Assembly: GCA_032027045.1 (NCBI GenBank)
Contig: JAVSMU010000001.1
Span: 110,345 to 174,344 of the forward strand
Direction of reading: 5' to 3'
Length of the DNA: 64,000 bases
Origin: Truepera sp.
GTDB lineage: Bacteria; Deinococcota; Deinococci; Deinococcales; Trueperaceae
Made by a program: the position numbers and the translations under genes. Below the pieces are notes generated by a model that was not told the DNA's origin, made no database searches, and worked only from the letters and a program-made list of their open reading frames with translations. This document shows, piece by piece, positions 1-64,000 of the stretch; position 1 is the first letter of the stretch; each line of letters begins with the position of its first letter.

Positions 1-430
1 GCCGCCACGACCGGCTTCACGAAGCCACCCTCGAACAGCACAGTCTGCGAAGTGATATTCTCTCTCACAAGAAGGCCTCCACCTGGTAGAAAGCTTGTGC
101 CACACACACTTTCTACCATAATGAAGGCCTTCTCTTCTCATGCCTCATGCATAATCCGGGCTAGGCGGTTCTTGACTCTTCTGCAGCCCTGCTTAGCTGT
201 TGCTCGGCTAGGAGCTTCGTTCTCGCCTGCTTGTTAGGTCGTCGCAATTAAGCCGAGTTTAATCGCGGCTTCGGTACGGTCCCGATAGCCACAGTTGCAC
301 CAAGGCCTGGAGGAAGACCCAGGCATGGGCACATGTGTAGTTGCGGACCATAAGCTCGTCCGGCCACCAACCTACTGGTTGCGCTTGCGGGGCGCCACGG
401 CGAAGGGAGTCCGGCAACTCGGAGGTTGCG
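1..430. other. Left-edge region without an assigned gene
   Basis: No convincing complete gene is seen. The first 68 bases read openly on the minus strand, for example from a GTG at 68, so this may be the 5' end of a gene leaving the window, but two frames are open and neither product is recognisable. Short ORFs in 52-648 have no recognisable content or are shadows of the following lipoprotein gene. Confidence 0.4.
85..117. promoter_or_regulatory. Perfect 9-bp inverted repeat, operator-like
   Basis: The arms GGTAGAAAG (85-93) and CTTTCTACC (109-117) are perfectly complementary around a 15-nt spacer. GAAGGCCT is repeated directly at 71-78 and 124-131, around the inverted repeat. It lies upstream of a possible minus-strand gene running off the left edge, so an operator is plausible. 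No poly-T follows, so a terminator is less likely. Confidence 0.35.
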
Positions 431-1720
431 ATGCGTTCAGCGTTCCGAAAGTCAGCTTTTCTCCTCACCTTCAGCGCCCTTCCGCTGCTGGTTCTGCTCG
501 GCTGCACGGCGCCGACCCCGCCGACACCCCCGACGCCAGCCAAGGTCTTGTGGACCGAGCAGTTCGGTACCAGCGCGTTCGACGACGTCCGCGCGGTAGC
601 GACCGACCCGGAAGACAACGTCCTGGTCGTAGGGCGGACCGCCGGCAACTTGGCTGTGGGTGGCGCAGGCGCCTATGACGCCCACGTTCGCAAGTTCGCC
701 CCCGGCGGCACCTTGGTCTGGTCCCGCCAGTTCGGAACCCCGGATCACGACGGCGCATACGTCGTTGCGACCGACTCGGGTGGCAACGTCATCGTTGGGG
801 GCTATACGTACGGGGACCTCGAAGGGGCGTCCGCCGGGGGCGCCGACGCGTTCGTTCGCAAGTACAGCAGCGCAGGAGCCATCGTCTGGACGCGGCAGTT
901 CGGTACGCCTTGGGACGAGGACGTGCGAGGCGTGGCTACGGATTCCAGCGGCAACGTCTACGTCGCCGGATCCACGGGCGGCGTACTCGTTGGTACCTTC
1001 GGAGGATTCGATGTTTTCGTCCGGAAGTACACGGCCGACGGGAACCTGGACTGGACTCTTCAGTTCGGCACCAGCGACGACGACGGCGCCCGCGGCATTA
1101 CCGTGGACTCGGCGGGCTACGTAGTGGTGGCCGGATTCACCAAGGGGAACATGGACGGTCCCTCCGCAGGGGAGAGTGACGTGTTCGTCCGCAAGCTCAC
1201 GCCCGCGGGCGTTGAACTCTGGACGCATCAGTTCGGCACTAGCTCCACCGATAGCTCCCGCGGTGTGGCGACCGATTCGGCGGACAACATCGTCGTCGTC
1301 GGCTACACGGCCGGGGATGTCGAGGGCGCGTCTGCTGGGGACGACGACGCGTTCGCGCGCAAGCTCGACCCGAATGGCGTACCCCTCTGGACCCGTCAGT
1401 TCGGCACCGGCTTCGAGGACCGACCAGGAGGCGTGGCCATCGACTCGCAGGACAACGTGATAGTGGCCGGCTACACGGACGGCGACCTTAAGGGCGCGAC
1501 GGCAGGCGAGTACGACGTGTTCGTGCGCCGCTTCACCCCGACCGGCGCGGTGGACTGGACCGAGCAGTTCGGCACGGAAGAGTCGGACCGGGCGCGTGGT
1601 GTTGCCGTCGACTCGCAGCGCAACATCGTCCTTGCCGGTGAAACTGCCGGCAACCTGGATGGGGTGGCTAGTGGCGACGTAGACGCATTCGTGCGCGTGT
1701 ACGCTCCGCGAGGCGCCTGA
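431..1720 (+). CDS. SBBP beta-propeller repeat lipoprotein
   Basis: This is a 429-aa secreted protein. Residues 1-25 form a lipoprotein signal peptide with a hydrophobic core and an LLGC lipobox, followed by a short Pro/Thr-rich linker (PTPPTPPTP). The rest is about seven repeats of roughly 55 residues, each built as W(T/S)xQFGT, a D-rich turn, a VA(T/V)DS..N(V/I).V.G.T segment and D(A/V)FVRK. This is the SBBP (seven-bladed beta-propeller) repeat, so one complete propeller is likely. The start at 431 is chosen because GGAGG lies at 421-425 with correct spacing; a longer upstream reading lacks a signal peptide at its N-terminus. The binding partner is unknown. The gene stands alone and is followed by a terminator-like hairpin. 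Confidence 0.8.
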   Translation: MRSAFRKSAFLLTFSALPLLVLLGCTAPTPPTPPTPAKVLWTEQFGTSAFDDVRAVATDPEDNVLVVGRTAGNLAVGGAGAYDAHVRKFAPGGTLVWSRQFGTPDHDGAYVVATDSGGNVIVGGYTYGDLEGASAGGADAFVRKYSSAGAIVWTRQFGTPWDEDVRGVATDSSGNVYVAGSTGGVLVGTFGGFDVFVRKYTADGNLDWTLQFGTSDDDGARGITVDSAGYVVVAGFTKGNMDGPSAGESDVFVRKLTPAGVELWTHQFGTSSTDSSRGVATDSADNIVVVGYTAGDVEGASAGDDDAFARKLDPNGVPLWTRQFGTGFEDRPGGVAIDSQDNVIVAGYTDGDLKGATAGEYDVFVRRFTPTGAVDWTEQFGTEESDRARGVAVDSQRNIVLAGETAGNLDGVASGDVDAFVRVYAPRGA

Positions 1721-1761
1721 GGTAGGGCCTTCTGGGATAGGGGAAACGAGCAAATGGGGTG

Positions 1762-1794
1762 GCGGCGAGCCTTGACTGGCTCGCCGCTGTTATT
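1762..1794 (+). terminator. Terminator-like hairpin
   Basis: A perfect 10-bp stem, GCGGCGAGCC (1762-1771) with GGCTCGCCGC (1778-1787), closes a 6-nt loop 41 bases after the SBBP gene and is followed by the T-containing stretch TGTTATT. The U-tract is short, so termination may be partial. Confidence 0.55.
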
Positions 1795-1885
1795 GATGGG
1801 CGTGAGGTGCGTCAGGTTCTCCACATCCACGACCAGTTCCACAACGTGCTCGGGTGGGCCGGATTCGAATCGTTAGCTGTCGATT

Positions 1886-2245
1886 ATCCCAGCTGTCGTC
1901 ATAGGCAAGTTTCTCCTCATTGTGATTGGAGGGCCGCGCCGGATTGCCATGACGATTCCGAGCAGCATCAGCGTTTAGTCGCCTGACATCCCTATTGCAC
2001 TTGTGGTTCAGCAAGCGTTAGTTGGAATCGGATCCTTCACTTTCCTAGCAGTTCCCCTTTTCATGATTGCGGGCAAACTGATGAACGCAGTGCGCGGGCC
2101 CCGGCGCATTTTCGGCTTCGCCTTGAGCCTGGTGGGGAGTCTCCTGGGCGGTCTTGCCCAGGGATACGCCGTAGCCTGCATGGTCTTCGCTGATAAATCC
2201 GGATCGGCAGGGGCTGGCCTCGCCGGCATCGGATCGACCCTGGTG
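1886..2245 (+). pseudogene. Remnant of TRAP transporter large permease (DctM)
   Basis: One reading frame carries a DctM-like N-terminal stretch: FLLIVIG.PRRIAMTIPSSIS, then after an in-frame TAG at 1976-1978, IALVVQQALVGIGSFTFLAV, PLFMIAGKLMN and GGLAQGYAVACMVF..KSGSAGAGLAGIGS. In intact DctM proteins this covers the first few membrane helices, including the conserved SGSA region. Similarity stops where the SDR gene's 3' end begins at 2246, so the rest (several hundred residues) is missing. It is a stop-containing, C-terminally deleted relic, transcribed opposite to the working TRAP genes next door. Confidence 0.7.
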
Positions 2246-3028
2246 TCAGATACAGGTAACCGCCCCGCCATCGACGAAGACCGTACTCCCCGTCATGTAC
2301 TTCGCGGCATCGGAACACAGGAACGCGCCGACCTGCCCGAACTCATCCGGGTCCCCGAGGCGCCCCATGGGAATCTCTGCCACGGATTGAGCGCGGACCT
2401 CCTCCTTAGTTTTCCCCTCCCTCGCGGCGCGACCCGCGTCGAGCGCATCGATGCGCTCGGTCTCGACCCGCCCGGGGGCCAGGCAGTTGACCTGGATATT
2501 GTCGCCGGCCAGTGTGATCGACAGAGACTTGCATAACCCTTGCACCGCCGGCCGGAAGACGTTGGATAGGAGCAGGTTGGGGAGTGGGCGTTTGACGCTC
2601 GAGCTCACGATGGTGAGCATGCGACCGCCACCCCGCTGACGCATCATCGGTACGGCGAGGCGCGTGCTCCGGACGACGCTTTGCAAAGTGAGACCGTAGG
2701 CTAAGTCCCATTGTGCTTCGCTGAGGTCCTCGAAGTCCCCGGCGGGTGGGCCGCCCGCGTTGTTTACCAGGATGTCCAGGCCGCCGAGGGTCTCTTTCAC
2801 ATGGCCGAACAGTTCCTCTAGTGAGTTTGGGTTCCCAACGTCGGCAACGAAACCGTGCGCGCGGCCGCTCGCAGCTAGGCGCTCGACGGCTACTCCAACG
2901 CGCTCCTCGTCGCGGCCGCAGATCACGAGGCGGGCGCCTTCGGCGGCCAGCGCCTTTGCAACCGCGAAGCCAAGACCACTTGTCGAAGCGGTCACGAGGG
3001 CGAGTTTGTCATTCAGTCCAAGGTTCAT
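2246..3028 (-). CDS. SDR-family oxidoreductase, divergent active site
   Basis: 260-aa short-chain dehydrogenase/reductase resembling 3-oxoacyl-ACP reductases. Rossmann features are clear: TASTSGLGFAVAKALAAEGA (the TGxxxGxG site with S in place of G), the NNAG motif near residue 90, and the C-terminal FVDGG. The usual catalytic YxxxK is not present: the segment after VSSSVKRP reads NLLLSNVFRPAV, with Asn/Arg where Tyr/Lys are expected. A subgroup of SDRs shows this replacement, so the protein may still be active with altered chemistry. GGGAG precedes the ATG. It is the last gene of the minus-strand operon starting with the aspartate-dehydrogenase-like gene. Substrate unknown. Confidence 0.8.
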   Translation of the reverse strand: MNLGLNDKLALVTASTSGLGFAVAKALAAEGARLVICGRDEERVGVAVERLAASGRAHGFVADVGNPNSLEELFGHVKETLGGLDILVNNAGGPPAGDFEDLSEAQWDLAYGLTLQSVVRSTRLAVPMMRQRGGGRMLTIVSSSVKRPLPNLLLSNVFRPAVQGLCKSLSITLAGDNIQVNCLAPGRVETERIDALDAGRAAREGKTKEEVRAQSVAEIPMGRLGDPDEFGQVGAFLCSDAAKYMTGSTVFVDGGAVTCI

Positions 3029-3113
3029 TCAGACTCCCAATCCAGATGAATTTGAGAGAGCGGGGTTTAACCCGCTCTCGAGTGAAGTGGACGTGGTTGC
3101 GGGCCGCGTCAAC

Positions 3114-3809
3114 TCAAACGTGACCGTATTTCTCCAGGACCGCTGCCAGGCTGGCGCCTGCATCGAGCTCAGCACGAATCTTCGTCTCCGTCTCGGTGAG
3201 CTTCTCGACCTTCTCGAGCACCGGGAGAACCATCTGGTTAGGTACGACGATGACGCCGTCTACGTCTCCGAGGATGAAGTCGCCCGGCGCCACGGAAACC
3301 CGGGCCGACGTCGCTCCTGGGAGGTAGACGGGCAAGTCCGAGGCGTTCACCTTCCAACGTCCGATCGACTGGACGGGCGTGCGGTAGCGCGCATACACGG
3401 GGAAACCGTGCTTGTGGAGCCACTGCACATCTCGTATGCCGCCGTCCACGAGGGCACCCGCGCAGCCTCGTACCTGCATCCCTAACGCGATCAGTTCGCC
3501 GAAGAAACAGATCCCTTCGGCCCCGCCGCCGCTCCAAACGGTTATGTCACCCTCGGAAACGCCTTCGAGGGCACGCATCTTGTCGGGGTCGCCGCTGCCC
3601 GCGTAGGGGGACAACTGCCCGCGGATCGTGTAGGCCCAACCGGCGATCTTCTGATCTCCGCTAGGGAACGGACGGAAGTCGGCGCTCAGGCCTTGGTCGA
3701 GGATTCCCAACTCATCTAGGACATCGCTGACGTTTGCGGTCTCTACCTTGAGGTAGCGCGCTCTGATGGCCTGCTTGTCCACCGTAGTTCCCAGCTGACT
3801 GGGCATCAT
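3114..3809 (-). CDS. RraA/HMG-aldolase-like protein
   Basis: 231 aa, of the RraA-like family, which includes 4-hydroxy-4-methyl-2-oxoglutarate aldolases, oxaloacetate decarboxylases and the RNase E inhibitor. The family signature GELIALGMQVRG.(A)GALVDGGIRD is intact, giving the metal-binding Arg-Asp pair, and GDFILGDVDGVIVVP follows as expected. A purine-rich GAGGGAGG abuts the tandem ATG codons at 3809 and 3806, so the second ATG or the GTG at 3782 could be the true start. It begins 7 bp after the TAXI gene ends. In this catabolic setting an aldolase or decarboxylase role is likelier than RNase regulation; the substrate is not evident. Confidence 0.8.
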   Translation of the reverse strand: MMPSQLGTTVDKQAIRARYLKVETANVSDVLDELGILDQGLSADFRPFPSGDQKIAGWAYTIRGQLSPYAGSGDPDKMRALEGVSEGDITVWSGGGAEGICFFGELIALGMQVRGCAGALVDGGIRDVQWLHKHGFPVYARYRTPVQSIGRWKVNASDLPVYLPGATSARVSVAPGDFILGDVDGVIVVPNQMVLPVLEKVEKLTETETKIRAELDAGASLAAVLEKYGHV

Positions 3810-3816
3810 CCCTCCC

Positions 3817-4785
3817 TCACGGCGTATCGACGATGATGCCTAATTCACGGTAGTAGCGCGCTGCCCCGGGATGGAACGGGATTGCAATGCCGCCTAAGTT
3901 GTCGATTGAGATGTTCGCAGCAGCCGGGTGAACACCGATCAAGGCTTCCCGACTCTCATAGATCAGCTTCGTGATGTCGTAAACGAGGTCGTCTGGCATG
4001 TCGCTTCTCGCCGCCAGCATCACCCAGAGGCCGAAGGTAGTGACGGCCTCGTCCTGGCCGCGGTAGGTTCCGGCAGGGAACTCGGCTTTGGCGTAGTAGG
4101 GGCCCTGCTCCAGGACCTTTTGAAGGTCGTCCCCGTCTATGGGAAGCAAGCGGATGGGGTGGCTGGTCTCCAGGTCGAGGATCCAAGGAGTGGGTGCAGC
4201 GGTGTTGGCGAGGGCAGCGTCGATAGCGTTATCCCGGAAGGCGCTCGTGTTCTCCGAGAAAGACAGGAACTGTCCTTTGATGTCATTCAACGACCAACCG
4301 AGTGCCTCGAGGAAGGTCTGATTCGTCGCCAGCACTCCGCTACCCGGTGAACCGATCGACACCCGCGTCCCCTTGATGTCTTCCAGGGTATGCAGGTCCG
4401 AGTTGGCTCGCACCACTACGTGCTGCAGGTTCGGATAGACGGGCACGATTGCGAGCATGTCGACCTGCGGGTCGAAGTCGATCCCGTGGTAGGCCTTGTA
4501 GCCGACGTCCATCTGCATCATGGCGAGTTCGAGTTCGCCGCTGGCCATCCTGCGAGCGTTCTCGACGGAACCTCCGGTCACCTCGGCGGTAGCGGGAATC
4601 CCAAGTTCTCGCGAGATCTGCTCCGCGATACCAGCAGCAACGATATAGAACGTGCCCGAAGTGCCGGCACTGCCAATCGAGATCCGTTGCACTTGTGCAA
4701 CGGCGGACGGTAGCAGCAGGGCGAGCGTGAAGAGGGCGATTAGTAGGCGAGACAGGCGCTTTCCAGGGGGTACTCTATTCGTCAT
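3817..4785 (-). CDS. TAXI-family TRAP transporter solute-binding protein
   Basis: 322 aa. A cleavable signal peptide (about 30 residues, ending LLLPSAVAQ) is followed by ISIGSAGTSGTFYIVAAGIA, the hallmark N-terminus of the TAXI class of TRAP periplasmic binding proteins. These capture small organic acids, often dicarboxylates or amino acids, and deliver them to a fused TRAP permease. An upstream TTG is also in frame, but ATG 4785 is preceded by GAGGAC. It lies directly downstream of the fused permease in the same operon. The ligand cannot be read from sequence; the neighbouring aspartate-dehydrogenase-like gene suggests an amino-acid-derived or dicarboxylate compound. Confidence 0.88.
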   Translation of the reverse strand: MTNRVPPGKRLSRLLIALFTLALLLPSAVAQVQRISIGSAGTSGTFYIVAAGIAEQISRELGIPATAEVTGGSVENARRMASGELELAMMQMDVGYKAYHGIDFDPQVDMLAIVPVYPNLQHVVVRANSDLHTLEDIKGTRVSIGSPGSGVLATNQTFLEALGWSLNDIKGQFLSFSENTSAFRDNAIDAALANTAAPTPWILDLETSHPIRLLPIDGDDLQKVLEQGPYYAKAEFPAGTYRGQDEAVTTFGLWVMLAARSDMPDDLVYDITKLIYESREALIGVHPAAANISIDNLGGIAIPFHPGAARYYRELGIIVDTP

Positions 4786-4867
4786 CAAATGTCCTCACGT
4801 TCCTTGAGAGTGCGCAGAAGAATGCTTTTCAACCGCTCTTGCGCGGTTGAGTTTCGGCTTCAGGCGA

Positions 4868-6802
4868 CTATCGAATGCTCTCCACCTCCGTCCCTGTCTG
4901 CTGCGAGCGGATCCTTCGCATCTTGAGAAGTTGGAGGGCGACCACCAGCCCCAGAAGTCCGAAGCCGGCAAGGTTGGTGAGATGACCTGGATGAATGAGG
5001 GCGAAGCCCCCTACCGCGAGCAGTACGCGCTCAAAGATGTTCGTTCGAGTCAATAGCCAACCGGACAAGCCGGCGCCGACGCTGACGGCCCCCAACAACC
5101 CAGTTGTCCCTACGGTGACTATCTGCCAGAGCGTCCCAAGGCCTACGAGGCTGGGGTCATAAACGAACATGTACGGCACGAGGAAACCGGGTAAGCCAAG
5201 CATCATGGCGTACCCGGACGTTCTCCAGAAGTTGGCGTTGACGATACTGGCGGCGGCGAAGTTGGCCAATGCCACGGGTGGGGTGATCATCGATAGACAA
5301 CCGAAGTAGAAGACGAACATGTGCGCTGCGATAGGTGCTATCCCAAGTTTGACGAGAGCGGGCGCGCCTAGTACCGCCATGATCAGGTAAGCGGGGGTCG
5401 TCGGGAGCCCCATGCCTATGAGGATCGAAGCGATCATCATGAGGATCAGCGTGAGGAGAAGCTGGTCGGATCCGAGCGCGATCACCGCGGAGGAGAAGCG
5501 AAGACCTATTCCCGTAAGATTGATGATTCCTACGACCACACCAGCCAGTGCGGTCGAGGCGATTACCACCAAGGCTGTCCTCGCGCCATCGACGAAGGCC
5601 GTCACTATCTTGGAAGGTGTCAGGCGGTCCTTCGGGCTGATAAGTCCCACGACGACCGCCGCGAGGACGGAGAAGACCGCGGCCCGCGTTATGGAGGTTT
5701 GGACGAAGGTCAACAGCACCACGAGCACGACGAGTGGGACGAAGTAGAGGGAGTTCTTGAGAAGGTAGAACGCCAGCGGCTCCCTGTCGTCTATGGGAAC
5801 GGTTTCGGGCTTGAGCCCTATACGGTGCGACGTGAAGTGAACCACCGAGAAGACCGAGCCGTAGTAGATCAGGGCGGGTACTAGAGCGGCGAGGATCACC
5901 TTCGAGTAGGGAATGCCAAGTATCTCGGCCATGATGAACGCGCCGGCGCCCATGACCGGAGGCATGATCTGCCCACCGGTTGAGGCCACGGCCTCCACTG
6001 CCGCCGCGAACGGCCTCGAGAAGCCCTTGCGGACCATCATCGGAATGGTGATCGAACCCGTTCCGGCAACGTTGGCGACGGCGCTTCCCGAGATGGTGGC
6101 CAACAGGCTGCTGGAAAGCACCGCGATCTTCGCGGGGCCGCCGACGGCCCACCCCACGAGGCGTGTCGCTAGGTCCATGTAGAACTGGCCTACGCCAGTT
6201 ACCTGTAAGAAGGCGCCGAACAGCACGAACAAGAAGATGTAGGTCGCCGAGACGCCCAAGGGGATACCGAAGATCCCCTCGGTGGACAGACTCATTTGGC
6301 TAACGATCCGCTCCAGAGAGTACGCGCGAATGCCCACGGAGGTTGGCAAGTAATGCCCGAAGTACGCGTACAGGATCGCAAGCAGGGCGATTCCCGGGAG
6401 GATGTTGCCGGCCACCCGACGCCCGAAGTCGAGGGTGAGTACGATGAAAACGACGCCGACGACGAGGTCCCATTGGTTGGGCATTCCGAACCTGAACGCC
6501 ATCGCTTGGAGCTGGGTAAAGAAGTAGAGCAGTGCGGCGACGCCCAGGACGCTCATGAGGACGGCGATGACCCGTGTGGCTTTCGAGCCGTTACGAAAAG
6601 CCGTGAGATACACGAGAAGCGCGCCCAGAACCAGGTGAATACCCCGCTGCCAAAAGGCGGTGAGGAGTCCGAAACCCGCGGTATAGAGATGGAAGAGCCC
6701 GAGCGTAATCGCGACGACGACATACAAGATGTCGACGACTTGCTGGGTCCTCGTCGGCGGCGCCTTTGCTACTGGGGCACCGACCAGGGCCTCAGGTTCC
6801 AT
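4868..6802 (-). CDS. TRAP transporter fused permease (4TM/12TM)
   Basis: 644-aa integral membrane protein with many hydrophobic helices. The N-terminal third matches the small DctQ-like part and the rest the large DctM-like part, including LFGAFLQVTGVGQFYMDLA, the conserved SGSAVANVAGTGSITIPMM segment and GLPTTPAYLIMAVLGAPALV. Fused 4TM/12TM permeases pair with TAXI binding proteins and are driven by an ion gradient, as seen here with the adjacent TAXI gene. The ATG overlaps the end of the upstream dehydrogenase gene by 11 bp, indicating translational coupling. The C-terminal region has extra hydrophobic helices and a short basic cytoplasmic tail. Confidence 0.9.
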   Translation of the reverse strand: MEPEALVGAPVAKAPPTRTQQVVDILYVVVAITLGLFHLYTAGFGLLTAFWQRGIHLVLGALLVYLTAFRNGSKATRVIAVLMSVLGVAALLYFFTQLQAMAFRFGMPNQWDLVVGVVFIVLTLDFGRRVAGNILPGIALLAILYAYFGHYLPTSVGIRAYSLERIVSQMSLSTEGIFGIPLGVSATYIFLFVLFGAFLQVTGVGQFYMDLATRLVGWAVGGPAKIAVLSSSLLATISGSAVANVAGTGSITIPMMVRKGFSRPFAAAVEAVASTGGQIMPPVMGAGAFIMAEILGIPYSKVILAALVPALIYYGSVFSVVHFTSHRIGLKPETVPIDDREPLAFYLLKNSLYFVPLVVLVVLLTFVQTSITRAAVFSVLAAVVVGLISPKDRLTPSKIVTAFVDGARTALVVIASTALAGVVVGIINLTGIGLRFSSAVIALGSDQLLLTLILMMIASILIGMGLPTTPAYLIMAVLGAPALVKLGIAPIAAHMFVFYFGCLSMITPPVALANFAAASIVNANFWRTSGYAMMLGLPGFLVPYMFVYDPSLVGLGTLWQIVTVGTTGLLGAVSVGAGLSGWLLTRTNIFERVLLAVGGFALIHPGHLTNLAGFGLLGLVVALQLLKMRRIRSQQTGTEVESIR

Positions 6803-7607
6803 ACCGAACCGGCTGGTGTATTTCGCGCAACGCGGCCAAGGCGCTATAGCAGGCTAGCCAGGCCGTTTTCGGGTTATCGGGCGAGGCTACGTTCTCGAAC
6901 GTGATCTTGATGTTGCCCGTTTCGGCCACGGCACTGATCGTGTGGGTGTTGTACTTGACGCCAGGATCTGCAACTACCCGAACACGCGTTCGGTCGAATC
7001 CAATGCCGGCGAGGCTCAAAATCGCCGCGATGTTCACGTTCTGCGGGAAGTGCTTGACCGCTTCGCGTGCCATTCCCTCAAACAAGACGTAGGGTTCGAC
7101 GAGGCCATCGAGGTCGACGCCGAGTTGTTCGACGTAATCGATGTCCTTCCACGCGATCGGTGGCTTGGAGGTGCTGAAGGTGACTGACTTCGCCCCGCTC
7201 AGGACGGCCGTCTTGATCGCGTCGAGGCCGCCGATGCCGCCAGATGGAATGTACAAGAGTGCCCGACTGGTTCGTGCCGCGTTCTCGAGGCGCTGCCTCA
7301 AAGCATCGTTTGCGAGGGCCCCGGCGCTCAGGACTATCAGCGAAGCTCCTGACTTCAAGATCCGCTCGCCATAAGCCTCGAGGGCTTCGTGGCTTGCGGC
7401 CTCCACGACCACGTCAGGCGCCAGGCTCATGAACTCGTCGATCCCGGTCACGAAGGGTATCCGGTAGCGCTCGGCCTGCCCTTTGCCTTTAGAGGCTTCG
7501 CTGCGCCCCATGAGCGCAACGACCTCTGCCCCCTCTAGGTCACCTGACTGTAGATGTTGCAAGACAAGCTGCGAGATCGTTCCAGCCCCGAGTAAGCCGA
7601 CGCGCAT
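6792..7607 (-). CDS. Aspartate dehydrogenase-like NAD(P)-dependent enzyme
   Basis: 271 aa. The N-terminal Rossmann fold begins MRVGLLGAGTISQLVLQHL. The central region has VVEAASHEALEAYGERIL and the C-terminal domain IPSGGIGGLDAIKTA, typical of L-aspartate dehydrogenase (NadX-like) proteins. Family members interconvert an amino acid and its 2-oxo acid with ammonia release, or supply iminoaspartate for NAD synthesis. It is the first gene of the operon (AAGGA before the ATG) and is followed by a TRAP uptake system, so a catabolic role fits better than NAD synthesis; no nadA or nadC is nearby. Transcription probably starts in the intergenic region shared with the IclR gene. Confidence 0.8.
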   Translation of the reverse strand: MRVGLLGAGTISQLVLQHLQSGDLEGAEVVALMGRSEASKGKGQAERYRIPFVTGIDEFMSLAPDVVVEAASHEALEAYGERILKSGASLIVLSAGALANDALRQRLENAARTSRALLYIPSGGIGGLDAIKTAVLSGAKSVTFSTSKPPIAWKDIDYVEQLGVDLDGLVEPYVLFEGMAREAVKHFPQNVNIAAILSLAGIGFDRTRVRVVADPGVKYNTHTISAVAETGNIKITFENVASPDNPKTAWLACYSALAALREIHQPVRYGT

Positions 7608-7685
7608 CGTCCGATCCTTTCAGGTTGCTGCTGGTTCAAGAACCAGTGGAAATGAGCCCTCTTCCCTTCGGCCTTTATACAGAAA

Positions 7686-7702
7686 GTAAAACGTCGTTTC
7701 AC
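7686..7702. promoter_or_regulatory. Palindromic operator between IclR gene and TRAP operon
   Basis: GTAAAACGTCGTTTCAC is a 17-bp near-palindrome; only one base pair and the centre deviate. It lies midway between the divergent starts of the aspartate-dehydrogenase-like gene and the IclR regulator. IclR-family regulators commonly bind such A/T-rich-flanked dyads near their own gene and the divergent target. Confidence 0.6.
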
Positions 7703-7812
7703 TCTATGCTAATGTTCCGGGGAAGGCAAGAGGAGACTTAGAGTTGCCGGTTAGGCTGGGTCTTGGCCCTGATGTCTTAAGCTGCTTGAGCCTAAACGAG
7801 GTGATGACGACC

Positions 7813-8646
7813 ATGGGGACCGACGTTCAATCGGTAGTGCTTTCGCGGAATCAGGCCGAGGCCAAGCCGGGAGAGGGCACTCACAAGAATCAGCTGCTTT
7901 CGCGGGCGGTAGCCGTGATGTTCGCGTTCTCCGCAATCCGGCCAAGGCGCAGCCTCGCCGATCTCTCTGAGGAACTTGGGGTCAACAAGGCGTCATTGCT
8001 CCGGATACTTCGAGCACTCGAAGCCGAAGGGCTACTTCGAAGGTCGGGTAACGACTATCAGTTGGGTGCCCGCGTGCTCGCGCTGAGCAATGTATTCCTA
8101 AGCACACTCTCTGTACAGGAGGAGGCGCGGCCCCATCTCGCAAAGCTTGCCCGCGATTGTGGCCAGACGGTTAGCCTGGCCGTCAGGAATGACTTCGATG
8201 TCGTATACGTGGCCATTGAGCATGCGCAGAGTGAGGTTGGTATCCAGAGCGAGATCGGCGGCCACCATCCTGCTAACGCCACTGCCTTGGGGAAAGTCAT
8301 GCTGGCCGAGAATTCCGCGGAGGAACTGAGGGCCCTTTTGGATAGGAAAGCCCTACCGAAACTTACTGAGCGGACGATTGCCGATCCTGAAGCGCTTATA
8401 TCCCACCTGGAGCAGGTGCGACGCCAAGGCTACGGAGTTGACGACGAGGAGCGCGCGATAGGGATCCGTTGCGTAGCTGCGCCGGTCAGGAATCACGAGG
8501 GAGCCGTGATTGCCGCGGTAAGCATTTCCAGCCCCATCTTCGTCATGGGAGTCGAGGACATAGAAGAGTTTGCAGGGAGGGTCGTTGATACGGCGAACGC
8601 GATTTCCTCGGATCTCGGCTTCGCTGCGGGCACGCAGTCCATTTGA
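7813..8646 (+). CDS. IclR-family transcriptional regulator
   Basis: 277 aa from the chosen start. An N-terminal winged helix-turn-helix (about residues 30-90: LLSRAVAVMFAFS, SLADLSEELGVNKASLLRILRALEAEGLL) is followed by the IclR effector-binding GAF-like domain (HPANATALGKVMLA, QGYGVDDEERAIGIRCVAAPV). ATG 7813 is preferred because CGAGGTG (7797-7803) lies 9 bp upstream; ATG 7804 and a TTG at 7744 are alternatives. It is divergent from the TRAP/aldolase/SDR operon with a palindrome between them, so it very likely controls that operon in response to the imported compound or a breakdown product. Confidence 0.9.
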   Translation: MGTDVQSVVLSRNQAEAKPGEGTHKNQLLSRAVAVMFAFSAIRPRRSLADLSEELGVNKASLLRILRALEAEGLLRRSGNDYQLGARVLALSNVFLSTLSVQEEARPHLAKLARDCGQTVSLAVRNDFDVVYVAIEHAQSEVGIQSEIGGHHPANATALGKVMLAENSAEELRALLDRKALPKLTERTIADPEALISHLEQVRRQGYGVDDEERAIGIRCVAAPVRNHEGAVIAAVSISSPIFVMGVEDIEEFAGRVVDTANAISSDLGFAAGTQSI

Positions 8647-9020
8647 GCGGGTAAAGACTCAAGGCGCGATGCTCGAATGCGTTGTAGCGGTTATTAGCAC
8701 AGTACAAGCGGCACAACAAGGAAGCCTCACCAGAAGAAGTGGGCCGGCCAGGTCATCGCTTATTCCGCGATGGCGTCACATTTGCCACAATCAACTGCTC
8801 TTCATCCGAGGTCGTCATGTCGCTGTGTCGTTCTCTGGGCAGGCCTCAGTGGGCCCATCCAGATGATTTGGTGGTGTTGCCGTTCGAACCGTCGCCTTTA
8901 CGTCCTCAGGCCCGGCCTTGCCCGTGTCCTGTCGGTCAACGATGGCTGCCGCGAGTGCCTCTTGTCCGTCACCCCGCCCAGCAACTCAAGCAACTCAAGG
9001 TCATTTGTCCGTTCTGCACA
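8647..9020. other. Gene-poor spacer before the sulfur operon
   Basis: No recognisable gene. Overlapping open frames on the plus strand give compositionally odd, Cys/Pro/Arg-rich products without family resemblance. A decayed gene cannot be excluded. No CsoR/CstR-type repressor gene was found here. Confidence 0.4.
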
Positions 9021-9021
9021 G

Positions 9022-9041
9022 AAACCCCCCGGGGGTATCCT
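9022..9041 (+). promoter_or_regulatory. CsoR/CstR-type operator overlapping a -10 box
   Basis: The core ACCCCCCGGGGGT (9024-9036) is a perfect dyad around a central C and is followed by ATCC. C-rich/G-rich arms flanked by A/T are the hallmark of operators bound by the CsoR family, whose CstR branch senses persulfides. TATCCT (9036-9041) overlaps the right arm and could be the -10 box, so binding would block RNA polymerase. The controlled genes are DsrE-, TusA- and SQR-like, as for known CstR regulons. Confidence 0.6.
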
Positions 9042-9058
9042 TCGGTGATCGCACGAGG

Positions 9059-9082
9059 CTGCCTACCGGCTCAGGTAGGCAG
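9059..9082 (+). promoter_or_regulatory. 5'-UTR hairpin upstream of dsrE-like gene
   Basis: CTGCCTACC (9059-9067) pairs perfectly with GGTAGGCAG (9074-9082) around a 6-nt loop, ending about 12 bases before the GGAGGG ribosome-binding site. It has no U-tract. It may protect the mRNA 5' end or modulate translation. Confidence 0.5.
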
Positions 9083-9103
9083 TAGCGCCATCGGAGGGTT
9101 TCA

Positions 9104-9523
9104 ATGAACCAGAAGTACAACATCATCGTCATGAACGGCACCGTAGACAAGCTCATCGCGATGGCGACCATCGTGTCGGGCGCAGTCGCTATGGGCAAGG
9201 AGGTCACGCTGTTCGTGACGTTCTGGGGCCTGATGGCGTTCAAGAAGGGGGCGTGGCAGGACCCGGCCCAGCAGAAGCTGCCCGCCGAGTACGCCGAGTT
9301 CGCTCCCATGATGACCGAGGCGATGCAGAAGCACGGCGTGGCCCCCTGGATGCAGACCTTGCGCACCGCCAAGGAGCTGGGAGAGGTCAAGGTCTACGCC
9401 TGCAGCATGACCAAGGACCTGTTCGGCATGGAGCTCGAGCACCTCGAAGATGTCGTCGACGGTGAGAAGGGCGTAGCCGGCTTCATCGCCGACTCCGAAG
9501 GCGCCGAGGTGCTGGTCTTCTGA
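9104..9523 (+). CDS. DsrE/DsrF-like sulfur carrier
   Basis: 139-aa DsrE/F/H superfamily protein (DsrE2/peroxiredoxin-like group). The N-terminus NIIVMNGTVDKLIAMATIVS and the hydrophobic strand VTLFVTFWGLMAF are typical, and Cys100 in VYACSMTKDLFG is the likely persulfide-carrying residue. Family members relay sulfane sulfur with TusA during sulfide, thiosulfate or persulfide oxidation. GGAGGG precedes the ATG. First gene of a four-gene plus-strand operon with a TusA-like, an SQR-like and a DUF1641 gene, behind the C5/G5 operator. Confidence 0.87.
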   Translation: MNQKYNIIVMNGTVDKLIAMATIVSGAVAMGKEVTLFVTFWGLMAFKKGAWQDPAQQKLPAEYAEFAPMMTEAMQKHGVAPWMQTLRTAKELGEVKVYACSMTKDLFGMELEHLEDVVDGEKGVAGFIADSEGAEVLVF

Positions 9524-9567
9524 CCGGCACACACTCCACCTCCAACGCGAAAGGACGTACCGCTACC

Positions 9568-9807
9568 ATGCCCGAAGTCACCATCCGTCAAGAGATAGAC
9601 GCCCGCGGCAGCGCATGCCCCGGACCCCTAATGGAACTGATCCGTGGCATCAAGGCCTCCACGGTCGGCGAGGCCGTGGCCGTGCTCTCCAGCGACCCGG
9701 GCTCCAACAAGGACATCCCCGAGTGGGTACAGAAGATCGGCTATGAGCTGGTCGAGTCGTCCGACATGGGCGAGTACAGCCGCTTCGTCGTGCGCAAGAC
9801 CAAGTAG
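9568..9807 (+). CDS. TusA-like sulfurtransferase
   Basis: 79 aa, the usual size of TusA/SirA-like proteins. The signature CPGPL near residue 17 (DARGSACPGPLMELIRGIK) supplies the single cysteine that carries persulfide sulfur; the C-terminal strand GEYSRFVVRKTK completes the two-layer fold. It probably passes sulfur to or from the DsrE-like partner 45 bp upstream. GAAAGGA precedes the start. Confidence 0.9.
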   Translation: MPEVTIRQEIDARGSACPGPLMELIRGIKASTVGEAVAVLSSDPGSNKDIPEWVQKIGYELVESSDMGEYSRFVVRKTK

Positions 9808-9864
9808 GAACGCAGGCCCGGATCGCGCTCGGTCCTTATCGAGCGTGATCCGCATGGAGGCGCG

Positions 9865-11004
9865 ATGCACAAGATCGTCATCATAGGGGGTGGTCCCGGT
9901 GGGACCATCACCGCCAACCATCTTGCCGAGAGGCTCGAAGCGGAGATCCGCCGGGGCGACGTGAGCGTCACGCTGCTGACGGACAAGCCCGACCAGGTGT
10001 ACAAGCCGGGCTTCCTGTACTTGGCCCTAGGGAAGGGGGAACCGCAGGCGCTCCGCCGGCCCGTGCGCGAGCTGGTGGCCCCCACGATAGGCGTGCACAT
10101 CGGAAAGGTGGAGAGGGTCGACACCGAGCTGCGCCGGGTGATGGTCGAGAAGGGTGGCAGCCACGACTACGACCAACTGATCATCGCCAGTGGCACGCGA
10201 CTCGACCCAGAGGCCACCCCCGGTCTGGTGGAAGCGGGCGACTGGTTCTACGACGAGGCTTCCGCGCTCAAGTTGCATGAGAAGCTCGAGGCGCTGACAC
10301 AAGGCCGCGTGGTGGTATCGGTCATAGGCGTTCCGCACATGTGCCCGGTCGCGCCGCTGGAGATCACGTTCATGCTCGACGATTGGCTGCGTCGGCGTGG
10401 CCGGCGGGACGACGTGGAGCTCGTGTACACGTTCCCGATCAACCGCATCCATTCCATCCCCGAGGTGGCGGCATGGGCCAAACCCGAGTTCGCCGAGCGC
10501 GGCGTCGTCATGGAGACGTTCTTCAACGCGGAAACCGTCGACCCGGAAGAAAAGGTGCTTACCAGCATGGAAGGCACCGAACTCCAGTTCGACGTGCTCG
10601 TCGCCATCCCCGAGCACCGAAGCGCGCGGTACCTCGAGACCTCCGGCCTCACCCTGGCGGGCTGGGTGCCCACCGATCGCGCCACCCTGGCCGTGAAGGG
10701 TCAGGACGGAATCTGGGCGCTGGGTGACACCACCGACCTGTCCGTCTCGAAAGCCGGGTCGGTGGCGCACTACCAGGCCTCCGTGGTGGCGAAGAACGTC
10801 GCCGCACGCGTGCACGGCAAGGCACCGGCCGCTAGGTACGACGGCAAGACCATCTGCTTCATCGAGGCCGGCCTCGATAGCGCCACCTTCATCGAGTTCG
10901 ACTACGTGCGCCCGCCATCGGTGCAGTCCGCAACGAAGCTGATCCATTGGGTGAAGCTCGCGTACAACAACGCGTACTGGCTGACCGCCAAGGGGCTGCT
11001 CTGA
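9865..11004 (+). CDS. Sulfide:quinone oxidoreductase-like flavoprotein
   Basis: 379 aa. The N-terminus HKIVIIGGGPGG is the FAD dinucleotide fold; IIASGTRL and GIWALGDTTD are the conserved second and third FAD-contact segments. Only two cysteines are seen, Cys160 (GVPHMCPVAP) and Cys331 (KTICFIEAG). They lie close to the catalytic cysteine pair of sulfide:quinone oxidoreductases, which form a bridging polysulfide. The C-terminal amphipathic stretch (VKLAYNNAYWLTAKGLL) may anchor the protein at the membrane for quinone reduction. Operon context with DsrE- and TusA-like carriers supports sulfide/persulfide oxidation. A related NAD(P)/FAD oxidoreductase function remains possible. Confidence 0.83.
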   Translation: MHKIVIIGGGPGGTITANHLAERLEAEIRRGDVSVTLLTDKPDQVYKPGFLYLALGKGEPQALRRPVRELVAPTIGVHIGKVERVDTELRRVMVEKGGSHDYDQLIIASGTRLDPEATPGLVEAGDWFYDEASALKLHEKLEALTQGRVVVSVIGVPHMCPVAPLEITFMLDDWLRRRGRRDDVELVYTFPINRIHSIPEVAAWAKPEFAERGVVMETFFNAETVDPEEKVLTSMEGTELQFDVLVAIPEHRSARYLETSGLTLAGWVPTDRATLAVKGQDGIWALGDTTDLSVSKAGSVAHYQASVVAKNVAARVHGKAPAARYDGKTICFIEAGLDSATFIEFDYVRPPSVQSATKLIHWVKLAYNNAYWLTAKGLL

Positions 11005-11646
11005 ATGGCAGCGGACGTGGAGACCAACTTGGCCGGTAGCGGCGCCGCCCAAGGTCCCGCCTCGAGCGCCGCCGAGGCGAAACTGGACATGCTGCTCGAG
11101 CGGCTCGACGCCATCGAGGCGCGCCTCCAGGCGCAAGACACCGGTCTGAGGGCCGAGTTGTCGCAGCCCGTGCGCCTCGCCATGGCCGGCATGACCGACG
11201 ACATGGTCGTGAGCCTGGTGCAGCGCGTCACGAAGCTGGCGGAGGTCGTGCTCGACCCCGGCGTCGCGGCTCTGCTCGAGCGCTTCAAAGAGCCGGAAGT
11301 GACCGAGACGCTTGAGCGAGTGACCGACCCGCAGGTGCTGGAGGCCATCCGCGGCCTGACCGGCGCGCTGACGCTCGTGCAGGGCGCGATGACCGATGAC
11401 ATGATCCAGGGTCTCGTACGGAAAGTCTCCGTCCTCGGCGAACTGGCACTGGACCCGTTCGTGCTGGACGCGATAAAGGTGCTGGCACGGGCACTCAAGG
11501 CCGGCCAGGCGCAGTATCCGGACGTGAAGGTGCCCCCGGTCGGTGGGATCTTCGCCGCACTGCGCGAAGCGAACGATCCCGATACGAGGCGCGTGGTCGC
11601 GTTCGCACTGGCTGTGACGAAGAGCCTCGGCGAGGAGTTCCGCTGA
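11005..11646 (+). CDS. DUF1641-domain protein
   Basis: 213 aa; the ATG directly follows the TGA of the SQR-like gene, so the two are translationally coupled. The first 60 residues are polar with a likely coiled coil (LDMLLERLDAIEARLQAQ). The body holds two internal copies of MTDDM(V/I)..LV(Q/R)(R/K)V..L.E(V/L).LDP followed by short helices, the DUF1641 pattern. DUF1641 proteins are repeatedly found beside SQR-like flavoproteins and some formate dehydrogenases; their biochemical role is not established. It may be a scaffold or regulator of the SQR partner. Confidence 0.8.
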   Translation: MAADVETNLAGSGAAQGPASSAAEAKLDMLLERLDAIEARLQAQDTGLRAELSQPVRLAMAGMTDDMVVSLVQRVTKLAEVVLDPGVAALLERFKEPEVTETLERVTDPQVLEAIRGLTGALTLVQGAMTDDMIQGLVRKVSVLGELALDPFVLDAIKVLARALKAGQAQYPDVKVPPVGGIFAALREANDPDTRRVVAFALAVTKSLGEEFR

Positions 11647-11662
11647 GGCGCCGCCTCGCGCC

Positions 11663-11810
11663 GGTCGCGCTGCGGTTCTTGGGGCGCGACTTCTGAGCGC
11701 GTGGTCGTCGTCGACGTCGACCCGGTCACACTGCACTCCTGGGCGCGACGGTGCCACCGGGGCGCTGAGCGCCCTCGGGCTGGGTCGCGCTGCACGATTG
11801 ACGGCGCGAC
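11663..11810. repeat. Three diverged stem-loop repeats downstream of the sulfur operon
   Basis: Three related units of about 27 bp start at 11663, 11724 and 11783, roughly 60 bp apart. Each begins GGTCGCGCTGC or GGTCACACTGC and ends GGCGCGAC. The first and third fold as GTCGCGC...GCGCGAC hairpins; the middle one has lost pairing. They occupy the gap between two convergent genes. A role in termination or transcript protection is possible, but no U-tract follows. Confidence 0.5.
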
Positions 11811-11839
11811 CCCTCGCCTAGCTTCGTCAATGGCTGACT

Positions 11840-12313
11840 CTAGAGTGGCGGTCCCGTAACGCGCATGCCGTGGCGGGCGAACAAGGCCTTCATCTCCTCG
11901 GTGGGCGCAGCTCCCTTCATGGCGCACGCTTCGTCGAAGAACGCCTCCATGTCGCCGGCGGGGGTGAAGGCCACGATCATGCGGCCGGGTGCGTCGGCGA
12001 CGAGTGCCCAGGTGTGCGGCACCCCGCGTGGAGCGAGCAGGGAGTCGCCGGGGCCGAGTTCGTGCCGGGTGCCGTCCACCTCGATCACGTAACTGCCGGT
12101 AAGGACGTAGAACCACTCCTCCTGGGCCAGGTGAACGTGCCGAGCCGGGCCGCCCAGGTGAGCGTTGTGCTGCTCGAGAACGAACAGCCCGCCTGAAGTG
12201 TCGGCGGTGGTGGTCTTGACGGTGAACGGCATGACGCCGAACACGCTGCGGTTGCGGCCAAAGCGGTCGGCGTTGGCGGGAACGAAAGTCGCCTTGCTTG
12301 GTACGTCGGCCAT
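11840..12313 (-). CDS. Cupin-domain protein
   Basis: 157-aa single-domain cupin. Motif 1 is GGPARHVHLAQEEWFYVLTG (metal ligands His-x-His-x-Glu pattern) and motif 2 is LGPGDSLLAPRGVPHTWALV with the second-half His. The start at 12313 follows GGTGGAG; longer readings upstream are not needed. Cupins bind a metal and serve as small oxygenases, isomerases or binding proteins; the substrate cannot be told. It ends tail-to-tail with the sulfur operon. Confidence 0.82.
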   Translation of the reverse strand: MADVPSKATFVPANADRFGRNRSVFGVMPFTVKTTTADTSGGLFVLEQHNAHLGGPARHVHLAQEEWFYVLTGSYVIEVDGTRHELGPGDSLLAPRGVPHTWALVADAPGRMIVAFTPAGDMEAFFDEACAMKGAAPTEEMKALFARHGMRVTGPPL

Positions 12314-12467
12314 GGTGCGCTCCACCTTCTGCGTTGGCAGTGAACCGGCGCGGCCCCCTCGCCAGTCACGCCTCCGGATTATTCGTGGTCGATGAGTGGA
12401 CCACTTAAGCAGCTTCCACCAATTCTCGCGGCCCTGCGGTGAGCACGCGCACCGGGCCCCGCCCCGC

Positions 12468-13493
12468 TCAGCGCCACCCCAACCCGGGCGCAACGTGGTT
12501 GATCACGGCTTCGATGGTGTGGGCGCAGTAGTCGACGCCAAGCTGGTTCGGGACCGTGAGCAGCAGCGTGTCCGCCTCGGCGATGGCCTCGTCCTCGGCC
12601 AACTGCTCGATGAGCACGTCGGGCTCGGCGGCGTAACTGCGCCCGAAGATGGCGCGCGTCTTCTCGTCGAGGTAGCCGATCTGATCGGTGTCGTTCTGGC
12701 CGCGGCCGAAGTAGGCTCGGTCGCGGTCGTCAACCAGGGCGAAGATGCTGCGGCTCACCGACACGCGCGGTTCACCCGCGTGCCCGGCGGCATGCCAGGC
12801 CTCGCGAAACACCCGGATCTGTTCGGCCTGCTGCACGTGGAACGGCTTTCCCGACTCGTCGAACTTGAGGGTCGAGCTCTGTAGGTTCATGCCGAGGCCG
12901 CCGGCCCAGGCGGCGGTGGCGTTGGATCCCGCTCCCCACCAGATCCGCTCGCGCAGCCCTTCGGAGTGGGGCTCGACGCGCAGCAGGCCAGGCGGGTTGG
13001 CGAACATGGGGCGTGGGCTGGGCTGCGCGAAGCCCTCGCCGCGCAGCACGTCGAGGAAGGTGGCGGCGTGGCGCCGCGCCATGTCGGCGTCGTCTTCGCC
13101 CTCGGCCGGCGCGTAACCGAAGTAACGCCAACCATCGACCACCTGCTCCGGCGACCCGCGGCTGATGCCTAGTTGCAGCCGCCCTCCCGCTATGAGGTCC
13201 GCGGCGCCCGCGTCCTCGGCCATGTACAGCGGGTTCTCGTAACGCATGTCGATGACGGCGGTGCCGATCTCGATGCGCGAGGTCCTGGCGCCGACGGCTG
13301 CCAGCAGCGGGAACGGTGAGCCGAGCTGGCGCGCGAAGTGGTGCACGCGGAAGTAGGCGCCGTCGGCGCCCAGCTCCTCGGCGGCGACGGCCAACTCGAT
13401 CGATTGCAGCAGGGCGTCGGACGCGGAGCGTGTCTGCGAGTTGGGTGACGGCGTCCAGTGCCCGAACGAGAGGAAACCGATCTTCTTCGCCAT
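12468..13493 (-). CDS. LLM-class flavin-dependent oxidoreductase
   Basis: 341 aa. The bacterial luciferase-like (LLM) TIM barrel is evident: KKIGFLSFGHW at the N-terminus, AEELGADGAYFRVHHFARQ, the SRIEIGTAVIDMRYENPLYMAEDAG segment and GGRLQLGISRGSPEQVVDG. These enzymes use reduced FMN or F420. No neighbouring flavin reductase was seen. An in-frame GTG six codons upstream is an alternative start. The gene runs in the same direction as the GNAT, DUF1697 and CAP-domain genes, perhaps loosely co-transcribed. Confidence 0.85.
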   Translation of the reverse strand: MAKKIGFLSFGHWTPSPNSQTRSASDALLQSIELAVAAEELGADGAYFRVHHFARQLGSPFPLLAAVGARTSRIEIGTAVIDMRYENPLYMAEDAGAADLIAGGRLQLGISRGSPEQVVDGWRYFGYAPAEGEDDADMARRHAATFLDVLRGEGFAQPSPRPMFANPPGLLRVEPHSEGLRERIWWGAGSNATAAWAGGLGMNLQSSTLKFDESGKPFHVQQAEQIRVFREAWHAAGHAGEPRVSVSRSIFALVDDRDRAYFGRGQNDTDQIGYLDEKTRAIFGRSYAAEPDVLIEQLAEDEAIAEADTLLLTVPNQLGVDYCAHTIEAVINHVAPGLGWR

Positions 13494-13543
13494 ATCCCAC
13501 GACTCTGGCACGCCAGTAGCAACGGCCGTGTGATCACGCCGGC

Positions 13544-14164
13544 CTACCCCGCGAACTCGACTCGCATCACTACGCGGTCGGCGGTGGGCCTGCTCACTAC
13601 GCTGAAGCCCGCGTCCGCGAACACGCTGCTGGTACCCACGAACAGGTCGTTGGGGCCGCGCTTGGAGTTGGGCTGTATGTCGATCGGGTAGCCTTCCACC
13701 GCACGCGCGCCGCGGTCACGGGCGTACTCCACCGCTGCGCGCGCCAAGGCGCGGCTGATTCCACGCCGGCGGAAGCCCGCCCGCGTGACGAAGCAGGTGA
13801 CGGTCCACACGCCCTCGTCGGACTTGTCCTCCTCCCGCCCGGTCCACGGCAGGCGTGCCGTGAGGAGGCGCGGGTAAGCGGGTCGCGGTTCGACCGCACA
13901 CCAGCCCACGGGTTCATCGTCCAGGTACGCCACCAGGCCCGTGGTGGTCGACGCTTCGGGGTGAGCGCAGGCCGTCTGTTCGTGCAGCCTGGCGGCGCGT
14001 TCGGCGCGGTTCGTCGAACGCCACTCGGACCTCGGCATCTTGAACCACTGGCACTGGCAACCGGCCGCATCACCACGCTCACCGAAGATCGCCTGCAGGT
14101 CTGCACAGGCCGCCTGGTTTGCCGGAACTATCCTGAGTTGCGGTGCCGTATCCGTAGCCCTCAC
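13544..14164 (-). CDS. GNAT-family N-acetyltransferase
   Basis: 206 aa. The acetyl-CoA-binding motif A is seen as VTCFVTRAGFRRRGISRALARAAVEYARDRGA (R-x-x-G-x-A/G pattern RRRGIS). The N-terminal half holds CQCQWFKMP and GWCAVEPR, typical of the subgroup acting on small molecules or proteins. Starts with GTG. The substrate is not predictable. The stop lies about 50 bp from the LLM gene on the same strand. Confidence 0.8.
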   Translation of the reverse strand: MRATDTAPQLRIVPANQAACADLQAIFGERGDAAGCQCQWFKMPRSEWRSTNRAERAARLHEQTACAHPEASTTTGLVAYLDDEPVGWCAVEPRPAYPRLLTARLPWTGREEDKSDEGVWTVTCFVTRAGFRRRGISRALARAAVEYARDRGARAVEGYPIDIQPNSKRGPNDLFVGTSSVFADAGFSVVSRPTADRVVMRVEFAG

Positions 14165-14181
14165 CCCGTTCTCGTAATGAC

Positions 14182-14751
14182 CTAGCGCTGCGCCATACTC
14201 TCGGCGAGCTTGCGCACGGTGTTCACGTTGCGGGCCGTCATGCGCCGGTAAAGCGGACTACCGGCCAACCTGTCGAGCCCGGTCCGGTTGCTGTCTTGGC
14301 GCAAGTAGTTCCAGACGACGGCGCCGGTGGCGTAGATGACGTGGTCCACACCTTCTCGCGTTGGAAGGAGGTCGAGCGACTCCTCGCCGTGGTACTCGTC
14401 CCACAGGAACAACACTTCGGTTCTCTGCTCGGCGTCGTTGAGCCAGCCGGGTGGGATGTGGCTCACGAGTTCGAGGAGGTCGTCGCGGCTCCGAAGCAAG
14501 ATCGGCGCCGCGAAGCCGAAGCGCTCGGCGAACGCTTTCTCCAGCTCCTCCGCCGTCACCGTCGTCCCCGAGTCGAAGATGACGTTGCCGCTGTTGATGT
14601 AAGTGGTCACGTTGGAGAGGCCGAGGGATTCGAAGTGCGCCTTCAACTGCGCCATGGGCACCATGTTCTTGCCGCCCACGTTTATGCCCCGCAGCAGCGC
14701 GACGTGCGTGCCGGTCGAGTGGCGCCCTTGGTCGTGGGGGCGGCGGGCCAT
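14182..14751 (-). CDS. DUF1697-family protein
   Basis: 189 aa. The family hallmark HVALLRGINVGGKNMVPMAQLKAHFESLGL is followed by YINSGNVIF and, at the C-terminus, RMTARNVNTVRKLAESM. DUF1697 proteins are widespread small cytoplasmic proteins of unknown biochemical function with a ferredoxin-like fold. The first 15 residues are polar and may be extra. It lies 17 bp upstream of the GNAT gene. Confidence 0.85.
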   Translation of the reverse strand: MARRPHDQGRHSTGTHVALLRGINVGGKNMVPMAQLKAHFESLGLSNVTTYINSGNVIFDSGTTVTAEELEKAFAERFGFAAPILLRSRDDLLELVSHIPPGWLNDAEQRTEVLFLWDEYHGEESLDLLPTREGVDHVIYATGAVVWNYLRQDSNRTGLDRLAGSPLYRRMTARNVNTVRKLAESMAQR

Positions 14752-14759
14752 GCGCCAGC

Positions 14760-15248
14760 TTAGCGGGTCGGGGCGGGTCGGGCCAGCACCAGCGTCCAGT
14801 AGTTGCCGGCGCGTGCGCCTCCCAGCTCCGTGAAGGCCGGATTCATGATGTTCCGGCAGTGGCCCGGGCTGTTAAGCCAGCCTGTCACCACGCTGTCGGG
14901 GCTACCGTAGCCGGCTGCGGCGTTCTCGCCCCAGGTCGCCGCCTTGTAGCCGGTGCGCGCGATGCGCTGACCGGGATTGCTGCCATCGGCGCCGGTGTGC
15001 GACAGGACTCCGCGGGCCAGCATGTCCTCACTATGGGCCTGAGCGGCCTGAACGAGGAGCAGGTCCAGGCTCAGGCGCGACACGGCCGGGTAGAAGGTGT
15101 TGCCACAGGTGGTGCCCTTGGCGCGGGCAGCGTTCACGCCGTTGAGAAGCTGCTGAGCGGTGGTGAGCTGCTCGGGCGTGACCGCACTGGTTCCGCACGC
15201 CCCCAAGAGCCATGCCAAGGCGATGACAAGAGCGAGGCGTAACCGCAT
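14760..15248 (-). CDS. CAP-domain (SCP-like) lipoprotein
   Basis: 162 aa. The N-terminal MRLRLALVIALAWLLGACG is a lipoprotein signal with LGAC lipobox. The mature part is an SCP/CAP domain: LLNGVNAARAKGTTCG, the HSEDMLARGVLSHTGADGSNPGQRI segment with CAP-site His/Glu-type residues, GENAAAGYGSPDSVVTGWLNSPGHCRNIMNP and YWTLVLARP. Bacterial CAP proteins are extracytoplasmic and mostly uncharacterised. The start at 15248 is chosen from the signal peptide; ATG 15275 is possible. Confidence 0.85.
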   Translation of the reverse strand: MRLRLALVIALAWLLGACGTSAVTPEQLTTAQQLLNGVNAARAKGTTCGNTFYPAVSRLSLDLLLVQAAQAHSEDMLARGVLSHTGADGSNPGQRIARTGYKAATWGENAAAGYGSPDSVVTGWLNSPGHCRNIMNPAFTELGGARAGNYWTLVLARPAPTR

Positions 15249-15555
15249 CCAGAGATGGTAGTGGTCGGACTTCATGGCGGGTGTGAGATGTCCACGCGCT
15301 TGCCCGTTGGCCGGCATTCACCAGACGCGATTGTCGATCCAGGACGCCGTGCCTTGCCCACCCCGCAGGCACTGGCCAGGTGGTCGAGGGCCGCATCGTG
15401 GTTTGGCGATACTGACGGTTCACGAGCGAGTCGTCGCAGTGCCGTATTCACTTATCACCGCGCAGTAACACCAGACCGGCCGGTCGAGCTACGCGCGCCT
15501 ATGCTGAAACCGTGGCGGCGCCCAGATCCGGGCGGCCCTGCCACGGAGGAGCACC
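15249..15555. other. Divergent intergenic region
   Basis: 307 bp between the CAP-domain gene (minus) and the CBM48-like gene (plus). It should hold both promoters, but no clear -35/-10 pair, dyad or small gene stands out. Confidence 0.4.
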
Positions 15556-15873
15556 ATGGTCACGATCGGCGTCGATAAGAGAAGCCAGCGGGCTCGCGTC
15601 CGCTTCGTGCTACCTGCGGGGGTGGAGGCCGAGGCGGCAAGCGTCGTGGGCGATTTCAACGAGTGGGACGAGTCGGCAACGCAGATGAAGCGCTTGAAGA
15701 ACGGCGACTGGGTTGCAACCTTGCTACTGCCGAGAGGAGAGAGGTTCGAGTTCCGTTACCGACTGCGCCAAGGCGAGGGCACGAAAGGCGGCGCAGTAGC
15801 GTGGGTAAACGACGACAGCTGCGAGTCCTGCGCCAACGCTTTCGGGGAGGACAACAGCGTTTTGCGGACCTGA
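15556..15873 (+). CDS. Isoamylase N-terminal/CBM48-like protein
   Basis: 105 aa. The segment VRFVLPAGVEAEAASVVGDFNEWDESATQMKRL...WVATLLLPRGERFEFRYRL is a glycogen-binding (CBM48/early-set) fold with the diagnostic GDFN.W. No catalytic domain follows, so this is a stand-alone carbohydrate-binding-like protein; similar short proteins are common in bacteria. GGAGGA precedes the ATG. The tail contains two cysteines (CESC). The partner is unknown. Confidence 0.8.
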   Translation: MVTIGVDKRSQRARVRFVLPAGVEAEAASVVGDFNEWDESATQMKRLKNGDWVATLLLPRGERFEFRYRLRQGEGTKGGAVAWVNDDSCESCANAFGEDNSVLRT

Positions 15874-16099
15874 GCCAACCGGCTGCGACCGGGCAGGCGG
15901 GAACCCCCGCCTCGAAGAGCAGAGCTTCTTGATCGTGCCCGGCGTCGCCAGTCTGGCTGCACCTTCCCGGGAGACGGTTATTCTGTTGGGCGCGCGCCTG
16001 CTGAGCTAGTGCCAGGCCGCAGCCGGGCGCCTGCGCGCTCGGGACTGTCGTGGTCGTGGCGCTGCTAGCCCAACCGGACACGACTCAGGAGGCGCGAGC

Positions 16100-17890
16100 A
16101 TGCCCAAACCGACCTTCGAACAGCTCACCAGCGTGCGGCGCCTCGTTTCGCCCGCCTGGTCGCCCGACGGCGACTGGTTCGCCTACCTGGCCGACACCAG
16201 CGGCCGCCTGCAACTCTGGTTGCAACCCAAGGGCGGCGGCTTTCCCACCCAACTCACGGCCCTACGGGACCGTCGCGTGGTGGCGTTCGCTTGGTCGCGT
16301 GACGGGGGGCGCATCGCCTTCACCGCAGACCTGAAGGGGAACGAGACGCCCGAAGTCTTCGTGATGGACGTCGTGGCAGGCCGGCCAAGCTGGCCGCGCC
16401 AACTCACCGACCGGCCCGAGGTCGAGTACAACTTGAGCGGCTGGTCGGCCGACGGACGCATCGTCCTTAGCGCCAACGACCGCCTTCCCGCCGAGATGGA
16501 CCCGTTGCTGCTGGACCCGGTGACAGGCGAGGTCGAGCGTCTGATGACGGGCGGCCTGTACTACGCCGGCGAGGTCTCGCCCAGCGGCCGTTGGCTGGCC
16601 GTGACCGAACTGCGCTCCAACACCGACTCGGACGTTCACTTAGTCGACCTGGAAAGCGGCGAGGCGCGGCGCCTGACCGAACACGCGGAAGAAGCCAAGG
16701 TCTTCGCGGGTCCCTGGGCGACCGACGAGAGCGGCTTCTACCTGAGCACCGACGCCGGTCGTGAGTTCAGCGGCTTGGCCTTCTGGTCGTTCGAGAAGGA
16801 CGGCTGGGAGTACGTGCACCAACCCGAGCGCGACGTCGACGCCGTGAGCGTCTCGCGTGGCGGTCGTTACGTCGCTTACGTCGATAACGATGGCGGCAAC
16901 AGCGTCATCAGCATCCTCGACCAGCAGGAGCAGCGCCTACTACGGCCCGAACTGCCCGTGGGAGTGGTCGTTTCCTCGGAACTCCACCCGAGCGAGCCGC
17001 GCGTGCTGCTCATGCTGGCCACGCCGCGCGAATCAGGGAACATCTTCGAGTTCGATTTCGCCACCGGCAAGCTCAGGCGGCTGGAGCAGTCGATGCTCGG
17101 CGGCGTAGCGATCGAAGACCTGGCCGTGCCGGAACTGGTGAGTTACCCGAGCTTCGACCGCGAGATTCCCGCCTGGCTCTACCAGCCGGAGGGCCCTGGC
17201 CCGCACCCGGTGGTGCTCTCCATCCATGGCGGCCCTGAAGCGCAGGAGCGACCGGACTACGGCTACGGCGGCATGTACCAGTACCTCGTCTCGCGCGGGG
17301 TGGCGGTACTGGCACCAAATATCCGCGGCTCGACCGGTTACGGCAAGAGCTACCAGAAGCTCATCCAACGCGACTGGGGCGGCGGTGAGTTGCGCGACAT
17401 CGAGGCCGCCGCCGACTGGCTGGCGCAGCAAACGTGGGCGGACGCTTCTCGCCTGGGCATCTGGGGCGGGTCCTTCGGCGGTTTCGCCACCCTCTCCGCC
17501 ATCGCGCGACTACCCGACCGCTGGGCCGCGGCCGCCGCGGCGGTGGGACCTTCGAACCTCGTCACTTTCGCCCGCAGCGTTCCGCCGCACTGGCGCTCGA
17601 TGATGCGCAACTTCGTCGGCGACCCCGAGGACGATCATGCACTGCTGCTGGAGCGCTCGCCCATCACTTACGTGGAGAACGTGCGCACGCCGTTGTTGGT
17701 CTACCAAGGCGCCCACGATCCGCGTGTGGTGAAGGCCGAGTCAGACCAGATGGTCGAGGCGCTGCGCGGACGGGGCGTGGAGGTCGAGTACATCGTCGAC
17801 GAGGAGAGTGGCCACGGTCCCGCCAGCGCAGAAACGGCCATCGAGTGGTGGCGAGCGATCTCCGAGTTCCTGATCGAGAAGTTGACATGA
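16100..17890 (+). CDS. S9-family prolyl oligopeptidase
   Basis: 596 aa. The N-terminal two-thirds form a WD-like propeller with repeated S.DG.W(F/L)A and SPSGRWLAV motifs. The C-terminal alpha/beta hydrolase carries HGGP (oxyanion region), the nucleophile elbow [10 protein letters not shown], the acid in [10 protein letters not shown] and the His in DEESGHG. No signal peptide is seen, so it is probably cytoplasmic and cuts short peptides after Pro or acyl-blocked residues. AGGAGG precedes the ATG. Confidence 0.9.
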
Positions 17891-18087
17891 AAGCCGGCTC
17901 CAACGGGAGCGCCAGGCGTGACCGGACCTCGCCTTGTGATTCGCGGACCTGGCGTGGTCGTGTTGCCTCGCGACCCCACGGGCCGACAGTAGGTGTCGCA
18001 GGAGAGGGCGAGAGTACTGCGAGCACTTGAGCGCGGGCCCAGTTCAGCGACCGGCTGCGCCGACCGCGCTTCCAGTTTGGAGGCTCA

Positions 18088-19143
18088 GTGCGCCGCATAA
18101 GGGTTCCGCAGATGGCCGACTTCATCGCCCGCCAGTACCGCGCCGAGCCCGGTCGCGCGCTCTTCTTCTGGGGTCCGCCCGGCGTCGGCAAGACCATGAT
18201 GGTCGGCGCCGTCGCGCGCGAGATGGGCATCGGCTTCAAGGAGACCCGCATCGGGACGATGGTGCCGAGCGACCTTCGCGGCGTGCCGGTCCCAGACCGC
18301 GAGCGCAGGATCACAGAGTGGTTCACGGGCGAGTACCTACCCGATCCCGAGCGCGACGGCGAAAAGGGCATCCTGTTGCTGGACGAGTACCCGCAGGCAA
18401 CGCCCATCATGCAGGGCCTCGCGCAGCGGTTGGTGCTCGAGCGGCGCATGGGCGAGCGCTACCGACTGCCGGACGGCTGGATGGTTGTAGCGCTCGGTAA
18501 CCGCCGCGAGGACCACGCGAGCGTCTACGAGATGCCGACCCAGACGCAGAACCGCTTCAAGCACTTCTTGGTGGAGCCGGACATCAGGAGCTTCACGGAT
18601 TACGCCATGCGTCGGAACTTTCACCCTCACATCGTGTCGTTCCTCAACGCCAACGAGAGCTACCTGTTCATGTTCGACTCGCAGGCCAAGAACTCCCCGG
18701 CGTGGCCGAGCCCGCGGACCTGGGAGTACGCCAACGCCGATTACTCTCTTTCGGAGGACGCCGCCGATTTGGAGCAGAGCGTGGGAAGCAAGGCGATGGA
18801 TCAGTTTCTCGCGTACCGCACTGTGTTCGCCTCCTTGCCCGACGTGCGGGCCATCCTGGCCGGCTCTGGAGTGCAGGAGGAACTGCCTGTCGGGCGTAAC
18901 GCGCAGTTCGCGCTCATCATCGCGCTGGCGAGCGGCATGGCGAGCCCAGACGAGGGGGTCAACGCGTACCGCTGGTTGGTCGGGCATAGCCTCGATGGCG
19001 AATTGCTTCAGGTCTACCTGGAGTACATCGTGCGGCGCGCGCGAGACCGGGGCGAGACGGGCGCGTTGGCACAGATGATCTCCGCCGAGCCGAGCCTGCA
19101 GAAGAGCATCGAGGAGCTCCTGGCAGCTCTCATGGCGGGTTGA
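18088..19143 (+). CDS. MoxR-like AAA+ ATPase
   Basis: 351 aa, GTG start with GGAGG 5 bp upstream. Walker A is FFWGPPGVGKTMM near residue 30 and Walker B GILLLDEYPQA near residue 95; ALGNRREDHA supplies the sensor region and QNRFKHFLVEPD matches the MoxR arrangement after it. MoxR ATPases act as chaperones that activate VWA-domain partners. The next gene, 4 bp downstream, encodes such a partner and a repeat protein follows, so the three probably work together. Confidence 0.87.
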   Translation: MRRIRVPQMADFIARQYRAEPGRALFFWGPPGVGKTMMVGAVAREMGIGFKETRIGTMVPSDLRGVPVPDRERRITEWFTGEYLPDPERDGEKGILLLDEYPQATPIMQGLAQRLVLERRMGERYRLPDGWMVVALGNRREDHASVYEMPTQTQNRFKHFLVEPDIRSFTDYAMRRNFHPHIVSFLNANESYLFMFDSQAKNSPAWPSPRTWEYANADYSLSEDAADLEQSVGSKAMDQFLAYRTVFASLPDVRAILAGSGVQEELPVGRNAQFALIIALASGMASPDEGVNAYRWLVGHSLDGELLQVYLEYIVRRARDRGETGALAQMISAEPSLQKSIEELLAALMAG

Positions 19144-19147
19144 GGGG

Positions 19148-20356
19148 GTGAGTGTGAGCGGCGAGGCAAGCGAGATCCGCAGTCGCATCAGTGGAGCGAT
19201 CATGCGTCTCAGGGCCGAGGCGCCCTTCTTCGCCGTCCTCGCGCTGCACGCTGAGTACGTGGCCGACGACACCGTTCCGATCGCCGCCACCGACGGACGC
19301 GTCATCTATTTCAACCCCGGGGCGTTCCGCCGCCTCTCGACCAACGAACTGCGCGGCGTGCTGCTGCATGAGGTGCTGCACTGTGCGTTCACTCACGTGA
19401 CGCGTAGGGGCCGGCGTGACCCGCTGCGCTGGAACGTGGCCGCCGACTTCGTGGTGAACCCGATGGTGCTCGAGGTCAAGGGTGCCGAACTGCCCGAAGG
19501 GTTGCTCTTCGATGAGCGCTATGCCGGAAGGCGGGTGGAGGAGGTCTACGACATGTTGCCGGAGCCATTGCGTGCGCCGCCGCCGGAATGGTGGGACCTC
19601 AGGCCGCGGGTGCCGGACGAGGGACAAGATGCCGATCCCGGCGCTAGCGAGGGCGGACGGGCGCTCGGCTCTCAAGGCGAATTTGCCGACGCCGAGGCTC
19701 TCGCCAGGTACTGGAAGGACGCCGTCCTCGGTGCCGCTCAAGCGCACAAGGCCTTCGACAACTACGGTCGTCTCTCCCTGGGGTCGGAGTTGCTGGTAAA
19801 GCACGTCGGCGAGGCGGAAGTCGACTGGCGTGACCTGCTCAGGGAGTACACGGTCTACCACCCGACGGACTTCGGTGAGTTCGATCAGCGCCTGGTGGGC
19901 CGCGGAATCTACGAGGAGGCGCTCGAGGGCGAGAACCTCGATGTTCACGTCGGCATAGACACGAGCGGCAGTTGCGTACCCTGGGTCGAGCCGTTCCTGG
20001 CCGAGCTGAAGGGCATCGTGGAGGCGTTCCCTCACGTCAGGGCGCACGTCTCGTTCGTGGATGCCGCCTTGATCGGTCCTTTCGACATCGAGTCCTTCAG
20101 CGAGTTGCCCAGGCCGCGGGGCGGAGGCGGCACCAGCTTCGTGCCCTTCTTCGACCACGTGAAGGAGGCGGTTACGGTTGGTGAGCACGGCGTGCTCGTG
20201 TACCTCACCGACGGGTACGGGACCTTCCCTACCGAAACACCGGCCCAGGAGATCATCTGGCTGGTCACGCCGGGCGGCCTCAAGACAGAAGATTTTCCCT
20301 TCGGGAGGGTTGTCCGGATGGCGGGAGACGCTTTCGGGCGACCGTGGGAGCGATGA
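19148..20356 (+). CDS. VWA-like / DUF2201 metallopeptidase-type protein
   Basis: 402 aa, GTG start. The N-terminal domain carries a zinc-peptidase motif, LLHEVLHCAFTH (HExxH), followed by WNVAADFVVNPMV, the putative-metallopeptidase domain found joined to DUF2201. The C-terminal domain (from about residue 265) is VWA-like: DVHVGIDTSGSC has the DxSxS metal-site pattern and GGGTSFVPFFDHV the following Thr. Such proteins are standard MoxR partners. The middle is Asp/Glu-rich and probably flexible. Cytoplasmic, no signal peptide. Confidence 0.82.
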   Translation: MSVSGEASEIRSRISGAIMRLRAEAPFFAVLALHAEYVADDTVPIAATDGRVIYFNPGAFRRLSTNELRGVLLHEVLHCAFTHVTRRGRRDPLRWNVAADFVVNPMVLEVKGAELPEGLLFDERYAGRRVEEVYDMLPEPLRAPPPEWWDLRPRVPDEGQDADPGASEGGRALGSQGEFADAEALARYWKDAVLGAAQAHKAFDNYGRLSLGSELLVKHVGEAEVDWRDLLREYTVYHPTDFGEFDQRLVGRGIYEEALEGENLDVHVGIDTSGSCVPWVEPFLAELKGIVEAFPHVRAHVSFVDAALIGPFDIESFSELPRPRGGGGTSFVPFFDHVKEAVTVGEHGVLVYLTDGYGTFPTETPAQEIIWLVTPGGLKTEDFPFGRVVRMAGDAFGRPWER

Positions 20357-20409
20357 GTGACCGGAGACCTTCTTGACTGGAACGTTGATCACCGGAAGCC
20401 CCGCGCGCG

Positions 20410-21657
20410 GTGAGTGACCTAGCCTGGCGCGCCCGCAATAACCCTCGTGAGCTGCTGGCGGACCCCGAGTTCGTCCTCAGGCTGGTCGCTGAGCCGGGGC
20501 AGATCGAGGAGATTGGCTACGAGACCCTCGCTAAGCTGGTTCGGTTTCCGGAAGCTCCGGCGGCACTCGTCCGGGGGGCCATCGGCAGTTTCGAGTCGAG
20601 CAAACGCGCCGAGCTGGCAGATGCCCTCCTCGCCAACCCCAACCTGACGCAGCCGCAGGCAGAACGCCTCGAGTCCGCCTTCGATCCGGCCGCCGACCGC
20701 AACGAGGCCTTGCGTTTCCACGCGAAACTCAGTCCCGAAGAGCCCAGGGAGGCGGCGCACTATCTCGGGAAAGCGGTCGTCGGGCACTTCCGGGAGTTCG
20801 AGGGGCACTCGCTTTACGAGAGGACCGACCTGCGCAACGGATTCGTGCCGCGGACACTCCTGAAGCATAGGCCCGACGACCTTGTGGCGCTCAGGTGGAT
20901 CATCGACTTCCCCTTGACGCCGGATGGACTGCTTGCCTACCCGCACCTCGGGCCGGGTTACGCGCCGCTGCGCGAGGCCCTCACCCGCAACGGGGCCGCG
21001 TTGGGAGAGAGGTTGCTCGCGGCCTTCCCGAGCGAGCGAGGATCCAAGCAAATCGCGGCTCGGCCGAACCTGCCCGAGGAGTTGGTGGCTCGGCTCCTGG
21101 AGTCGACAGATGAGCTGGTCGTGTATCAGTTGGCCACCAACCCACGGCTCACCCCCGCACAGCAACGTGTGCTGTTCGACAGGGGCGAACCTCGCATCTG
21201 GCAGGGCTTGGCCGCGAACCCTAACCTCACGCAACGGATGGAGCTTTTCCTGGCCGGTTTGGACGACGCGAAAGTGAGCGGAACCCTTCTCCAGCGGCCC
21301 TATCTCCAACCGGCGACGATAGGCGAATTGAAGCAGTCGGACTGGCAGCGCGTGTCGAAAGCGGCCAACGCCTACCGCCCCAGATCGAAAAGGGGTCATC
21401 CGCGGGGGAACAGGCCCGAGCTGCTCGATCGTGTAATGGCGCCGTACCACTACTTCATGGAGCGGCTACTCTTGGCTACCTCGTCGAACGCGGACGAGGC
21501 GCTGCTCGAGGTTCTCGCCGACAGCACTGACGCCTTCGTGCGCTTGGCGGTGGCCACGCATCCGAACAGCTCAAGGGCAACCAAGAGGCGGCTGGCGGAG
21601 GATACCGACGTGAGGGTGGCGCGGGCGGCAGTGGGGGAGGCGACGTCGGTTTTCTAG
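20410..21657 (+). CDS. LRV-like helical repeat protein
   Basis: 415 aa, GTG start with a weak upstream ribosome site. Repeated motifs of about 24 residues occur throughout: ALLANPNLTQPQ, IAARPNLPEELVARLLES, LATNPRLTPAQQ, LAANPNLTQRME and VATHPNSSRATKRRLAED. This (A)(N)P.LT/P pattern is that of leucine-rich-repeat-variant (LRV) proteins, a helical solenoid; the iron-sulfur-binding cysteines of AzoB-type LRV proteins are absent. It follows the MoxR and VWA genes by 53 bp and is likely the substrate-recognition or scaffold member of the trio. Confidence 0.7.
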   Translation: MSDLAWRARNNPRELLADPEFVLRLVAEPGQIEEIGYETLAKLVRFPEAPAALVRGAIGSFESSKRAELADALLANPNLTQPQAERLESAFDPAADRNEALRFHAKLSPEEPREAAHYLGKAVVGHFREFEGHSLYERTDLRNGFVPRTLLKHRPDDLVALRWIIDFPLTPDGLLAYPHLGPGYAPLREALTRNGAALGERLLAAFPSERGSKQIAARPNLPEELVARLLESTDELVVYQLATNPRLTPAQQRVLFDRGEPRIWQGLAANPNLTQRMELFLAGLDDAKVSGTLLQRPYLQPATIGELKQSDWQRVSKAANAYRPRSKRGHPRGNRPELLDRVMAPYHYFMERLLLATSSNADEALLEVLADSTDAFVRLAVATHPNSSRATKRRLAEDTDVRVARAAVGEATSVF

Positions 21658-21792
21658 CGTGGCCGTCCCGCGAAGCCGTCGGCGCCTAGTTTGGCGATCC
21701 TGCTTAGTAATGCTCGCAAACGTAAATGATGTAGGCATGCTCCGTAATCAGTTCTACCTAGAGGAAGCTCAGGACAGGGCCAGGACAAGGCG

Positions 21793-23170
21793 ACCGCGCC
21801 CCGTAAGCTCTGTAAATTAGGTGGCTCTGCGAATTTGTCGTGAGAGAAAGGAGCCATCGCTCCTCCAGAATGGGAAGTGCGAACTACCCCTGGAACGGAG
21901 TGAACGATGACTCAACTGAAGGATAGTGTTTTGACGACGCGTTTGCGTGAGGCGCTGGTGGATCAACCCGATTTCTTGCGTGACATCGTGCAATCGACGC
22001 TGCAGCGGTTGTTGGAGGAGGAGATCACCCTGCACCTGAACGCTGACCCGCATGAGCGGACCGAGGGGCGGCGCGGTTACCGTAACGGTTACCGTCCTCG
22101 GCAGCTCAAGACGCGCGTGGGCACGCTTTCACTGCTGGTGCCGATGGACCGGGAGGGCACCTTCAAGACGGAGCTGTTCGACCGGTACCAGCGCAGCGAG
22201 AAGGCGTTGGTGCTGTCGCTGATGGAGATGTACCTGGAGGGCGTGTCGACGCGGAAGGTGAAGGACGTCACCGAGGTGTTGTGCGGCACCAGCTTCAGCA
22301 AGAGCACCGTGAGCCGCTTGGCGGGCCAGCTCGACGCTGACTTGGCGGCGTGGCGCGAGCGGCGCTTGGACGCCTGCTCCTATCCGTACCTGGTGGTTGA
22401 TGCGCGCTACGAGCACGTGCGGGTGGATGGGCGGGTGGTGAGCCAGGGCGTGCTGGTGGTCAAAGGCGTGCGGAGTGACGGGCAACGGGAGCTGCTGGCC
22501 GTGGACGTGGCCGACTCGGAGTCGGAGGCGACCTACGACGGCCTCTTCCGGCGTCTGAAGGAGCGCGGCCTGAGCGGTGTGCAGCTCGTGACGAGCGATG
22601 ATCACAAGGGCCTGGTGGCCGCCATCCAGCGGCACTTCCAGGGCGCCAGTTGGCAGCGTTGCCAGGTGCACTTCCTGAGGAACGCGCGTGGCAAGGTAGC
22701 TCGGAAGCATCAGGCGGCGCTCACGGCTGACCTGAAGGCGATCTTCGCGGCGTCCGACCAGGAGTGGGCGTTTTCTCTCGCCAAGGAGGTGGTGGAGCGC
22801 TGGAGTGCCTCGCATCCGGCGGTGGCGGAATGGATCGAGGTCGGCATCGAGGCGACGCTGGCGTGCTTCTCGTTCCCTGAGCCTCATCGGCGGCGCATCC
22901 GCTCGACGAACGGCCTGGAGCGTTTCAACCAGGAACTGAAGCGAAGAACGAGGGTGGTTCGCATCTTCCCGAACCGCGAGGCTTGCCTGCGCCTCATCAC
23001 CGCCATGTGCGTGGAGCAAAGCGAGGAGTGGCTATCGGGCCGGAAGTACCTGGACATGGAACTGCTCGAGGTTAACTCCGCCGCATCGTCGACCACTGGT
23101 GAGGAGGTGAGCTTGGCAGCCTAGCGATGACTGGCCCTGGAGGGATTTACAGACAATTCGGGACTTGACT
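21793..23170 (+). mobile_element. IS256-family insertion sequence, copy 1
   Basis: The 1378-bp element is bounded by the 9-bp target duplication GACAAGGCG at 21784-21792 and 23171-23179. The ends (left ACCGCGCCCCG..., right reverse complement AGTCAAGTCCCG...) are imperfect inverted repeats sharing CCCG and TCTGTAAAT. It carries one transposase gene. A second copy of the same length and with identical transposase lies at 43469-44846 in opposite orientation. The intact duplication shows a simple transposition event into vapB. Confidence 0.93.
21907..23124 (+). CDS. IS256-family (mutator-type) transposase
   Basis: 405 aa. The mutator-type catalytic domain is complete: first Asp in YLVVDARYEHVR, second in LVTSDDHKGLVAAI, the C...H signature RCQVHFLRNAR, and the Glu in RSTNGLERFNQELKRR. 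The N-terminus TQLKDSVLTTRLREALVDQP is the usual DNA-binding part. The gene is intact and the protein is identical to copy 2, so both copies are recent and probably able to transpose. Confidence 0.95.
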   Translation: MTQLKDSVLTTRLREALVDQPDFLRDIVQSTLQRLLEEEITLHLNADPHERTEGRRGYRNGYRPRQLKTRVGTLSLLVPMDREGTFKTELFDRYQRSEKALVLSLMEMYLEGVSTRKVKDVTEVLCGTSFSKSTVSRLAGQLDADLAAWRERRLDACSYPYLVVDARYEHVRVDGRVVSQGVLVVKGVRSDGQRELLAVDVADSESEATYDGLFRRLKERGLSGVQLVTSDDHKGLVAAIQRHFQGASWQRCQVHFLRNARGKVARKHQAALTADLKAIFAASDQEWAFSLAKEVVERWSASHPAVAEWIEVGIEATLACFSFPEPHRRRIRSTNGLERFNQELKRRTRVVRIFPNREACLRLITAMCVEQSEEWLSGRKYLDMELLEVNSAASSTTGEEVSLAA

Positions 23171-23424
23171 GACAAGGCGCTCAAGAGGCGGGCGAAGGAA
23201 CTCGGTGTCTCTTAAGCCGAAGTCGGGCTGCGCGCTATCGACGAGTCGCTGAGAGGTGAGAGCAGAACGCACGTTGCCGCTCGCCAGGCACTCGAGTCGT
23301 TCCTAGAGCGCGCCGGCCAGATCGCCAAGACCGGTTCCTTCCCCGAAGGCTGCAGCCTCGGCCGCCAAACCTTCGACGAGGAAGACCGACGCTTCAAGCG
23401 CTGGGAAATGAAGGAATGACCTAG

Positions 23425-23565
23425 ATGCCCGCCACCAACGGGCTCATCTATCCGCACCGCGAGGCAGAGCCGGAACAGGGGCGTCGCGTCAGAGAGGTGT
23501 TGCGAGCGCTCTCACGAAGCGGCCGGACGCGAGTTACTGGCCAACGGTGGTCTAGGCACCTCGGA
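23425..23565 (+). pseudogene. Remnant of VapC PIN-domain toxin
   Basis: The frame starting at 23425, 5 bp after the vapB remnant ends, reads ATNGLIYPHREAEPEQGRRVREVLRALSRSGRT. This resembles a VapC N-terminus, where DTNVLIYAHD would carry the first catalytic Asp; here that Asp is Ala. The product then drifts out of frame and the gene is cut off by the HigA region. Confidence 0.5.
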
Positions 23566-23569
23566 GAAC

Positions 23570-23935
23570 TCAGCCCGACGTCGGCACCTTTCCGGGGCGG
23601 ATATCCTTCACGGTGCTGGGAACGGCCTTCACCAGCTCTTCCCCATGCTCCTGGGCGGCGACTTCGAGGTCGTAATGCGCCTGAAGGTTCAGCCAGAACC
23701 GAGGGCTGTTGTCGAAGAACATCGCTAGCCGCCACGCCGTGTCGGCCGTAATGCTTCGCTTCCCGTGCACGATCTGCCCAATGCGCTGAGCGGGCATTCC
23801 GGTGCGCCTGGCGAGCTCGTATTGCGACAAGCCGTACGGCTCGAGGAACTCCTCCTTGAGAACTTCCCCGGGGTGAATCGGCGCAAGGTCCCTCTCGTAA
23901 GGTGCAACTCGCATGGTCGTCATCATGTCGGTCAT
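23570..23935 (-). CDS. HigA-type antitoxin (Xre family)
   Basis: 121 aa. The HigA signature PIHPGEVLKEEFLEPYGLSQYELARRTGMPAQRIGQIVHGKRSITADTAWRLAMFF is a helix-turn-helix, followed by FWLNLQAHYDLEVA. ATG 23935 is preceded by a strong GAGGAGG site, so independent synthesis is likely. The same frame is open upstream into a truncated HigB, so a read-through fusion could also be made. HigA binds HigB and represses the operon; with the toxin truncated, this antitoxin may act alone. Confidence 0.85.
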   Translation of the reverse strand: MTDMMTTMRVAPYERDLAPIHPGEVLKEEFLEPYGLSQYELARRTGMPAQRIGQIVHGKRSITADTAWRLAMFFDNSPRFWLNLQAHYDLEVAAQEHGEELVKAVPSTVKDIRPGKVPTSG

Positions 23936-24109
23936 GGCTCCTCCTCGCCGAATAAAGTGATAGCCGACCACTTCGACTTCGTAGGCGTTACCGCCGTCCC
24001 ACCGGAAGACGATACGGAACTGGTCGTTGACGCGGATACTGTGCCGCCCCTCACGCTTACCCTTCAGGGCCTCGAGCCGGTTGCCGGGAGGGCTGGTGAG
24101 GTCACTCAT
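23936..24109 (-). pseudogene. 5'-truncated HigB toxin joined in frame to HigA
   Basis: The 58 codons before HigA read SDLTSPPGNRLEALKGKREG, HSIRVNDQFRIVFRW and NAYEVEVVGYH. This is the C-terminal half of a RelE/HigB-type ribosome-dependent mRNA interferase. The N-terminal half (about 40-45 residues) is missing; the junction lies where the neighbouring HTH gene ends. There is no stop codon between this segment and HigA. Confidence 0.65.
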
Positions 24110-24794
24110 CCAGTGGCACGAACGCCACGTTCAGCCGGTAGCGCTTCTTTCCCGCCGGCGCAGGGCCACTCGCCGCACCCTGAGCGCTGGCGGGCATGTA
24201 GCGTTGCATCACGTCGTACAGCAGTTGCTGCAGCTCGCGACTCTCCGCCTCGGTAAGGACCAGGTTCGTCCAGTAGTCGATGCTTGCCGGCCGCCGCGGG
24301 TCGAGCCAGTCGAGGTCCTGTCCCGCGCTGGCCGAGCTCTGAACCCAGGCCTCCCCATGCTCGTCACGGAACATGCTTTGGCCGTAGACGCCCCCTGCGC
24401 GCAGCTGACGCGCCTGGATGTGCGTGCGCTCGCGCGCCTCGGCAAGCTGCTGCTGCCACAAGCGTTCCTCCAGGTCGGCGAAGGGCGTGGCCTCGTACGG
24501 GATGAAGTAGGCGTCGTGCACCGAGCGGTAGATCTTGATGGGCCGCCCCTGACGTTTCTCCTCGCGCACGACCCGCAGTAGGCCGGCCTTGCGCAGCACG
24601 CCTATGCGGTAGAGCATGGCGTTCAGGTCGAGGTCGAGTTCGGCCGCCGCGGCGCTTGCGCTGGCCTCTCGGGCCAAGAACGGCCGGAACGCCGCCTGGA
24701 AGCGCGGCTCGCTGAGGAGGCGCGCCTGCTCGGGGTCGCTCACCGTGAAGAAGCGGGCGCCGTCTTGCGCCCTACCTGAATCGGGCCCTTTCAT
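24102..24794 (-). CDS. Winged-helix transcriptional regulator
   Basis: 230 aa. Residues about 35-95 (RPFLAREASASAAAAELDLDLNAMLYRIGVLRKAGLLRVVREEKRQGRPIKIYR) form an ArsR-like winged helix-turn-helix with a basic wing. The rest resembles the sensor half of regulators annotated as helix-turn-helix domain proteins next to transporters. It is divergent from the MFS gene 30 bp away, so it probably controls that transporter. TACCCT (24807-24802 on the minus strand) lies 7 nt before the ATG, suggesting a leaderless mRNA. Confidence 0.75.
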   Translation of the reverse strand: MKGPDSGRAQDGARFFTVSDPEQARLLSEPRFQAAFRPFLAREASASAAAAELDLDLNAMLYRIGVLRKAGLLRVVREEKRQGRPIKIYRSVHDAYFIPYEATPFADLEERLWQQQLAEARERTHIQARQLRAGGVYGQSMFRDEHGEAWVQSSASAGQDLDWLDPRRPASIDYWTNLVLTEAESRELQQLLYDVMQRYMPASAQGAASGPAPAGKKRYRLNVAFVPLDE

Positions 24795-24824
24795 TCAGTT
24801 AAGGGTAGCACCGAGCATACGGGC

Positions 24825-26129
24825 ATGAAGCTGCGCCCGACGTTCTACCTCGTCAGTTCCCTCAACTGGTTCGCCAACGTGCTGCCCATGGCGGTGATGG
24901 TGTTGCTGGCCCAGTCGCGGGGCATGAGCCTCGCACAGATCGGCTACTTCCTCGGACTCTACTCCCTCACCGTGGTGCTGCTCGAGCTGCCTTCGGGCGC
25001 CATGGCCGACGCCATCGGCCGCAAGCGCATCTACCTGTTGGCAGGTGGCGCCGGAATCTTGGCCAAGGCTGTGTTCCTGTTCGCCTTCGGATTCCCCATG
25101 TTCCTGCTGTACGCCGTGCTGTTCGGGATCTCACGTGCGCTCGCCTCGGGTGCGCTGGAGGCCTGGTTCATCGACGCGTTGCAGGCCGAAGAGCCCGGGG
25201 TCGACCTGCAGCCGCCGCTGGCCACCGCCAACGCTTGGAACCTCGCCGCCTTGGCGCTTGGCACCCTGGTGGGCAGCGCGCTGCCGGCACTCTTCGCCTT
25301 CCTGCCGCAGGGTGAGACGAACGTGCTCACGCCCCTCTCGATCACTCTTGTGGCCTCACTGGTGGCCAACTTCGGCGTCCTCGTGCTCACCGCCTTGGTG
25401 GTGAAGGAGGAGCCGCGCCAGCGCGTTGCCATGGGAGCCGGCTCCGGTCGGCTCATGGACTCGGTGCTCCGTGGCTTCGGCTCGCTTCGCACCATCGTTG
25501 CGGGAGCCGCGCGCCTCACCAGTGGCAACCGCGTGTTGCTCCTGCTGTTGGGCGCCGACCTCATCGTCGGCTTGGCGCTGACCGCTTCCGAGAACCTATG
25601 GCAGCCGTTCTTCGCGCAGCGCTTGGGTGGCGCCACCCCGGACAACACGGTCTTGTTCGGCGTCATCTTGGCGGGCTGCTTCGGGATGGGCATGCTCGGC
25701 AATCTCGTCGCGACCCCCGTTTCCCGACTGCTCGGGAAACGCTACGCCCTGGTGGCCGGGCTGTTCCAGTTGCTGCAGGGCCTGACCTTCCTGTTCCTCG
25801 CCGCGCAGGGCGGCGTGGTGGCCGCCACCGGCCTGTTCTGGCTCACCTATGTAACCCGGTCGGCCTGGTCGTCGCCGCACGCCGCGCTTTTCAACCAGCA
25901 GGTGCCCGGTTCGCACCGCTCCGCGATGCTCTCGGTGCAGTCGCTGGTCGGCTTCGCCGGGGCGTTCATCGGCAGCGTGGCGCTGGGGCCCCTGGCAGAG
26001 GCCACGTCGATCTCGCTGGCCTGGACGTTGAGCGGGGGGCTGGTGGCGTTGGGGGCGCTCCTGTACGTGCCCCTCATCCGGGGAGCCAAGGCGCCCGCGG
26101 TCACTTACGTAGGTGGTGACTCCCGCTAG
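24825..26129 (+). CDS. MFS transporter
   Basis: 434 aa with 12 predicted hydrophobic helices. The motif-A loop GAMADAIGRKRIYLL between helices 2 and 3 is well preserved, as in drug/metabolite efflux members; the central cytoplasmic loop carries basic residues. The divergent winged-helix gene suggests inducible efflux. Substrate not predictable. Confidence 0.87.
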   Translation: MKLRPTFYLVSSLNWFANVLPMAVMVLLAQSRGMSLAQIGYFLGLYSLTVVLLELPSGAMADAIGRKRIYLLAGGAGILAKAVFLFAFGFPMFLLYAVLFGISRALASGALEAWFIDALQAEEPGVDLQPPLATANAWNLAALALGTLVGSALPALFAFLPQGETNVLTPLSITLVASLVANFGVLVLTALVVKEEPRQRVAMGAGSGRLMDSVLRGFGSLRTIVAGAARLTSGNRVLLLLLGADLIVGLALTASENLWQPFFAQRLGGATPDNTVLFGVILAGCFGMGMLGNLVATPVSRLLGKRYALVAGLFQLLQGLTFLFLAAQGGVVAATGLFWLTYVTRSAWSSPHAALFNQQVPGSHRSAMLSVQSLVGFAGAFIGSVALGPLAEATSISLAWTLSGGLVALGALLYVPLIRGAKAPAVTYVGGDSR

Positions 26130-26166
26130 CCATGGCGCTCGAGCCCACCATCCGGCCCCTTGGCTG

Positions 26167-26970
26167 CTATGGCCCCTCGCCCCTGCTTATGCGCTCGGCC
26201 GCCTCCTTCAGCGCCGTCAACGCCACCCGGTGCAGGCCGCTCCCGAACGTCACGCGTGCAACGCCCAACTCGGCCAGCCGGCGCAGGCTAGGCGTGGTAG
26301 CGCGCGCCATGATATTCACCGGGCCGGGCACGCCCTTCACGTACGCCGCGATATCGGCGTCGTCACTCAGCATGATGGGGAAGACGCAGTCGGCGCCCGC
26401 GTCCAGGTAGAGGCGGGCGCGCGCCATGGAGCGCTCGAGCCGCGAGTGCTCGGGGCCGTCTTGGCGCACGTGCACGTCGACCCGGGCGTTGACCACCAGA
26501 GCCGTTCCTGCCTCATGCGCGGCGCGCACCACCGCCCTTATGCGGTCCACCTGTTCTGACGCGCTCATCAGCTTCCCGGTGCGCGGGTCGCTGTCTTCGA
26601 GGTTGCAACCCACGGCGCCGGCCTCGACCAACCGCGCGACCAGCTCGGCGGCACTCAGGCCGTAACCGGTCTCGATGTCCGCCGTGACCAGCACCGGGGG
26701 CAACCCGGCGCCGCGCTCGGCCGCAGCTCCAGCGACGATGCGCGCCGTGGCCGCGAACATCTCGTCCGCGGGCGTGCCCTCGCCGTCCGAATAGCCCAGG
26801 CTGCGTGAGATGGCGCCGCTCGAGGTGGCGATGGCGCCGAAGCCCCCTGCCACGAGCGTTGCGGCGCTGGCGGCGTCCCACGCGTTCGGCAGGATCAGGG
26901 GTAATGCGTCGTGGTGAAGCGACCTGAAGCGCTCGGCGTTCCTGACGTGCAGGTCCAGGCGGGTGGTCAT
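26167..26970 (-). CDS. Isocitrate lyase/PEP mutase family protein
   Basis: 267 aa. The ICL/PEPM barrel is evident from LPNAWDAASAATLVAGGFGAIATSSGAIS, the metal-binding strand VTADIETGYG, and GCNLEDSDPRTGKL. The usual isocitrate-lyase catalytic KKCGH loop is not present, so it is more like the 2-methylisocitrate-lyase/carboxyphosphonoenolpyruvate-mutase branch. It faces the MFS gene tail to tail. Role unknown. Confidence 0.85.
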   Translation of the reverse strand: MTTRLDLHVRNAERFRSLHHDALPLILPNAWDAASAATLVAGGFGAIATSSGAISRSLGYSDGEGTPADEMFAATARIVAGAAAERGAGLPPVLVTADIETGYGLSAAELVARLVEAGAVGCNLEDSDPRTGKLMSASEQVDRIRAVVRAAHEAGTALVVNARVDVHVRQDGPEHSRLERSMARARLYLDAGADCVFPIMLSDDADIAAYVKGVPGPVNIMARATTPSLRRLAELGVARVTFGSGLHRVALTALKEAAERISRGEGP

Positions 26971-27135
26971 GCTGTGAGGTCCAGGACGCGCTCGAGCACC
27001 CGGCCAGCCTGATTGCGAAGCTCACGCACTCCGACGCGGTTCCCGCTCCAACGGTTCCTACTCATGGCCGAATTGTGTCACGCGGGAGATACGAGTTACA
27101 TCCACCCAGGCTCGTTCGCCGCCACAACGGAGCAT

Positions 27136-28605
27136 TCACCCCTCGATGAACGTCGCCAACGCCTCCTTCAACCGCGCCAGGTCCTCCAGCCGCACGTACA
27201 TCATGTGCCCCGACTCGTAGGTGGACGTAGTGATGTTCTCGCGTAGCCCCTCCTCGAGCCCCAGGTGGCTGAGGGTGTGCTCGGTGGCGAAGTACGGCGT
27301 GGCGAGGTCGTAGTAGGCCGAGGCGACGTGCACGCGCAAGTGCCGGTTGACGCTCATGGCGTGACGCAACGTGTCGGCCACGTTCACGTACTTGCCGGTA
27401 AAGTCCGAGTAGTCCCAGGAGCTGTAGAGGCTGGTGAGGATCTCGTAGGTGACGTCGGGCGTGAGGCGGAAACCCAGCTCGGTGCGCACGTAAGCGTTCC
27501 AGGCCGCCGTGAACGGCTCCTGGATGGCGGGCAGACTGGGGTCGTACTCGAACGCGTCGCCGCCGGCGTCACGGTCTAAGCCCAGGTAGCGACTGTCGAG
27601 CCGCCCCACCGTCTGCCGCTCGCTGCGCAGCAGCTCCTTGGTGAAGCGCGGCAGCGCGATGCGCAGGTTGTTGCGCTCCACGAACTCGGGCGTGGTGCCC
27701 GTGTAGGCCGCCACTTGCCGAGCGATGTCGGCGCGCTCGGCAGGGGCGAGGCGGTCGCCCTTGAGGAGCGCAAGGCTGTAGCGCTCGAGCGCGAACTCCT
27801 CCACCTCGCGCAGCAGCTCGAGCAGGGGCTTGGCCTGCAGCTCGGCGCGGAGGCGCCCGTGGTACCAGGCCGTGGCGGCGTACGAGGGGAGGTAGACGAG
27901 CGGCGGCAGGTCGTTGCCCACGTTGAAGTGCAGCGTGGAGAAGTCCAGCACCGATGACAGCAGCATGATGCCCGCGAGGAAGATGCCGTGGCGGTTCTGC
28001 AGGTAGCCCGACAGGCCCGCGGAGCGCGTGGTGCCGTAACTCTCGCCGGCCAGGAACTTGGGGCTCAGCCACCGGCCCTCCCGCCCCAGCCACTCCCTGA
28101 TGAGGTCCCCGACGCTCTCGAGATCCTGTTGGTAACCGTGGAAATCCTTGGCCTTGCCGCCCTCGGCGGGCCGGCTCCAGCCGGTACTCACCGGATCGAT
28201 GAACACCAGGTCCGTGACGTCTAGGAGCGACCACTCGTTGTCGGCCAGCCGGTAAGGCGCCGGCAGCGGCTCGCCCTCTTCCCCCATCACCACACGGCGC
28301 GGACCGAAAGTGCCCAGGTGCAGCCAGACGGATGAGGACCCCGGGCCGCCGTTGTAGGCGAACGTGATGGGCCGCTCGGCGGCGTTCTCCACGTCCTGGC
28401 GCGTGTACGCCGTCACGAACAGCCGCGCCACCGTGCGCACGCCCTTGCTCACGCCGTCCTCGACGGCCTCGCGGTTGAGCGACACCAGGCCCGACGTGGC
28501 GCGGTAACGCACACTCCCACCACCGATGACGACCTCGTGCTCGGTGGTGACGAGCTCGTCGGGGATGAGCTTAGGCGGCTCGGGCGGAGTTGGTTCGGTT
28601 GACAT
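27136..28605 (-). CDS. Serine carboxypeptidase-like protein (S10 family)
   Basis: 489 aa. S10 signatures: ITFAYNGGPGSSSVWLHLG (oxyanion region), the nucleophile elbow LAGESYGTTRSAGLSGYL, VASAYYDLATPYFA (catalytic Asp region) and YESGHMMYV with the catalytic His. The bacterial members lack a signal peptide here too, so the protein may be cytoplasmic. The start at 28605 follows GGAGG; an upstream extension is unsupported. Confidence 0.9.
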   Translation of the reverse strand: MSTEPTPPEPPKLIPDELVTTEHEVVIGGGSVRYRATSGLVSLNREAVEDGVSKGVRTVARLFVTAYTRQDVENAAERPITFAYNGGPGSSSVWLHLGTFGPRRVVMGEEGEPLPAPYRLADNEWSLLDVTDLVFIDPVSTGWSRPAEGGKAKDFHGYQQDLESVGDLIREWLGREGRWLSPKFLAGESYGTTRSAGLSGYLQNRHGIFLAGIMLLSSVLDFSTLHFNVGNDLPPLVYLPSYAATAWYHGRLRAELQAKPLLELLREVEEFALERYSLALLKGDRLAPAERADIARQVAAYTGTTPEFVERNNLRIALPRFTKELLRSERQTVGRLDSRYLGLDRDAGGDAFEYDPSLPAIQEPFTAAWNAYVRTELGFRLTPDVTYEILTSLYSSWDYSDFTGKYVNVADTLRHAMSVNRHLRVHVASAYYDLATPYFATEHTLSHLGLEEGLRENITTSTYESGHMMYVRLEDLARLKEALATFIEG

Positions 28606-28929
28606 GGTGGGCCTCCGGGGGTGCGTTGCGACAGGGTAACAGGGGTGTGACCCTCGCCCGTTGTGGAGGGGCTTCTCGTCTTGCGCGGCCGCCATGGCAA
28701 ACCCGAGATTATGGCTCAGGCCGCTCATGAACGACCTTTGCGCCGATTTGCAGTCCGTTCTCCAATCGGTGCATGACGAGCAGACCGGTTACCGGTGGTC
28801 GGCGCGAGGGCTTCCCTGGCATTCGACCAGGAGACCGGCTGGATGCAGTTCGGCCTATCCTCCCAGACTCCCGGGCGCTAGAACTTGCGCCCGATTCTGA
28901 GGGTGGCGCGTCAGCGCCGTACTCGCGCC
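28606..28929. other. Spacer upstream of the S10 peptidase gene
   Basis: 324 bp between the RES-toxin gene and the peptidase gene, both on the minus strand. It should hold the peptidase promoter. No further gene, dyad or repeat of note was seen. Confidence 0.4.
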
Positions 28930-29379
28930 CTACAGTCGCCGGTCGAACTCGAACGGCACCGGCTCGCCGATGCTCAGGCGCCCGATTCCAGGGTGGTTGA
29001 CGGAGACCAAGTAGTTGAACTCCCAGGGCACGATCACGCTCGGCACCCGCAGAACCGTGCTAGCGCCTGACGCCACCCACCTGCTCCCAGCATCCTGCGT
29101 GCCAGGCGGAGCTGGGCTCTGGCGCCACCCTTCAGGGAGGCTAGGCAACTCCAGAATCAGCTCTTCCGGAATCTGCACTCGGAAGGCTTGGAATGGTGTG
29201 AGATGGTCGGGTGAGCCGGCGTGAACCAGGACCTCGAGTGCCGCGAGGCTGGTGGTCGCCGCTAGGTAAACCACACGCGTTCCGGGATGGTTCCAGCGGT
29301 TGCCCGTTTGGTAACTACCTTCGCCATCGAACGCACTGCCCGCTCGCGCCTGGCTGACCAGGCGCCAGGCCGTGATCAC
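28930..29379 (-). CDS. RES-domain toxin (NAD-degrading), pair 1
   Basis: 149 aa, GTG start overlapping the antitoxin stop (GTGA). The RES hallmarks are present: an N-terminal AWRLV with Arg, the GNRWNHPGTRVVYLAATTSLAALEVLVH segment, and FNYLVSVNHP at the C-terminus. RES toxins such as MbcT hydrolyse or phosphorolyse NAD+. It forms a two-gene operon with the Xre/MbcA-like antitoxin. The gene appears intact. Confidence 0.88.
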   Translation of the reverse strand: MITAWRLVSQARAGSAFDGEGSYQTGNRWNHPGTRVVYLAATTSLAALEVLVHAGSPDHLTPFQAFRVQIPEELILELPSLPEGWRQSPAPPGTQDAGSRWVASGASTVLRVPSVIVPWEFNYLVSVNHPGIGRLSIGEPVPFEFDRRL

Positions 29380-29807
29380 GCGGGAGCGCCGTCCAGGATG
29401 CGTTCTAGGAGCCGGTTCACTTCGGCGGCCCCCACTGATGTTCTGGAGTAGGCGAGGGGGCTCTCGCCACCTAGCTGCTGATTCGGCCTGGTGAACCAAG
29501 CGTGTACACGCTCGACTGAAGTGAAGACCGTCCCGGCCTTGGCTGCCAGGGCCGCGAGCCGCAACAGTCGGTCGCTCTCCTCCGGGGTGAAGACACCTTC
29601 CTTCTTCCGGCGAGTGAGGGTGGAGATGCTGATGCTGACCGCGTTCGCCAGTTGCTGGTCGGAGAGCTGTAATGCTGCGGCGACCCGTTGCCAACCGGTG
29701 CTTGGTAGGCCCGCCAGGAGCGCGTCGATGGCTTGACGCTGTCCAGGTGCGTCCACGCCCAGCAGCGCGAACGCCTCGCCCTCCGGCTGGAATACCGGCG
29801 TTTCCAT
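29376..29807 (-). CDS. Xre/MbcA/ParS-type antitoxin, pair 1
   Basis: 143 aa. The central region carries a helix-turn-helix (LSDQQLANAVSISISTLTRRKKEGVFTPEESDRLLRLA) and the C-terminal toxin-binding domain (AWFTRPNQQLGGESPLAYSRTSVGAAEVNRLLERILDG), the DUF2384 pattern. It should block its RES partner by covering the active site and repress its own promoter. Confidence 0.87.
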   Translation of the reverse strand: METPVFQPEGEAFALLGVDAPGQRQAIDALLAGLPSTGWQRVAAALQLSDQQLANAVSISISTLTRRKKEGVFTPEESDRLLRLAALAAKAGTVFTSVERVHAWFTRPNQQLGGESPLAYSRTSVGAAEVNRLLERILDGAPA

Positions 29808-29927
29808 ATGGAGATTGTAACATGCTCATGTGGCGGCACGAGCAAGCAGCGTGAGCAGCCGCTCGCGTACGACGACCTCATCGAACAGGCCGAAGTTTGC
29901 AGAGCATTAGACGTACCGCCGGCAGCT

Positions 29928-30500
29928 TCAGTCCGTTTCTGACCCCTCCAACCACTTCCTCACGATCCTGCGGATCTGATACGTGTGGCCTGCCTCGTGC
30001 TCCAGCAGGTGGTAAACCGTCCACGCCATCGTGATGCCGTGGTTCTCTCCCGGCGGCGACCTCAGTTCGTTCCACTGCTCTTCTGACATCGCGCTGACTA
30101 TGTCAAGGAACCGCCTCCGCGATTCGGCCAGCTTGGCGACGTGATCCTCGAGCGCCACGCCTGGTATGTGCCTCAGCGAACCTTCGTCCGTCCGATCGTC
30201 GAACGGGAACAGCGTGCTCCAATCGTCTGGCAAGGCGCCGCCGAGGATATCGACGTAGAGCCAGCCCAACTCCACCCCGGCGATGTGATAAAGCAACGTG
30301 CCCACCGAGTTATCGTTCCCGTCGGCTCCGCGCCAATCGATGAACTCCTGACCGAAACCGGCTCGCTCTATCCTGCCGAGTGTCGTGAGGAGGTTGCGGC
30401 GCGCTTCCTGCATCGCCCAGAGCCACACGCCCACCTGGGGAATGGCACCGGGGTATGCCCCCATGGTGTGAACGTAACGCTCGTTCATTGGTTCGCTCAT
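29928..30500 (-). CDS. DinB-family protein
   Basis: 190 aa. A DinB-like four-helix bundle with putative metal-binding histidines: LLYHIAGVELGWLY, and the pair in YHLLEHEAGHTYQIRRI. DinB/DUF664 proteins are thought to be metal-dependent thiol S-transferases, for example with bacillithiol, which is found in Deinococcus. The start at 30500 follows AGAGGA. Divergent from the VOC gene. Confidence 0.82.
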   Translation of the reverse strand: MSEPMNERYVHTMGAYPGAIPQVGVWLWAMQEARRNLLTTLGRIERAGFGQEFIDWRGADGNDNSVGTLLYHIAGVELGWLYVDILGGALPDDWSTLFPFDDRTDEGSLRHIPGVALEDHVAKLAESRRRFLDIVSAMSEEQWNELRSPPGENHGITMAWTVYHLLEHEAGHTYQIRRIVRKWLEGSETD

Positions 30501-30560
30501 AGGTGTTCCTCTCGCGGCGTCGGCTGGAGCGGGCAAAACGCTAATGGTCCATAATGCACC

Positions 30561-30932
30561 ATGCTCAAGCTTGCGACCATCGTCTGGGGTGTAAAGCGGT
30601 ACGAACAAGCTATTCGATTCTGGATGGCCGCGCTCGACTACGTGCCGAAGCGACCCCCCGATGACGACTGGGCACTCCTGGTGCCGAGGAACGGCAGCGG
30701 CGTCCAGATGGCCGTCCAGGTGGTCACGTCAGACGCGGCGTCCCATCAGCGCCACCACCTCGACCTGTACGCCAAAGACCAGGTCGCCGAAGTCGAGAGG
30801 CTGATCGGCCTCGGTGCAACGCGCGTCGATTGGCGCTATCCAGAGGATGCCGACTTCGTGGTGCTGGCCGACCCGGACGGCAACCGCTTCTGTGTGATAG
30901 CCGCGGGTGACGAAGCCGAGGGTGACTTCTAG
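30561..30932 (+). CDS. VOC-family (glyoxalase/bleomycin-resistance-like) protein
   Basis: 123 aa, one complete VOC module: KLATIVWGVKRYEQAIRFWMAALDYVPK, HHLDLYAKDQVAEVERLIGLGA, and VLADPDGNRFCVI. Metal ligands are partly conserved (His in HHLDL); the first-strand His is replaced, so the catalytic state is uncertain. CATAAT lies 5 nt before the ATG, suggesting a leaderless message. Confidence 0.82.
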   Translation: MLKLATIVWGVKRYEQAIRFWMAALDYVPKRPPDDDWALLVPRNGSGVQMAVQVVTSDAASHQRHHLDLYAKDQVAEVERLIGLGATRVDWRYPEDADFVVLADPDGNRFCVIAAGDEAEGDF

Positions 30933-30947
30933 GCTTCGAAGTTCGCG

Positions 30948-30977
30948 TGAGGTCGCTTGAGGTCACGTGAGGTGAAA
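30948..30977. repeat. Three helically phased TGAGGT repeats
   Basis: TGAGGTCGCT, TGAGGTCACG and TGAGGTGAAA start exactly 10 bp apart at 30948, 30958 and 30968, in the gap between the VOC gene and the Phd-VapC promoter. Such phased repeats can be protein-binding sites, but the distance to the TA promoter (about 85 bp) makes a link unproven. Confidence 0.4.
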
Positions 30978-31060
30978 ACTGAGCCGGCCAAGGCAATGCG
31001 CACCCTAAGGGTCTGCAATGGCCGCCTCGCTGCCGGGCTTGACGCCACTGACCCACCACG

Positions 31061-31089
31061 TAGACTTAGTCCATTGCTTAGTCTATAGT
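31061..31089 (+). promoter_or_regulatory. Leaderless promoter with embedded operator for phd-vapC
   Basis: TAGACT (31061-31066, -35) and TATAGT (31084-31089, -10) are separated by 17 bp. An inverted repeat, TAGACTTAG (31061-31069) and CTTAGTCTA (31077-31085), with 8 of 9 positions matching, covers the promoter and is the likely Phd-VapC autorepression site. The -10 ends 6 nt before the ATG, so the message is probably leaderless. Confidence 0.65.
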
Positions 31090-31095
31090 GCCACC

Positions 31096-31323
31096 ATGAC
31101 GAAGACCGTGAACATTCACGAGGCCAAGACCCACTTGTCTAAGTTGCTGGAGAGGGTCGCGCTGGGTGAGGACGTGATCATCGCCAAGGCTGGCGAGCCT
31201 GTGGCGAAACTGAGTCCACTACCGCCCATGCGGGCACGCGTTCCCGGCGGCGCCGAGGGGATGACGGTGCCCGACAGCTTCTTCGATGAGCTTCCGATCG
31301 ACTTCCGCCGGCACTTCGAATGA
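31096..31323 (+). CDS. Phd/YefM-family antitoxin
   Basis: 75 aa. The start KTVNIHEAKTHLSKLLERVALGEDVIIAKAGEPVAKLSPL is typical of Phd/YefM antitoxins. The C-terminal tail (VPDSFFDELPIDFRRHFE) is the usual toxin-binding sequence of PIN partners. It overlaps the vapC gene by 4 bp (ATGA). The DNA-binding N-terminus likely recognises the inverted repeat over its promoter. Confidence 0.92.
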   Translation: MTKTVNIHEAKTHLSKLLERVALGEDVIIAKAGEPVAKLSPLPPMRARVPGGAEGMTVPDSFFDELPIDFRRHFE

Positions 31324-31706
31324 GGCTATTGCTCGATACGCACGCCTTCTTGTGGTGGTGCGCCAACGATCCTCGGCTGTCGACGAAGGTGACGGCAGCC
31401 GTAGGTGATGGCGACAATGAAGTGTATTTCAGCGCCGTCAGCGGCTGGGAGATCGCCATCAAGTCAAGGCTGGGTCGCCTTGATCTACCCGAAGCTCCTA
31501 CCGAGTTCGTGCCGCGCATGCTTCAGCTCCATGCGTTCGGCGTACTTCCGATCACGTTGAGACATGCGCTTTCCGATTTCCAGCTACCTGCGGTACACCC
31601 CGATCCGTTCGACCGCCTTCTCGTTAGTCAAGCCCAGGTGGAGGGACTGACGCTCGTAACGAACGATCGAGCGATGGGTAAGTATGACGTTGCAACGTTC
31701 TGGTAG
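31320..31706 (+). CDS. VapC-type PIN-domain toxin
   Basis: 128 aa. The PIN core is intact: LLLDTHAFLWW (first Asp), SAVSGWEIAIKSRLGRL (Glu in WEI), HPDPFDRLLVSQAQVEG (Asp cluster) and LVTNDRAMGKY. It is a ribonuclease of the type II TA class, held in check by the Phd-like partner. In contrast to the VapBC remnant at 21.7 kb this pair looks functional. Confidence 0.9.
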   Translation: MRLLLDTHAFLWWCANDPRLSTKVTAAVGDGDNEVYFSAVSGWEIAIKSRLGRLDLPEAPTEFVPRMLQLHAFGVLPITLRHALSDFQLPAVHPDPFDRLLVSQAQVEGLTLVTNDRAMGKYDVATFW

Positions 31707-31736
31707 GTGCCCAGCCCGGACTACATGGCCGCGGCG

Positions 31737-33773
31737 TCACTTGCTGACCTCGATCAGCACGCCACTCATGGGCAGGCCGGTGACAGTCGCCGCCAAGCCC
31801 GAATCCGCACCCTGCGCCACCACCTGCTCGAGCGTCAACTGGAAGCTCGCAGTGGGGGGAACAGCCGTACGGCACGCCACCAGGCTCAGGCAAGCCAGCA
31901 CTAGTAGGACCAGACGTGACTTCCGGCGCCGGACGAAGAGAAGCGGAGGGATCAGTAGGCCGGCAAGGGCCAACCAGCCTGTTGCGGGCGCGGCGCCTCG
32001 GGGACCGAGTGCCGAGCCGGCGACGGCCCCGTCAAGATCGACGACAAGCAGGTAGTGAGCGCTGCCGCCGGCCGCAACAGTGGCTCCTTCGCCAAGCGCC
32101 AGCGCTGCCGTGGTCGAGCCCGGCGCGAAGGCGCCGCTCGCCAACGGGGTACTCCCAGGATCGAGGTTGCCGTCACCGTCGGCGTCAGAGTGAAGTGCGA
32201 CTCTGGCGATTCCGTTCGCTACAGCCACGCTATCGACCTCCACGCGCAGCCCGCTGATAGCTACGGCCTCCGTGGTGCCGGAGGTGGCTGTCAGGCCCAA
32301 GGCCACCACGTCGGTCGCACCGCGCTGGACCTTGTCCGTGGTGCTGGCGGCGGGGTGAGGCGTGATGGCAAGATCTGGTGGGGTAACCGGGGCGGCTTTC
32401 GAAACGGCGGTTGTTGCGGAGGCTTGGTTGTTGGTCTCGTTGGGGTCGGGGGTGTCGCTGCTGACGGTTGCCGTGTTCGTCAGTGGTCCCTCTTGGGCGG
32501 GCGCCGTGACGTTGATATCCCAGGTGACGCTCTCGCCGTTGGCCAGAGTGCCGGCGGTGCAGGTCACGACCGCGTTGTTTTGAGTGCAGCCGCTGCTTGC
32601 CGATCCGAATGTCACGCCACCTGGCAGGGTGTCATCCATCGTCACGTCAGTGGCGGTGGAGGGGCCGTGGTTGGCAACGACCAGCGTGTAACTGATTGGG
32701 CCACCCGTCAGCACTGAGCTGGGCCCGTTCTTCGAGACGGCGAGGTCGGCGGTGGCCAGGATCACGCTGGTGGTAGCGGTAGACTGGTTATTCGCTTCAT
32801 CAGGGTCGAAGGTGTCGCTCGTGACCGTTGCCCTGTTCGTCAGTTGCCCCACTTGGGCGGGCACCGTGACGTTTATCTCCCAGGTGACGCTCTCGCCGTT
32901 GGCCAGCGTGCCGGCGGTGCAGGTCACTATCCCGTTGTCGTCGCTGCAGCCGCTGCTTGCCGATCCGAATGTCACGCCGCCTGGTAGGGCATCTTCCACC
33001 ATAATGTTGGTGGCGGTGTCGGGCCCGTGGTTTACAACCACCAGCGTGTAACTGATCGGGTCTCCTTGCGTTACCGTGCTTGGCCCGGTCTTCGATATGG
33101 CGAGGTCGGCGGTGGGTGGAATCACGCTGGTCGCAGCAGTAGCTAGGTCGTTGCCCTCGTTGGGGTCGAGGGTGTCGCTGCTGACGGCTGCCTTGTTCGT
33201 CAGTGATCCCACTTGGGCGGGCGCCGTGACGTTGATATCCCAGGTGACGCTCTCGCCGTTGGCCAGCGTGCCGACGGTGCAGGTCACTATCGCGCTGTTC
33301 TCGCTGCAGCCGCTGGAAGCCGACTCGAACACTACGCCGTCGGGCAGGGCGTCGTCCACCCTGACGTTGGTGGCGGTGTCGGGCCCTTGGTTGGCTACGA
33401 CCAGCGTATAGCTGATCGGGTCTCCCGTCAGCACCGAGCTGGGCCCGTTCTTCGAGAGGGCGAGGTCGGCGGAGTCCGGCGCCATCACGGTGATGGGGAA
33501 GTCGTTCATCGGGTTGCCGGTGGCTCGCACCGCGCCTGCCGGATACGCACCATTGTCGTTGACCAGCAAGTCGTAGGCGGTGAAGTCGAGGTCGGTGGCG
33601 GTCGTTGTAACCGTAGGGGTCGCTGCTAGTGCAGTGCTAGCCAAGATGCCCGCCAAGACAGCCGCAGTAATCATCAGGTTGCCGCCCGAGAGACGGCCGG
33701 CGCGGTCCTGCGCCAGGCGACGCAGGCGGCTTTTCTTGCCGACGTCAGCTACCCGAACGTCAGTAACCGTCAT
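31737..33773 (-). CDS. DUF11-repeat surface protein with anchor and second lipobox
   Basis: 678 aa. A signal peptide (after a basic N-terminus; ends LASTALAA) precedes three tandem DUF11 repeats of about 120 residues, each starting ADLA(I/L)SK.GPS and containing SYTLVV.N.GP.TAT and TLANGESVTW(D/E)INV. After a spacer domain come a Pro/Ala-rich APATGWLALAGLLIPPLLF helix and RRRKSR (sorting-signal-like). The frame then continues with LVLLVLACLSLVACRT, which looks like a new lipoprotein signal with an LVAC box, and a further 50 residues. ATG 33773 overlaps the upstream gene by 14 bp. A cell-surface adhesion or structural role is typical for DUF11 proteins. Confidence 0.8.
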   Translation of the reverse strand: MTVTDVRVADVGKKSRLRRLAQDRAGRLSGGNLMITAAVLAGILASTALAATPTVTTTATDLDFTAYDLLVNDNGAYPAGAVRATGNPMNDFPITVMAPDSADLALSKNGPSSVLTGDPISYTLVVANQGPDTATNVRVDDALPDGVVFESASSGCSENSAIVTCTVGTLANGESVTWDINVTAPAQVGSLTNKAAVSSDTLDPNEGNDLATAATSVIPPTADLAISKTGPSTVTQGDPISYTLVVVNHGPDTATNIMVEDALPGGVTFGSASSGCSDDNGIVTCTAGTLANGESVTWEINVTVPAQVGQLTNRATVTSDTFDPDEANNQSTATTSVILATADLAVSKNGPSSVLTGGPISYTLVVANHGPSTATDVTMDDTLPGGVTFGSASSGCTQNNAVVTCTAGTLANGESVTWDINVTAPAQEGPLTNTATVSSDTPDPNETNNQASATTAVSKAAPVTPPDLAITPHPAASTTDKVQRGATDVVALGLTATSGTTEAVAISGLRVEVDSVAVANGIARVALHSDADGDGNLDPGSTPLASGAFAPGSTTAALALGEGATVAAGGSAHYLLVVDLDGAVAGSALGPRGAAPATGWLALAGLLIPPLLFVRRRKSRLVLLVLACLSLVACRTAVPPTASFQLTLEQVVAQGADSGLAATVTGLPMSGVLIEVSK

Positions 33774-34728
33774 AGTCGAAGCTCCCCGTCGCTGCGTCGA
33801 AGCCCGAGCAGCCGGCGGCGGCCCAGCAGCCTTGAGCGTTGTTGGTGTCGCTCCACGTCTGCTCGTCGACGAGGCCGCTGGTGCAGTCCTCGAACGAAGT
33901 GCACGCCCCGCCCTGCCCCAGCGCCTGCCCGCCGCCACCGTCCCGGCCGACCCACGACCTGACGGTCTCCTCGCCAAACGCGATGATGAGCACGCCGAGC
34001 GCGAACTCGCGCTGTTCCGCCTGGCTTGCAGCCGGCCAGTTGACCCTTACGCGCTTCCAGATCTCCCGCGACTGCGCCATGACGACCTGGTCCACCTGAT
34101 CGGCGGCCGGGTAGCTCGCGGCTATGGCTTCGAGCATCTGACTCCTCTCGGCGTCGGTGAAGCTGTAGGCGTAGCCTATCTCCCCTAGGACGAACTCGAG
34201 GGCCTCGATGAAGGCCAGGGCGTTGTCACGCGTGAGGGTGGCGTAGGCGCCGGTCGCCAGAACCTCGCTGGGCGCGGCGGCGACAGCGCCGGTTGCGCGA
34301 GGGGCCGGCGGCCCACCGACCCCGGCCTGCATGTTTGGACTCGCGGCAGAAGTCCTGTCAAGTATGAGCTCGATGGCGGTTTCCAGCAGCGGCGTCCCGG
34401 CCGCGTCCATCTCGAAGACGTAGAGGCCAAGTGTGTCGCCTTGGAGGTAGGCCTCGAACATCAGCGTTCCGCTGGCACTACTCGCATAACCGACGCCTAC
34501 ACCGTCCACGACGTAGCCCTCCAAGGCGAGCTCCATGCCCGGCACCCGAATGTTGCCAGTGAGCTTGTCGCCTGCCATGGTCAGCTCGACGGCCACGGCG
34601 CCCGTCGTAACGGTCGTGACGAACGTTCCCGTGAAGTCCTGGGCACCGGCCTGTCCCGCCAGTCCGAGTACCACACAACACGCTAACGCCAACTTCGTGG
34701 CCGACCTCTGCATGAAACCCTCCTTCAT
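33760..34728 (-). CDS. Secreted protein of unknown family
   Basis: 322 aa. A signal peptide ends near GLAGQAGAQ. A beta-rich N-terminal domain (GTFVTTVTTGAVAVELTMAGDKLTGNIRVPGMELALEG and YLQGDTLGLYVFEM) resembles a lipocalin-like/ligand-barrel fold. A helical region follows (YSFTDAERSQMLEAIAASYPAADQ). The C-terminus is Gly/Cys-rich (CTSFEDCTSGL, CWAAAGCSGF), with probable disulfides. ATG 34728 is chosen because it overlaps the stop of the small upstream gene (ATGA); ATG 34713 after AAGGAGG is an alternative. Function unknown; probably exported together with the DUF11 protein. Confidence 0.7.
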   Translation of the reverse strand: MKEGFMQRSATKLALACCVVLGLAGQAGAQDFTGTFVTTVTTGAVAVELTMAGDKLTGNIRVPGMELALEGYVVDGVGVGYASSASGTLMFEAYLQGDTLGLYVFEMDAAGTPLLETAIELILDRTSAASPNMQAGVGGPPAPRATGAVAAAPSEVLATGAYATLTRDNALAFIEALEFVLGEIGYAYSFTDAERSQMLEAIAASYPAADQVDQVVMAQSREIWKRVRVNWPAASQAEQREFALGVLIIAFGEETVRSWVGRDGGGGQALGQGGACTSFEDCTSGLVDEQTWSDTNNAQGCWAAAGCSGFDAATGSFDYDGY

Positions 34729-34895
34729 CGCAACTCCCGCCTCACCGAAACCTCGCGTAAGTACTTCAGGGCCGCTTCCCACGAATCGAACTCCTGCACT
34801 TTCTGGCTACGCAGGTCGAGCAGCACGATGCGTTGGCGGTCGTGTTCACTCACGACGCGGACGATCACGCTGATCGTCTGACTTGGGCGCGGCAT
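34725..34895 (-). CDS. Small 56-aa protein, translationally coupled
   Basis: 56 aa, starting with ATG 34895 and ending with TGA 34725-34727, which overlaps the next gene's ATG (ATGA). The product (SQTISVIVRVVSEHDRQRIV, then LLDLRSQKVQEFDSWEAALKYLREV) reads as a small beta-beta-beta-alpha domain without low-complexity bias. It sits 51 bp after the BTAD-ATPase gene. No family is recognised; tight coupling on both sides argues that it is real. Confidence 0.6.
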   Translation of the reverse strand: MPRPSQTISVIVRVVSEHDRQRIVLLDLRSQKVQEFDSWEAALKYLREVSVRRELR

Positions 34896-34946
34896 GCTCG
34901 GACTATGGCAAGCCTGGCGTTATGCCCCCGTTACGCCCAGGTCGGT

Positions 34947-37928
34947 CTAGCTGGGCCTCCCTCCGTCATCGGGTCGGCCCGTGCGCCCGGCTCGAGCCAC
35001 CATGGCGGAGTCGAGGCGCTCGCGCATGTACTGCGGCAACGTCTCGAGGTAGGGCGGTGACAGCGCCTCCCACAGCCGGGCCAAGTGATGCTCGTCACCC
35101 AGCAGCACCACTGCTATCGCTACCGCCCCGTGGGCGACCACGTAGTCGGTAGAGAAGAGCAATGCGAGGGCCTCGTCCAGCAGGCCACCGACCTCGGCCG
35201 CCCGCCCGAGGGCCGCCTGGCACTCGGCGCTACGAGCGAGCGCGATGAGCCGGAGATGCGGCTGGTCCTGCTGCAGGGTGAGGACGTCATAGTGGCGCAG
35301 CGCCTCCTCGAAGCGACCAGCCTGGAAGTGGTTCACGGCCAGGTTCACTCGGAGTATCGGTACGTTGTCGTAATCGCCGAGTTCGAGCGCGCGCTCGGCG
35401 TAGGTGACTGCTTCGTCGTGGCGGCCGAGGTCGGCGAGGCAATAGAGAAGGTTGATGGTTGCTTCGACCTGGTGGTAGCGAGATCCCAGAGCCCTCGCCA
35501 AGTCGAGAGCCTCGAGGTGGAGTGGGAGTGCCAGGTCGTGCTGACCCCGGTCGTCGTGCAAGGCGGCCAGACTGGTGAGGAACTGGACCAGGCGCAGGCT
35601 CGGCCGGCGCGTGCGCAACTCAGCCGCGGCAGGTTCGAGCAGGTGGATCGCTTCGTCGGTCCTCTGCAACTCCTTCGCCACGGCTGCGCGCTGCATCAGG
35701 AGGTCGAGGCGCAACTCGGGATCGTCGACCACAGCGGCCAAGCTGATCGCCTCGGCCTGGATCGCCGCGGTGGCGCCTACAGAACCGCGGTTCAGGGTCA
35801 GCCATCCGCGTGCCAGCGCGGCCCTGAGCCGGAGTGCGGGCGATTGGTGCGCGGCAGCCTCGACGGCTTCGAGTAACGCGAGGGCGTCGTCCGACCTGCC
35901 TGACTCACGTAAGGTATCGACCAGCGCCAGGCGCAACCCGTCGACGGTCTCGCCCGGTGCCAGCCGGGAAATGGCCGCCTCCAGTACCGAGACGGCATCC
36001 TCGTGCATGCCCCGCGCCCGCATGGCGTTGGCTTTTTCGAGCCAGGCCGCCGCCGCCTTCTCCCGCTCACCGGCTGCGTGCCAGTGCTCGGCCACCACCC
36101 CCACGTCAACGGTGTCGCTGAGCGCTTCGGCCATCAGCGCGTGCAGCAGTTCGCGCTTAGCCGGCTCGACTCTCTGGTCCAACGTTTGGCGCAGCAGGTC
36201 GTGCCTGAACCCACCGCCGGCCAGGAACCCGGCATCACCAGCTTCGTCGATGGCGTCCGCCACGGCTGCGGGAGTCAGGCCAGTGATGAGCGCCACCTGG
36301 CTCGTACCCAGGCGACTCCGAGCTAGCGCCAGCACCTCCAGAACCGTGATCGTTGGACCAGAAAGCCGGTCGAGCCGGCGTTGGATGACCTCGGTCACCG
36401 CCGCCGGCACCTCCAACTCCGAGTAGTCGACCGTGATGTCGTCGACGTCGGTGTGCCAGCCGCTCGCGTCCGCGCGCAGCACCCCGGTCTCGAAGAGCGA
36501 GCGGACGGTCTCGAGGACGAACATCGGGTTGCCGCCGGTCCGTTCCCACAGCAGATGCGAGAAGACCGGCGGGCCGGCAGGGCGCTGCATCAGGTCACCG
36601 ATGAGCGCCTGTACTCCGGCGGCGGAGAGCGGCTCCACGCTCACCTCCACCAGGCCGCCGCCGTTTCGCAGGGCGGCGATGGCCCCCGCGAGGTCGCTTC
36701 CCACCTCACCGGTGCGGTAGCTACCGTAAACGCGTGTCCCGTGACCGGCGCAGAAGACGAGCGTCTCGATGGTGGCGGGATCGGCCCACTGGAGGTCATC
36801 CACCACGATGATGCCGCCGCCGGCGGCAACGAAGCGGAAGAATGCCTGAACCAGGCGACCTCTGGCGGCGCCCGGCTCGACCGGAGGGGGCACTAGTCCA
36901 GGGGCGACCTCGGGCACCAGGCGCGCTAAGTCCTCGAGGTAGGGGCCGAGCCCAGCGGCGAACTCGGTGTGGTTGCGAACCAACTCGGCCAACGGGTGGT
37001 AGGGGAGGTGCTCGAGGCCCTCGTGCGCCTCACACTTGAGTGGCCAAGGCAACAACTCGTTGAGCAGTGCGCTCTTGCCGACGCCGGGTTCTCCCTTGAC
37101 TAGCACCACGTTGGCCGTCGCGCTCAGCAGTGCGTTCCTGGCTTCGTCGCGCCCCACCAGCCTGGTTGGCTGTAGTGGCCACGCTCTAGCGCCGGCCCCG
37201 ACTCGGGGAACCTCTGCCAGTGCCAGGGGTTCGCCGCGCTTGATCCGCTCCACCAGGGCGGAGGTCGCCTCCAGTGGCGCGAGGCCGAGTTCGACGTCCA
37301 GGTAGTCCGCGAAGCGCTCATAGGTGTGAAGGGCAGCGTCGCGGCGCCCGTCGAGGTAAAGCGCCTGCATGTAGGCCGTCACTACCTCCTCGGCCAAGGG
37401 GTCGAAGGAGAGCAGCTTGGCCAGGTGCTGCGACGCCGCGCCGTAGCGGCCGCCTGCCGTGGCCGCTCTGGCCGTGCGCAAACACACCTCGTGATAAGCC
37501 GCGTGGAGGCTCTCACGTTCGCCCTCTATCCACGCATTTACGCCGCCGGCGTCGGGCACGGCGAAACCGTGGAGGAACCGCCCGCGGTAGACGGCGAGGG
37601 CCTCCTCAGCGTTGCCGTTGGCCAGGGCGTAGCGGAACTCACCCACATCGGACGCGACCCGCCATCTGATGGCGTCGGGCGAAACGTCGAGCGGCGGGTC
37701 GTCGGGTGCCAGCCGCCTGGCGCGCAGCAGCAACTGGCGCAGGTTTCGTTTGGCGCCACTCTCGTCCGAGTCTGGCCAGAACAGCAGGGCCAGCCGGTCG
37801 CGCTCTACCCAGCCGCCCTCGACAGCCAGATGAGCGAGCAGGCAACCGCGGCGGTCTGCCGGTAGGGCTTCGCCCGTGGCGTGATCACCGATGACCGCGC
37901 CACCTAACAGCGACAAGCGAGTTGACAT
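34947..37928 (-). CDS. BTAD-domain STAND ATPase regulator, copy 1 (AfsR-like)
   Basis: 993 aa. N-terminal winged helix (about 1-85: LSLLGGAVIG...LLAHLAVEGGWVERDRLALLFWPDSDESGAKRNLRQLLLRARRL) and bacterial transcriptional activator domain (about 95-240, TPR-like, ending LDVELGLAPLEATSALVERI). An AAA/STAND ATPase follows, with Walker A VLVKGEPGVGKSALL near residue 283 and Walker B GIIVVDDLQWADP, then an array of TPR-like helices to the C-terminus. SARP/AfsR proteins with this layout bind direct heptamer repeats upstream of targets. It is divergent from an NTF2/SnoaL gene and heads a four-gene minus-strand operon. Possible -10 TAACAT lies 9 nt before the ATG. Confidence 0.87.
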   Translation of the reverse strand: MSTRLSLLGGAVIGDHATGEALPADRRGCLLAHLAVEGGWVERDRLALLFWPDSDESGAKRNLRQLLLRARRLAPDDPPLDVSPDAIRWRVASDVGEFRYALANGNAEEALAVYRGRFLHGFAVPDAGGVNAWIEGERESLHAAYHEVCLRTARAATAGGRYGAASQHLAKLLSFDPLAEEVVTAYMQALYLDGRRDAALHTYERFADYLDVELGLAPLEATSALVERIKRGEPLALAEVPRVGAGARAWPLQPTRLVGRDEARNALLSATANVVLVKGEPGVGKSALLNELLPWPLKCEAHEGLEHLPYHPLAELVRNHTEFAAGLGPYLEDLARLVPEVAPGLVPPPVEPGAARGRLVQAFFRFVAAGGGIIVVDDLQWADPATIETLVFCAGHGTRVYGSYRTGEVGSDLAGAIAALRNGGGLVEVSVEPLSAAGVQALIGDLMQRPAGPPVFSHLLWERTGGNPMFVLETVRSLFETGVLRADASGWHTDVDDITVDYSELEVPAAVTEVIQRRLDRLSGPTITVLEVLALARSRLGTSQVALITGLTPAAVADAIDEAGDAGFLAGGGFRHDLLRQTLDQRVEPAKRELLHALMAEALSDTVDVGVVAEHWHAAGEREKAAAAWLEKANAMRARGMHEDAVSVLEAAISRLAPGETVDGLRLALVDTLRESGRSDDALALLEAVEAAAHQSPALRLRAALARGWLTLNRGSVGATAAIQAEAISLAAVVDDPELRLDLLMQRAAVAKELQRTDEAIHLLEPAAAELRTRRPSLRLVQFLTSLAALHDDRGQHDLALPLHLEALDLARALGSRYHQVEATINLLYCLADLGRHDEAVTYAERALELGDYDNVPILRVNLAVNHFQAGRFEEALRHYDVLTLQQDQPHLRLIALARSAECQAALGRAAEVGGLLDEALALLFSTDYVVAHGAVAIAVVLLGDEHHLARLWEALSPPYLETLPQYMRERLDSAMVARAGRTGRPDDGGRPS

Positions 37929-37957
37929 CCGAAGTTCATGTTACGGGAAGTACGCCT

Positions 37958-38087
37958 GAGAACCGCGCCCGAGTACCGCGCCCGAGTACCGCGCCCGAGT
38001 ACCGCGCCTGAGTACCGCGCCCGAGAACCACGCCTGAGTACCCTGGCTGAGAATCACGCCTGAGTACCGTGCCCGGGAACCGGGCCG
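37958..38087. repeat. Ten-unit 13-bp tandem repeat
   Basis: Ten head-to-tail 13-bp units with consensus GAGTACCGCGCCC run without gaps from 37958 to 38087; the last few diverge (for example GAGAATCACGCCT). The array lies 29 bp upstream of the BTAD-1 start and directly abuts the heptamer repeats before the NTF2/SnoaL gene. Unit length differs from the 11-bp operator spacing. It may be a regulator-binding array, a transcription-affecting spacer or a replication-slippage tract. Confidence 0.85.
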
Positions 38088-38121
38088 CATCACGCCTCCA
38101 TCACGGCAGCCCACCTAACCT
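38088..38121 (+). promoter_or_regulatory. SARP-type direct repeat and -10 box, NTF2/SnoaL-1 promoter
   Basis: CATCACG at 38088-38094 and again at 38099-38105 (11 bp apart) is followed after exactly 10 bp by TAACCT (38116-38121), a candidate -10. The same layout occurs at 42359-42392. SARP/AfsR regulators bind heptamer repeats spaced 11 bp that replace the -35 box, so the divergent BTAD protein is the obvious candidate. Confidence 0.6.
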
Positions 38122-38163
38122 CGCCCAACCCCGAGCACGGGCAAGGCGGAGGGAGGAAGCGTC

Positions 38164-38289
38164 ATGAGAAGAGCTTTCGTCGCAAGGTCGACAGGTACTC
38201 CCGGCATCACGGTCGGAACACTCACCGTAACCAGGAGGGCCGTCGAGGACGTGGATCTTTACGCGGGTGAGTTGGGGGGTGCACTGTGA
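38164..38289 (+). CDS. Small 41-aa leader ORF coupled to NTF2/SnoaL-1
   Basis: 41 codons from ATG 38164 behind a strong GGGAGGAAG site, ending in a TGA that overlaps the next gene's GTG (GTGA). The product (RRAFVARSTGTPGITVGTLT, then VTRRAVEDVDLYAGELGGAL) has no signal peptide and no recognised family. It may be a leader peptide that sets translation of the NTF2-like gene, or a true small protein. Confidence 0.5.
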   Translation: MRRAFVARSTGTPGITVGTLTVTRRAVEDVDLYAGELGGAL

Positions 38290-39218
38290 CACGCCCGGCC
38301 ATGCCCCAACAAGATGCGGGAGCTAGCAATAAGGCGGTCATCCTGCGCTTCATCGACGCCCTCAACAACGAAGGCAAGACGGACGAGATCCTGGAACGCC
38401 TCACCAGCTCACCTGCCCTGAAGAACAAGGCCGCGTCGTACGAGGCCAGGTACCCGGGCTTCCAGATAAGCCCCGTTGACCTGGTCGCCGAGCGGGACCT
38501 GGTGGCTATAAGGTTCTTCACCGATTTCGGGACGACGGCTGTGGCGTCGCGGCCCACCGATGAGGCCGGGCGCGACGAGGCCAGGCCGGAGAGGGTGGAG
38601 GCCATCGCCATCTGCCGACTGGCGGGCGGACGAGTCACCGAGTTCTGGTACGAATCAGATGTGCTCGGCCAGGTGATCGCCGTGGGGGAGCAGCACCCAG
38701 CCGACGCGCACCGCGCTCGTGCGCACCGCTCCAAGACCGATCGGGCCGGCAACAGCTTCGACGGTCATGACGGTGCGGGCATCAACGAGGACCGCGAGGC
38801 GAACCGGTCGCTCATCCTGCGTTACCTCTCTGCTCTTAATAACCAGGAGAAAACCCTCGAGCTCATCGAGCGCTTCGCAAGCGATCCGGTGCTGGCCGGG
38901 CGCATCTTCGCCTTCGAATCGGGCTTCCCGGGTTACAGCCTGTTGGCGGACGAGATCATCGCTGAAGGCGACAAGGTCGTCGTGCGCTTCCACACCAAAC
39001 AGCGCCACACCCGCGAGTACATGGGGATACCGGCAACCGGCAAGGAGTTCTCGATCTCGGGGATCATCATCTGCCGCATCGAGAAGGGCCTGATCGCCGA
39101 GAGTTGGCTCCAGGCCGACACGTGGGCTTTGACTCAGGAGCTCGAGGAGAGCCAATCCAGGGAGAAGAAGTCCAAGCCTCAATGCCCCGAGTGGCGATCG
39201 TTCCTTGCCGATCTTTGA
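38286..39218 (+). CDS. Tandem NTF2/SnoaL-like two-domain protein
   Basis: 310 aa from GTG 38286; an ATG at 38301 is also possible. Two SnoaL/NTF2-like domains follow each other: about 15-130 (NKAVILRFIDALNNEGKTDEI...RVEAIAICRLAGGRVTEFWYESD) and about 175-290 (NRSLILRYLSALNNQEKTLELI...EYMGIPATGKEFSISGIIICRIEKGLIAESWLQAD). The second fits the ester-cyclase/SnoaL pattern closely, while the first has a modified tail (no MGIPATG) and may be non-catalytic. No signal peptide. It is divergent from the BTAD-1 gene with SARP-like repeats between them. Confidence 0.8.
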   Translation: MTRPAMPQQDAGASNKAVILRFIDALNNEGKTDEILERLTSSPALKNKAASYEARYPGFQISPVDLVAERDLVAIRFFTDFGTTAVASRPTDEAGRDEARPERVEAIAICRLAGGRVTEFWYESDVLGQVIAVGEQHPADAHRARAHRSKTDRAGNSFDGHDGAGINEDREANRSLILRYLSALNNQEKTLELIERFASDPVLAGRIFAFESGFPGYSLLADEIIAEGDKVVVRFHTKQRHTREYMGIPATGKEFSISGIIICRIEKGLIAESWLQADTWALTQELEESQSREKKSKPQCPEWRSFLADL

Positions 39219-39239
39219 GGCGTTGACGCTTGCGCTTGA

Positions 39240-42200
39240 TCAAGCGGAGTGCAGCAGCAACCGGACGGCCTCCTCCAGGCTCGGGAGAACTTCGTGCCCC
39301 GGCTCCTCGCTCGGCCGCGAGGCTACGGTTGGGCGCGTCACCGACTCATCGCCCGCCAGTAAGTCACGTGCCCGCTTGCGTTGCGCTGGGCTTGCCGCCG
39401 GGTGGTCCTCGACCATTCGCAACAGGCCTTGCGCGCGTGGCGCGAAAACTGGGAGTTGCGCCAACTCGACCAGCACCGCCAGCGTCATCGGTACTTCCCC
39501 CAGTTGATCTGCGATGCGCAACGCCGCTAACAGATGAGCGTGGCGCGCGCCGGCCTCCGGCTCCACTTGTCCCAGGATCAACGACGCCTCGGCCTGCAGC
39601 GCCCGCTGCCCCAGCTCTTCGGCGACCGCCTTGGCCTCCCGAGCCGCCGTGGCGGCGGCTTCGCGGTCGCCAAGCTTCAGTTTGGCCGTGGCCAGCTGCG
39701 TCTTCAGGTACGGGACGCGCAGCCGGAACAGAACGCCTTCGGCCAGCTCGAGTCCGTGCTCGAAGTGGGCTGCCGCTGCCGCGGCGTCACCAGCCTCGAG
39801 GCTCAACCGCCCAAGATAGTCGAGGTCGTTGACGATGCCGGGGGTGTTACCGAGTGCCTCGTTGGTGGCCAGTGCAAGGTCGAACAGGGCTCTTGCCTCG
39901 TCCAAGCGCCCCGACCTCAGCTCCAGTAACCCAAGTTGTCCCGCCGCCAGCGCCGAAGCCCACTGGTCGTTGATCGACTGGGCAAGCGTCAGGGCCGCCT
40001 CCAACAGTCGCCTCGCTCCCGCCGCGTCACCGCGCCGTGAGGCCACCGAGCCTTGGGTCATAAGGGCGCGCAGCTCGACGGCATGCGCGTTGATTCCAGA
40101 GACCAGTTCCAGACAGGCTTGCGCCTCGAGCACCGCTTCATCGAAGAGCCCAAGCCCGGCCATGAACCAGGCCCGGTTGGCCTTCAACGTGGCAAGTAGT
40201 TGGACGCCATGTTCGAAGTTGCCTTCCCGACCGGCGAAGCGCTCGATGCTGGCGGCGAAGAGCCGTTCTCCCTCGGTGAACCTGCCTTGGATGCCGTGGA
40301 ATAGCACCAGTGGGTCGCAGCCGTTCAAGCACTCGGCTACCCAACCGCACTCGATCGCCTCGAGCCAAGCGGCCTTCAGGTTCTCGTAGTCCGGGGCGAA
40401 CTGAGCAAGCATCTGAGGTTGCTGCGGCCCATGCAGACGGCTGCTCCAACTGCCCAGCATCTTTACGTAGTAGCGCGCGTGCGCGCTCCGCAGGCTGCGA
40501 GCCTCGTCGGGGGTTTTGTCCAACTGCTCGTGCATGAAGCGCTGTATCAGCGGGTGTCGATCGTAGCGGTGGTCGGCCGTCAGGCGTAGGAGCGACTTGT
40601 CGACGAGAGCCGTCAGCAGCGGCAACGAAATTCCGGTGACTCCGCGCGCACCTGCCCTGTCGAAGCTGCCGTGGAACACCGCCAGGTGGCTGAAAGCGCG
40701 CTGCTCGGCCTCGCTCAGGAGTTCCCAGGAGTGCTCGAAGGCAACGCGCAGCGTGCGGTGGCGCTGCTCCGTATCCACCGCGGCGCTCGGCAACGAGTCG
40801 AGGCTCGTCTCGAGGGCCGCGAGCACCTCCTGCAAGCTCATCATCCGAAGCCAACCGGCGGCTAGTTCTATACCCAACGGCAACCCTTCGAGGAACCGGC
40901 AGACTCTCACCGCAGCCGGATACGACGCCGGCGTGATGGTGAAGCCGGGTTCGACCTGGCGAGCCCGCTCGTGAAGCAGCCTGAGCGCGTCGTAGGCAAG
41001 CGGGTCCTCCAACGCTTCCGGCTGTCCGTTGGCGGCCGTCGGTGCGGGTGGGGTCGGTAGCCCCGCCACGGGCAACAGCCACTCCGCTTGCAGCCTGAGC
41101 CGCTCGCGCGAGGTGATCATCACCTTGAGCCTGGGGCAGTTGCTGAGTAGCTCATGGACGAGGGGCGCCGCAGCCGTGAGGTGCTCGAAGTTGTCCAGCA
41201 CGAGTAGAAGTTCGCGCTCTTTCAGGTAGTCGATCAGCTGGTCCAGTGGCGGGCGTTGCCTGCGCAACTCCACGCCTAGTGCCGCTGCCAGCCGGAACGG
41301 GAAGGCGTCTGGCGAGTCGAGGGGGGCCAGGGCAACGGCCACGTGGCCATCTTTGAAGCTCGACGACAGCGACTCGGCGGCACGTAGTGCCAGTCTGGTC
41401 TTGCCCACGCCGCCCGGACCCACCAAGGTGAGCAGCCGACACTGCTCGGAGGTGATCCGTTGGATGGTTTCCGCCAGTTCCGCCTGGCGGCCTACGAACG
41501 AAGTGAGCGGGGCAGACAACGTCCGCCCCCTGTCGTTCTCACCAACACCGACCGGCGGTTCTGGTTCCTCCAATCCCAACTGGACACGCTCATGGCTCAC
41601 GAGGCGTTCGGTGGCTGCAGAAGGCGCGAACCCGAGTTCGGCCTGCAGGCGCGTGGCGAAGACCTGCAGTCTCCTGCGCGCATCGTCGACCGCTCCCGAC
41701 TTCACCAGCAGCCGCAGCAACAGTTGCAGCACGTCCTCGTCGAGCGGATCCTGCGTCAGCAAGCGCTCGTAGAGGCCCGCGGCCTCGTTTGGCCGACCCG
41801 CCGATTCCGCCTTGACTGCCTGCTGCAGCGCTGCGTGCCGCTGTGACTCGCGCAACTGTGAGCGCTCGAACTCGAGCCAGTTCGCGAACTCGCTGGCCTC
41901 GTCGAGCACCAGCCCCTCGGCGAGGTCACCGCCGTAGTGGTCCAGCGCCGAGCGCCAGTCCTCTCGAGAGAGTGCGTACCTGAACGCCTTGACGTCACTC
42001 TCCACCGTCCAGCGCAGGCGCTTGTCGTCGGCGTCGACCGGAATGTCGAACGGCAGGGCCTTGGTCCTCGCCAGGAGTTGGCGCAAGTTGACGCGCGCCT
42101 GAGAGCTGTGCGTGTCCGGCCAGAAGAGGAACGACAGCCGTTCGCGGCTGACCCAGCCCTCGGCGCAAGCGAGATGGGTGAGCAGTCCAAGGCGCTTGTC

Positions 42201-42272
42201 GAGCGGAACGTCGCGCCACTGGGCGCCGTCCCGTATGCTCGGCGGCCCGAGCAGGCGGACCACTATTGCCAT
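39240..42272 (-). CDS. BTAD-domain STAND ATPase regulator, copy 2 (AfsR/NB-ARC-like)
   Basis: 1010 aa. Winged helix (about 1-80: IVVRLLGPPSIRDGAQWRDVP...LTHLACAEGWVSRERLSFLFWPDTHSSQARVNLRQLL), BTAD (about 90-240), then an NB-ARC-type ATPase: Walker A TLVGPGGVGKTRLAL near residue 287 and Walker B LLLVLDNFEHL. TPR-like helices fill the C-terminal half. It has the same overall plan as copy 1 with a different ATPase subclass. Start 42272 is chosen because TACACT lies 6 nt upstream (leaderless); the longer reading adds a Cys-rich segment without support. Convergent with NTF2/SnoaL-1, divergent from NTF2/SnoaL-2. Confidence 0.87.
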   Translation of the reverse strand: MAIVVRLLGPPSIRDGAQWRDVPLDKRLGLLTHLACAEGWVSRERLSFLFWPDTHSSQARVNLRQLLARTKALPFDIPVDADDKRLRWTVESDVKAFRYALSREDWRSALDHYGGDLAEGLVLDEASEFANWLEFERSQLRESQRHAALQQAVKAESAGRPNEAAGLYERLLTQDPLDEDVLQLLLRLLVKSGAVDDARRRLQVFATRLQAELGFAPSAATERLVSHERVQLGLEEPEPPVGVGENDRGRTLSAPLTSFVGRQAELAETIQRITSEQCRLLTLVGPGGVGKTRLALRAAESLSSSFKDGHVAVALAPLDSPDAFPFRLAAALGVELRRQRPPLDQLIDYLKERELLLVLDNFEHLTAAAPLVHELLSNCPRLKVMITSRERLRLQAEWLLPVAGLPTPPAPTAANGQPEALEDPLAYDALRLLHERARQVEPGFTITPASYPAAVRVCRFLEGLPLGIELAAGWLRMMSLQEVLAALETSLDSLPSAAVDTEQRHRTLRVAFEHSWELLSEAEQRAFSHLAVFHGSFDRAGARGVTGISLPLLTALVDKSLLRLTADHRYDRHPLIQRFMHEQLDKTPDEARSLRSAHARYYVKMLGSWSSRLHGPQQPQMLAQFAPDYENLKAAWLEAIECGWVAECLNGCDPLVLFHGIQGRFTEGERLFAASIERFAGREGNFEHGVQLLATLKANRAWFMAGLGLFDEAVLEAQACLELVSGINAHAVELRALMTQGSVASRRGDAAGARRLLEAALTLAQSINDQWASALAAGQLGLLELRSGRLDEARALFDLALATNEALGNTPGIVNDLDYLGRLSLEAGDAAAAAAHFEHGLELAEGVLFRLRVPYLKTQLATAKLKLGDREAAATAAREAKAVAEELGQRALQAEASLILGQVEPEAGARHAHLLAALRIADQLGEVPMTLAVLVELAQLPVFAPRAQGLLRMVEDHPAASPAQRKRARDLLAGDESVTRPTVASRPSEEPGHEVLPSLEEAVRLLLHSA

Positions 42273-42358
42273 GCTCAGAGTGTAGACGAGGCACGTCTTG
42301 CAAAGCGGGCGCCGTCCGGAGCTTGCCACCACCGCTACGGGCGGGGCACCGCACGGCG

Positions 42359-42392
42359 CATCACGCCGGCGTCACGCCCCTCTAACTAACTT
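42359..42392 (+). promoter_or_regulatory. SARP-type direct repeat and -10 box, NTF2/SnoaL-2 promoter
   Basis: CATCACG at 42359-42365 and CGTCACG at 42370-42376 (11 bp apart), then exactly 10 bp, then TAACTT (42387-42392). Arrangement and sequence match the first NTF2/SnoaL promoter at 38088-38121. The surrounding bases differ, which argues for selection on the motif itself. Confidence 0.6.
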
Positions 42393-42442
42393 GACTCACC
42401 GCGGCCCCACGGACCCAAACTCGAGCCGCGTAGGAGGACGAC

Positions 42443-42933
42443 ATGGCACGGTTACGGATGACGCTACTCACACTGGCAGCACTCGCCATCAGCGGTCCGG
42501 GACTCGCGCAACAAACCGACGCCGAGGCGGCCGCCGCTACGTCCGCCGAGACGCGCAGGGTCTTCGAGGCCTACGCCAAGGACCACGACACCAAGTACTA
42601 CGCGGAGAACGCCACGTTCATCGACATGACCCATCCAGACCAGGTCATCGAGGGCCGCGACGCGATCAAGGCGTTCATCGGCGCGTTCTAGGCGGCGCCT
42701 TCGGAGACGGACGCTACGAACTGCAGAGCATGATCGTCGAGGGGAAATACGCGATGCAGGAGTCGATCTTCTACGGCACCCACACCGGACCGCTGGGTAA
42801 CATCCCGGCCACCGGCAGGACCGTCGAGTTCCCGTTCATGACCGCCTACTTGATCGAGAACGGCGAGATCGTGTGGGGGCACCTGTACTACGACTCCACT
42901 ACCCTGTTGAGGCAGCTTGGGGTCATCGAGTAG
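42443..42933 (+). pseudogene. Secreted NTF2/SnoaL-like protein with a frameshift
   Basis: The first frame (42443-42691) gives a signal peptide ending GPGLAQ and an NTF2-like start (RRVFEAYAKDHDTKYYAENATFIDMTHPDQVIEGRDAIKAFIGAF) before a TAG. The homologous continuation, LGGAFGDGRYELQSMIVEGKYAMQESIFYGTHTGPLGNIPATG and WGHLYYDSTTLLRQLGVIE, is in another frame up to 42933. One missing base around 42687-42691 explains it. Promoter and AGGAGGA site are intact, so this is either a recent mutation or a sequencing error. Confidence 0.7.
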
Positions 42934-43468
42934 GGGTCTGCCGGCGGGCTCGACGCTCGTAGGGGCCCGGGGGGCGCGGAGTGTTGGGCAGGGTGATCGG
43001 CAGGACGGCGGTGGTGTTCGGCTTTGCAGGGGCGTGGACCGAGGACGACTGGCGGGTCCACGCCCCCAACGCCGCCGCTGACGTTACGAGTAGGCAGGGT
43101 CTACTCGAACAGTTCCTCGATGGCGCGCTTATGCCGACTGTGCTTGTCCGCGTCTATGTCACGAAGCCTACGCAGGTTCTGTAACTTCCACTGGACAGCC
43201 GGTAGCGCTATGGCCTCCGGGAACCCGATGGCACTAAAGTCGGGGTCTGTGTCGTGAAGGGAGAGCAGGAAGCTCTTGACGCTGTCGTCCAGCAGTTCGC
43301 GCATGTTGGCGAAGAGCCGTTCTCGTGTAGCAATCAGTTCATCGAGGTCTAGTGGTTCGACGGTCATGCCCTCGAACTCGTTGCGGTAGGCAGCTTCAAT
43401 CTCGACCCTGTTGGGGTTCAATAGCTCGTGTGGCGGCCTGCTGGAGGAGGCCAAGTAGACCAAGAAGG

Positions 43469-44846
43469 AGTCAAGTCCCGAATTGTCTGTAAATCCCTCC
43501 AGGGCCAGTCATCGCTAGGCTGCCAAGCTCACCTCCTCACCAGTGGTCGACGATGCGGCGGAGTTAACCTCGAGCAGTTCCATGTCCAGGTACTTCCGGC
43601 CCGATAGCCACTCCTCGCTTTGCTCCACGCACATGGCGGTGATGAGGCGCAGGCAAGCCTCGCGGTTCGGGAAGATGCGAACCACCCTCGTTCTTCGCTT
43701 CAGTTCCTGGTTGAAACGCTCCAGGCCGTTCGTCGAGCGGATGCGCCGCCGATGAGGCTCAGGGAACGAGAAGCACGCCAGCGTCGCCTCGATGCCGACC
43801 TCGATCCATTCCGCCACCGCCGGATGCGAGGCACTCCAGCGCTCCACCACCTCCTTGGCGAGAGAAAACGCCCACTCCTGGTCGGACGCCGCGAAGATCG
43901 CCTTCAGGTCAGCCGTGAGCGCCGCCTGATGCTTCCGAGCTACCTTGCCACGCGCGTTCCTCAGGAAGTGCACCTGGCAACGCTGCCAACTGGCGCCCTG
44001 GAAGTGCCGCTGGATGGCGGCCACCAGGCCCTTGTGATCATCGCTCGTCACGAGCTGCACACCGCTCAGGCCGCGCTCCTTCAGACGCCGGAAGAGGCCG
44101 TCGTAGGTCGCCTCCGACTCCGAGTCGGCCACGTCCACGGCCAGCAGCTCCCGTTGCCCGTCACTCCGCACGCCTTTGACCACCAGCACGCCCTGGCTCA
44201 CCACCCGCCCATCCACCCGCACGTGCTCGTAGCGCGCATCAACCACCAGGTACGGATAGGAGCAGGCGTCCAAGCGCCGCTCGCGCCACGCCGCCAAGTC
44301 AGCGTCGAGCTGGCCCGCCAAGCGGCTCACGGTGCTCTTGCTGAAGCTGGTGCCGCACAACACCTCGGTGACGTCCTTCACCTTCCGCGTCGACACGCCC
44401 TCCAGGTACATCTCCATCAGCGACAGCACCAACGCCTTCTCGCTGCGCTGGTACCGGTCGAACAGCTCCGTCTTGAAGGTGCCCTCCCGGTCCATCGGCA
44501 CCAGCAGTGAAAGCGTGCCCACGCGCGTCTTGAGCTGCCGAGGACGGTAACCGTTACGGTAACCGCGCCGCCCCTCGGTCCGCTCATGCGGGTCAGCGTT
44601 CAGGTGCAGGGTGATCTCCTCCTCCAACAACCGCTGCAGCGTCGATTGCACGATGTCACGCAAGAAATCGGGTTGATCCACCAGCGCCTCACGCAAACGC
44701 GTCGTCAAAACACTATCCTTCAGTTGAGTCATCGTTCACTCCGTTCCAGGGGTAGTTCGCACTTCCCATTCTGGAGGAGCGATGGCTCCTTTCTCTCACG
44801 ACAAATTCGCAGAGCCACCTAATTTACAGAGCTTACGGGGCGCGGT
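43469..44846 (-). mobile_element. IS256-family insertion sequence, copy 2
   Basis: 1378 bp, the same length as copy 1, in opposite orientation. It is flanked by the 9-bp target duplication CCAAGAAGG at 43460-43468 and 44847-44855. It disrupts abiEii. The two IS copies bracket a 20.3-kb segment as inverted repeats, which recombination could invert. Confidence 0.93.
43515..44732 (-). CDS. IS256-family (mutator-type) transposase, copy 2
   Basis: 405 aa, the same protein as copy 1 residue for residue, with the mutator-type D-D-E motifs intact. Being intact on both copies, either could mobilise the other. Confidence 0.95.
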   Translation of the reverse strand: MTQLKDSVLTTRLREALVDQPDFLRDIVQSTLQRLLEEEITLHLNADPHERTEGRRGYRNGYRPRQLKTRVGTLSLLVPMDREGTFKTELFDRYQRSEKALVLSLMEMYLEGVSTRKVKDVTEVLCGTSFSKSTVSRLAGQLDADLAAWRERRLDACSYPYLVVDARYEHVRVDGRVVSQGVLVVKGVRSDGQRELLAVDVADSESEATYDGLFRRLKERGLSGVQLVTSDDHKGLVAAIQRHFQGASWQRCQVHFLRNARGKVARKHQAALTADLKAIFAASDQEWAFSLAKEVVERWSASHPAVAEWIEVGIEATLACFSFPEPHRRRIRSTNGLERFNQELKRRTRVVRIFPNREACLRLITAMCVEQSEEWLSGRKYLDMELLEVNSAASSTTGEEVSLAA

Positions 44847-45390
44847 CCAAGAAGGTGCGAAACAGGGTATCGGTGACGCCCTCGTTGTCGTACAGAAGTT
44901 GGACGTCGTATAGGTCCCTTGGATGCTGACGATCAAGTGCCGCAACTAACTTTCCGGCGTATAGGTCTTCGAAAGCCACCACGTTCATCTCGGCGAACCC
45001 GAACGCACGCTCTACTTCTGGCGTCGTCCTCCGCACGACTGGCGGGTGGACCGTGCCGCGGAAGACCGGCGATGTGTCGACTTTGATGGCAACCCTGCCG
45101 GCCCGGATCTCCAGGCGGAGGTCGTCTCCTCCAGACAACGAAGGCCTAACTACGGCGCCAGGAATCCGTGCCTCGATGCTTAGAGCAAGCCGCTCAAGCG
45201 CCGAGCCGATGCTGGCGAGCGTCACCTCTCGCGGCTGGATAGGCAGGTATACGAGATCGATGTCCACCGACAACCGCGGCATGTTTCTGGGAACAGGTTT
45301 ATCCCGGTGCCGCATTTGAGGGCGAACGTCTTCTCCTCGGCAATCACAGGTAGGGCGCGAACGAGCAAGCGTGCTTGGTTGGTAAAGGAC

Positions 45391-46236
45391 TCAGCCGGCA
45401 TGTCCTTGGCCTTCTCCCTTGGAACGCGGCAGGAGATCCGCGGGCACCGTTATGCGGTATTGCGGGTGCAGCTTGCCTCCGGGGTAGAAGGCACGGTCGC
45501 CGGAACCAAGATCGACGGCCGACAAGTCGAGGTACTTCCGCCAGGCGTGTTCGTGCCTGTCCGCGAACACCAGGAAGAGACGCTTTACCTGTACGCTCGT
45601 GCAAGTCGTGAGCAGCTCCGTGGTCACGTGAGGACGCAGATTCACCAGGCTCCCGAACAACTCGTCGAGCAACTGGAAACTCTCGGTCTGCGGAAGCTCG
45701 TCGATGGCTTCGAGGATCGCCCGCTCAGGGCTCGAAGCCACCAAGGGCCACTCCCATGGCAAGGGCGCATCGTCATTGCGGCTTCCGGTGCTCATCTCCG
45801 TGTTTTCGAGACCGAAGTTAGGATCGGTGAACAGCCTCCTCTTCCGCAACCTGAGTTCGGTTTGGAGCGGTAGTCGTTTGAGCCACGATGGGGGCTTGTT
45901 CGAGTAGAGATAAGCCGCCGGCCTGCCGAGCGGCAGGTAGTGGACATACCCGCCAGATGCCAGTGAAGTGGTGCCGCCCACGTGGATCTCGTAGCCCATG
46001 ATCCTCTGGGCTGAGAGTAGTGGGAGCACCCAATCGCGCGCAGGAGGCTGCGCGGACGGAGGCGTGGGACGACGGTAGAGGCCTGTCACGACTCTCTCCA
46101 ACCAGCCGCCTTCCGCGTACTTGTGGGCGAGTTGTCGCGAGACTCCGTGCTGGTTGAGCCACGGCATATCGACATAGAAGCCGGGGGGGACTCTGCCTAG
46201 GACCAGCTTTAATGTGCTCCCATTACGACTACTCAC
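45391..46236 (-). CDS. abiEi: AbiEi-type antitoxin
   Basis: 281 aa, GTG start. The N-terminal winged helix (VDMPWLNQHGVSRQLAHKYAEGGWLERVVTGLYRRP) and the C-terminal half (SSPERAILEAIDELPQTESFQLLDELFGSLVNLRPHVTTELLTTCTSVQVKRLFLVFADRHEHAWRKYLDLSAVDLG) match AbiEi-type type IV antitoxins that repress their operon. TATTCT (46249-46244 on the minus strand) lies 7 nt before the GTG, so the mRNA is probably leaderless; TTGGAC is a possible -35 at 15 bp. The gene is intact although its toxin partner is not. Confidence 0.85.
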   Translation of the reverse strand: MSSRNGSTLKLVLGRVPPGFYVDMPWLNQHGVSRQLAHKYAEGGWLERVVTGLYRRPTPPSAQPPARDWVLPLLSAQRIMGYEIHVGGTTSLASGGYVHYLPLGRPAAYLYSNKPPSWLKRLPLQTELRLRKRRLFTDPNFGLENTEMSTGSRNDDAPLPWEWPLVASSPERAILEAIDELPQTESFQLLDELFGSLVNLRPHVTTELLTTCTSVQVKRLFLVFADRHEHAWRKYLDLSAVDLGSGDRAFYPGGKLHPQYRITVPADLLPRSKGEGQGHAG

Positions 46237-46563
46237 GGTAGACAGAATAACACAAGCACAAAGTGTCCAATTCCATGCCTTTACGGAACTGGTAAAAGGT
46301 CAACTCTTGGTGGACTCTGGGCGCCCCGTGCACAGTCGGCTGTGAGCTGGTGCCCGTGTGCCTCCAAAGACCCTCGCGCCGAACAACTGCACCGCCCTGG
46401 ACTCATCGGGCGACTCTACTCGTATGACCCCCCGCACCGCGAAACACAGCAGGCGCGCGGCCAGATCAGAACCATGAGCGTGTGGGCGGCACCGCTGCAC
46501 CCCAACACGACCCACCCCCGCCAGGGACGCAAGGACTTTGTGCCGACTTCCAGGATCTTCGAC
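46237..46563. other. Spacer between abiEi and the MFS gene
   Basis: 327 bp upstream of abiEi and downstream of the MFS gene, both on the minus strand. It contains the abiEi promoter at 46244-46270. No further gene or repeat was recognised. Confidence 0.45.
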
Positions 46564-47796
46564 TCAGGCTGTCGCGGGGCTGCCCAAGCGCCGCAGTGAT
46601 GGGGTGAAGAAGAGTACGCCGGTCACCAGTGCCACAAGTGCGCCGGCGCCGAGGAAGAGCGGGACGAAGCCGGCGTCGACCAGCGCGCCGGCCGCCACCA
46701 GCGACAACGGCGCGAGTCCAACGGAGGCGAACATCACTAGGCTCATCAGGCGTCCGCGGAAGGCCTCCTCGGCCTGGCCCTGGAGGAAGGCGATGCCGCG
46801 CACGTTGAGCACCCCGACGGACAACCCCATCACCCCGAGCGCCAGCAGGGCGGGGAGCATGGTGCGGTCGAACGCCAGGCTTGCCAGTCCCACCGCAAAG
46901 GCTGACGACGTGAGTATCAGCAGGCGCCCCAGAGGCGCCGCACGTAGCAGCGTCCCGGCCAGGATCGCGCCGACGAGCGCGCTGCCGCCGAAGCACGACA
47001 TGAGCAAACCGAAGCTGGTGGGGCCGGAGAACATCCGCTCCGCCAACAGGGGCAGGCCCACCGAGGCCGGGCCCGTGACGGCCACATTCAGGGCGGCGAT
47101 GGTGAGGAGCATGGTGCGGATCGTGGGCCGGCTCAGGCTGTAACGCAGCCCCTCGAGCACCTGCCGCGCCACGTTGCCGCTCGGGTCGGCACGTTGCGTG
47201 CGTGGGGCGCGTAGCGCGAGAAGCGTGGTGACGGTGGCGACGAACGTGAGCGCGTCGATGGCGAACGCGGGCCCCAGGCCGGCCGACGCCACCAGGACGC
47301 CGGCCGCGGCCGGCCCCAGCAGCAGCGCAAGCTGTTCGCTCCCCTGCACGAGCGCGTTGGCGGGCTCGAGCTGCCCCTCGCCCACCAGCGACGGCACGAT
47401 TGCCAAGAGCGCCGGGTGGTAGAACGCGTCCACGGCGCCGAACAGTGCCGCGAGCACGTATACGTGCGTGAGCGTGACGGTGCCGCCGGCTACCAGGTAG
47501 GCGAGAAGGCCGACGGCGACGAAGCGCAGCGCGTTGGACACCAGCATCACCGTGCGCGGCGCCATGCGGTCGCTCACGGCGCCCCCGAGCAGCATCAGCA
47601 GGGCGCGCGGGATGGCGGCTGTCATCAGCACGGCGCCTAGGTCCATGCCACTACCGCCCAGCGACAGCGTGAGCCAGGGCAGGGCCACCAGGTAGAACTG
47701 GTCGCCCATCACGGAGATCGTCTCGCCCAGCCAAAGCAGGCGGAAGGAACCGTGACGCAGCGGGTTGGTCCGGGTGGATGTGGGCAAAGCGGTCAT
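46564..47796 (-). CDS. MFS transporter
   Basis: 410 aa, 12 hydrophobic helices. The pattern FRLLWLGETISVMGDQFYLVALPWLTLSL, GAVSDRMAPRTVMLV (motif A) and LQGQAEEAFRGRLMSL (the counterpart in the second half) is that of the enterobactin-exporter-like MFS branch. ATG 47796 is preferred: TACCTT lies 7 nt before it (leaderless). Substrate unknown. Confidence 0.85.
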   Translation of the reverse strand: MTALPTSTRTNPLRHGSFRLLWLGETISVMGDQFYLVALPWLTLSLGGSGMDLGAVLMTAAIPRALLMLLGGAVSDRMAPRTVMLVSNALRFVAVGLLAYLVAGGTVTLTHVYVLAALFGAVDAFYHPALLAIVPSLVGEGQLEPANALVQGSEQLALLLGPAAAGVLVASAGLGPAFAIDALTFVATVTTLLALRAPRTQRADPSGNVARQVLEGLRYSLSRPTIRTMLLTIAALNVAVTGPASVGLPLLAERMFSGPTSFGLLMSCFGGSALVGAILAGTLLRAAPLGRLLILTSSAFAVGLASLAFDRTMLPALLALGVMGLSVGVLNVRGIAFLQGQAEEAFRGRLMSLVMFASVGLAPLSLVAAGALVDAGFVPLFLGAGALVALVTGVLFFTPSLRRLGSPATA

Positions 47797-48159
47797 GGTG
47801 GCTAAGGTAGAGGCCACCCTTGTCGAAATGGAAGGTCGAAATTCTGGTAGCTATGCCCTCGCGATCCGGTGATCCGGTGGACCCGTGCCGCTACCGTGCT
47901 ACTCGATTCGGAGCGCCGGCGCTACCCCGACCCGTTCATGCGGGCCGAGCGGAGTGCTTGGCAGGCCTAGCGCTAACTCGACGTTCGCTTGGGAGGCATC
48001 GCCTACCGGGTGAAGCAGCAGTCCGTGGCGCTGGAACTGCTCGAGTTCACCAGCGAAGTCGACTTAGGGTTGGGCCTGCCTCAGCATCTCGAGAGGCCCT
48101 TGGCTGCCCAGAAATCGAGTCGGAATCCGTCGCTTTTCTCAGCACGAGATGCCAAGAAG
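47797..48159. other. Spacer between the MFS gene and the second RES gene
   Basis: 363 bp without a convincing gene. It holds the MFS promoter (TACCTT box at 47809-47804 on the minus strand) and an 8-bp direct duplication GATCCGGT near 47862-47877. Open frames here are shadows. Confidence 0.4.
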
Positions 48160-48726
48160 CTAAGGGATAGCATGGAGGAACCTCCCGCTGCTGTCGTGAA
48201 CACGCAGGTAACCGTGCCCCCCTTTGGCGAAGTTCGCCGGGAAGACAGCCAGGTTAATGCCCTGGGGGTGCTTCGTGCTAGGGAAGCGGATTGCTTGGAT
48301 TCGGGCGTGGTACGCGGCGCGGCCGATGAGGTGAGTGACGGGATTCTCCGTGACACGCCAAGGACCCTTAAGTGCTTCAGATGTAACGCCCAAGTGTCCT
48401 ACGATAACCGCGTCGGTTAGGTCGAGGACGCGCGCCAGGTCGTAATGAATACTGAACATCGTGCGGGGGTCTTGAGGGAGCCCTATCAGGCCGCCACTGG
48501 TCATCAGCAGGCCCTCGATTTCAGCTAAGGCGGTAACAGGGTCGCCGGCAAGGTAGATAGCGCCGAATTCGCCTTTGGCGTTGAAGCGGCCACCTCGCTG
48601 AAGCGAGCCTGTCACGCTGAGGGGTTCAGCCTGATAGTTGACGTCGATGGAGCGGTACCCGGTTCCTTGCAGTGCCCGCGTTGGTGCGGTAGCGGTTAGT
48701 GCGCCGTACTCGCGGGCTGTCGCCAC
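48160..48726 (-). CDS. RES-domain toxin, pair 2
   Basis: 188 aa, GTG start directly after the antitoxin TAA. RES motifs: YRSIDVNYQAEPLSVTGSLQRGGRFNAKGEFGAIYLAGDPVTALAEIE, and NLAVFPANFAKGGHGYLRVHDSSGRF. It is larger than and clearly different from the RES protein at 28.9 kb, so the two pairs are not a recent duplication. Predicted to consume NAD+. Confidence 0.85.
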   Translation of the reverse strand: MATAREYGALTATAPTRALQGTGYRSIDVNYQAEPLSVTGSLQRGGRFNAKGEFGAIYLAGDPVTALAEIEGLLMTSGGLIGLPQDPRTMFSIHYDLARVLDLTDAVIVGHLGVTSEALKGPWRVTENPVTHLIGRAAYHARIQAIRFPSTKHPQGINLAVFPANFAKGGHGYLRVHDSSGRFLHAIP

Positions 48727-49095
48727 TTATGCCGGCGCTCCCGTGAGCATGTCCTCCACCAGGTCGACTATCCCCTGGATCTTGCCGGTCTGCATCAGAT
48801 CGAGCGGGCTGATTCCTCCGAGGTCCGGATGTGGCGCATTGAGCCAGATACGCACCTGGCTATCGTCGTGACCGGTCAATCGGTTGAGCCCGTCTACCAC
48901 CCGGAGCAACTTCTTGAGCGGTTCCTGGATTGTCCGCGAATCAGGAGTCTTGCGAAGTGTGCGGTCATTGACTCCCAGGATGCTTGAGATCTCTACCGTA
49001 CCGATGTGGAGATACTCTGCGAAGCGGCGGGCATCAACGCGACCCGACTCCAGGTTGAATACCTCGGGCGTCGTGTGGCTAAGGATGTTCGCCAT
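48727..49095 (-). CDS. Xre/MbcA/ParS-type antitoxin, pair 2
   Basis: 122 aa. HTH segment RRFAEYLHIGTVEISSILGVNDRTLRKTPDS followed by the DUF2384 toxin-binding domain (VRIWLNAPHPDLGGISPLDLMQTGKIQGIVDLVEDMLTG). ATG 49095 follows AAGGGGG; longer readings are unsupported. Forms an operon with the RES toxin without a gap. Confidence 0.87.
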   Translation of the reverse strand: MANILSHTTPEVFNLESGRVDARRFAEYLHIGTVEISSILGVNDRTLRKTPDSRTIQEPLKKLLRVVDGLNRLTGHDDSQVRIWLNAPHPDLGGISPLDLMQTGKIQGIVDLVEDMLTGAPA

Positions 49096-49221
49096 TCCAG
49101 CCCCCTTTCGGTTCCATTCTAGTTCCTCTATTGTTCCGAGTCTAGTGATAGCGAGCCCTGCGCGGCAAACCTCATGGGCCCGTGGGGGCCTCAAGCCCAT
49201 CTAGCACAGCCGCGCCGACCC

Positions 49222-52200
49222 TCAATTGAGGCCAGCGTCCAACGGCGACAGGTAAGAGCTGACCTCTGCCGCGGCCGCCGCGGCGCCATCCCACCCCGAC
49301 TCCACAATCCTCAGGGAGTGGGAACGCGCCAGCGCAGCATGTTCCCACGCCAACTCCTCACGCCCGAGGGCGCGGGCCGACCTGGCGCATAGCGCGTGCG
49401 TCAAGGCCAGGAGGTGCTCGTCGGGCGGGCTGGGCCGCAGGCCCTCCGCGCGGCGGAACACCTCGTAGGCTGCCGCCAGCACTTCCTCGTGATCGCCTAG
49501 CCCGTGAACGGTGAGGACCGCCATCATGCGCAGGCCGATAGCGTGGCCGCGTGCCTCGAACACTCCCATGTCGTAGCGAGCCTGGAAGATGTCGGCAACG
49601 CGCGTTGCGGTCAGGTAGGCAGCCCGTGAGGGGGGCAGGCCCGACAGCACGATGACCAGTTGGCTGAGTTCCTCCCCGAGGCGCTCGTCGTACGCGCGCG
49701 TGGCAACCGCCTTGGCGTCCCACTCCTGACCGGGAGCCACACCCAGGGCTTGGGTCACGCGCTCCTCGAGGGCTGACAGGCTGGCGGCCGGCGACTCGCC
49801 GGCCTTGGAGGTGTCGGTCGGCGCTGCACCTGAGCCGACCGTTCCCGTGTCGACCGCCGCGCTCGAGCCGACTGCCCCCGTGTCGACCGCCGCGCTCGAG
49901 CCGACTGCCCCCGTGTCGGACACCGCTGACCCGCTTGCCTCCTCGGCGTCAGCCAACGCCCGTGCTGCCGTGAGCGCCGCAGCGACCTGGACGAGCAACA
50001 CCAGTCGCCACGGATGGCCGGCCGGAAGAGCCAGCACCTCGTCCGACAACTCGGCCAGCTCGGCCGCGGCGTCCGCGACCCCTTCAGCCCTGCCCCTCAA
50101 CACGGCATGCAGCGTGCCCGCTCGCAGCGCGTCGGTGGTGAACCGTTCCGGGTCGGACTTCCGTAGGTCCTGCAACATCTCGGTGGCGCGCTCCGCCAAC
50201 GTGAAGGCGGTGCCGTCGGTTACGGCGTCGGGGGGGAAGATGGCAAGGGCACGAAGCACCGAGCGTGCCCACAGGGCGCAGGCCTCCTGGCGCTCGGCGC
50301 TGCTCATGGCGTCGCCCTCGTCCAGTAGCCAGCCGTACGCCAGTGCGAGACGCTCGGTGGCGAGGGGGATGTTCCCGTCGCGCACGTCGATGACGGCGCG
50401 GCGCGCTTGCACCTGAACCTGGACCGCGAGCGGCCACTCTCCGCCATGCAGGGCAGCGTCGAGTTCCTGGACGAGCGGAGTGACGGTGTCGTTCCAGCCG
50501 CGCTCGTGGAGCGCACCTACCACGGCGGCTTGCGAGCGCAGGCGGGCCGGCGAGAAGGCCTCCTCCAGCGACGTGTACAGCAGGCACCAGTCGAACGCGC
50601 CGCTGGCAACCAGAGCGTCCTGCGTGTCCGCGTCCTCGGCCGCGTCGAGCGCCGACCACAGACGTTGGCCGACGCGCAGGTCGTGGTAGGTCACCAGTAG
50701 GTGCGCGTAGCGCCCACCCCTCAACGCCTCCACGCGCATGGCCAGGTCGTCCGGCGCCCCCACCAGCCCACTCAGGCCCCAGCGGTCACGCTGGATGGTG
50801 ATGGCGGTCAACACCACGGCCACGGAACCGAGGTTGAGGCCCGTCCGCAGCGCCAAGGTCAACAAGCTTCCGACCACCGGGCGCTGCTCCAACGCCGGTT
50901 GGGCCAGTCCGAAGATGTCCGGGACGCTGAAGAAGAGCTGGATGCGCAGCAGACTGGACGCCACGAACCCGAGCAGCCCGCCGCGGTCGAAGCTGGTGCC
51001 GGAGCCGGCGAACGCGCCGGGCCAGAGATTGGCCCCGTGCCACAACGCGCCCCACGAGGCCAGCAGGAACAGCGCGGTCAGGCCCCCAGCCCAGGCGACG
51101 GTCGCGCCGCGCAGCCCCGCAAGCGACACGAACGGCACGAGGCCGTGCTCCATCGCCCACTCGTAAGACGCCCGGGGCGAGGCCAAGAGCCAGCCGAGCA
51201 GAACCATGAACCCGAGCCCGAGCGCGAAGGGCAGCCAGCCGGAGCCGAGCGCCGCTCCCGCGAGCGTGGCGGCGGTGAGCAGGAAGGCCGTTCCCGACAG
51301 CCAGAAGCGCGGCCGCGGTACGGCCCGCTCGGCCTCCTTCCGGCCGGCGCCCAGCTCTTCGACCAGCGACTCCAGCGCCGCGCCGTCGGGGTCTCCAAAG
51401 TTGGCGCGAGAGCGAAGGTAGGGAATCACCCAGTCGCGCAGGGCACGCAGCCCTCGCAGGCTGGCCTCACTCCGGGCCTCGAACTTGCCCCGAGCGAGCA
51501 ACAAGTCGGCGGTCTCCCGGACGCCGGTCGTCAGCTCGCGCCCCAGGTGCCCGGCCTCCACCGCGTCGCGCCGCGCGACGGCCTCCTCGAGCTCGGCGAG
51601 GAGGTCGGCGCCCCGGCCCAGCCCGTGTGCTCGGTAGTAGGCCGCCCGACCGAGGCTGAGGGCGATGCGCACGAAGCCGACGCTGAGGAGGAAGCGTGTG
51701 CCGAACACCAGCAGACGCCCGGCAACGCTGCCGGGTTCGGCCGCCAGGTTCAGGCCGAACACGTCGAACAGGTCGAAGAACATCTCTGTGAGGAGCAGGT
51801 TGTCGAACGAGAGGCGCCACGCGGCTCCCCAACCATCGCCCACCAGCACGCCGGGCAGGTGCCGCATGACGCCTCTGAACAGCACCGCCTGGGCCAGCAA
51901 GTAGATCGGCAACGCGAACGTTGCCACCACCACGGGCAGGTACCTGACCACGGCGGCACTGTCGCGCTCGCGCACGCCGGACACGTCGTCCTCGCGCATG
52001 CCGCGCGCGAACACCTCGGGCCACACCACGAGCATGGCCACGAGCATGAACCCGGCGACCTGTAGCACCAACGCCGGCCAGCCCAACGGCAAGGCGCCCA
52101 CGCTGGCCGCCAGGGTCAAGATGGCCCCGTAAGCCAACCACATGCTCAACTTGGTGCGGCGCGCCGCGGCGAAGACGCCGAGCAGCTCGCCGCCGAGCGC

Positions 52201-52251
52201 GCGTAATACGGCTCCGGGGCCAACGGTAATGGTCGCGGCCGGGCTGTTCAC
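49222..52251 (-). CDS. Large multi-pass membrane protein of unknown function
   Basis: 1009 aa. The first half contains two clusters of hydrophobic helices: about 35-80 (LAYGAILTLAASVGALPLG, VAGFMLVAMLVVWPEVFA) with others to about 200, and, after a soluble loop, helices near 330-500 (FLLTAATLAGAALG, ATVAWAGGLTALFLLASWG). The C-terminal 450 residues are soluble, Ala/Glu/Arg-rich and helical with TPR-like character. Near residue 790 lies an Ala/Gly/Ser/Thr stretch, V(S/D)DTGAVGSSAA repeated, likely a flexible linker. No enzymatic motif is seen. Upstream genes at 52.3-55.1 kb on the same strand are secreted proteins, so an envelope role is plausible. Confidence 0.6.
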   Translation of the reverse strand: MNSPAATITVGPGAVLRALGGELLGVFAAARRTKLSMWLAYGAILTLAASVGALPLGWPALVLQVAGFMLVAMLVVWPEVFARGMREDDVSGVRERDSAAVVRYLPVVVATFALPIYLLAQAVLFRGVMRHLPGVLVGDGWGAAWRLSFDNLLLTEMFFDLFDVFGLNLAAEPGSVAGRLLVFGTRFLLSVGFVRIALSLGRAAYYRAHGLGRGADLLAELEEAVARRDAVEAGHLGRELTTGVRETADLLLARGKFEARSEASLRGLRALRDWVIPYLRSRANFGDPDGAALESLVEELGAGRKEAERAVPRPRFWLSGTAFLLTAATLAGAALGSGWLPFALGLGFMVLLGWLLASPRASYEWAMEHGLVPFVSLAGLRGATVAWAGGLTALFLLASWGALWHGANLWPGAFAGSGTSFDRGGLLGFVASSLLRIQLFFSVPDIFGLAQPALEQRPVVGSLLTLALRTGLNLGSVAVVLTAITIQRDRWGLSGLVGAPDDLAMRVEALRGGRYAHLLVTYHDLRVGQRLWSALDAAEDADTQDALVASGAFDWCLLYTSLEEAFSPARLRSQAAVVGALHERGWNDTVTPLVQELDAALHGGEWPLAVQVQVQARRAVIDVRDGNIPLATERLALAYGWLLDEGDAMSSAERQEACALWARSVLRALAIFPPDAVTDGTAFTLAERATEMLQDLRKSDPERFTTDALRAGTLHAVLRGRAEGVADAAAELAELSDEVLALPAGHPWRLVLLVQVAAALTAARALADAEEASGSAVSDTGAVGSSAAVDTGAVGSSAAVDTGTVGSGAAPTDTSKAGESPAASLSALEERVTQALGVAPGQEWDAKAVATRAYDERLGEELSQLVIVLSGLPPSRAAYLTATRVADIFQARYDMGVFEARGHAIGLRMMAVLTVHGLGDHEEVLAAAYEVFRRAEGLRPSPPDEHLLALTHALCARSARALGREELAWEHAALARSHSLRIVESGWDGAAAAAAEVSSYLSPLDAGLN
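49832..49921. repeat. 33-bp coding tandem repeat
   Basis: Two complete 33-bp units starting GAGCCGAC (49832, 49865) and a partial third (49898-49921) encode the repeated VDTGAVGSSAA of the membrane protein's linker. The unit length is a multiple of three, so copy-number change would keep the frame. Confidence 0.75.
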
Positions 52252-52264
52252 TTACCTCCCCGAC

Positions 52265-52954
52265 CTAAGGCGCGGCGGGCGCCTCGGGGAAGGCCCACCA
52301 GTACCAACCCAGGCCTTCCTCGATGCCTGGATGGTACGTGTGCGGCCCGCCACTCGGCCCGCTCACCAGCGTGACGGGCGTCCAGCCCGCGAGGAGGTCG
52401 AAGGCGTTCACGTTGTTGCACTCGCCCACAGCGACGCTCCGGGCTTCGCGGCTTGCGAACCACTGCACCCGGCGGGTGCCGGGCGCTCCGATGTCGTTCG
52501 CGAACGCCGCGTCCGCCAGGATCGCCATGCCGATCATGCTCAGGCCGCCGTGGTTTTCGTCCGGCGTGGTGAAGCCGTCGAGCGGCGTGAGCAACTCGAC
52601 GTCGAACAGGACCGTGATGCGCGGCTTGCCAGGGCCGCCGCACACCGTGGAGCCAAGTGGCGTGTCGTCGTCTATGGTGGGCAGCACCAAAGCGAAGGCG
52701 CCGTCACCGGCGATGTCGGCGAACACGCGCAACACTCGGTTACCGGGTGCGCTCAACAGCAAGGTCGGTGTTGCCTCGCGCCGCCAGTCGGCCAGGCGCC
52801 CACGCATGCTGACGCCGTCGAAGCTCGCCTCGCCCGGGCCGATCGGGCCGAGGTACTGGGCGTGAGTCAGCGAAACGGCCGCCGTGATCGCCAGGGTGAC
52901 GAGCAGCCGCCGCCATACGCCGTACTCGGTGCTCCCCGTTCGCGGGTGCATCAT
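52265..52954 (-). CDS. Secreted protein of unknown function
   Basis: 229 aa. A signal peptide (RRLLVTLAITAAVSLTHAQ) is followed by a beta-rich domain (GEASFDGVSMRGRLADWRREATPTLLLSAPGNRVLRVFADIAGDGAFALVLPTIDDDTP), reminiscent of carboxypeptidase-regulatory-like domains. Start ATG 52954 overlaps the previous gene's TGA (ATGA). No family recognised. It forms a coupled pair with the gene upstream. Confidence 0.65.
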   Translation of the reverse strand: MMHPRTGSTEYGVWRRLLVTLAITAAVSLTHAQYLGPIGPGEASFDGVSMRGRLADWRREATPTLLLSAPGNRVLRVFADIAGDGAFALVLPTIDDDTPLGSTVCGGPGKPRITVLFDVELLTPLDGFTTPDENHGGLSMIGMAILADAAFANDIGAPGTRRVQWFASREARSVAVGECNNVNAFDLLAGWTPVTLVSGPSGGPHTYHPGIEEGLGWYWWAFPEAPAAP

Positions 52955-53817
52955 GCGGCACACTCTCCTTCTTCGACCATGCGCTCGAGCAGACGCTCGA
53001 GCAGCGGGAACAACACGTCGAGCGCCGGGTAGCGGTAGGGCCTGGCCTCGGAGAAGTCGAAGTGACCCTCGTCGGCTCCGAGCTGCCAGCTGACGCGGTA
53101 GCTCGGACAGTTGCGGCACACGGTTTCGACGGGGCGCGGCGGGGCGTCCTCGAGCTGCTCACTCAAGAAGCGCAGGAGCCAGTCGTGCGCGATGGTCAAC
53201 TCCTCGTCAGTGGGCTCGAGGTAACACTCGGTGACCATCGGAGGCAACGTCGTCAGCTCGATCTGACGCGCCTCGGGAGTCGAGAGCACCCGCACCGCTT
53301 GCCACTCGGGCGGCAGCGCGCCCGCGACGTGCTCGACCGCTAGCTGAAACCGAGGCGCGCTCGACGTGCTACCGGGCGTGGGCAACTCTGGAGGGAAGTA
53401 GACCAGCTTGCGGTAGATGAACTCCCCCGCGCCCACTTCGAGCACGAGGTCGCTGGCAGCGATCCGGCCCCACCACACCTGAAGGTAGAGCAGCTCGTCG
53501 TTGATCCAGCGGACGACCGGCGCAACGTTGGCGTGCCGGTTGATCCTCACGCGAAGCGCCTCGCCGGCCTCGTAGGCGTCGGCGACATACACCACGGTCG
53601 ACCACGGGCCCTCTTGCGTGAAGTCCGGAAAGACGGCCCAGTAACTTCGCAGGCCGTTGGGCGAACTGGTGGTCTCGCCGTCGAACGAGATGACCAGCTG
53701 GTCCACCGAGACGTTGGCCAAGAGCTCCTCGCCCAAAGGCAGGTAGAGGGGCGGCGACTGGGCGAAGGCGCCGGAGCCGATGAGGACGAATAGGGCGGTG
53801 GCGAGGCGGAGCCTCAT
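52951..53817 (-). CDS. Secreted protein of unknown function
   Basis: 288 aa. Signal peptide MRLRLATALFVLIGSGAFAQ. The mature part is beta-rich in the first 150 residues (ALRVRINRHANVAPVVRWINDELLYLQVWW), then helical, with four cysteines (VTECYLEP, ETVCRNCPSY) and a final Cys in EEGECAA. No known domain is recognised. It follows the beta-propeller lipoprotein by 8 bp and precedes another secreted protein with overlap, so the three are probably one envelope operon. Confidence 0.65.
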   Translation of the reverse strand: MRLRLATALFVLIGSGAFAQSPPLYLPLGEELLANVSVDQLVISFDGETTSSPNGLRSYWAVFPDFTQEGPWSTVVYVADAYEAGEALRVRINRHANVAPVVRWINDELLYLQVWWGRIAASDLVLEVGAGEFIYRKLVYFPPELPTPGSTSSAPRFQLAVEHVAGALPPEWQAVRVLSTPEARQIELTTLPPMVTECYLEPTDEELTIAHDWLLRFLSEQLEDAPPRPVETVCRNCPSYRVSWQLGADEGHFDFSEARPYRYPALDVLFPLLERLLERMVEEGECAA

Positions 53818-53825
53818 GGTGGCGC

Positions 53826-55121
53826 TTACGGCGCCCCCACCAGACCAGGCGCCGGTGGCGCGAACGCCAGCGTTCCACCGGAATCGAATCCACCCACGTT
53901 AGTGAAGCTCGCACCAAGGCCCGGAGAACCGGACGCTACCAAGTTGGCGGCTTCCACCATCCCGATATGTCCAGCCAGAGTCCAGCCCGGATCGTAGCTG
54001 CTCGTGACCCACAAGTTGCCGGCGTTGTCGAACGCCAGGCGCAGCGGGGATACCCCGATGCCTGTCAAGCGGACGGTGGGGTCGGGCGCGCCGCTTGAGA
54101 CGATGTCCTGCGGCCGGAACTTCTCTACCGCGCCGCTACTCCAGCTCGCCACCCACAACGCGCCCGCGGCATCGAACGCCAACCCGCGGGCGGTCTGGAG
54201 AGACGTACCGTTGGACCCCACCACCACGTCGGGATCGAGCGCCCCGCCTGTAAGCAGTTGGGCGGGGGAGTAGCGGGCCACGAAGGTGTTCGCAGCCACC
54301 CACAACCCGCCACCTACGTCGAACGTCAACGCCTGCGGGTAAGGCAAGGCATGTGAAGCGGTGCCCAAGATCTTCACTGCCGGCACAGGTGAACCAGAAC
54401 TCGCCAACTGGCTGGGCGCGTAGCCGGCGATACCACCGGCAATCGTGGCCCACAGCATTCCGCTCGCGTCGAACGCGATGCCGTTCACGTCTGTGCTCCC
54501 CGTGTCGATCACCACTGCGGGTGAGGGCGTACCGGACGCGCCCAAGTCCGTCACCGCGTACTCGATCAGGTAACCCGCCTGCGTACCGACCCAAGCGTCG
54601 CCGTCGGCATCGAAGGCGAGCGCGTACGGCCCTTGGCTCGCACCGAGGCCAAGCGCCCGCGCTGGAGTCACCCCCTCCCCTCCGCTGGGCAACTGGGTTG
54701 CACCGAACGCAGCGATCTTGCTGCTGCCATGAACGGCCACCCACAGCGCTCCCGTACCAGGGCGGAGCAGGTAGCTCACGGTCTCTGTGGCCGTGACGCC
54801 GGCGCTCACCTGCACGGTGCCACCGCCCACGACGGTGCCGTCGTAAAGCTCGTCCACCAAGGTCCCGGGCAGGCGTGCGGCCGGGGCCGTCAGCTAATAC
54901 GCACCCGGCGCGAGGCCACTGAGCGTCCGAGTTGCGCTTACCACACTGTGGTACCCACCCGGGCCGGTTACTTCGATGCCCGCGGCCACTCCGCTCGGCG
55001 CCGTGACCGTTATCGCCAAGGAGCCGAGGTTAGCGCCGGCAGGTGCGGCGCAGCCGGGCGCCACTGCGACCAGGGCAGCCAGGCAGGACGTAAGCAGTAG
55101 CGAGCGCCAACCACTAGCCAC
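53826..55121 (-). pseudogene. NHL-like beta-propeller lipoprotein with in-frame stop
   Basis: From a GTG near 55121 the frame gives a lipoprotein signal (LLLTSCLAALVAVAPGC) and a PEGA/Ig-like domain (LGSLAITVTAPSGVAAGIEVTGPGGYHSVVSATRTLSGLAPGAY), then TAG at 54894-54896. The same frame continues without shift as LTAPAARLPGTLVDELYDGTVV and six or so NHL-like blades (ALAFDADGDAWVGT, GIAFDASGMLWAT, ALTFDVGGGLWVA, GLAFDAAGALWVA, RLAFDNAGNLWVT). A single point mutation, programmed read-through, or an error could explain it. Confidence 0.6.
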
Positions 55122-55319
55122 CCTGCCGCGGGCCACTCCCCCTCGCACCGAGCCGTGCCGAGCTACGTCACGTCCTGCTGCGTTGAGACTTGCCGCGCCA
55201 GCGTCCATCGTCGCTACCTCCAGTTTGGCGGCACTTTAGCACCGCCGGTGGCGTTTCAGGAATGTGGCGGCCCTCCCACCCAGGGGCGAACGTCCCGACC
55301 CACTCCAGCGCGGGCGGCG

Positions 55320-55423
55320 TATCCTATAGGTGGTTAAGGGGACGCAAAGCAGCAACGGCATCCCCTAACGAAGCCCTCAGAGCGCCGCTAAGTAGCAGCG
55401 TCAGACCAGGGGGCTTCTTTTTT
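55320..55423 (+). ncRNA. Candidate small structured RNA
   Basis: A candidate -10 TATCCT (55320-55325) is followed by two strong hairpins. Hairpin 1: GTTAAGGGGA (55333-55342) with TCCCCTAAC (55361-55369). Hairpin 2: GAAGCCCTC (55370-55378) with GGGGGCTTC (55409-55417), containing an inner stem (55383-55389 with 55394-55400), then six T. The first loop carries GACGCAAAGC, which resembles a conserved piece of the c-di-GMP-I (GEMM) riboswitch, but the rest of that motif is not seen. No plus-strand gene follows for 2.7 kb, so a free small RNA fits better than a riboswitch. Confidence 0.5.
55370..55423 (+). terminator. Intrinsic terminator
   Basis: GAAGCCCTC/GGGGGCTTC stem with an inner hairpin and a T6 tract at 55418-55423, on the plus strand. 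It ends the putative small RNA before the 3' end of moaA on the other strand. Confidence 0.75.
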
Positions 55424-55550
55424 GGCTCGCTCACGCAAGCCGCTCGTGCGCTGTGGCCCAAGCAACGGCCATCTCGGTATGGGCTGGGAGTCAGCGCGCC
55501 GGCCGCGGGTGGCCGACGGACCGCTACGCAACGTGATTGCCGCTTTGCGC

Positions 55551-56537
55551 TTAGCCGCCGATCGCGACCATCGTCCGGGGCCTGTCGACCGGAGCGGTGA
55601 TGCCCGATGCCGGCTTCCGGAAGGCCGCTACCAGGAACATCTCCTGGATCGCGGGTACCGGGTCCGCTTCGAGCAGCGCCGGCCTTATGTCGACCTCGCG
55701 ATCCGTCATCAGGCAGGGGCGAAGGGTGGCGTCGCTGGTGAGCCGCATCCGGCTACAAGCCCCGCAGAAGGGTTCGGAGACGGGGTTGATGAAGCCGATG
55801 GCTCCCTTCCAACCGGGAACGCGGAAGAGCCGGGCCGGTGCGCTTGGGTCGTTATGGAGCGGCTCGAGCGCCCCGAACCACGCTTCGATCCTGGCGCGAG
55901 TCTCCTTGCCGGCCACGAACTGCTGCCGGTACTCGTCAGGCGCGGCGTTGTTGAGGTGCATGTACTCGATGAAGCGCATGTGAACCGGCAGGTCGCGGGT
56001 AAGTTCTGCTAGCCCCCGGATCTCGCCGTCGTTCATCCCGCGGATCACTACGGCGTTCAGCTTGACCGGCCCCAGCCCGCCCTCGATGAGGGCCTCGATC
56101 CCTTGCCAGACGGGGCGGATGCTGCCCCCGTTCGTCACTCTACGGAAGACCTCGGGGTCCAGCGCATCCAGGGAGATGTTCACCCGGTCCAAACCGGCAG
56201 CGAGCAGTTCGGGCAGCCGGCGGGAGAGAAGGGAGCCGTTGGTCGTTATCGCGACGTCTGGAACGTCGGCCACGCGCTTGGCGTGATGGATCATCTCCGG
56301 CAGTTCCTTGCGGATCAGGGGCTCCCCACCCGTGAACCGCACCGAGGTCATGCCGAGGCCCACGGCGGCGCTGATGACGTTAGCAACGTCCTGGACGCTC
56401 ACGGTTCCAACTGGATCCTTGTGACCCATGCCCAGCGGATCGCAGTAAGTGCACCGGAAGTTGCAGCGTCTCGTGACGCTCACCCGCAGGTCTCTTACGA
56501 CGCGACCGTGACTATCGATGAGGGCTTTGGATTCCAT
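55551..56537 (-). CDS. moaA: GTP 3',8-cyclase MoaA
   Basis: 328 aa radical-SAM enzyme making the first intermediate of molybdopterin synthesis from GTP. The N-terminal cluster motif VTRRCNFRCTYCDP (CxxxCxxC) and RFTGGEPLIRK, and the C-terminal second cluster motif FCGACSRMRLTSDATLRPCL (CxxC...C), are all present. The start at 56537 follows AGGAG; the longer reading adds no motif. Last gene of a minus-strand moaC-moaD-moaE-moaA run. Confidence 0.95.
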   Translation of the reverse strand: MESKALIDSHGRVVRDLRVSVTRRCNFRCTYCDPLGMGHKDPVGTVSVQDVANVISAAVGLGMTSVRFTGGEPLIRKELPEMIHHAKRVADVPDVAITTNGSLLSRRLPELLAAGLDRVNISLDALDPEVFRRVTNGGSIRPVWQGIEALIEGGLGPVKLNAVVIRGMNDGEIRGLAELTRDLPVHMRFIEYMHLNNAAPDEYRQQFVAGKETRARIEAWFGALEPLHNDPSAPARLFRVPGWKGAIGFINPVSEPFCGACSRMRLTSDATLRPCLMTDREVDIRPALLEADPVPAIQEMFLVAAFRKPASGITAPVDRPRTMVAIGG

Positions 56538-56585
56538 CGGCGCTCCTGCTGGGTCACTCCCTGAAAGTGTGCGCATGATAGGACA

Positions 56586-57017
56586 TCAAGTTGGAGCGGG
56601 TTCGGACGAGAAAGCTCTCACCCAGACCGAGTCGCCTTGGGCGTACGTCTCCCTCTTCCAGATGGGAACACGGTTCTTGAGCTCCTCGACTATGTAGTGG
56701 CAGGCGCCGAAGGCGGCTTCTCGGTGAGCTGCCGCCACGCCCACCCAGACGGCGCACTCCCCGATCTGGAGGTGGCCTACGCGGTGCACGCAAGCCACGT
56801 GAAGGACATCGAAGCGTTCCCGTGCCTCGGCCAAGATCCGGTTCCCCTCCTTGACGGCAAGGGCCTCGTACGCCTCGTAGGTAAGCGAGGTCACCTCCCG
56901 TCCATCGGCGCGGTTCCTGACGCGGCCCTCGAAGATGCTGCGGGCGCCGGCCGCCGGGTCCTCCAGCCGTTGCGTCAGCTGACTCGCAGGGATCGGCTCT
57001 TTCGAGATGACGAACAA
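56586..57017 (-). CDS. moaE: Molybdopterin synthase catalytic subunit MoaE
   Basis: 143 aa, the usual size. Hallmarks are the GARSIFEGRVRNRADGREVTSLTYEAY start, HRVGHLQIGECAVWVGVAAAHREAAFGACHYIVEELKNRVPIWKRE, with the conserved Lys and Arg residues of the active site. Together with MoaD it converts cPMP to molybdopterin dithiolene. It begins 1 bp after moaD ends. Confidence 0.95.
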   Translation of the reverse strand: MFVISKEPIPASQLTQRLEDPAAGARSIFEGRVRNRADGREVTSLTYEAYEALAVKEGNRILAEARERFDVLHVACVHRVGHLQIGECAVWVGVAAAHREAAFGACHYIVEELKNRVPIWKRETYAQGDSVWVRAFSSEPAPT

Positions 57018-57018
57018 G

Positions 57019-57270
57019 CTACCCCCCCGCCACCGGCGCGATGAACGCTACGCGGTCGCCGTCTTGCAGCTCGCTCTCCCAAGGCGCGAACTCGTCGTTG
57101 ATCGCCACCCGGAGCGCCTCGATCGGCAGGGGGAGGTCGTGCAGTCTTCTCAGCTCCTGATAGAGGTCCGCGACCGTTCGCGCTGCGGTCGACACGCTCT
57201 CCCGGTCACGCTGCCTCACCTCCCGGAAGATCGCGAAGTGCTCGAGGGTCACGCTCTTCTGGGGCTTCAT
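57019..57270 (-). CDS. moaD: Molybdopterin synthase sulfur carrier MoaD
   Basis: 83 aa ubiquitin-like fold with the required C-terminal Gly-Gly (VAFIAPVAGG). The Gly-Gly end is adenylated by MoeB and receives sulfur; a rhodanese-MoeB is encoded 0.8 kb away. Start 57270 gives the family's usual length. Confidence 0.9.
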   Translation of the reverse strand: MKPQKSVTLEHFAIFREVRQRDRESVSTAARTVADLYQELRRLHDLPLPIEALRVAINDEFAPWESELQDGDRVAFIAPVAGG

Positions 57271-57372
57271 GCTTGATAGCCCGGGCAGAGAGTCGGTTGA
57301 GGCTCGTGGCGGCGAGCACCGGTCTTGTACTGCTCGGGCGCAGCGCGCCCGCACTCCAGGCTTTCGTGCCGT

Positions 57373-57840
57373 TCAAACGTCGACGTCATGCTTCCCTCCC
57401 CGCTTGCGGAGCAGCCGCACCTCCTGGATGACGATCTCGTGGGAGAGCGCCTTACACATGTCGTAGATGGTGAGGGCGGCAACGGCAGCACCGGTGAGCG
57501 CTTCCATCTCGACCCCGGTCTTGCCGTCCACCGATACCGTGCAGTCGATCTGGACCCGCTGGTCGGCGGCGAACGTGATGTCGATATCGCAACTGTCGAT
57601 CGGAAGCGGGTGACAGAGCGGGATGAGGTCGCCGGTCCTCTTCACGGCCATGATCCCTGCCAGGATGGCGGTCTGGAACACGGGACCCTTCTCGCTGCCG
57701 ATATCGGTGCCCGTGATGGCGCCCATGACCGCCTTGGGCAGGCTGACGTAGGCGCGAGCCGAGGCCGTTCTCCGGGTCACCCCCTTACCGGCCACGTCCA
57801 CCATGCGCGGGCGGCTCTTCTCGTCGATGTGGGTCAGCAT
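57373..57840 (-). CDS. moaC: Cyclic pyranopterin monophosphate synthase MoaC
   Basis: 155 aa. Typical segments are MVDVAGKGVTRRTASARAYV, GTDIGSEKGPVFQTAILAGIMAVKRTGDLIPLCHPLPI (LCHP active site) and GKTGVEMEALTGAAVAALTIYDMCKAL. It acts after MoaA. GAGGAG precedes the ATG; first gene of the operon. Confidence 0.96.
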   Translation of the reverse strand: MLTHIDEKSRPRMVDVAGKGVTRRTASARAYVSLPKAVMGAITGTDIGSEKGPVFQTAILAGIMAVKRTGDLIPLCHPLPIDSCDIDITFAADQRVQIDCTVSVDGKTGVEMEALTGAAVAALTIYDMCKALSHEIVIQEVRLLRKRGGKHDVDV

Positions 57841-58098
57841 GGCAACTCCTCACTGGCTTCCCGCGGCTTCCCCGAGACCTCCACCCACGCAGGACGCTAT
57901 CCAGGGCCCCCGGATCTTCCTTCCTCCATCGTCGTGCTTCCGAGTGTACTGCGGGAATGGCACGGTAAGCCCCGGCCGGCATCAGGTCTCCGGCCAGCAG
58001 CTTATTTGCAGCCATACGCGCGGTGATAGGCTTGCACCCATGGGCCGGGCGTTGGCCGGTGTTCTGGAAGCAAGCCTTCGGCGGCTCGCGGTGACCTC

Positions 58099-59226
58099 AT
58101 GCTGAGCCCTGAGCAGCGGGCCCGTTACGACCGTCAGCTCAGGCTCTACTCCTTCGGCGAGGCTCAGCAGCAACGGCTGCTGGACGCCTCTGTGCTCGTG
58201 GTCGGCGCGGGTGGCCTGGGATCTCCGGTGTTGCTTTACCTGGCGGCCGCCGGCGTGGGTCGCCTCGGGATCGTGGATGACGACGTCGTCGACCTGAGCA
58301 ACCTGCAGCGGCAGGTCATCCACCGCGACCGCGACGTAGCCACTGCCAAGGTTGCTTCGGCCGCACGCGCGGTGCGCGACCTGAACCCGGACACGCAGGT
58401 CGACGAGCACGACCTCACGCTGCAAGAGGGTAATGCGCGCGCCCTCGTCGGCCGGTACGACCTAGTGGTCGACTGCACCGACAACTTCACGGCCCGCTAC
58501 CTCATCAACGACTCGGGCTTTCTCGGGCGCGTTCCGGTGGTGCACGGCTCGATCTACCGTTACGAGGGTCAAGTGACCGTGTTCAGCCGAGGCGAGGGCC
58601 CGTGCTACCGCTGCCTCTTTCCCGTACCACCTCCTCCCGGCACCATCCCCTCTTGTGCGGAGGCCGGGGTTCTGGGTGTGCTACCGGGAATGGTGGGCAT
58701 GGTGCAGGCGACGGAGAGCATCAAATTGCTTGCCGGTTTGGGGGAGTCGCTCGTTGGTCGGCTCTTGCGCTACGAGGCGCTGGCGATGAGGTGGAGTGAG
58801 CTGCGCTTGAGGCGAGACCCCGCCTGCCCCCTTTGCGGTGCTGCCCCCACCATTAGCGAAGTGCGCGCGATAGACGGTGGAACTCGCGAGGTAGACAACC
58901 TTCAACGACTCGACCCCGCGGGCTACGAGCACCTGCGCAGCGCGAACGTGGAGCACATCCTGCTCGACGTTCGCGGGTCCTCCGAGGTCGCGGTAGGCAG
59001 CATGGAGGGGTGCGTCAACATCCCACTGAGCGAGCTGCCTACGAGGCTGAGTGAGCTCACGCGGTGGCGCGACCGGCTGATCGTCTGTGTGTGTAACCAC
59101 GGCACCAGTAGCCTCGAAGCCGTCGCCTTGCTACGCAAGGCCGGCTTTCCCCGACTTGCCAACCTCGAAGGAGGCTACCAGGCGTGGCGGGCCTGGGAAC
59201 GCCATGGAAGGTCCTTGCGCTCGTAG
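58099..59226 (+). CDS. moeB: MoeB/MoeZ-like adenylyltransferase-rhodanese fusion
   Basis: 375 aa. ThiF/MoeB domain: VVGAGGLGSPVLLYLAAAGVG, the DNFTARYLINDS segment, Arg/Lys ATP-binding residues and two zinc pairs (CYRC, CPLC). C-terminal rhodanese domain with active-site loop starting at Cys332 (CNHGTSS). Fused MoeZ-type enzymes both adenylate and sulfurate MoaD, so no separate sulfurtransferase is needed. Divergent from the moaC operon. Confidence 0.93.
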   Translation: MLSPEQRARYDRQLRLYSFGEAQQQRLLDASVLVVGAGGLGSPVLLYLAAAGVGRLGIVDDDVVDLSNLQRQVIHRDRDVATAKVASAARAVRDLNPDTQVDEHDLTLQEGNARALVGRYDLVVDCTDNFTARYLINDSGFLGRVPVVHGSIYRYEGQVTVFSRGEGPCYRCLFPVPPPPGTIPSCAEAGVLGVLPGMVGMVQATESIKLLAGLGESLVGRLLRYEALAMRWSELRLRRDPACPLCGAAPTISEVRAIDGGTREVDNLQRLDPAGYEHLRSANVEHILLDVRGSSEVAVGSMEGCVNIPLSELPTRLSELTRWRDRLIVCVCNHGTSSLEAVALLRKAGFPRLANLEGGYQAWRAWERHGRSLRS

Positions 59227-59260
59227 AGCGGCGACTTCTCGAGTGTCAACCGCCCACCCC

Positions 59261-59358
59261 CGGTACGAATTAGTTTTGAGTCGACACGCCCCGGTACGAA
59301 TCAATTCTGAGTTGACACGCCCACGCCTCGGTACGGACTAGCTTTGGGTTGACACGCC
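59261..59358. repeat. Three 30-bp direct repeats between moeB and mobA
   Basis: Three related 30-bp units start at 59261, 59292 and 59329; each begins CGGTACG and ends GT(T/C)GACACGCC. A partial inverted copy, GTGTCAAC, lies at 59243-59250. The third unit overlaps the 3' coding end of mobA. The TTGACA core resembles a -35 element, but no promoter with correct spacing is evident. It occupies the gap between two convergent genes. Confidence 0.75.
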
Positions 59359-60363
59359 CTGCTCGGCGACCCGTATGCGGCCGAGAGCCCGCTCGTAGTC
59401 GGCCACGTGGTTGGCGTTGACCAGCTCGTCCTCATCCACGCTCGTCACGAGCCCGATCCGCGAGTTCAACAGCATCTTCCGGGGGCAGTCATGGCCTAAC
59501 GCGAGCACCTGGAACAGGCGCAGCCGCGCCTTGGCCTCGTAGATCGTGCACACCGGTTCGGGCAAACCGTCATGAGGGCTGCGGTAGCTCGTGGCGAAGC
59601 GCAGCGGAGCTCGTTCACCGAGCAAGCGCTCTACCGTCTCAGCGCGAACGAACGGAAGGTCACACGCCAAGACCAGCCAGCCGGCGCCTGGGTGAGCCGT
59701 CATCGCGGTGAGGATGCCGCCCAGCGGCCCCACCTCGACGAAGCGGTCGACCAGGTGAGGGCGACCAACCAGCGCCGGCTCAGACTGTTGCTCGGCGTTG
59801 ATCGACAGGTAGACCCGGTCGCAGTGGGGCGCAAGCAGCCGACTCAGGTAGAGCGCGTGCGGTTCGCCGTGGTACTCGAGCGCCCATTTCGGTCGGCCCA
59901 TCCTGCGGCTCGCGCCACCCGCCAGTACCAGGCCGTAGAGCGGTGTTCGGCTGGCCAGCGACAAGAGGTGGGAGCGGATGCTCGCCGCCAACCCAGCGAC
60001 ATCGTCGGGCCGGTGGTGCGGTACCTGGAGCCCGGCCATGCTCAGGCCCGCGCCGACCGTGGCGATCACCGTGGCCGGGGTCTCCGGCGCGTCGTCACAC
60101 CGCCCCTCTTCGTCGAGCAACAGGACGGTCGGGGTGTCCGGGCCGGCAGCGCCCTCGAGCAGCACGATGTCGTTTTCGAGCATGTCGTAGTGCCTACCGA
60201 CGAGGCCCGGCGCCGGTCCACGCGCGTGGCCTACCTGGAACTCCGTAGACAGGGCTTCGGCCACGCGCTGTAGCATGCCGACCGCCTCGGGCGTCATGCG
60301 TCCCGAGAAGGCGACCAGGTACGGGTGATAGCTGATCTGCTCGTGGCGCCGGGAACTGTCCAC
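59338..60363 (-). CDS. mobA: Molybdenum cofactor guanylyltransferase (MobA) with N-terminal extension
   Basis: 341 aa, GTG start. The C-terminal 200 residues are MobA: GLVLAGGASRRMGRPKWALEYHG (GTP-binding loop), VEVGPLGGILTAM and LVLACDLPFVRAETVERLL (metal-binding Asp). The first 140 residues (HPYLVAFSGRMTPEAVGM...ENDIVLLEGAAGPDTPTVLLLDEEG) are not part of MobA; the DIVLLEG segment loosely recalls the MobB end, but no P-loop is present. MobA attaches GMP to molybdopterin to make bis-MGD for nitrate reductase. Confidence 0.88.
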   Translation of the reverse strand: MDSSRRHEQISYHPYLVAFSGRMTPEAVGMLQRVAEALSTEFQVGHARGPAPGLVGRHYDMLENDIVLLEGAAGPDTPTVLLLDEEGRCDDAPETPATVIATVGAGLSMAGLQVPHHRPDDVAGLAASIRSHLLSLASRTPLYGLVLAGGASRRMGRPKWALEYHGEPHALYLSRLLAPHCDRVYLSINAEQQSEPALVGRPHLVDRFVEVGPLGGILTAMTAHPGAGWLVLACDLPFVRAETVERLLGERAPLRFATSYRSPHDGLPEPVCTIYEAKARLRLFQVLALGHDCPRKMLLNSRIGLVTSVDEDELVNANHVADYERALGRIRVAEQGVSTQS

Positions 60364-60512
60364 GCATCAAGCTAGCACGAGCACCGCGCGGCGGATCACG
60401 CCTCCGTCCACACCGCCTCCGCACCCAACCCGGTCCCCTGACCCGCCACCCGGAACGGGTCGGCCGCGAATTTGGAAGCCGGTTGGAAGGGCACCGTCCG
60501 ACACTGCAACGG

Positions 60513-60737
60513 ATGGCTCAGCAACATCGCCCAGCCCAGGCGAGGCGCACGCCGACCGGCCAGGCCGGCACGTCGTTCGTCATCACCCTGTGGCTCGAGC
60601 CCACCGATGAAGCGAAGCGCCCTGAATGGCGCTGGCGTGTCACCGGGGGGCAGCACGGCGAGCAGCGGTACTTCAGGAGCGTCGCAGACCTCCTGACTTA
60701 CGTCAGCGAATGCACCGCACTCCCGCCGCCAGATTGA
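60513..60737 (+). CDS. Small conserved-looking hypothetical protein
   Basis: 74 aa. After a basic, disordered N-terminus comes a compact beta domain (SFVITLWLEPTDEAKRPEWRWRVTG and QRYFRSVADLLTYVSE). The pattern, a strand-rich part with RYF and a final helix, resembles unnamed small proteins seen beside respiratory genes in related bacteria; no family name is claimed. Divergent from mobA, 51 bp upstream of the DUF59 gene and probably in its operon. Confidence 0.6.
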   Translation: MAQQHRPAQARRTPTGQAGTSFVITLWLEPTDEAKRPEWRWRVTGGQHGEQRYFRSVADLLTYVSECTALPPPD

Positions 60738-60788
60738 GGCGGCGGCGACGGAGGGTGCGCGGCCGAAGTCGTCGGGGAAGGAGTCGGG

Positions 60789-61907
60789 ATGACCGATCTG
60801 ACGTCAGCAGAGGTGCTGGAGAGACTGCGCGCGGTGCCCTACCCGGGGACCTCGCGTAACATCGTGGGTGCGGGGTTCGTGAAGGACGTGACCGTCGACG
60901 GGTCTACCGTCATGGTCAGGTTCGCGCCCAACACCACCAACGCAGACAAGGTCGCTGCCATGGAAGGCGGCATCCGCGACGTCCTTTACGGGGCGAGCTT
61001 CGCGCTCGTGGAGGTGGAGACCGAGGCGCCATACGACGACAGCTCGATGATCCTCGGTACCGGTTCCATGAACCCACTGCAGGCCGAGATGTTGGAAGAC
61101 GGCGTCGACCCTCAACCCGACGTGTTGCTAGGCGACCTTGGCCGGTCCAACCGCGCACGGCCCGAGCCGCAGGGGTCCGTGGGCCAACCCGGCAGGGCAG
61201 GGCAGGGCACAGACGTCGATGACGAGCCGGCGGAACCACAGGGTGCGAGCGACCCTACCTACGACGGACCGTTGCGGGTGCTGCAGTGGGAGATCGACCC
61301 GCATGACCTGCAGGCCGAGTCGGTCCAGCGAGCCGTGACCTTGGACGGCTGGGAGTTCCGCCTGTGGTGGCAGGTCCACGAGGGCGGCGAGCTGCTTTAC
61401 ACGTCGTTGCAAGCGCTCCGTGAGGACTGGGTTGACCTCGGCGGCGTCGCCCGGAGTCACCCGGTGGGGCGCACCGAGGCCGTGAACCTCGTCTACGACA
61501 GGTCGCGGGACGCCGTGGTGGCCGTCTACGGCACCGTCCGCGACTTCCGGCCGTTCGTCGAGGCGTTCAGATTGGCTTACGCGGCGCAGTACGGCGGCTT
61601 GGCAGCTGACGGCGCCAACGTAACGAGTTACGGACGGGGCAGCGAGAACGGTCCCGGGCTGAGCTACGAGCCTTCCTACGAGGACGGCTGTGACGGTGGG
61701 CCGGGGTGCACCTGCTCCGACGATGCGAGCGTGCAGCCCCAGGTTTACGAGGCCGGCCACACTGACGAGACCGCGGGTGACAGCTGTTGCGGCGGCGAGG
61801 GCGGCTGCGGTTGCTCTGCGAACGCCAGCGCGTCGAGCCTGGCAGAGATGGACGTCATGGACGTGGTCAGAGCAGCCCCCGCCGGCGAAGCGGAGGTGCG
61901 TGGATGA
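60789..61907 (+). CDS. MIP18/DUF59-domain protein with Cys-rich tail, upstream of narG
   Basis: 372 aa. The N-terminal 85 residues (VLERLRAVPYPGTSRNIVGAGFVKDVTVDGSTVMVRFAPNTTNADKVAAMEGGIRDVL) match the MIP18/DUF59 fold involved in iron-sulfur assembly, but without the usual conserved Cys. After an acidic linker comes a second domain with no assignment (LRVLQWEIDPHDLQAESVQRAVTLDGWEF...GTVRDFRPFVEAFRLAY). The tail has two cysteine clusters: CDGGPGCTC and CCGGEGGCGC. AAGGAG precedes the ATG; the TGA overlaps narG by 4 bp (ATGA). A role in NarG cluster or cofactor maturation is an inference. Confidence 0.7.
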   Translation: MTDLTSAEVLERLRAVPYPGTSRNIVGAGFVKDVTVDGSTVMVRFAPNTTNADKVAAMEGGIRDVLYGASFALVEVETEAPYDDSSMILGTGSMNPLQAEMLEDGVDPQPDVLLGDLGRSNRARPEPQGSVGQPGRAGQGTDVDDEPAEPQGASDPTYDGPLRVLQWEIDPHDLQAESVQRAVTLDGWEFRLWWQVHEGGELLYTSLQALREDWVDLGGVARSHPVGRTEAVNLVYDRSRDAVVAVYGTVRDFRPFVEAFRLAYAAQYGGLAADGANVTSYGRGSENGPGLSYEPSYEDGCDGGPGCTCSDDASVQPQVYEAGHTDETAGDSCCGGEGGCGCSANASASSLAEMDVMDVVRAAPAGEAEVRG

Positions 61908-64000
61908 GCACCGACGCAAAGGGCAGCTCCAATAGCGCCGCAACCAAGAACGGGTCAGCGCCGCCGGCTGCCGCCGGTAACGGCGCTTCCCAGGCGAGGG
62001 GCGCACGCTGGTTCCGCGTGCTCGACGAGCCGCGCGCCTGGGAGGAGTTCTACCGGCGCCGTTGGTCCTACGACAAGACGGTGCGCACCAGCCACAGCGT
62101 CAACTGCTCGGGCTCGTGCTCCTGGGAAGTGTTCGTCAAGGACGGCATGATCACCTGGGAGCTGCAGAAGACCGATTGGCCCCAGATCAACGACGAGACG
62201 CCGAACTACGAGCCGCGCGGCTGCCAACGCGGGATCTCGTCGTCCTGGTACCCGTACAGCCCGGTGAGGCCCAAGTACCCGTACATCCGCGGCGTGCTGC
62301 TCGACTTCTACCGGGCCGAGCGCGAATTGGGCAAGGGGCCGGTGGAGGCCTGGGCGGCCATCGTCGAAGACGAGGCGCGCTCGAAGGCGTACCGCACGGC
62401 GCGCGGCAAGGCGGGCTGGCGGCGCGGCACCTGGGACGAGTCGACCGAGATCATCGCCGCCGCCACCATCTACACCATTCAGCGCTACGGAGCCGACCAT
62501 CTCGCCTCGTTCTCCCCCATACCGGCGATGAGCATGGTCAGCTTCATCTCGGGACAGCGCCTCGCGAACCTGCTCGGCGGCACCATGCTGAGCTTCTACG
62601 AGTGGTACCACGACCTGCCACACATGATGCCGGCCATCTGGGGCGACCAGACGGACGTGGCCGAGGCTGCCGACTGGTACCAGAGCGCCTACTGGATCGT
62701 CGCGGGCACCAACCTGCCGATGACGCGCACACCCGACGCCCACTTCGCCTCCGAGCACAAGTACAACGGCGGCAAGATCGTCAACCTCTCGCCCGACTAC
62801 GCCGACATCACCAAGTTCGCCGACCTCTGGGTGCCCCTCAAACCGGGCACCGACTCGGCGTTCCTGCTCGCTTGCATCCACGTGATCCTGCAGGAGTTCC
62901 ACGTAGCCAAGCGCTCCGACTACTTCCTGCCCTACGTGGCGCAGTACACCAACCTGCCGTTCCTGGTGCGGCTCGACGAGGAGGATGGTCACTTCGTGAG
63001 CGGCCGTTTCCTACGCGCCTCCGACTTGGAGGGCTACGAGGACGAGGAACACGGCGACTGGAAGCTCATGCAGTTCGACACGGACGGCGGCTTGCGGCTG
63101 CCCCTCGGTTCGCTCGGCTTCCGCTGGGAAGAACGCACCACGGGTCGGTGGAACCTCAAGCAGGAGGACGCCCGCAGCGGCGAGGCCTTCGAGCCTGCGC
63201 TGACGGTGATGGACGGCGCCTATGAAGAGGCGACGGTGGCGTTCGCCGACTTCACCCACACCTTCAACGTCGAGTTCGGCACCACCGAGGGCAAGGGCGT
63301 GCCGGCGACGGCGAACTTCCGCGGCGTGCCGTCTCGCATGGTCCAGACGAAGGACGGGCCGGTGCGAGTGACCACCGCCTACGACCTGCTGCTGGCGCAG
63401 TTCGGCGTCGGGCGCGGGCTGTCGGGCGCCTACCCGGAGGGTTACGACGACGCGTCACAGCCGTTCACGCCCGCCTGGCAGGAGCAGGAGACCGGCGTCG
63501 ACCGCAACCTGGTCTTGCGTGTAGCGCGTGAGTGGGCCGACACGGCCGAGAAGACCAACGGCAAGTGCATGTTCATCACCGGCTCGGGCGCCCTCCACTG
63601 GTACCACGGTGGACCGCTGACCCACCGGGCCATGGCCGTCATGGGCATCCTCACCGGCTGCATGGGCCGTAACGGCGGCGGTTTCAACAACTACGTCGGC
63701 ACCGAGAAGGTACGCCCCTTCGCCGCCATCGGCACGCTCGGTGGGGCGGCCGACTGGGACGTCGTCTCGCGGCAGGCGAACTCCACCTCGTACTTCTACT
63801 TCCACACCGACCAGTGGCGCTACGACGGCATGACGCTGGAGCCGCTGTGGGCGCCGCGCGCCAAGGTGTTCCCGGGCAAGGCCGGGCACGTGGCCGACAT
63901 GAACATGCTGGCGGTCAGGAACGGCTGGCTGCCCTTCTTCCCGCAGTTCGACAAGCGCAACCCCATGGAGGTGCTCAAGCAGGCGCGAGAAGCCGGCTGC
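61904..64000 (+). CDS. narG: Nitrate reductase alpha subunit NarG, C-terminus outside window
   Basis: The first 699 residues are present. The family signature matches E. coli-type NarG closely: HSVNCSGSCSW (His64, Cys68, Cys72) with Cys107 for the FS0 cluster, SFSPIPAMSMVSFISGQR, and FYEWYHDLP with Asp237 as the molybdenum ligand. WGDQTDVAEAADW, NSTSYFYFHTDQWRYD and others follow. The first 34 residues are a polar extension; no twin-arginine signal is seen, so the catalytic side probably faces the cytoplasm. GGAGG (61892-61896) precedes the ATG. Reduces nitrate with electrons from quinol via NarHI. Confidence 0.95.
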   Translation, partial: MSTDAKGSSNSAATKNGSAPPAAAGNGASQARGARWFRVLDEPRAWEEFYRRRWSYDKTVRTSHSVNCSGSCSWEVFVKDGMITWELQKTDWPQINDETPNYEPRGCQRGISSSWYPYSPVRPKYPYIRGVLLDFYRAERELGKGPVEAWAAIVEDEARSKAYRTARGKAGWRRGTWDESTEIIAAATIYTIQRYGADHLASFSPIPAMSMVSFISGQRLANLLGGTMLSFYEWYHDLPHMMPAIWGDQTDVAEAADWYQSAYWIVAGTNLPMTRTPDAHFASEHKYNGGKIVNLSPDYADITKFADLWVPLKPGTDSAFLLACIHVILQEFHVAKRSDYFLPYVAQYTNLPFLVRLDEEDGHFVSGRFLRASDLEGYEDEEHGDWKLMQFDTDGGLRLPLGSLGFRWEERTTGRWNLKQEDARSGEAFEPALTVMDGAYEEATVAFADFTHTFNVEFGTTEGKGVPATANFRGVPSRMVQTKDGPVRVTTAYDLLLAQFGVGRGLSGAYPEGYDDASQPFTPAWQEQETGVDRNLVLRVAREWADTAEKTNGKCMFITGSGALHWYHGGPLTHRAMAVMGILTGCMGRNGGGFNNYVGTEKVRPFAAIGTLGGAADWDVVSRQANSTSYFYFHTDQWRYDGMTLEPLWAPRAKVFPGKAGHVADMNMLAVRNGWLPFFPQFDKRNPMEVLKQAREAGC

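Follow-up and report, generated by a model that had tools for sequence, protein, structure and literature searches.

The window analysed here, a 64-kb stretch (64,000 nucleotides) of the 2.92-Mb genome of a Trueperaceae-like member of the Deinococcota, contains two large regulator genes on the reverse strand, BTAD1 and BTAD2, each transcribed divergently from a gene with a Pfam SnoaL match (Table 1). The open reading frames of both regulators agree with the original prediction of two AfsR-like proteins, the frame of BTAD2 being open as far as 42332. Pfam places an AAA/NB-ARC ATPase and TPR_12 behind the BTAD domain (BTAD 7e-19, AAA_16 and TPR_12 in BTAD1; AAA_22, BTAD and TPR in BTAD2), the STAND/NOD and TPR parts that characterise large SARPs, and P-loops are found in both proteins (GEPGVGKS in BTAD1, GPGGVGKT in BTAD2).

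The winged helix, which had also been predicted, was not detected by Pfam. Because searching the PDB by sequence with the complete proteins returned mostly TPR matches, we used an N-terminal profile and an AF2 model of BTAD2 residues 1-255 (pLDDT 88.5) instead. The best PDB matches of this model are the AfsR complexes 8k60/8hvr and EmbR 2ff4/2fez, and these two proteins are the sole fold matches with E < 0.001. The model therefore supports an OmpR-type winged helix preceding the BTAD domain, as in large SARPs. The regulators score 40.9 and 57 bits against the NCBIfam equivalog for AfsR proper (NF053617), whose curated cut-off is 1430, and are thus SARP-like proteins rather than AfsR orthologs. 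Among the genes examined close to BTAD1 and BTAD2, which comprise the SnoaL genes, a transposase and genes for exported and for DUF11 proteins, no biosynthetic cluster was found.

The divergent layout stands as predicted, with two reservations: a frameshift near 42690 interrupts SnoaL2, which is thus either a pseudogene or affected by an assembly error, and SnoaL1, lying tail-to-tail with BTAD2, adjoins both regulators. Upstream of SnoaL1, a 41-aa ORF is probably the first gene to start behind operator 1; no homologs of it were found, so its coding status is uncertain.

Table 1 Positions of the regulators, operators, -10 elements and neighbouring genes in the window.
Feature	Position	Strand	Description and basis
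BTAD1	34947..37928	-	large SARP-type regulator, 993 aa; ORF, translation, Pfam, orthologs
BTAD2	39240..42272	-	large SARP-type regulator, ~1010 aa from ATG 42272; ORF
Operator 1	38088..38109	+	two 11-bp direct repeats CATCACGCCTC CATCACGGCAG; exact match, 0 in shuffles
-10 element TAACCT	38116..38121	+	6 bp after operator 1; sequence
41-aa ORF	38164..38289	+	strong Shine-Dalgarno; overlaps GTG start of SnoaL1
SnoaL1	38286..39218	+	predicted target; protein of 310 aa made up of two SnoaL/NTF2-like halves; Pfam SnoaL 6e-21, residues 211-286
Operator 2	42359..42380	+	repeats CATCACGCCGG CGTCACGCCCC; exact match
-10 element TAACTT	42387..42392	+	6 bp after operator 2; sequence
SnoaL2	42443..42933	+	secreted SnoaL-like, signal peptide; two-frame translations, Pfam SnoaL on second frame
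Operator 3	34914..34935	-	CGTAACG/CATAACG, CGTAACGGGGG CATAACGCCAG; directly after BTAD1 stop codon
-10-like CATAGT	34902..34907	-	spaced 6 bp from operator 3 and 6 nt from the ATG that follows
56-aa small protein	34725..34895	-	predicted fold b-b-b-a; unnamed family associated with BTAD genes
Exported protein	33760..34713	-	MQRSATKLALACCVVLGLAGQAGAQ...; translation

Predicted operators at a fixed 11-bp spacing

The two SnoaL promoters had been predicted to share one layout, CATCACG-N4-CRTCACG-N10-TAACYT, and both copies are exact: CATCACGCCTCCATCACGGCAGCCCACCTAACCT at 38088-38121 upstream of SnoaL1 and CATCACGCCGGCGTCACGCCCCTCTAACTAACTT at 42359-42392 upstream of SnoaL2. For our own genome we rely on pattern searches and retrieved stretches. 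The two copies are the only matches in the window when 3 mismatches are allowed, and none of 100 shuffles of the window gave any match. Genome-wide, the pattern has two matches at 0 mismatches and a third at 3 mismatches, as opposed to none for the reversed pattern. The -10 sequence TAACYT holds at both SnoaL operators but not as a requirement, since the wider set of sites fits TAnnnT or CAnnnT; TANNNT has been shown to work as a -10 element in Deinococcota (PMC12340547). Beside operator 1 lies a 13-bp tandem array (37953-38086), which was rejected as an operator because its period is wrong.

A third operator carries the related word CRTAACG and precedes the gene for the 56-aa small protein; it is conserved in front of the corresponding gene beside BTAD1 orthologs. 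Orthologs of BTAD1, with 49-55% identity, were found in at least 8 further genomes of the Trueperaceae. Judging by the distance from its -10-like element to the ATG, the small gene is predicted to have a leaderless start, and a similar arrangement is seen in further BTAD1-type loci. The exported-protein gene behind it, for which no Pfam family was found, is probably co-transcribed. The small protein belongs to no family in Pfam or NCBIfam, and its AF2 model (pLDDT 84) gave no significant fold match in the PDB; relatives of ~55-90 aa recur beside BTAD genes and are present in 55 of 111 Deinococcota genomes.

We investigated the recurrence of this geometry across genomes. BTAD genes occur in 38 of 39 genomes of the bacterial family (1 to 27 each). 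Of the 14 CRTCACG matches found in these genomes beyond the window, 7 lie next to a BTAD gene, and about half have none nearby. Across the phylum, the pattern RTCACG-N5-RTCACG-N10-TANNNT has 24 matches, compared to 0 for its reversed form. At 83 BTAD loci selected blind to the motif, 11-bp repeats with a -10 element were found at 17 sites, whereas the other spacings averaged 2.9; the P values for this difference are overstated because the counts include orthologs. The co-occurrence with BTAD genes that the original prediction had proposed as a check is therefore positive. Genes downstream of the sites encode exported proteins in 15 of 28 cases at 11-bp spacing and in 0 of 43 at spacings of 8-10 and 12-16. 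In two homology-selected sets of small-protein genes, which take in Chloroflexota loci, 17 of 31 and 29 of 57 genes have an 11-bp operator, and no other spacing gives more than 2.

Within its own genus, the TGCCAACGG footprint is conserved in 4 species, and the relaxed CRTCACG pattern has no exact site in 5 other genomes. Distant BTAD loci (Chloroflexi and others) contain no CRTCACG sites; their overall 11-bp enrichment is weak and becomes clear only among small-protein genes. A search of the 39 genomes for CRTCACGN{1,13}CRTCACG was not used for spacing, as forward matches far exceeded reversed ones at many gaps among the matches listed, an excess probably due to coding repeats. Only one further divergent BTAD-SnoaL pair was found, in genome G016. 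SnoaL is therefore not a special target class, most targets being other exported proteins or the small unnamed protein.

Proposed assignment of regulators to repeat words

The repeat words differ between regulators, and one genome holds several distinct words, each beside its own BTAD gene. The word CRTAACG accompanies BTAD1 and its orthologs (34935-34902 in the window, and genomes G009 and G021), while in G009 the BTAD2 ortholog (53% identity) adjoins a CRTCACG operator, CATCACG/CGTCACG. Given this pairing, BTAD2 is more likely than BTAD1 to control the two SnoaL promoters, as judged from the sequences. The original prediction of two self-contained modules, in which BTAD1 would activate SnoaL1 and BTAD2 SnoaL2 from divergent promoters of nearly the same word, is not supported by the pairing. 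Such an arrangement is suggested by the divergence of both pairs and by the NLRQLL stretch common to the recognition helices of BTAD1 and BTAD2. CGTCACG moreover occurs as one repeat in BTAD1-type operators of some species, so the division of words between the two regulators is not clean. Since, on the other hand, the tail-to-tail position of SnoaL1 and BTAD2 also matches the layout of a G009 locus (L034), we consider the two-module arrangement unlikely.

OmpR/PhoB response regulators also use 11-bp direct repeats beside the -10 element, those in PhoB-type boxes overlapping the -35 position, so that geometry alone cannot name the binding protein. Were such a response regulator the true reader of the repeats, the BTAD genes would be neighbours or further targets; the DNA-binding domain of AfsR is itself of the OmpR type, which fits this view. 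Site enrichment at loci chosen by BTAD alone argues against it, as do the words themselves, which follow the neighbouring BTAD gene and, weakly, its recognition helix (Mantel r 0.15, 12/2000; partial 39/2000), several words in one genome each lying by their own BTAD gene. We therefore regard a response regulator as improbable. The array beside operator 1 shows that repeats can arise locally, and the motif copies might in principle have arisen by chance or from the base composition of GC-rich intergenic DNA and play no part in regulation. We reject this explanation as very improbable: shuffles and reversed patterns give no matches, each of three sets chosen blind to the motif shows enrichment specific to 11 bp, and exported targets appear at that spacing only.

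Our preferred reading, to which we assign a probability of roughly 0.77, is that the motif is an AfsR-type operator with its -10 element, read by a large SARP-like regulator, most likely BTAD2, and is one case of a wider class. The regulator would bind as two side-by-side protomers, one per 11-bp repeat, replace the -35 element and bring RNA polymerase to the TAnnnT box, which lies 6 bp further downstream, so that both SnoaL genes are switched on from operators 1 and 2. BTAD1 would act likewise on the sister word CRTAACG before the small and exported proteins. The architecture of both regulators supports the predicted ATPase/TPR-gated activator; by analogy with AfsR, this part would presumably hold the activator off until ATP and some signal are present. 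Across Deinococcota and into Chloroflexota, each regulator of the class would have its own repeat word in a fixed geometry, and the targets would for the most part be exported proteins together with the small protein.

Relation to known SARP systems

The resemblance to SARP heptamers spaced 11 bp apart beside a -10 element, noted in the original prediction, is supported by comparison with AfsR/afsS of Streptomyces coelicolor (PMC10936776). The two systems share the winged helix, BTAD, STAND/NOD and TPR architecture, two 11-bp direct repeats and a poor or absent -35 element; the afs box lies at -40..-19 with the -10 element six bp further, the same gap as found here. The T at repeat position 3, which in the afs box is T-38 and is contacted by AfsR R92 (PMC10936776), is also present in CRTCACG and CRTAACG. 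The systems differ in repeat words, in phylum and in the predicted leaderless start at the BTAD1 target, and AfsR acts on afsS or antibiotic clusters, whereas the predicted targets here are exported proteins and a small protein without a name. PimR-type SARP-LAL operators likewise consist of heptamers with 4-bp spacers in two or three copies, but use the word CGGCAAG, have another C-terminal part and belong to Streptomyces polyene clusters (PMC5930380). EmbR of Mycobacterium tuberculosis has the same N-terminal fold (Foldseek E ~1e-8 to 1e-7; profile match 1.7e-10), with an FHA domain where the present regulators have ATPase/TPR. DnrS of Thermus thermophilus, a BTAD protein from the same phylum, is needed in vivo for transcriptional activation, but has an N-terminal GAF and a C-terminal BTAD domain and serves denitrification, its operator not being defined in that paper (PMC5748679).

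The statement that no named system of this kind is known thus needs dividing: the mechanism corresponds to the known SARP/AfsR one, while in the literature searched we found no account of such operators from these phyla, nor of operators or targets of the BTAD/STAND regulators of the family.

More tentatively, and at somewhat less than even odds, these loci may represent orthogonal AfsR-type switches spread over several phyla. Each BTAD-STAND regulator would then have its own word in the fixed geometry, an exported target and a dedicated b-b-b-a protein, which perhaps serves the ATPase/TPR part as signal partner or in feedback. At least four or five repeat words are present in one of the genomes. 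Since the geometry is fixed, BTAD/STAND regulators become predictable regulator-target pairs. The AfsR promoter architecture would then be in use well beyond Streptomyces and beyond antibiotic clusters, the repeats would offer a natural word set from which SARP recognition could be worked out and orthogonal promoters built, and the small-protein family without a name would be a candidate partner family.

Operators in the window and in relatives

Both copies of CATCACG-N4-CRTCACG-N10-TAACYT are exact and lie where the original prediction had placed them, as a pattern search of the window confirmed. At up to three mismatches, the window holds no further copy and 0 of 100 shuffles of it a match; the complete 2.92-Mb genome, a single contig, adds to the two exact copies one further copy that has three mismatches. 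Several Trueperaceae MAGs are among the named relatives of BTAD2, placing the genome probably in a Trueperaceae-like lineage of the Deinococcota. With the relaxed pattern RTCACG-N5-RTCACG-N10-TANNNT, 39 family genomes yield 16 exact matches and 111 genomes of the phylum yield 24; the reversed pattern, used as control, has none in either set. The proposed co-occurrence with BTAD genes was borne out: 7/14 family matches outside the window adjoin a BTAD2-related BTAD gene, most of these upstream of a secreted-protein gene.

We also examined 80 stretches around BTAD genes picked by Pfam score alone, plus 3 from the genome itself. Exact 7-bp repeats followed by TAnnnT occur at 17 sites with an 11-bp period; the 17 other periods examined average 2.9 sites each. 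In a second count of these loci (fixed register, 6/8 matches required, gene start downstream), 11-bp spacing gave 28 sites, 15 of whose genes are exported, and eight other spacings gave 43 sites with 0/43 exported, where export follows a simple home-made signal-peptide rule that classes 17% of genes overall in this set of loci as exported.

Features of the window
Feature	Position	Strand	Remark
DUF11-repeat exported protein	31737-33977	-	downstream of BTAD1; about three 360-bp tandem repeats
Operator 3	34935-34902	-	directly behind BTAD1
Tandem repeat	37953-38086		ten copies of 13-bp unit CGCCCGAGTACCG, period not 11, between BTAD1 start and operator 1
Operator 1	38088-38121
Operator 2	42359-42392
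SnoaL2	42443-42933		frame change near 42690
Mutator-family transposase	43515-44732		near SnoaL2
Small-protein gene	60572-60707	+	second b-b-b-a family member; no 11-bp repeat operator found upstream

Genes behind the operators

SnoaL2, the proposed target of operator 2, does carry a SnoaL domain, but its frame is broken: the signal-peptide half lies in one frame and the remaining domain in another, reflecting either a pseudogene or an assembly error. Behind operator 1, the earliest good start belongs not to SnoaL1, as had been suggested, but to a 41-aa ORF overlapping it. An independent divergent BTAD-SnoaL pair was observed in another genome (L205/L238, G016:C18), with TGCGACACCTG TGCGACACATG, 6 bp and CAAACT before the SnoaL gene.

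Operator 3 is followed by a CATAGT box, 6 nt and the ATG of a 56-aa protein without a match in Pfam or NCBIfam, whose homologs occur in 55/111 Deinococcota genomes and also adjoin Chloroflexota BTAD genes. This family served as a second, independent criterion for choosing promoters: 11-bp repeats with a correct -10 precede 17/31 genes of a first set and 29/57 of a newly fetched one (counts somewhat inflated by orthologs), and any other spacing at most two genes. A BTAD gene lies less than 2 kb from 31/57 genes of the latter set. At BTAD1 orthologs the small gene is predicted to start leaderless, and leaderless starts with TANNNT as -10 are a known habit of this phylum (PMC12340547).

Repeat words and their predicted regulators

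Different BTAD genes adjoin different words (GGAACGC, TGCCAACGG, TTTGACACC, CTTTAAGCC, TGAAACGG, TTGCGACG and others), and in this genome no fewer than four or five of these genes each have their own. TGCCAACGG is conserved in four species of the genus, upstream of an exported solute-binding-like protein gene. The more alike two recognition helices are, the more alike their words tend to be; this correlation is weak but exceeds that in permutations, including when similarity across the rest of the domain is corrected for. At one locus of another family (L139, G042:C13), one word, AGTCACGCTCC-AGTCACG, recurs at three promoters within 6 kb, before exported-protein genes and a small-protein gene, likely a local regulon.

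CRTAACG accompanies BTAD1 in the window and its orthologs in genomes G009 (54% identical, divergent from a small gene) and G021 (40%; operator directly after the stop codon, lipoprotein downstream), and CATCACG/CGTCACG accompanies the G009 BTAD2 ortholog (53%). Both SnoaL operators are therefore assigned to BTAD2 as predicted regulator, although the division of words is not clean, since BTAD1-type operators of G029, G035 and G015 have CGTCACG as first repeat. CRTAACG-type operators also stand at G000:C1:46694 (-), 2809511 (-) and 42379 (+) (loci L049, L051), before two genes for lipoproteins and one NmrA-like gene, in examined stretches without a BTAD gene; these genes are possible remote targets of BTAD1.

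Relation to known SARP promoters

The predicted mechanism is that of SARPs, already known. The N-terminus of BTAD2, modelled with AF2 (pLDDT 88.5), matches no folds below E 0.001 other than those of EmbR and of AfsR within its transcription complex. AfsR binds one 11-bp repeat per protomer between -40 and -19 (PMC10936776); by our arithmetic, a -10 hexamer in its usual position, taken as -12 to -7, is then 6 bp away, and the window operators have identical distances. CRTCACG and CRTAACG both contain the T that R92 of AfsR contacts, and alignment with EmbR suggests an arginine at this helix position in both BTAD1 and BTAD2. By analogy with AfsR, ATP and the TPR part would gate the regulator.

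We found no published account of SARP/BTAD operators in Deinococcota or Chloroflexota, most subscription journals lying outside the search. Experimentally, the closest case from the phylum is DnrS of Thermus, which differs in domain order and whose operator is not defined (PMC5748679). The sites form a real and well-supported branch of a promoter type already known, one that is previously undescribed within the literature searched; binding is predicted, and the small-protein family associated with these promoters is new.
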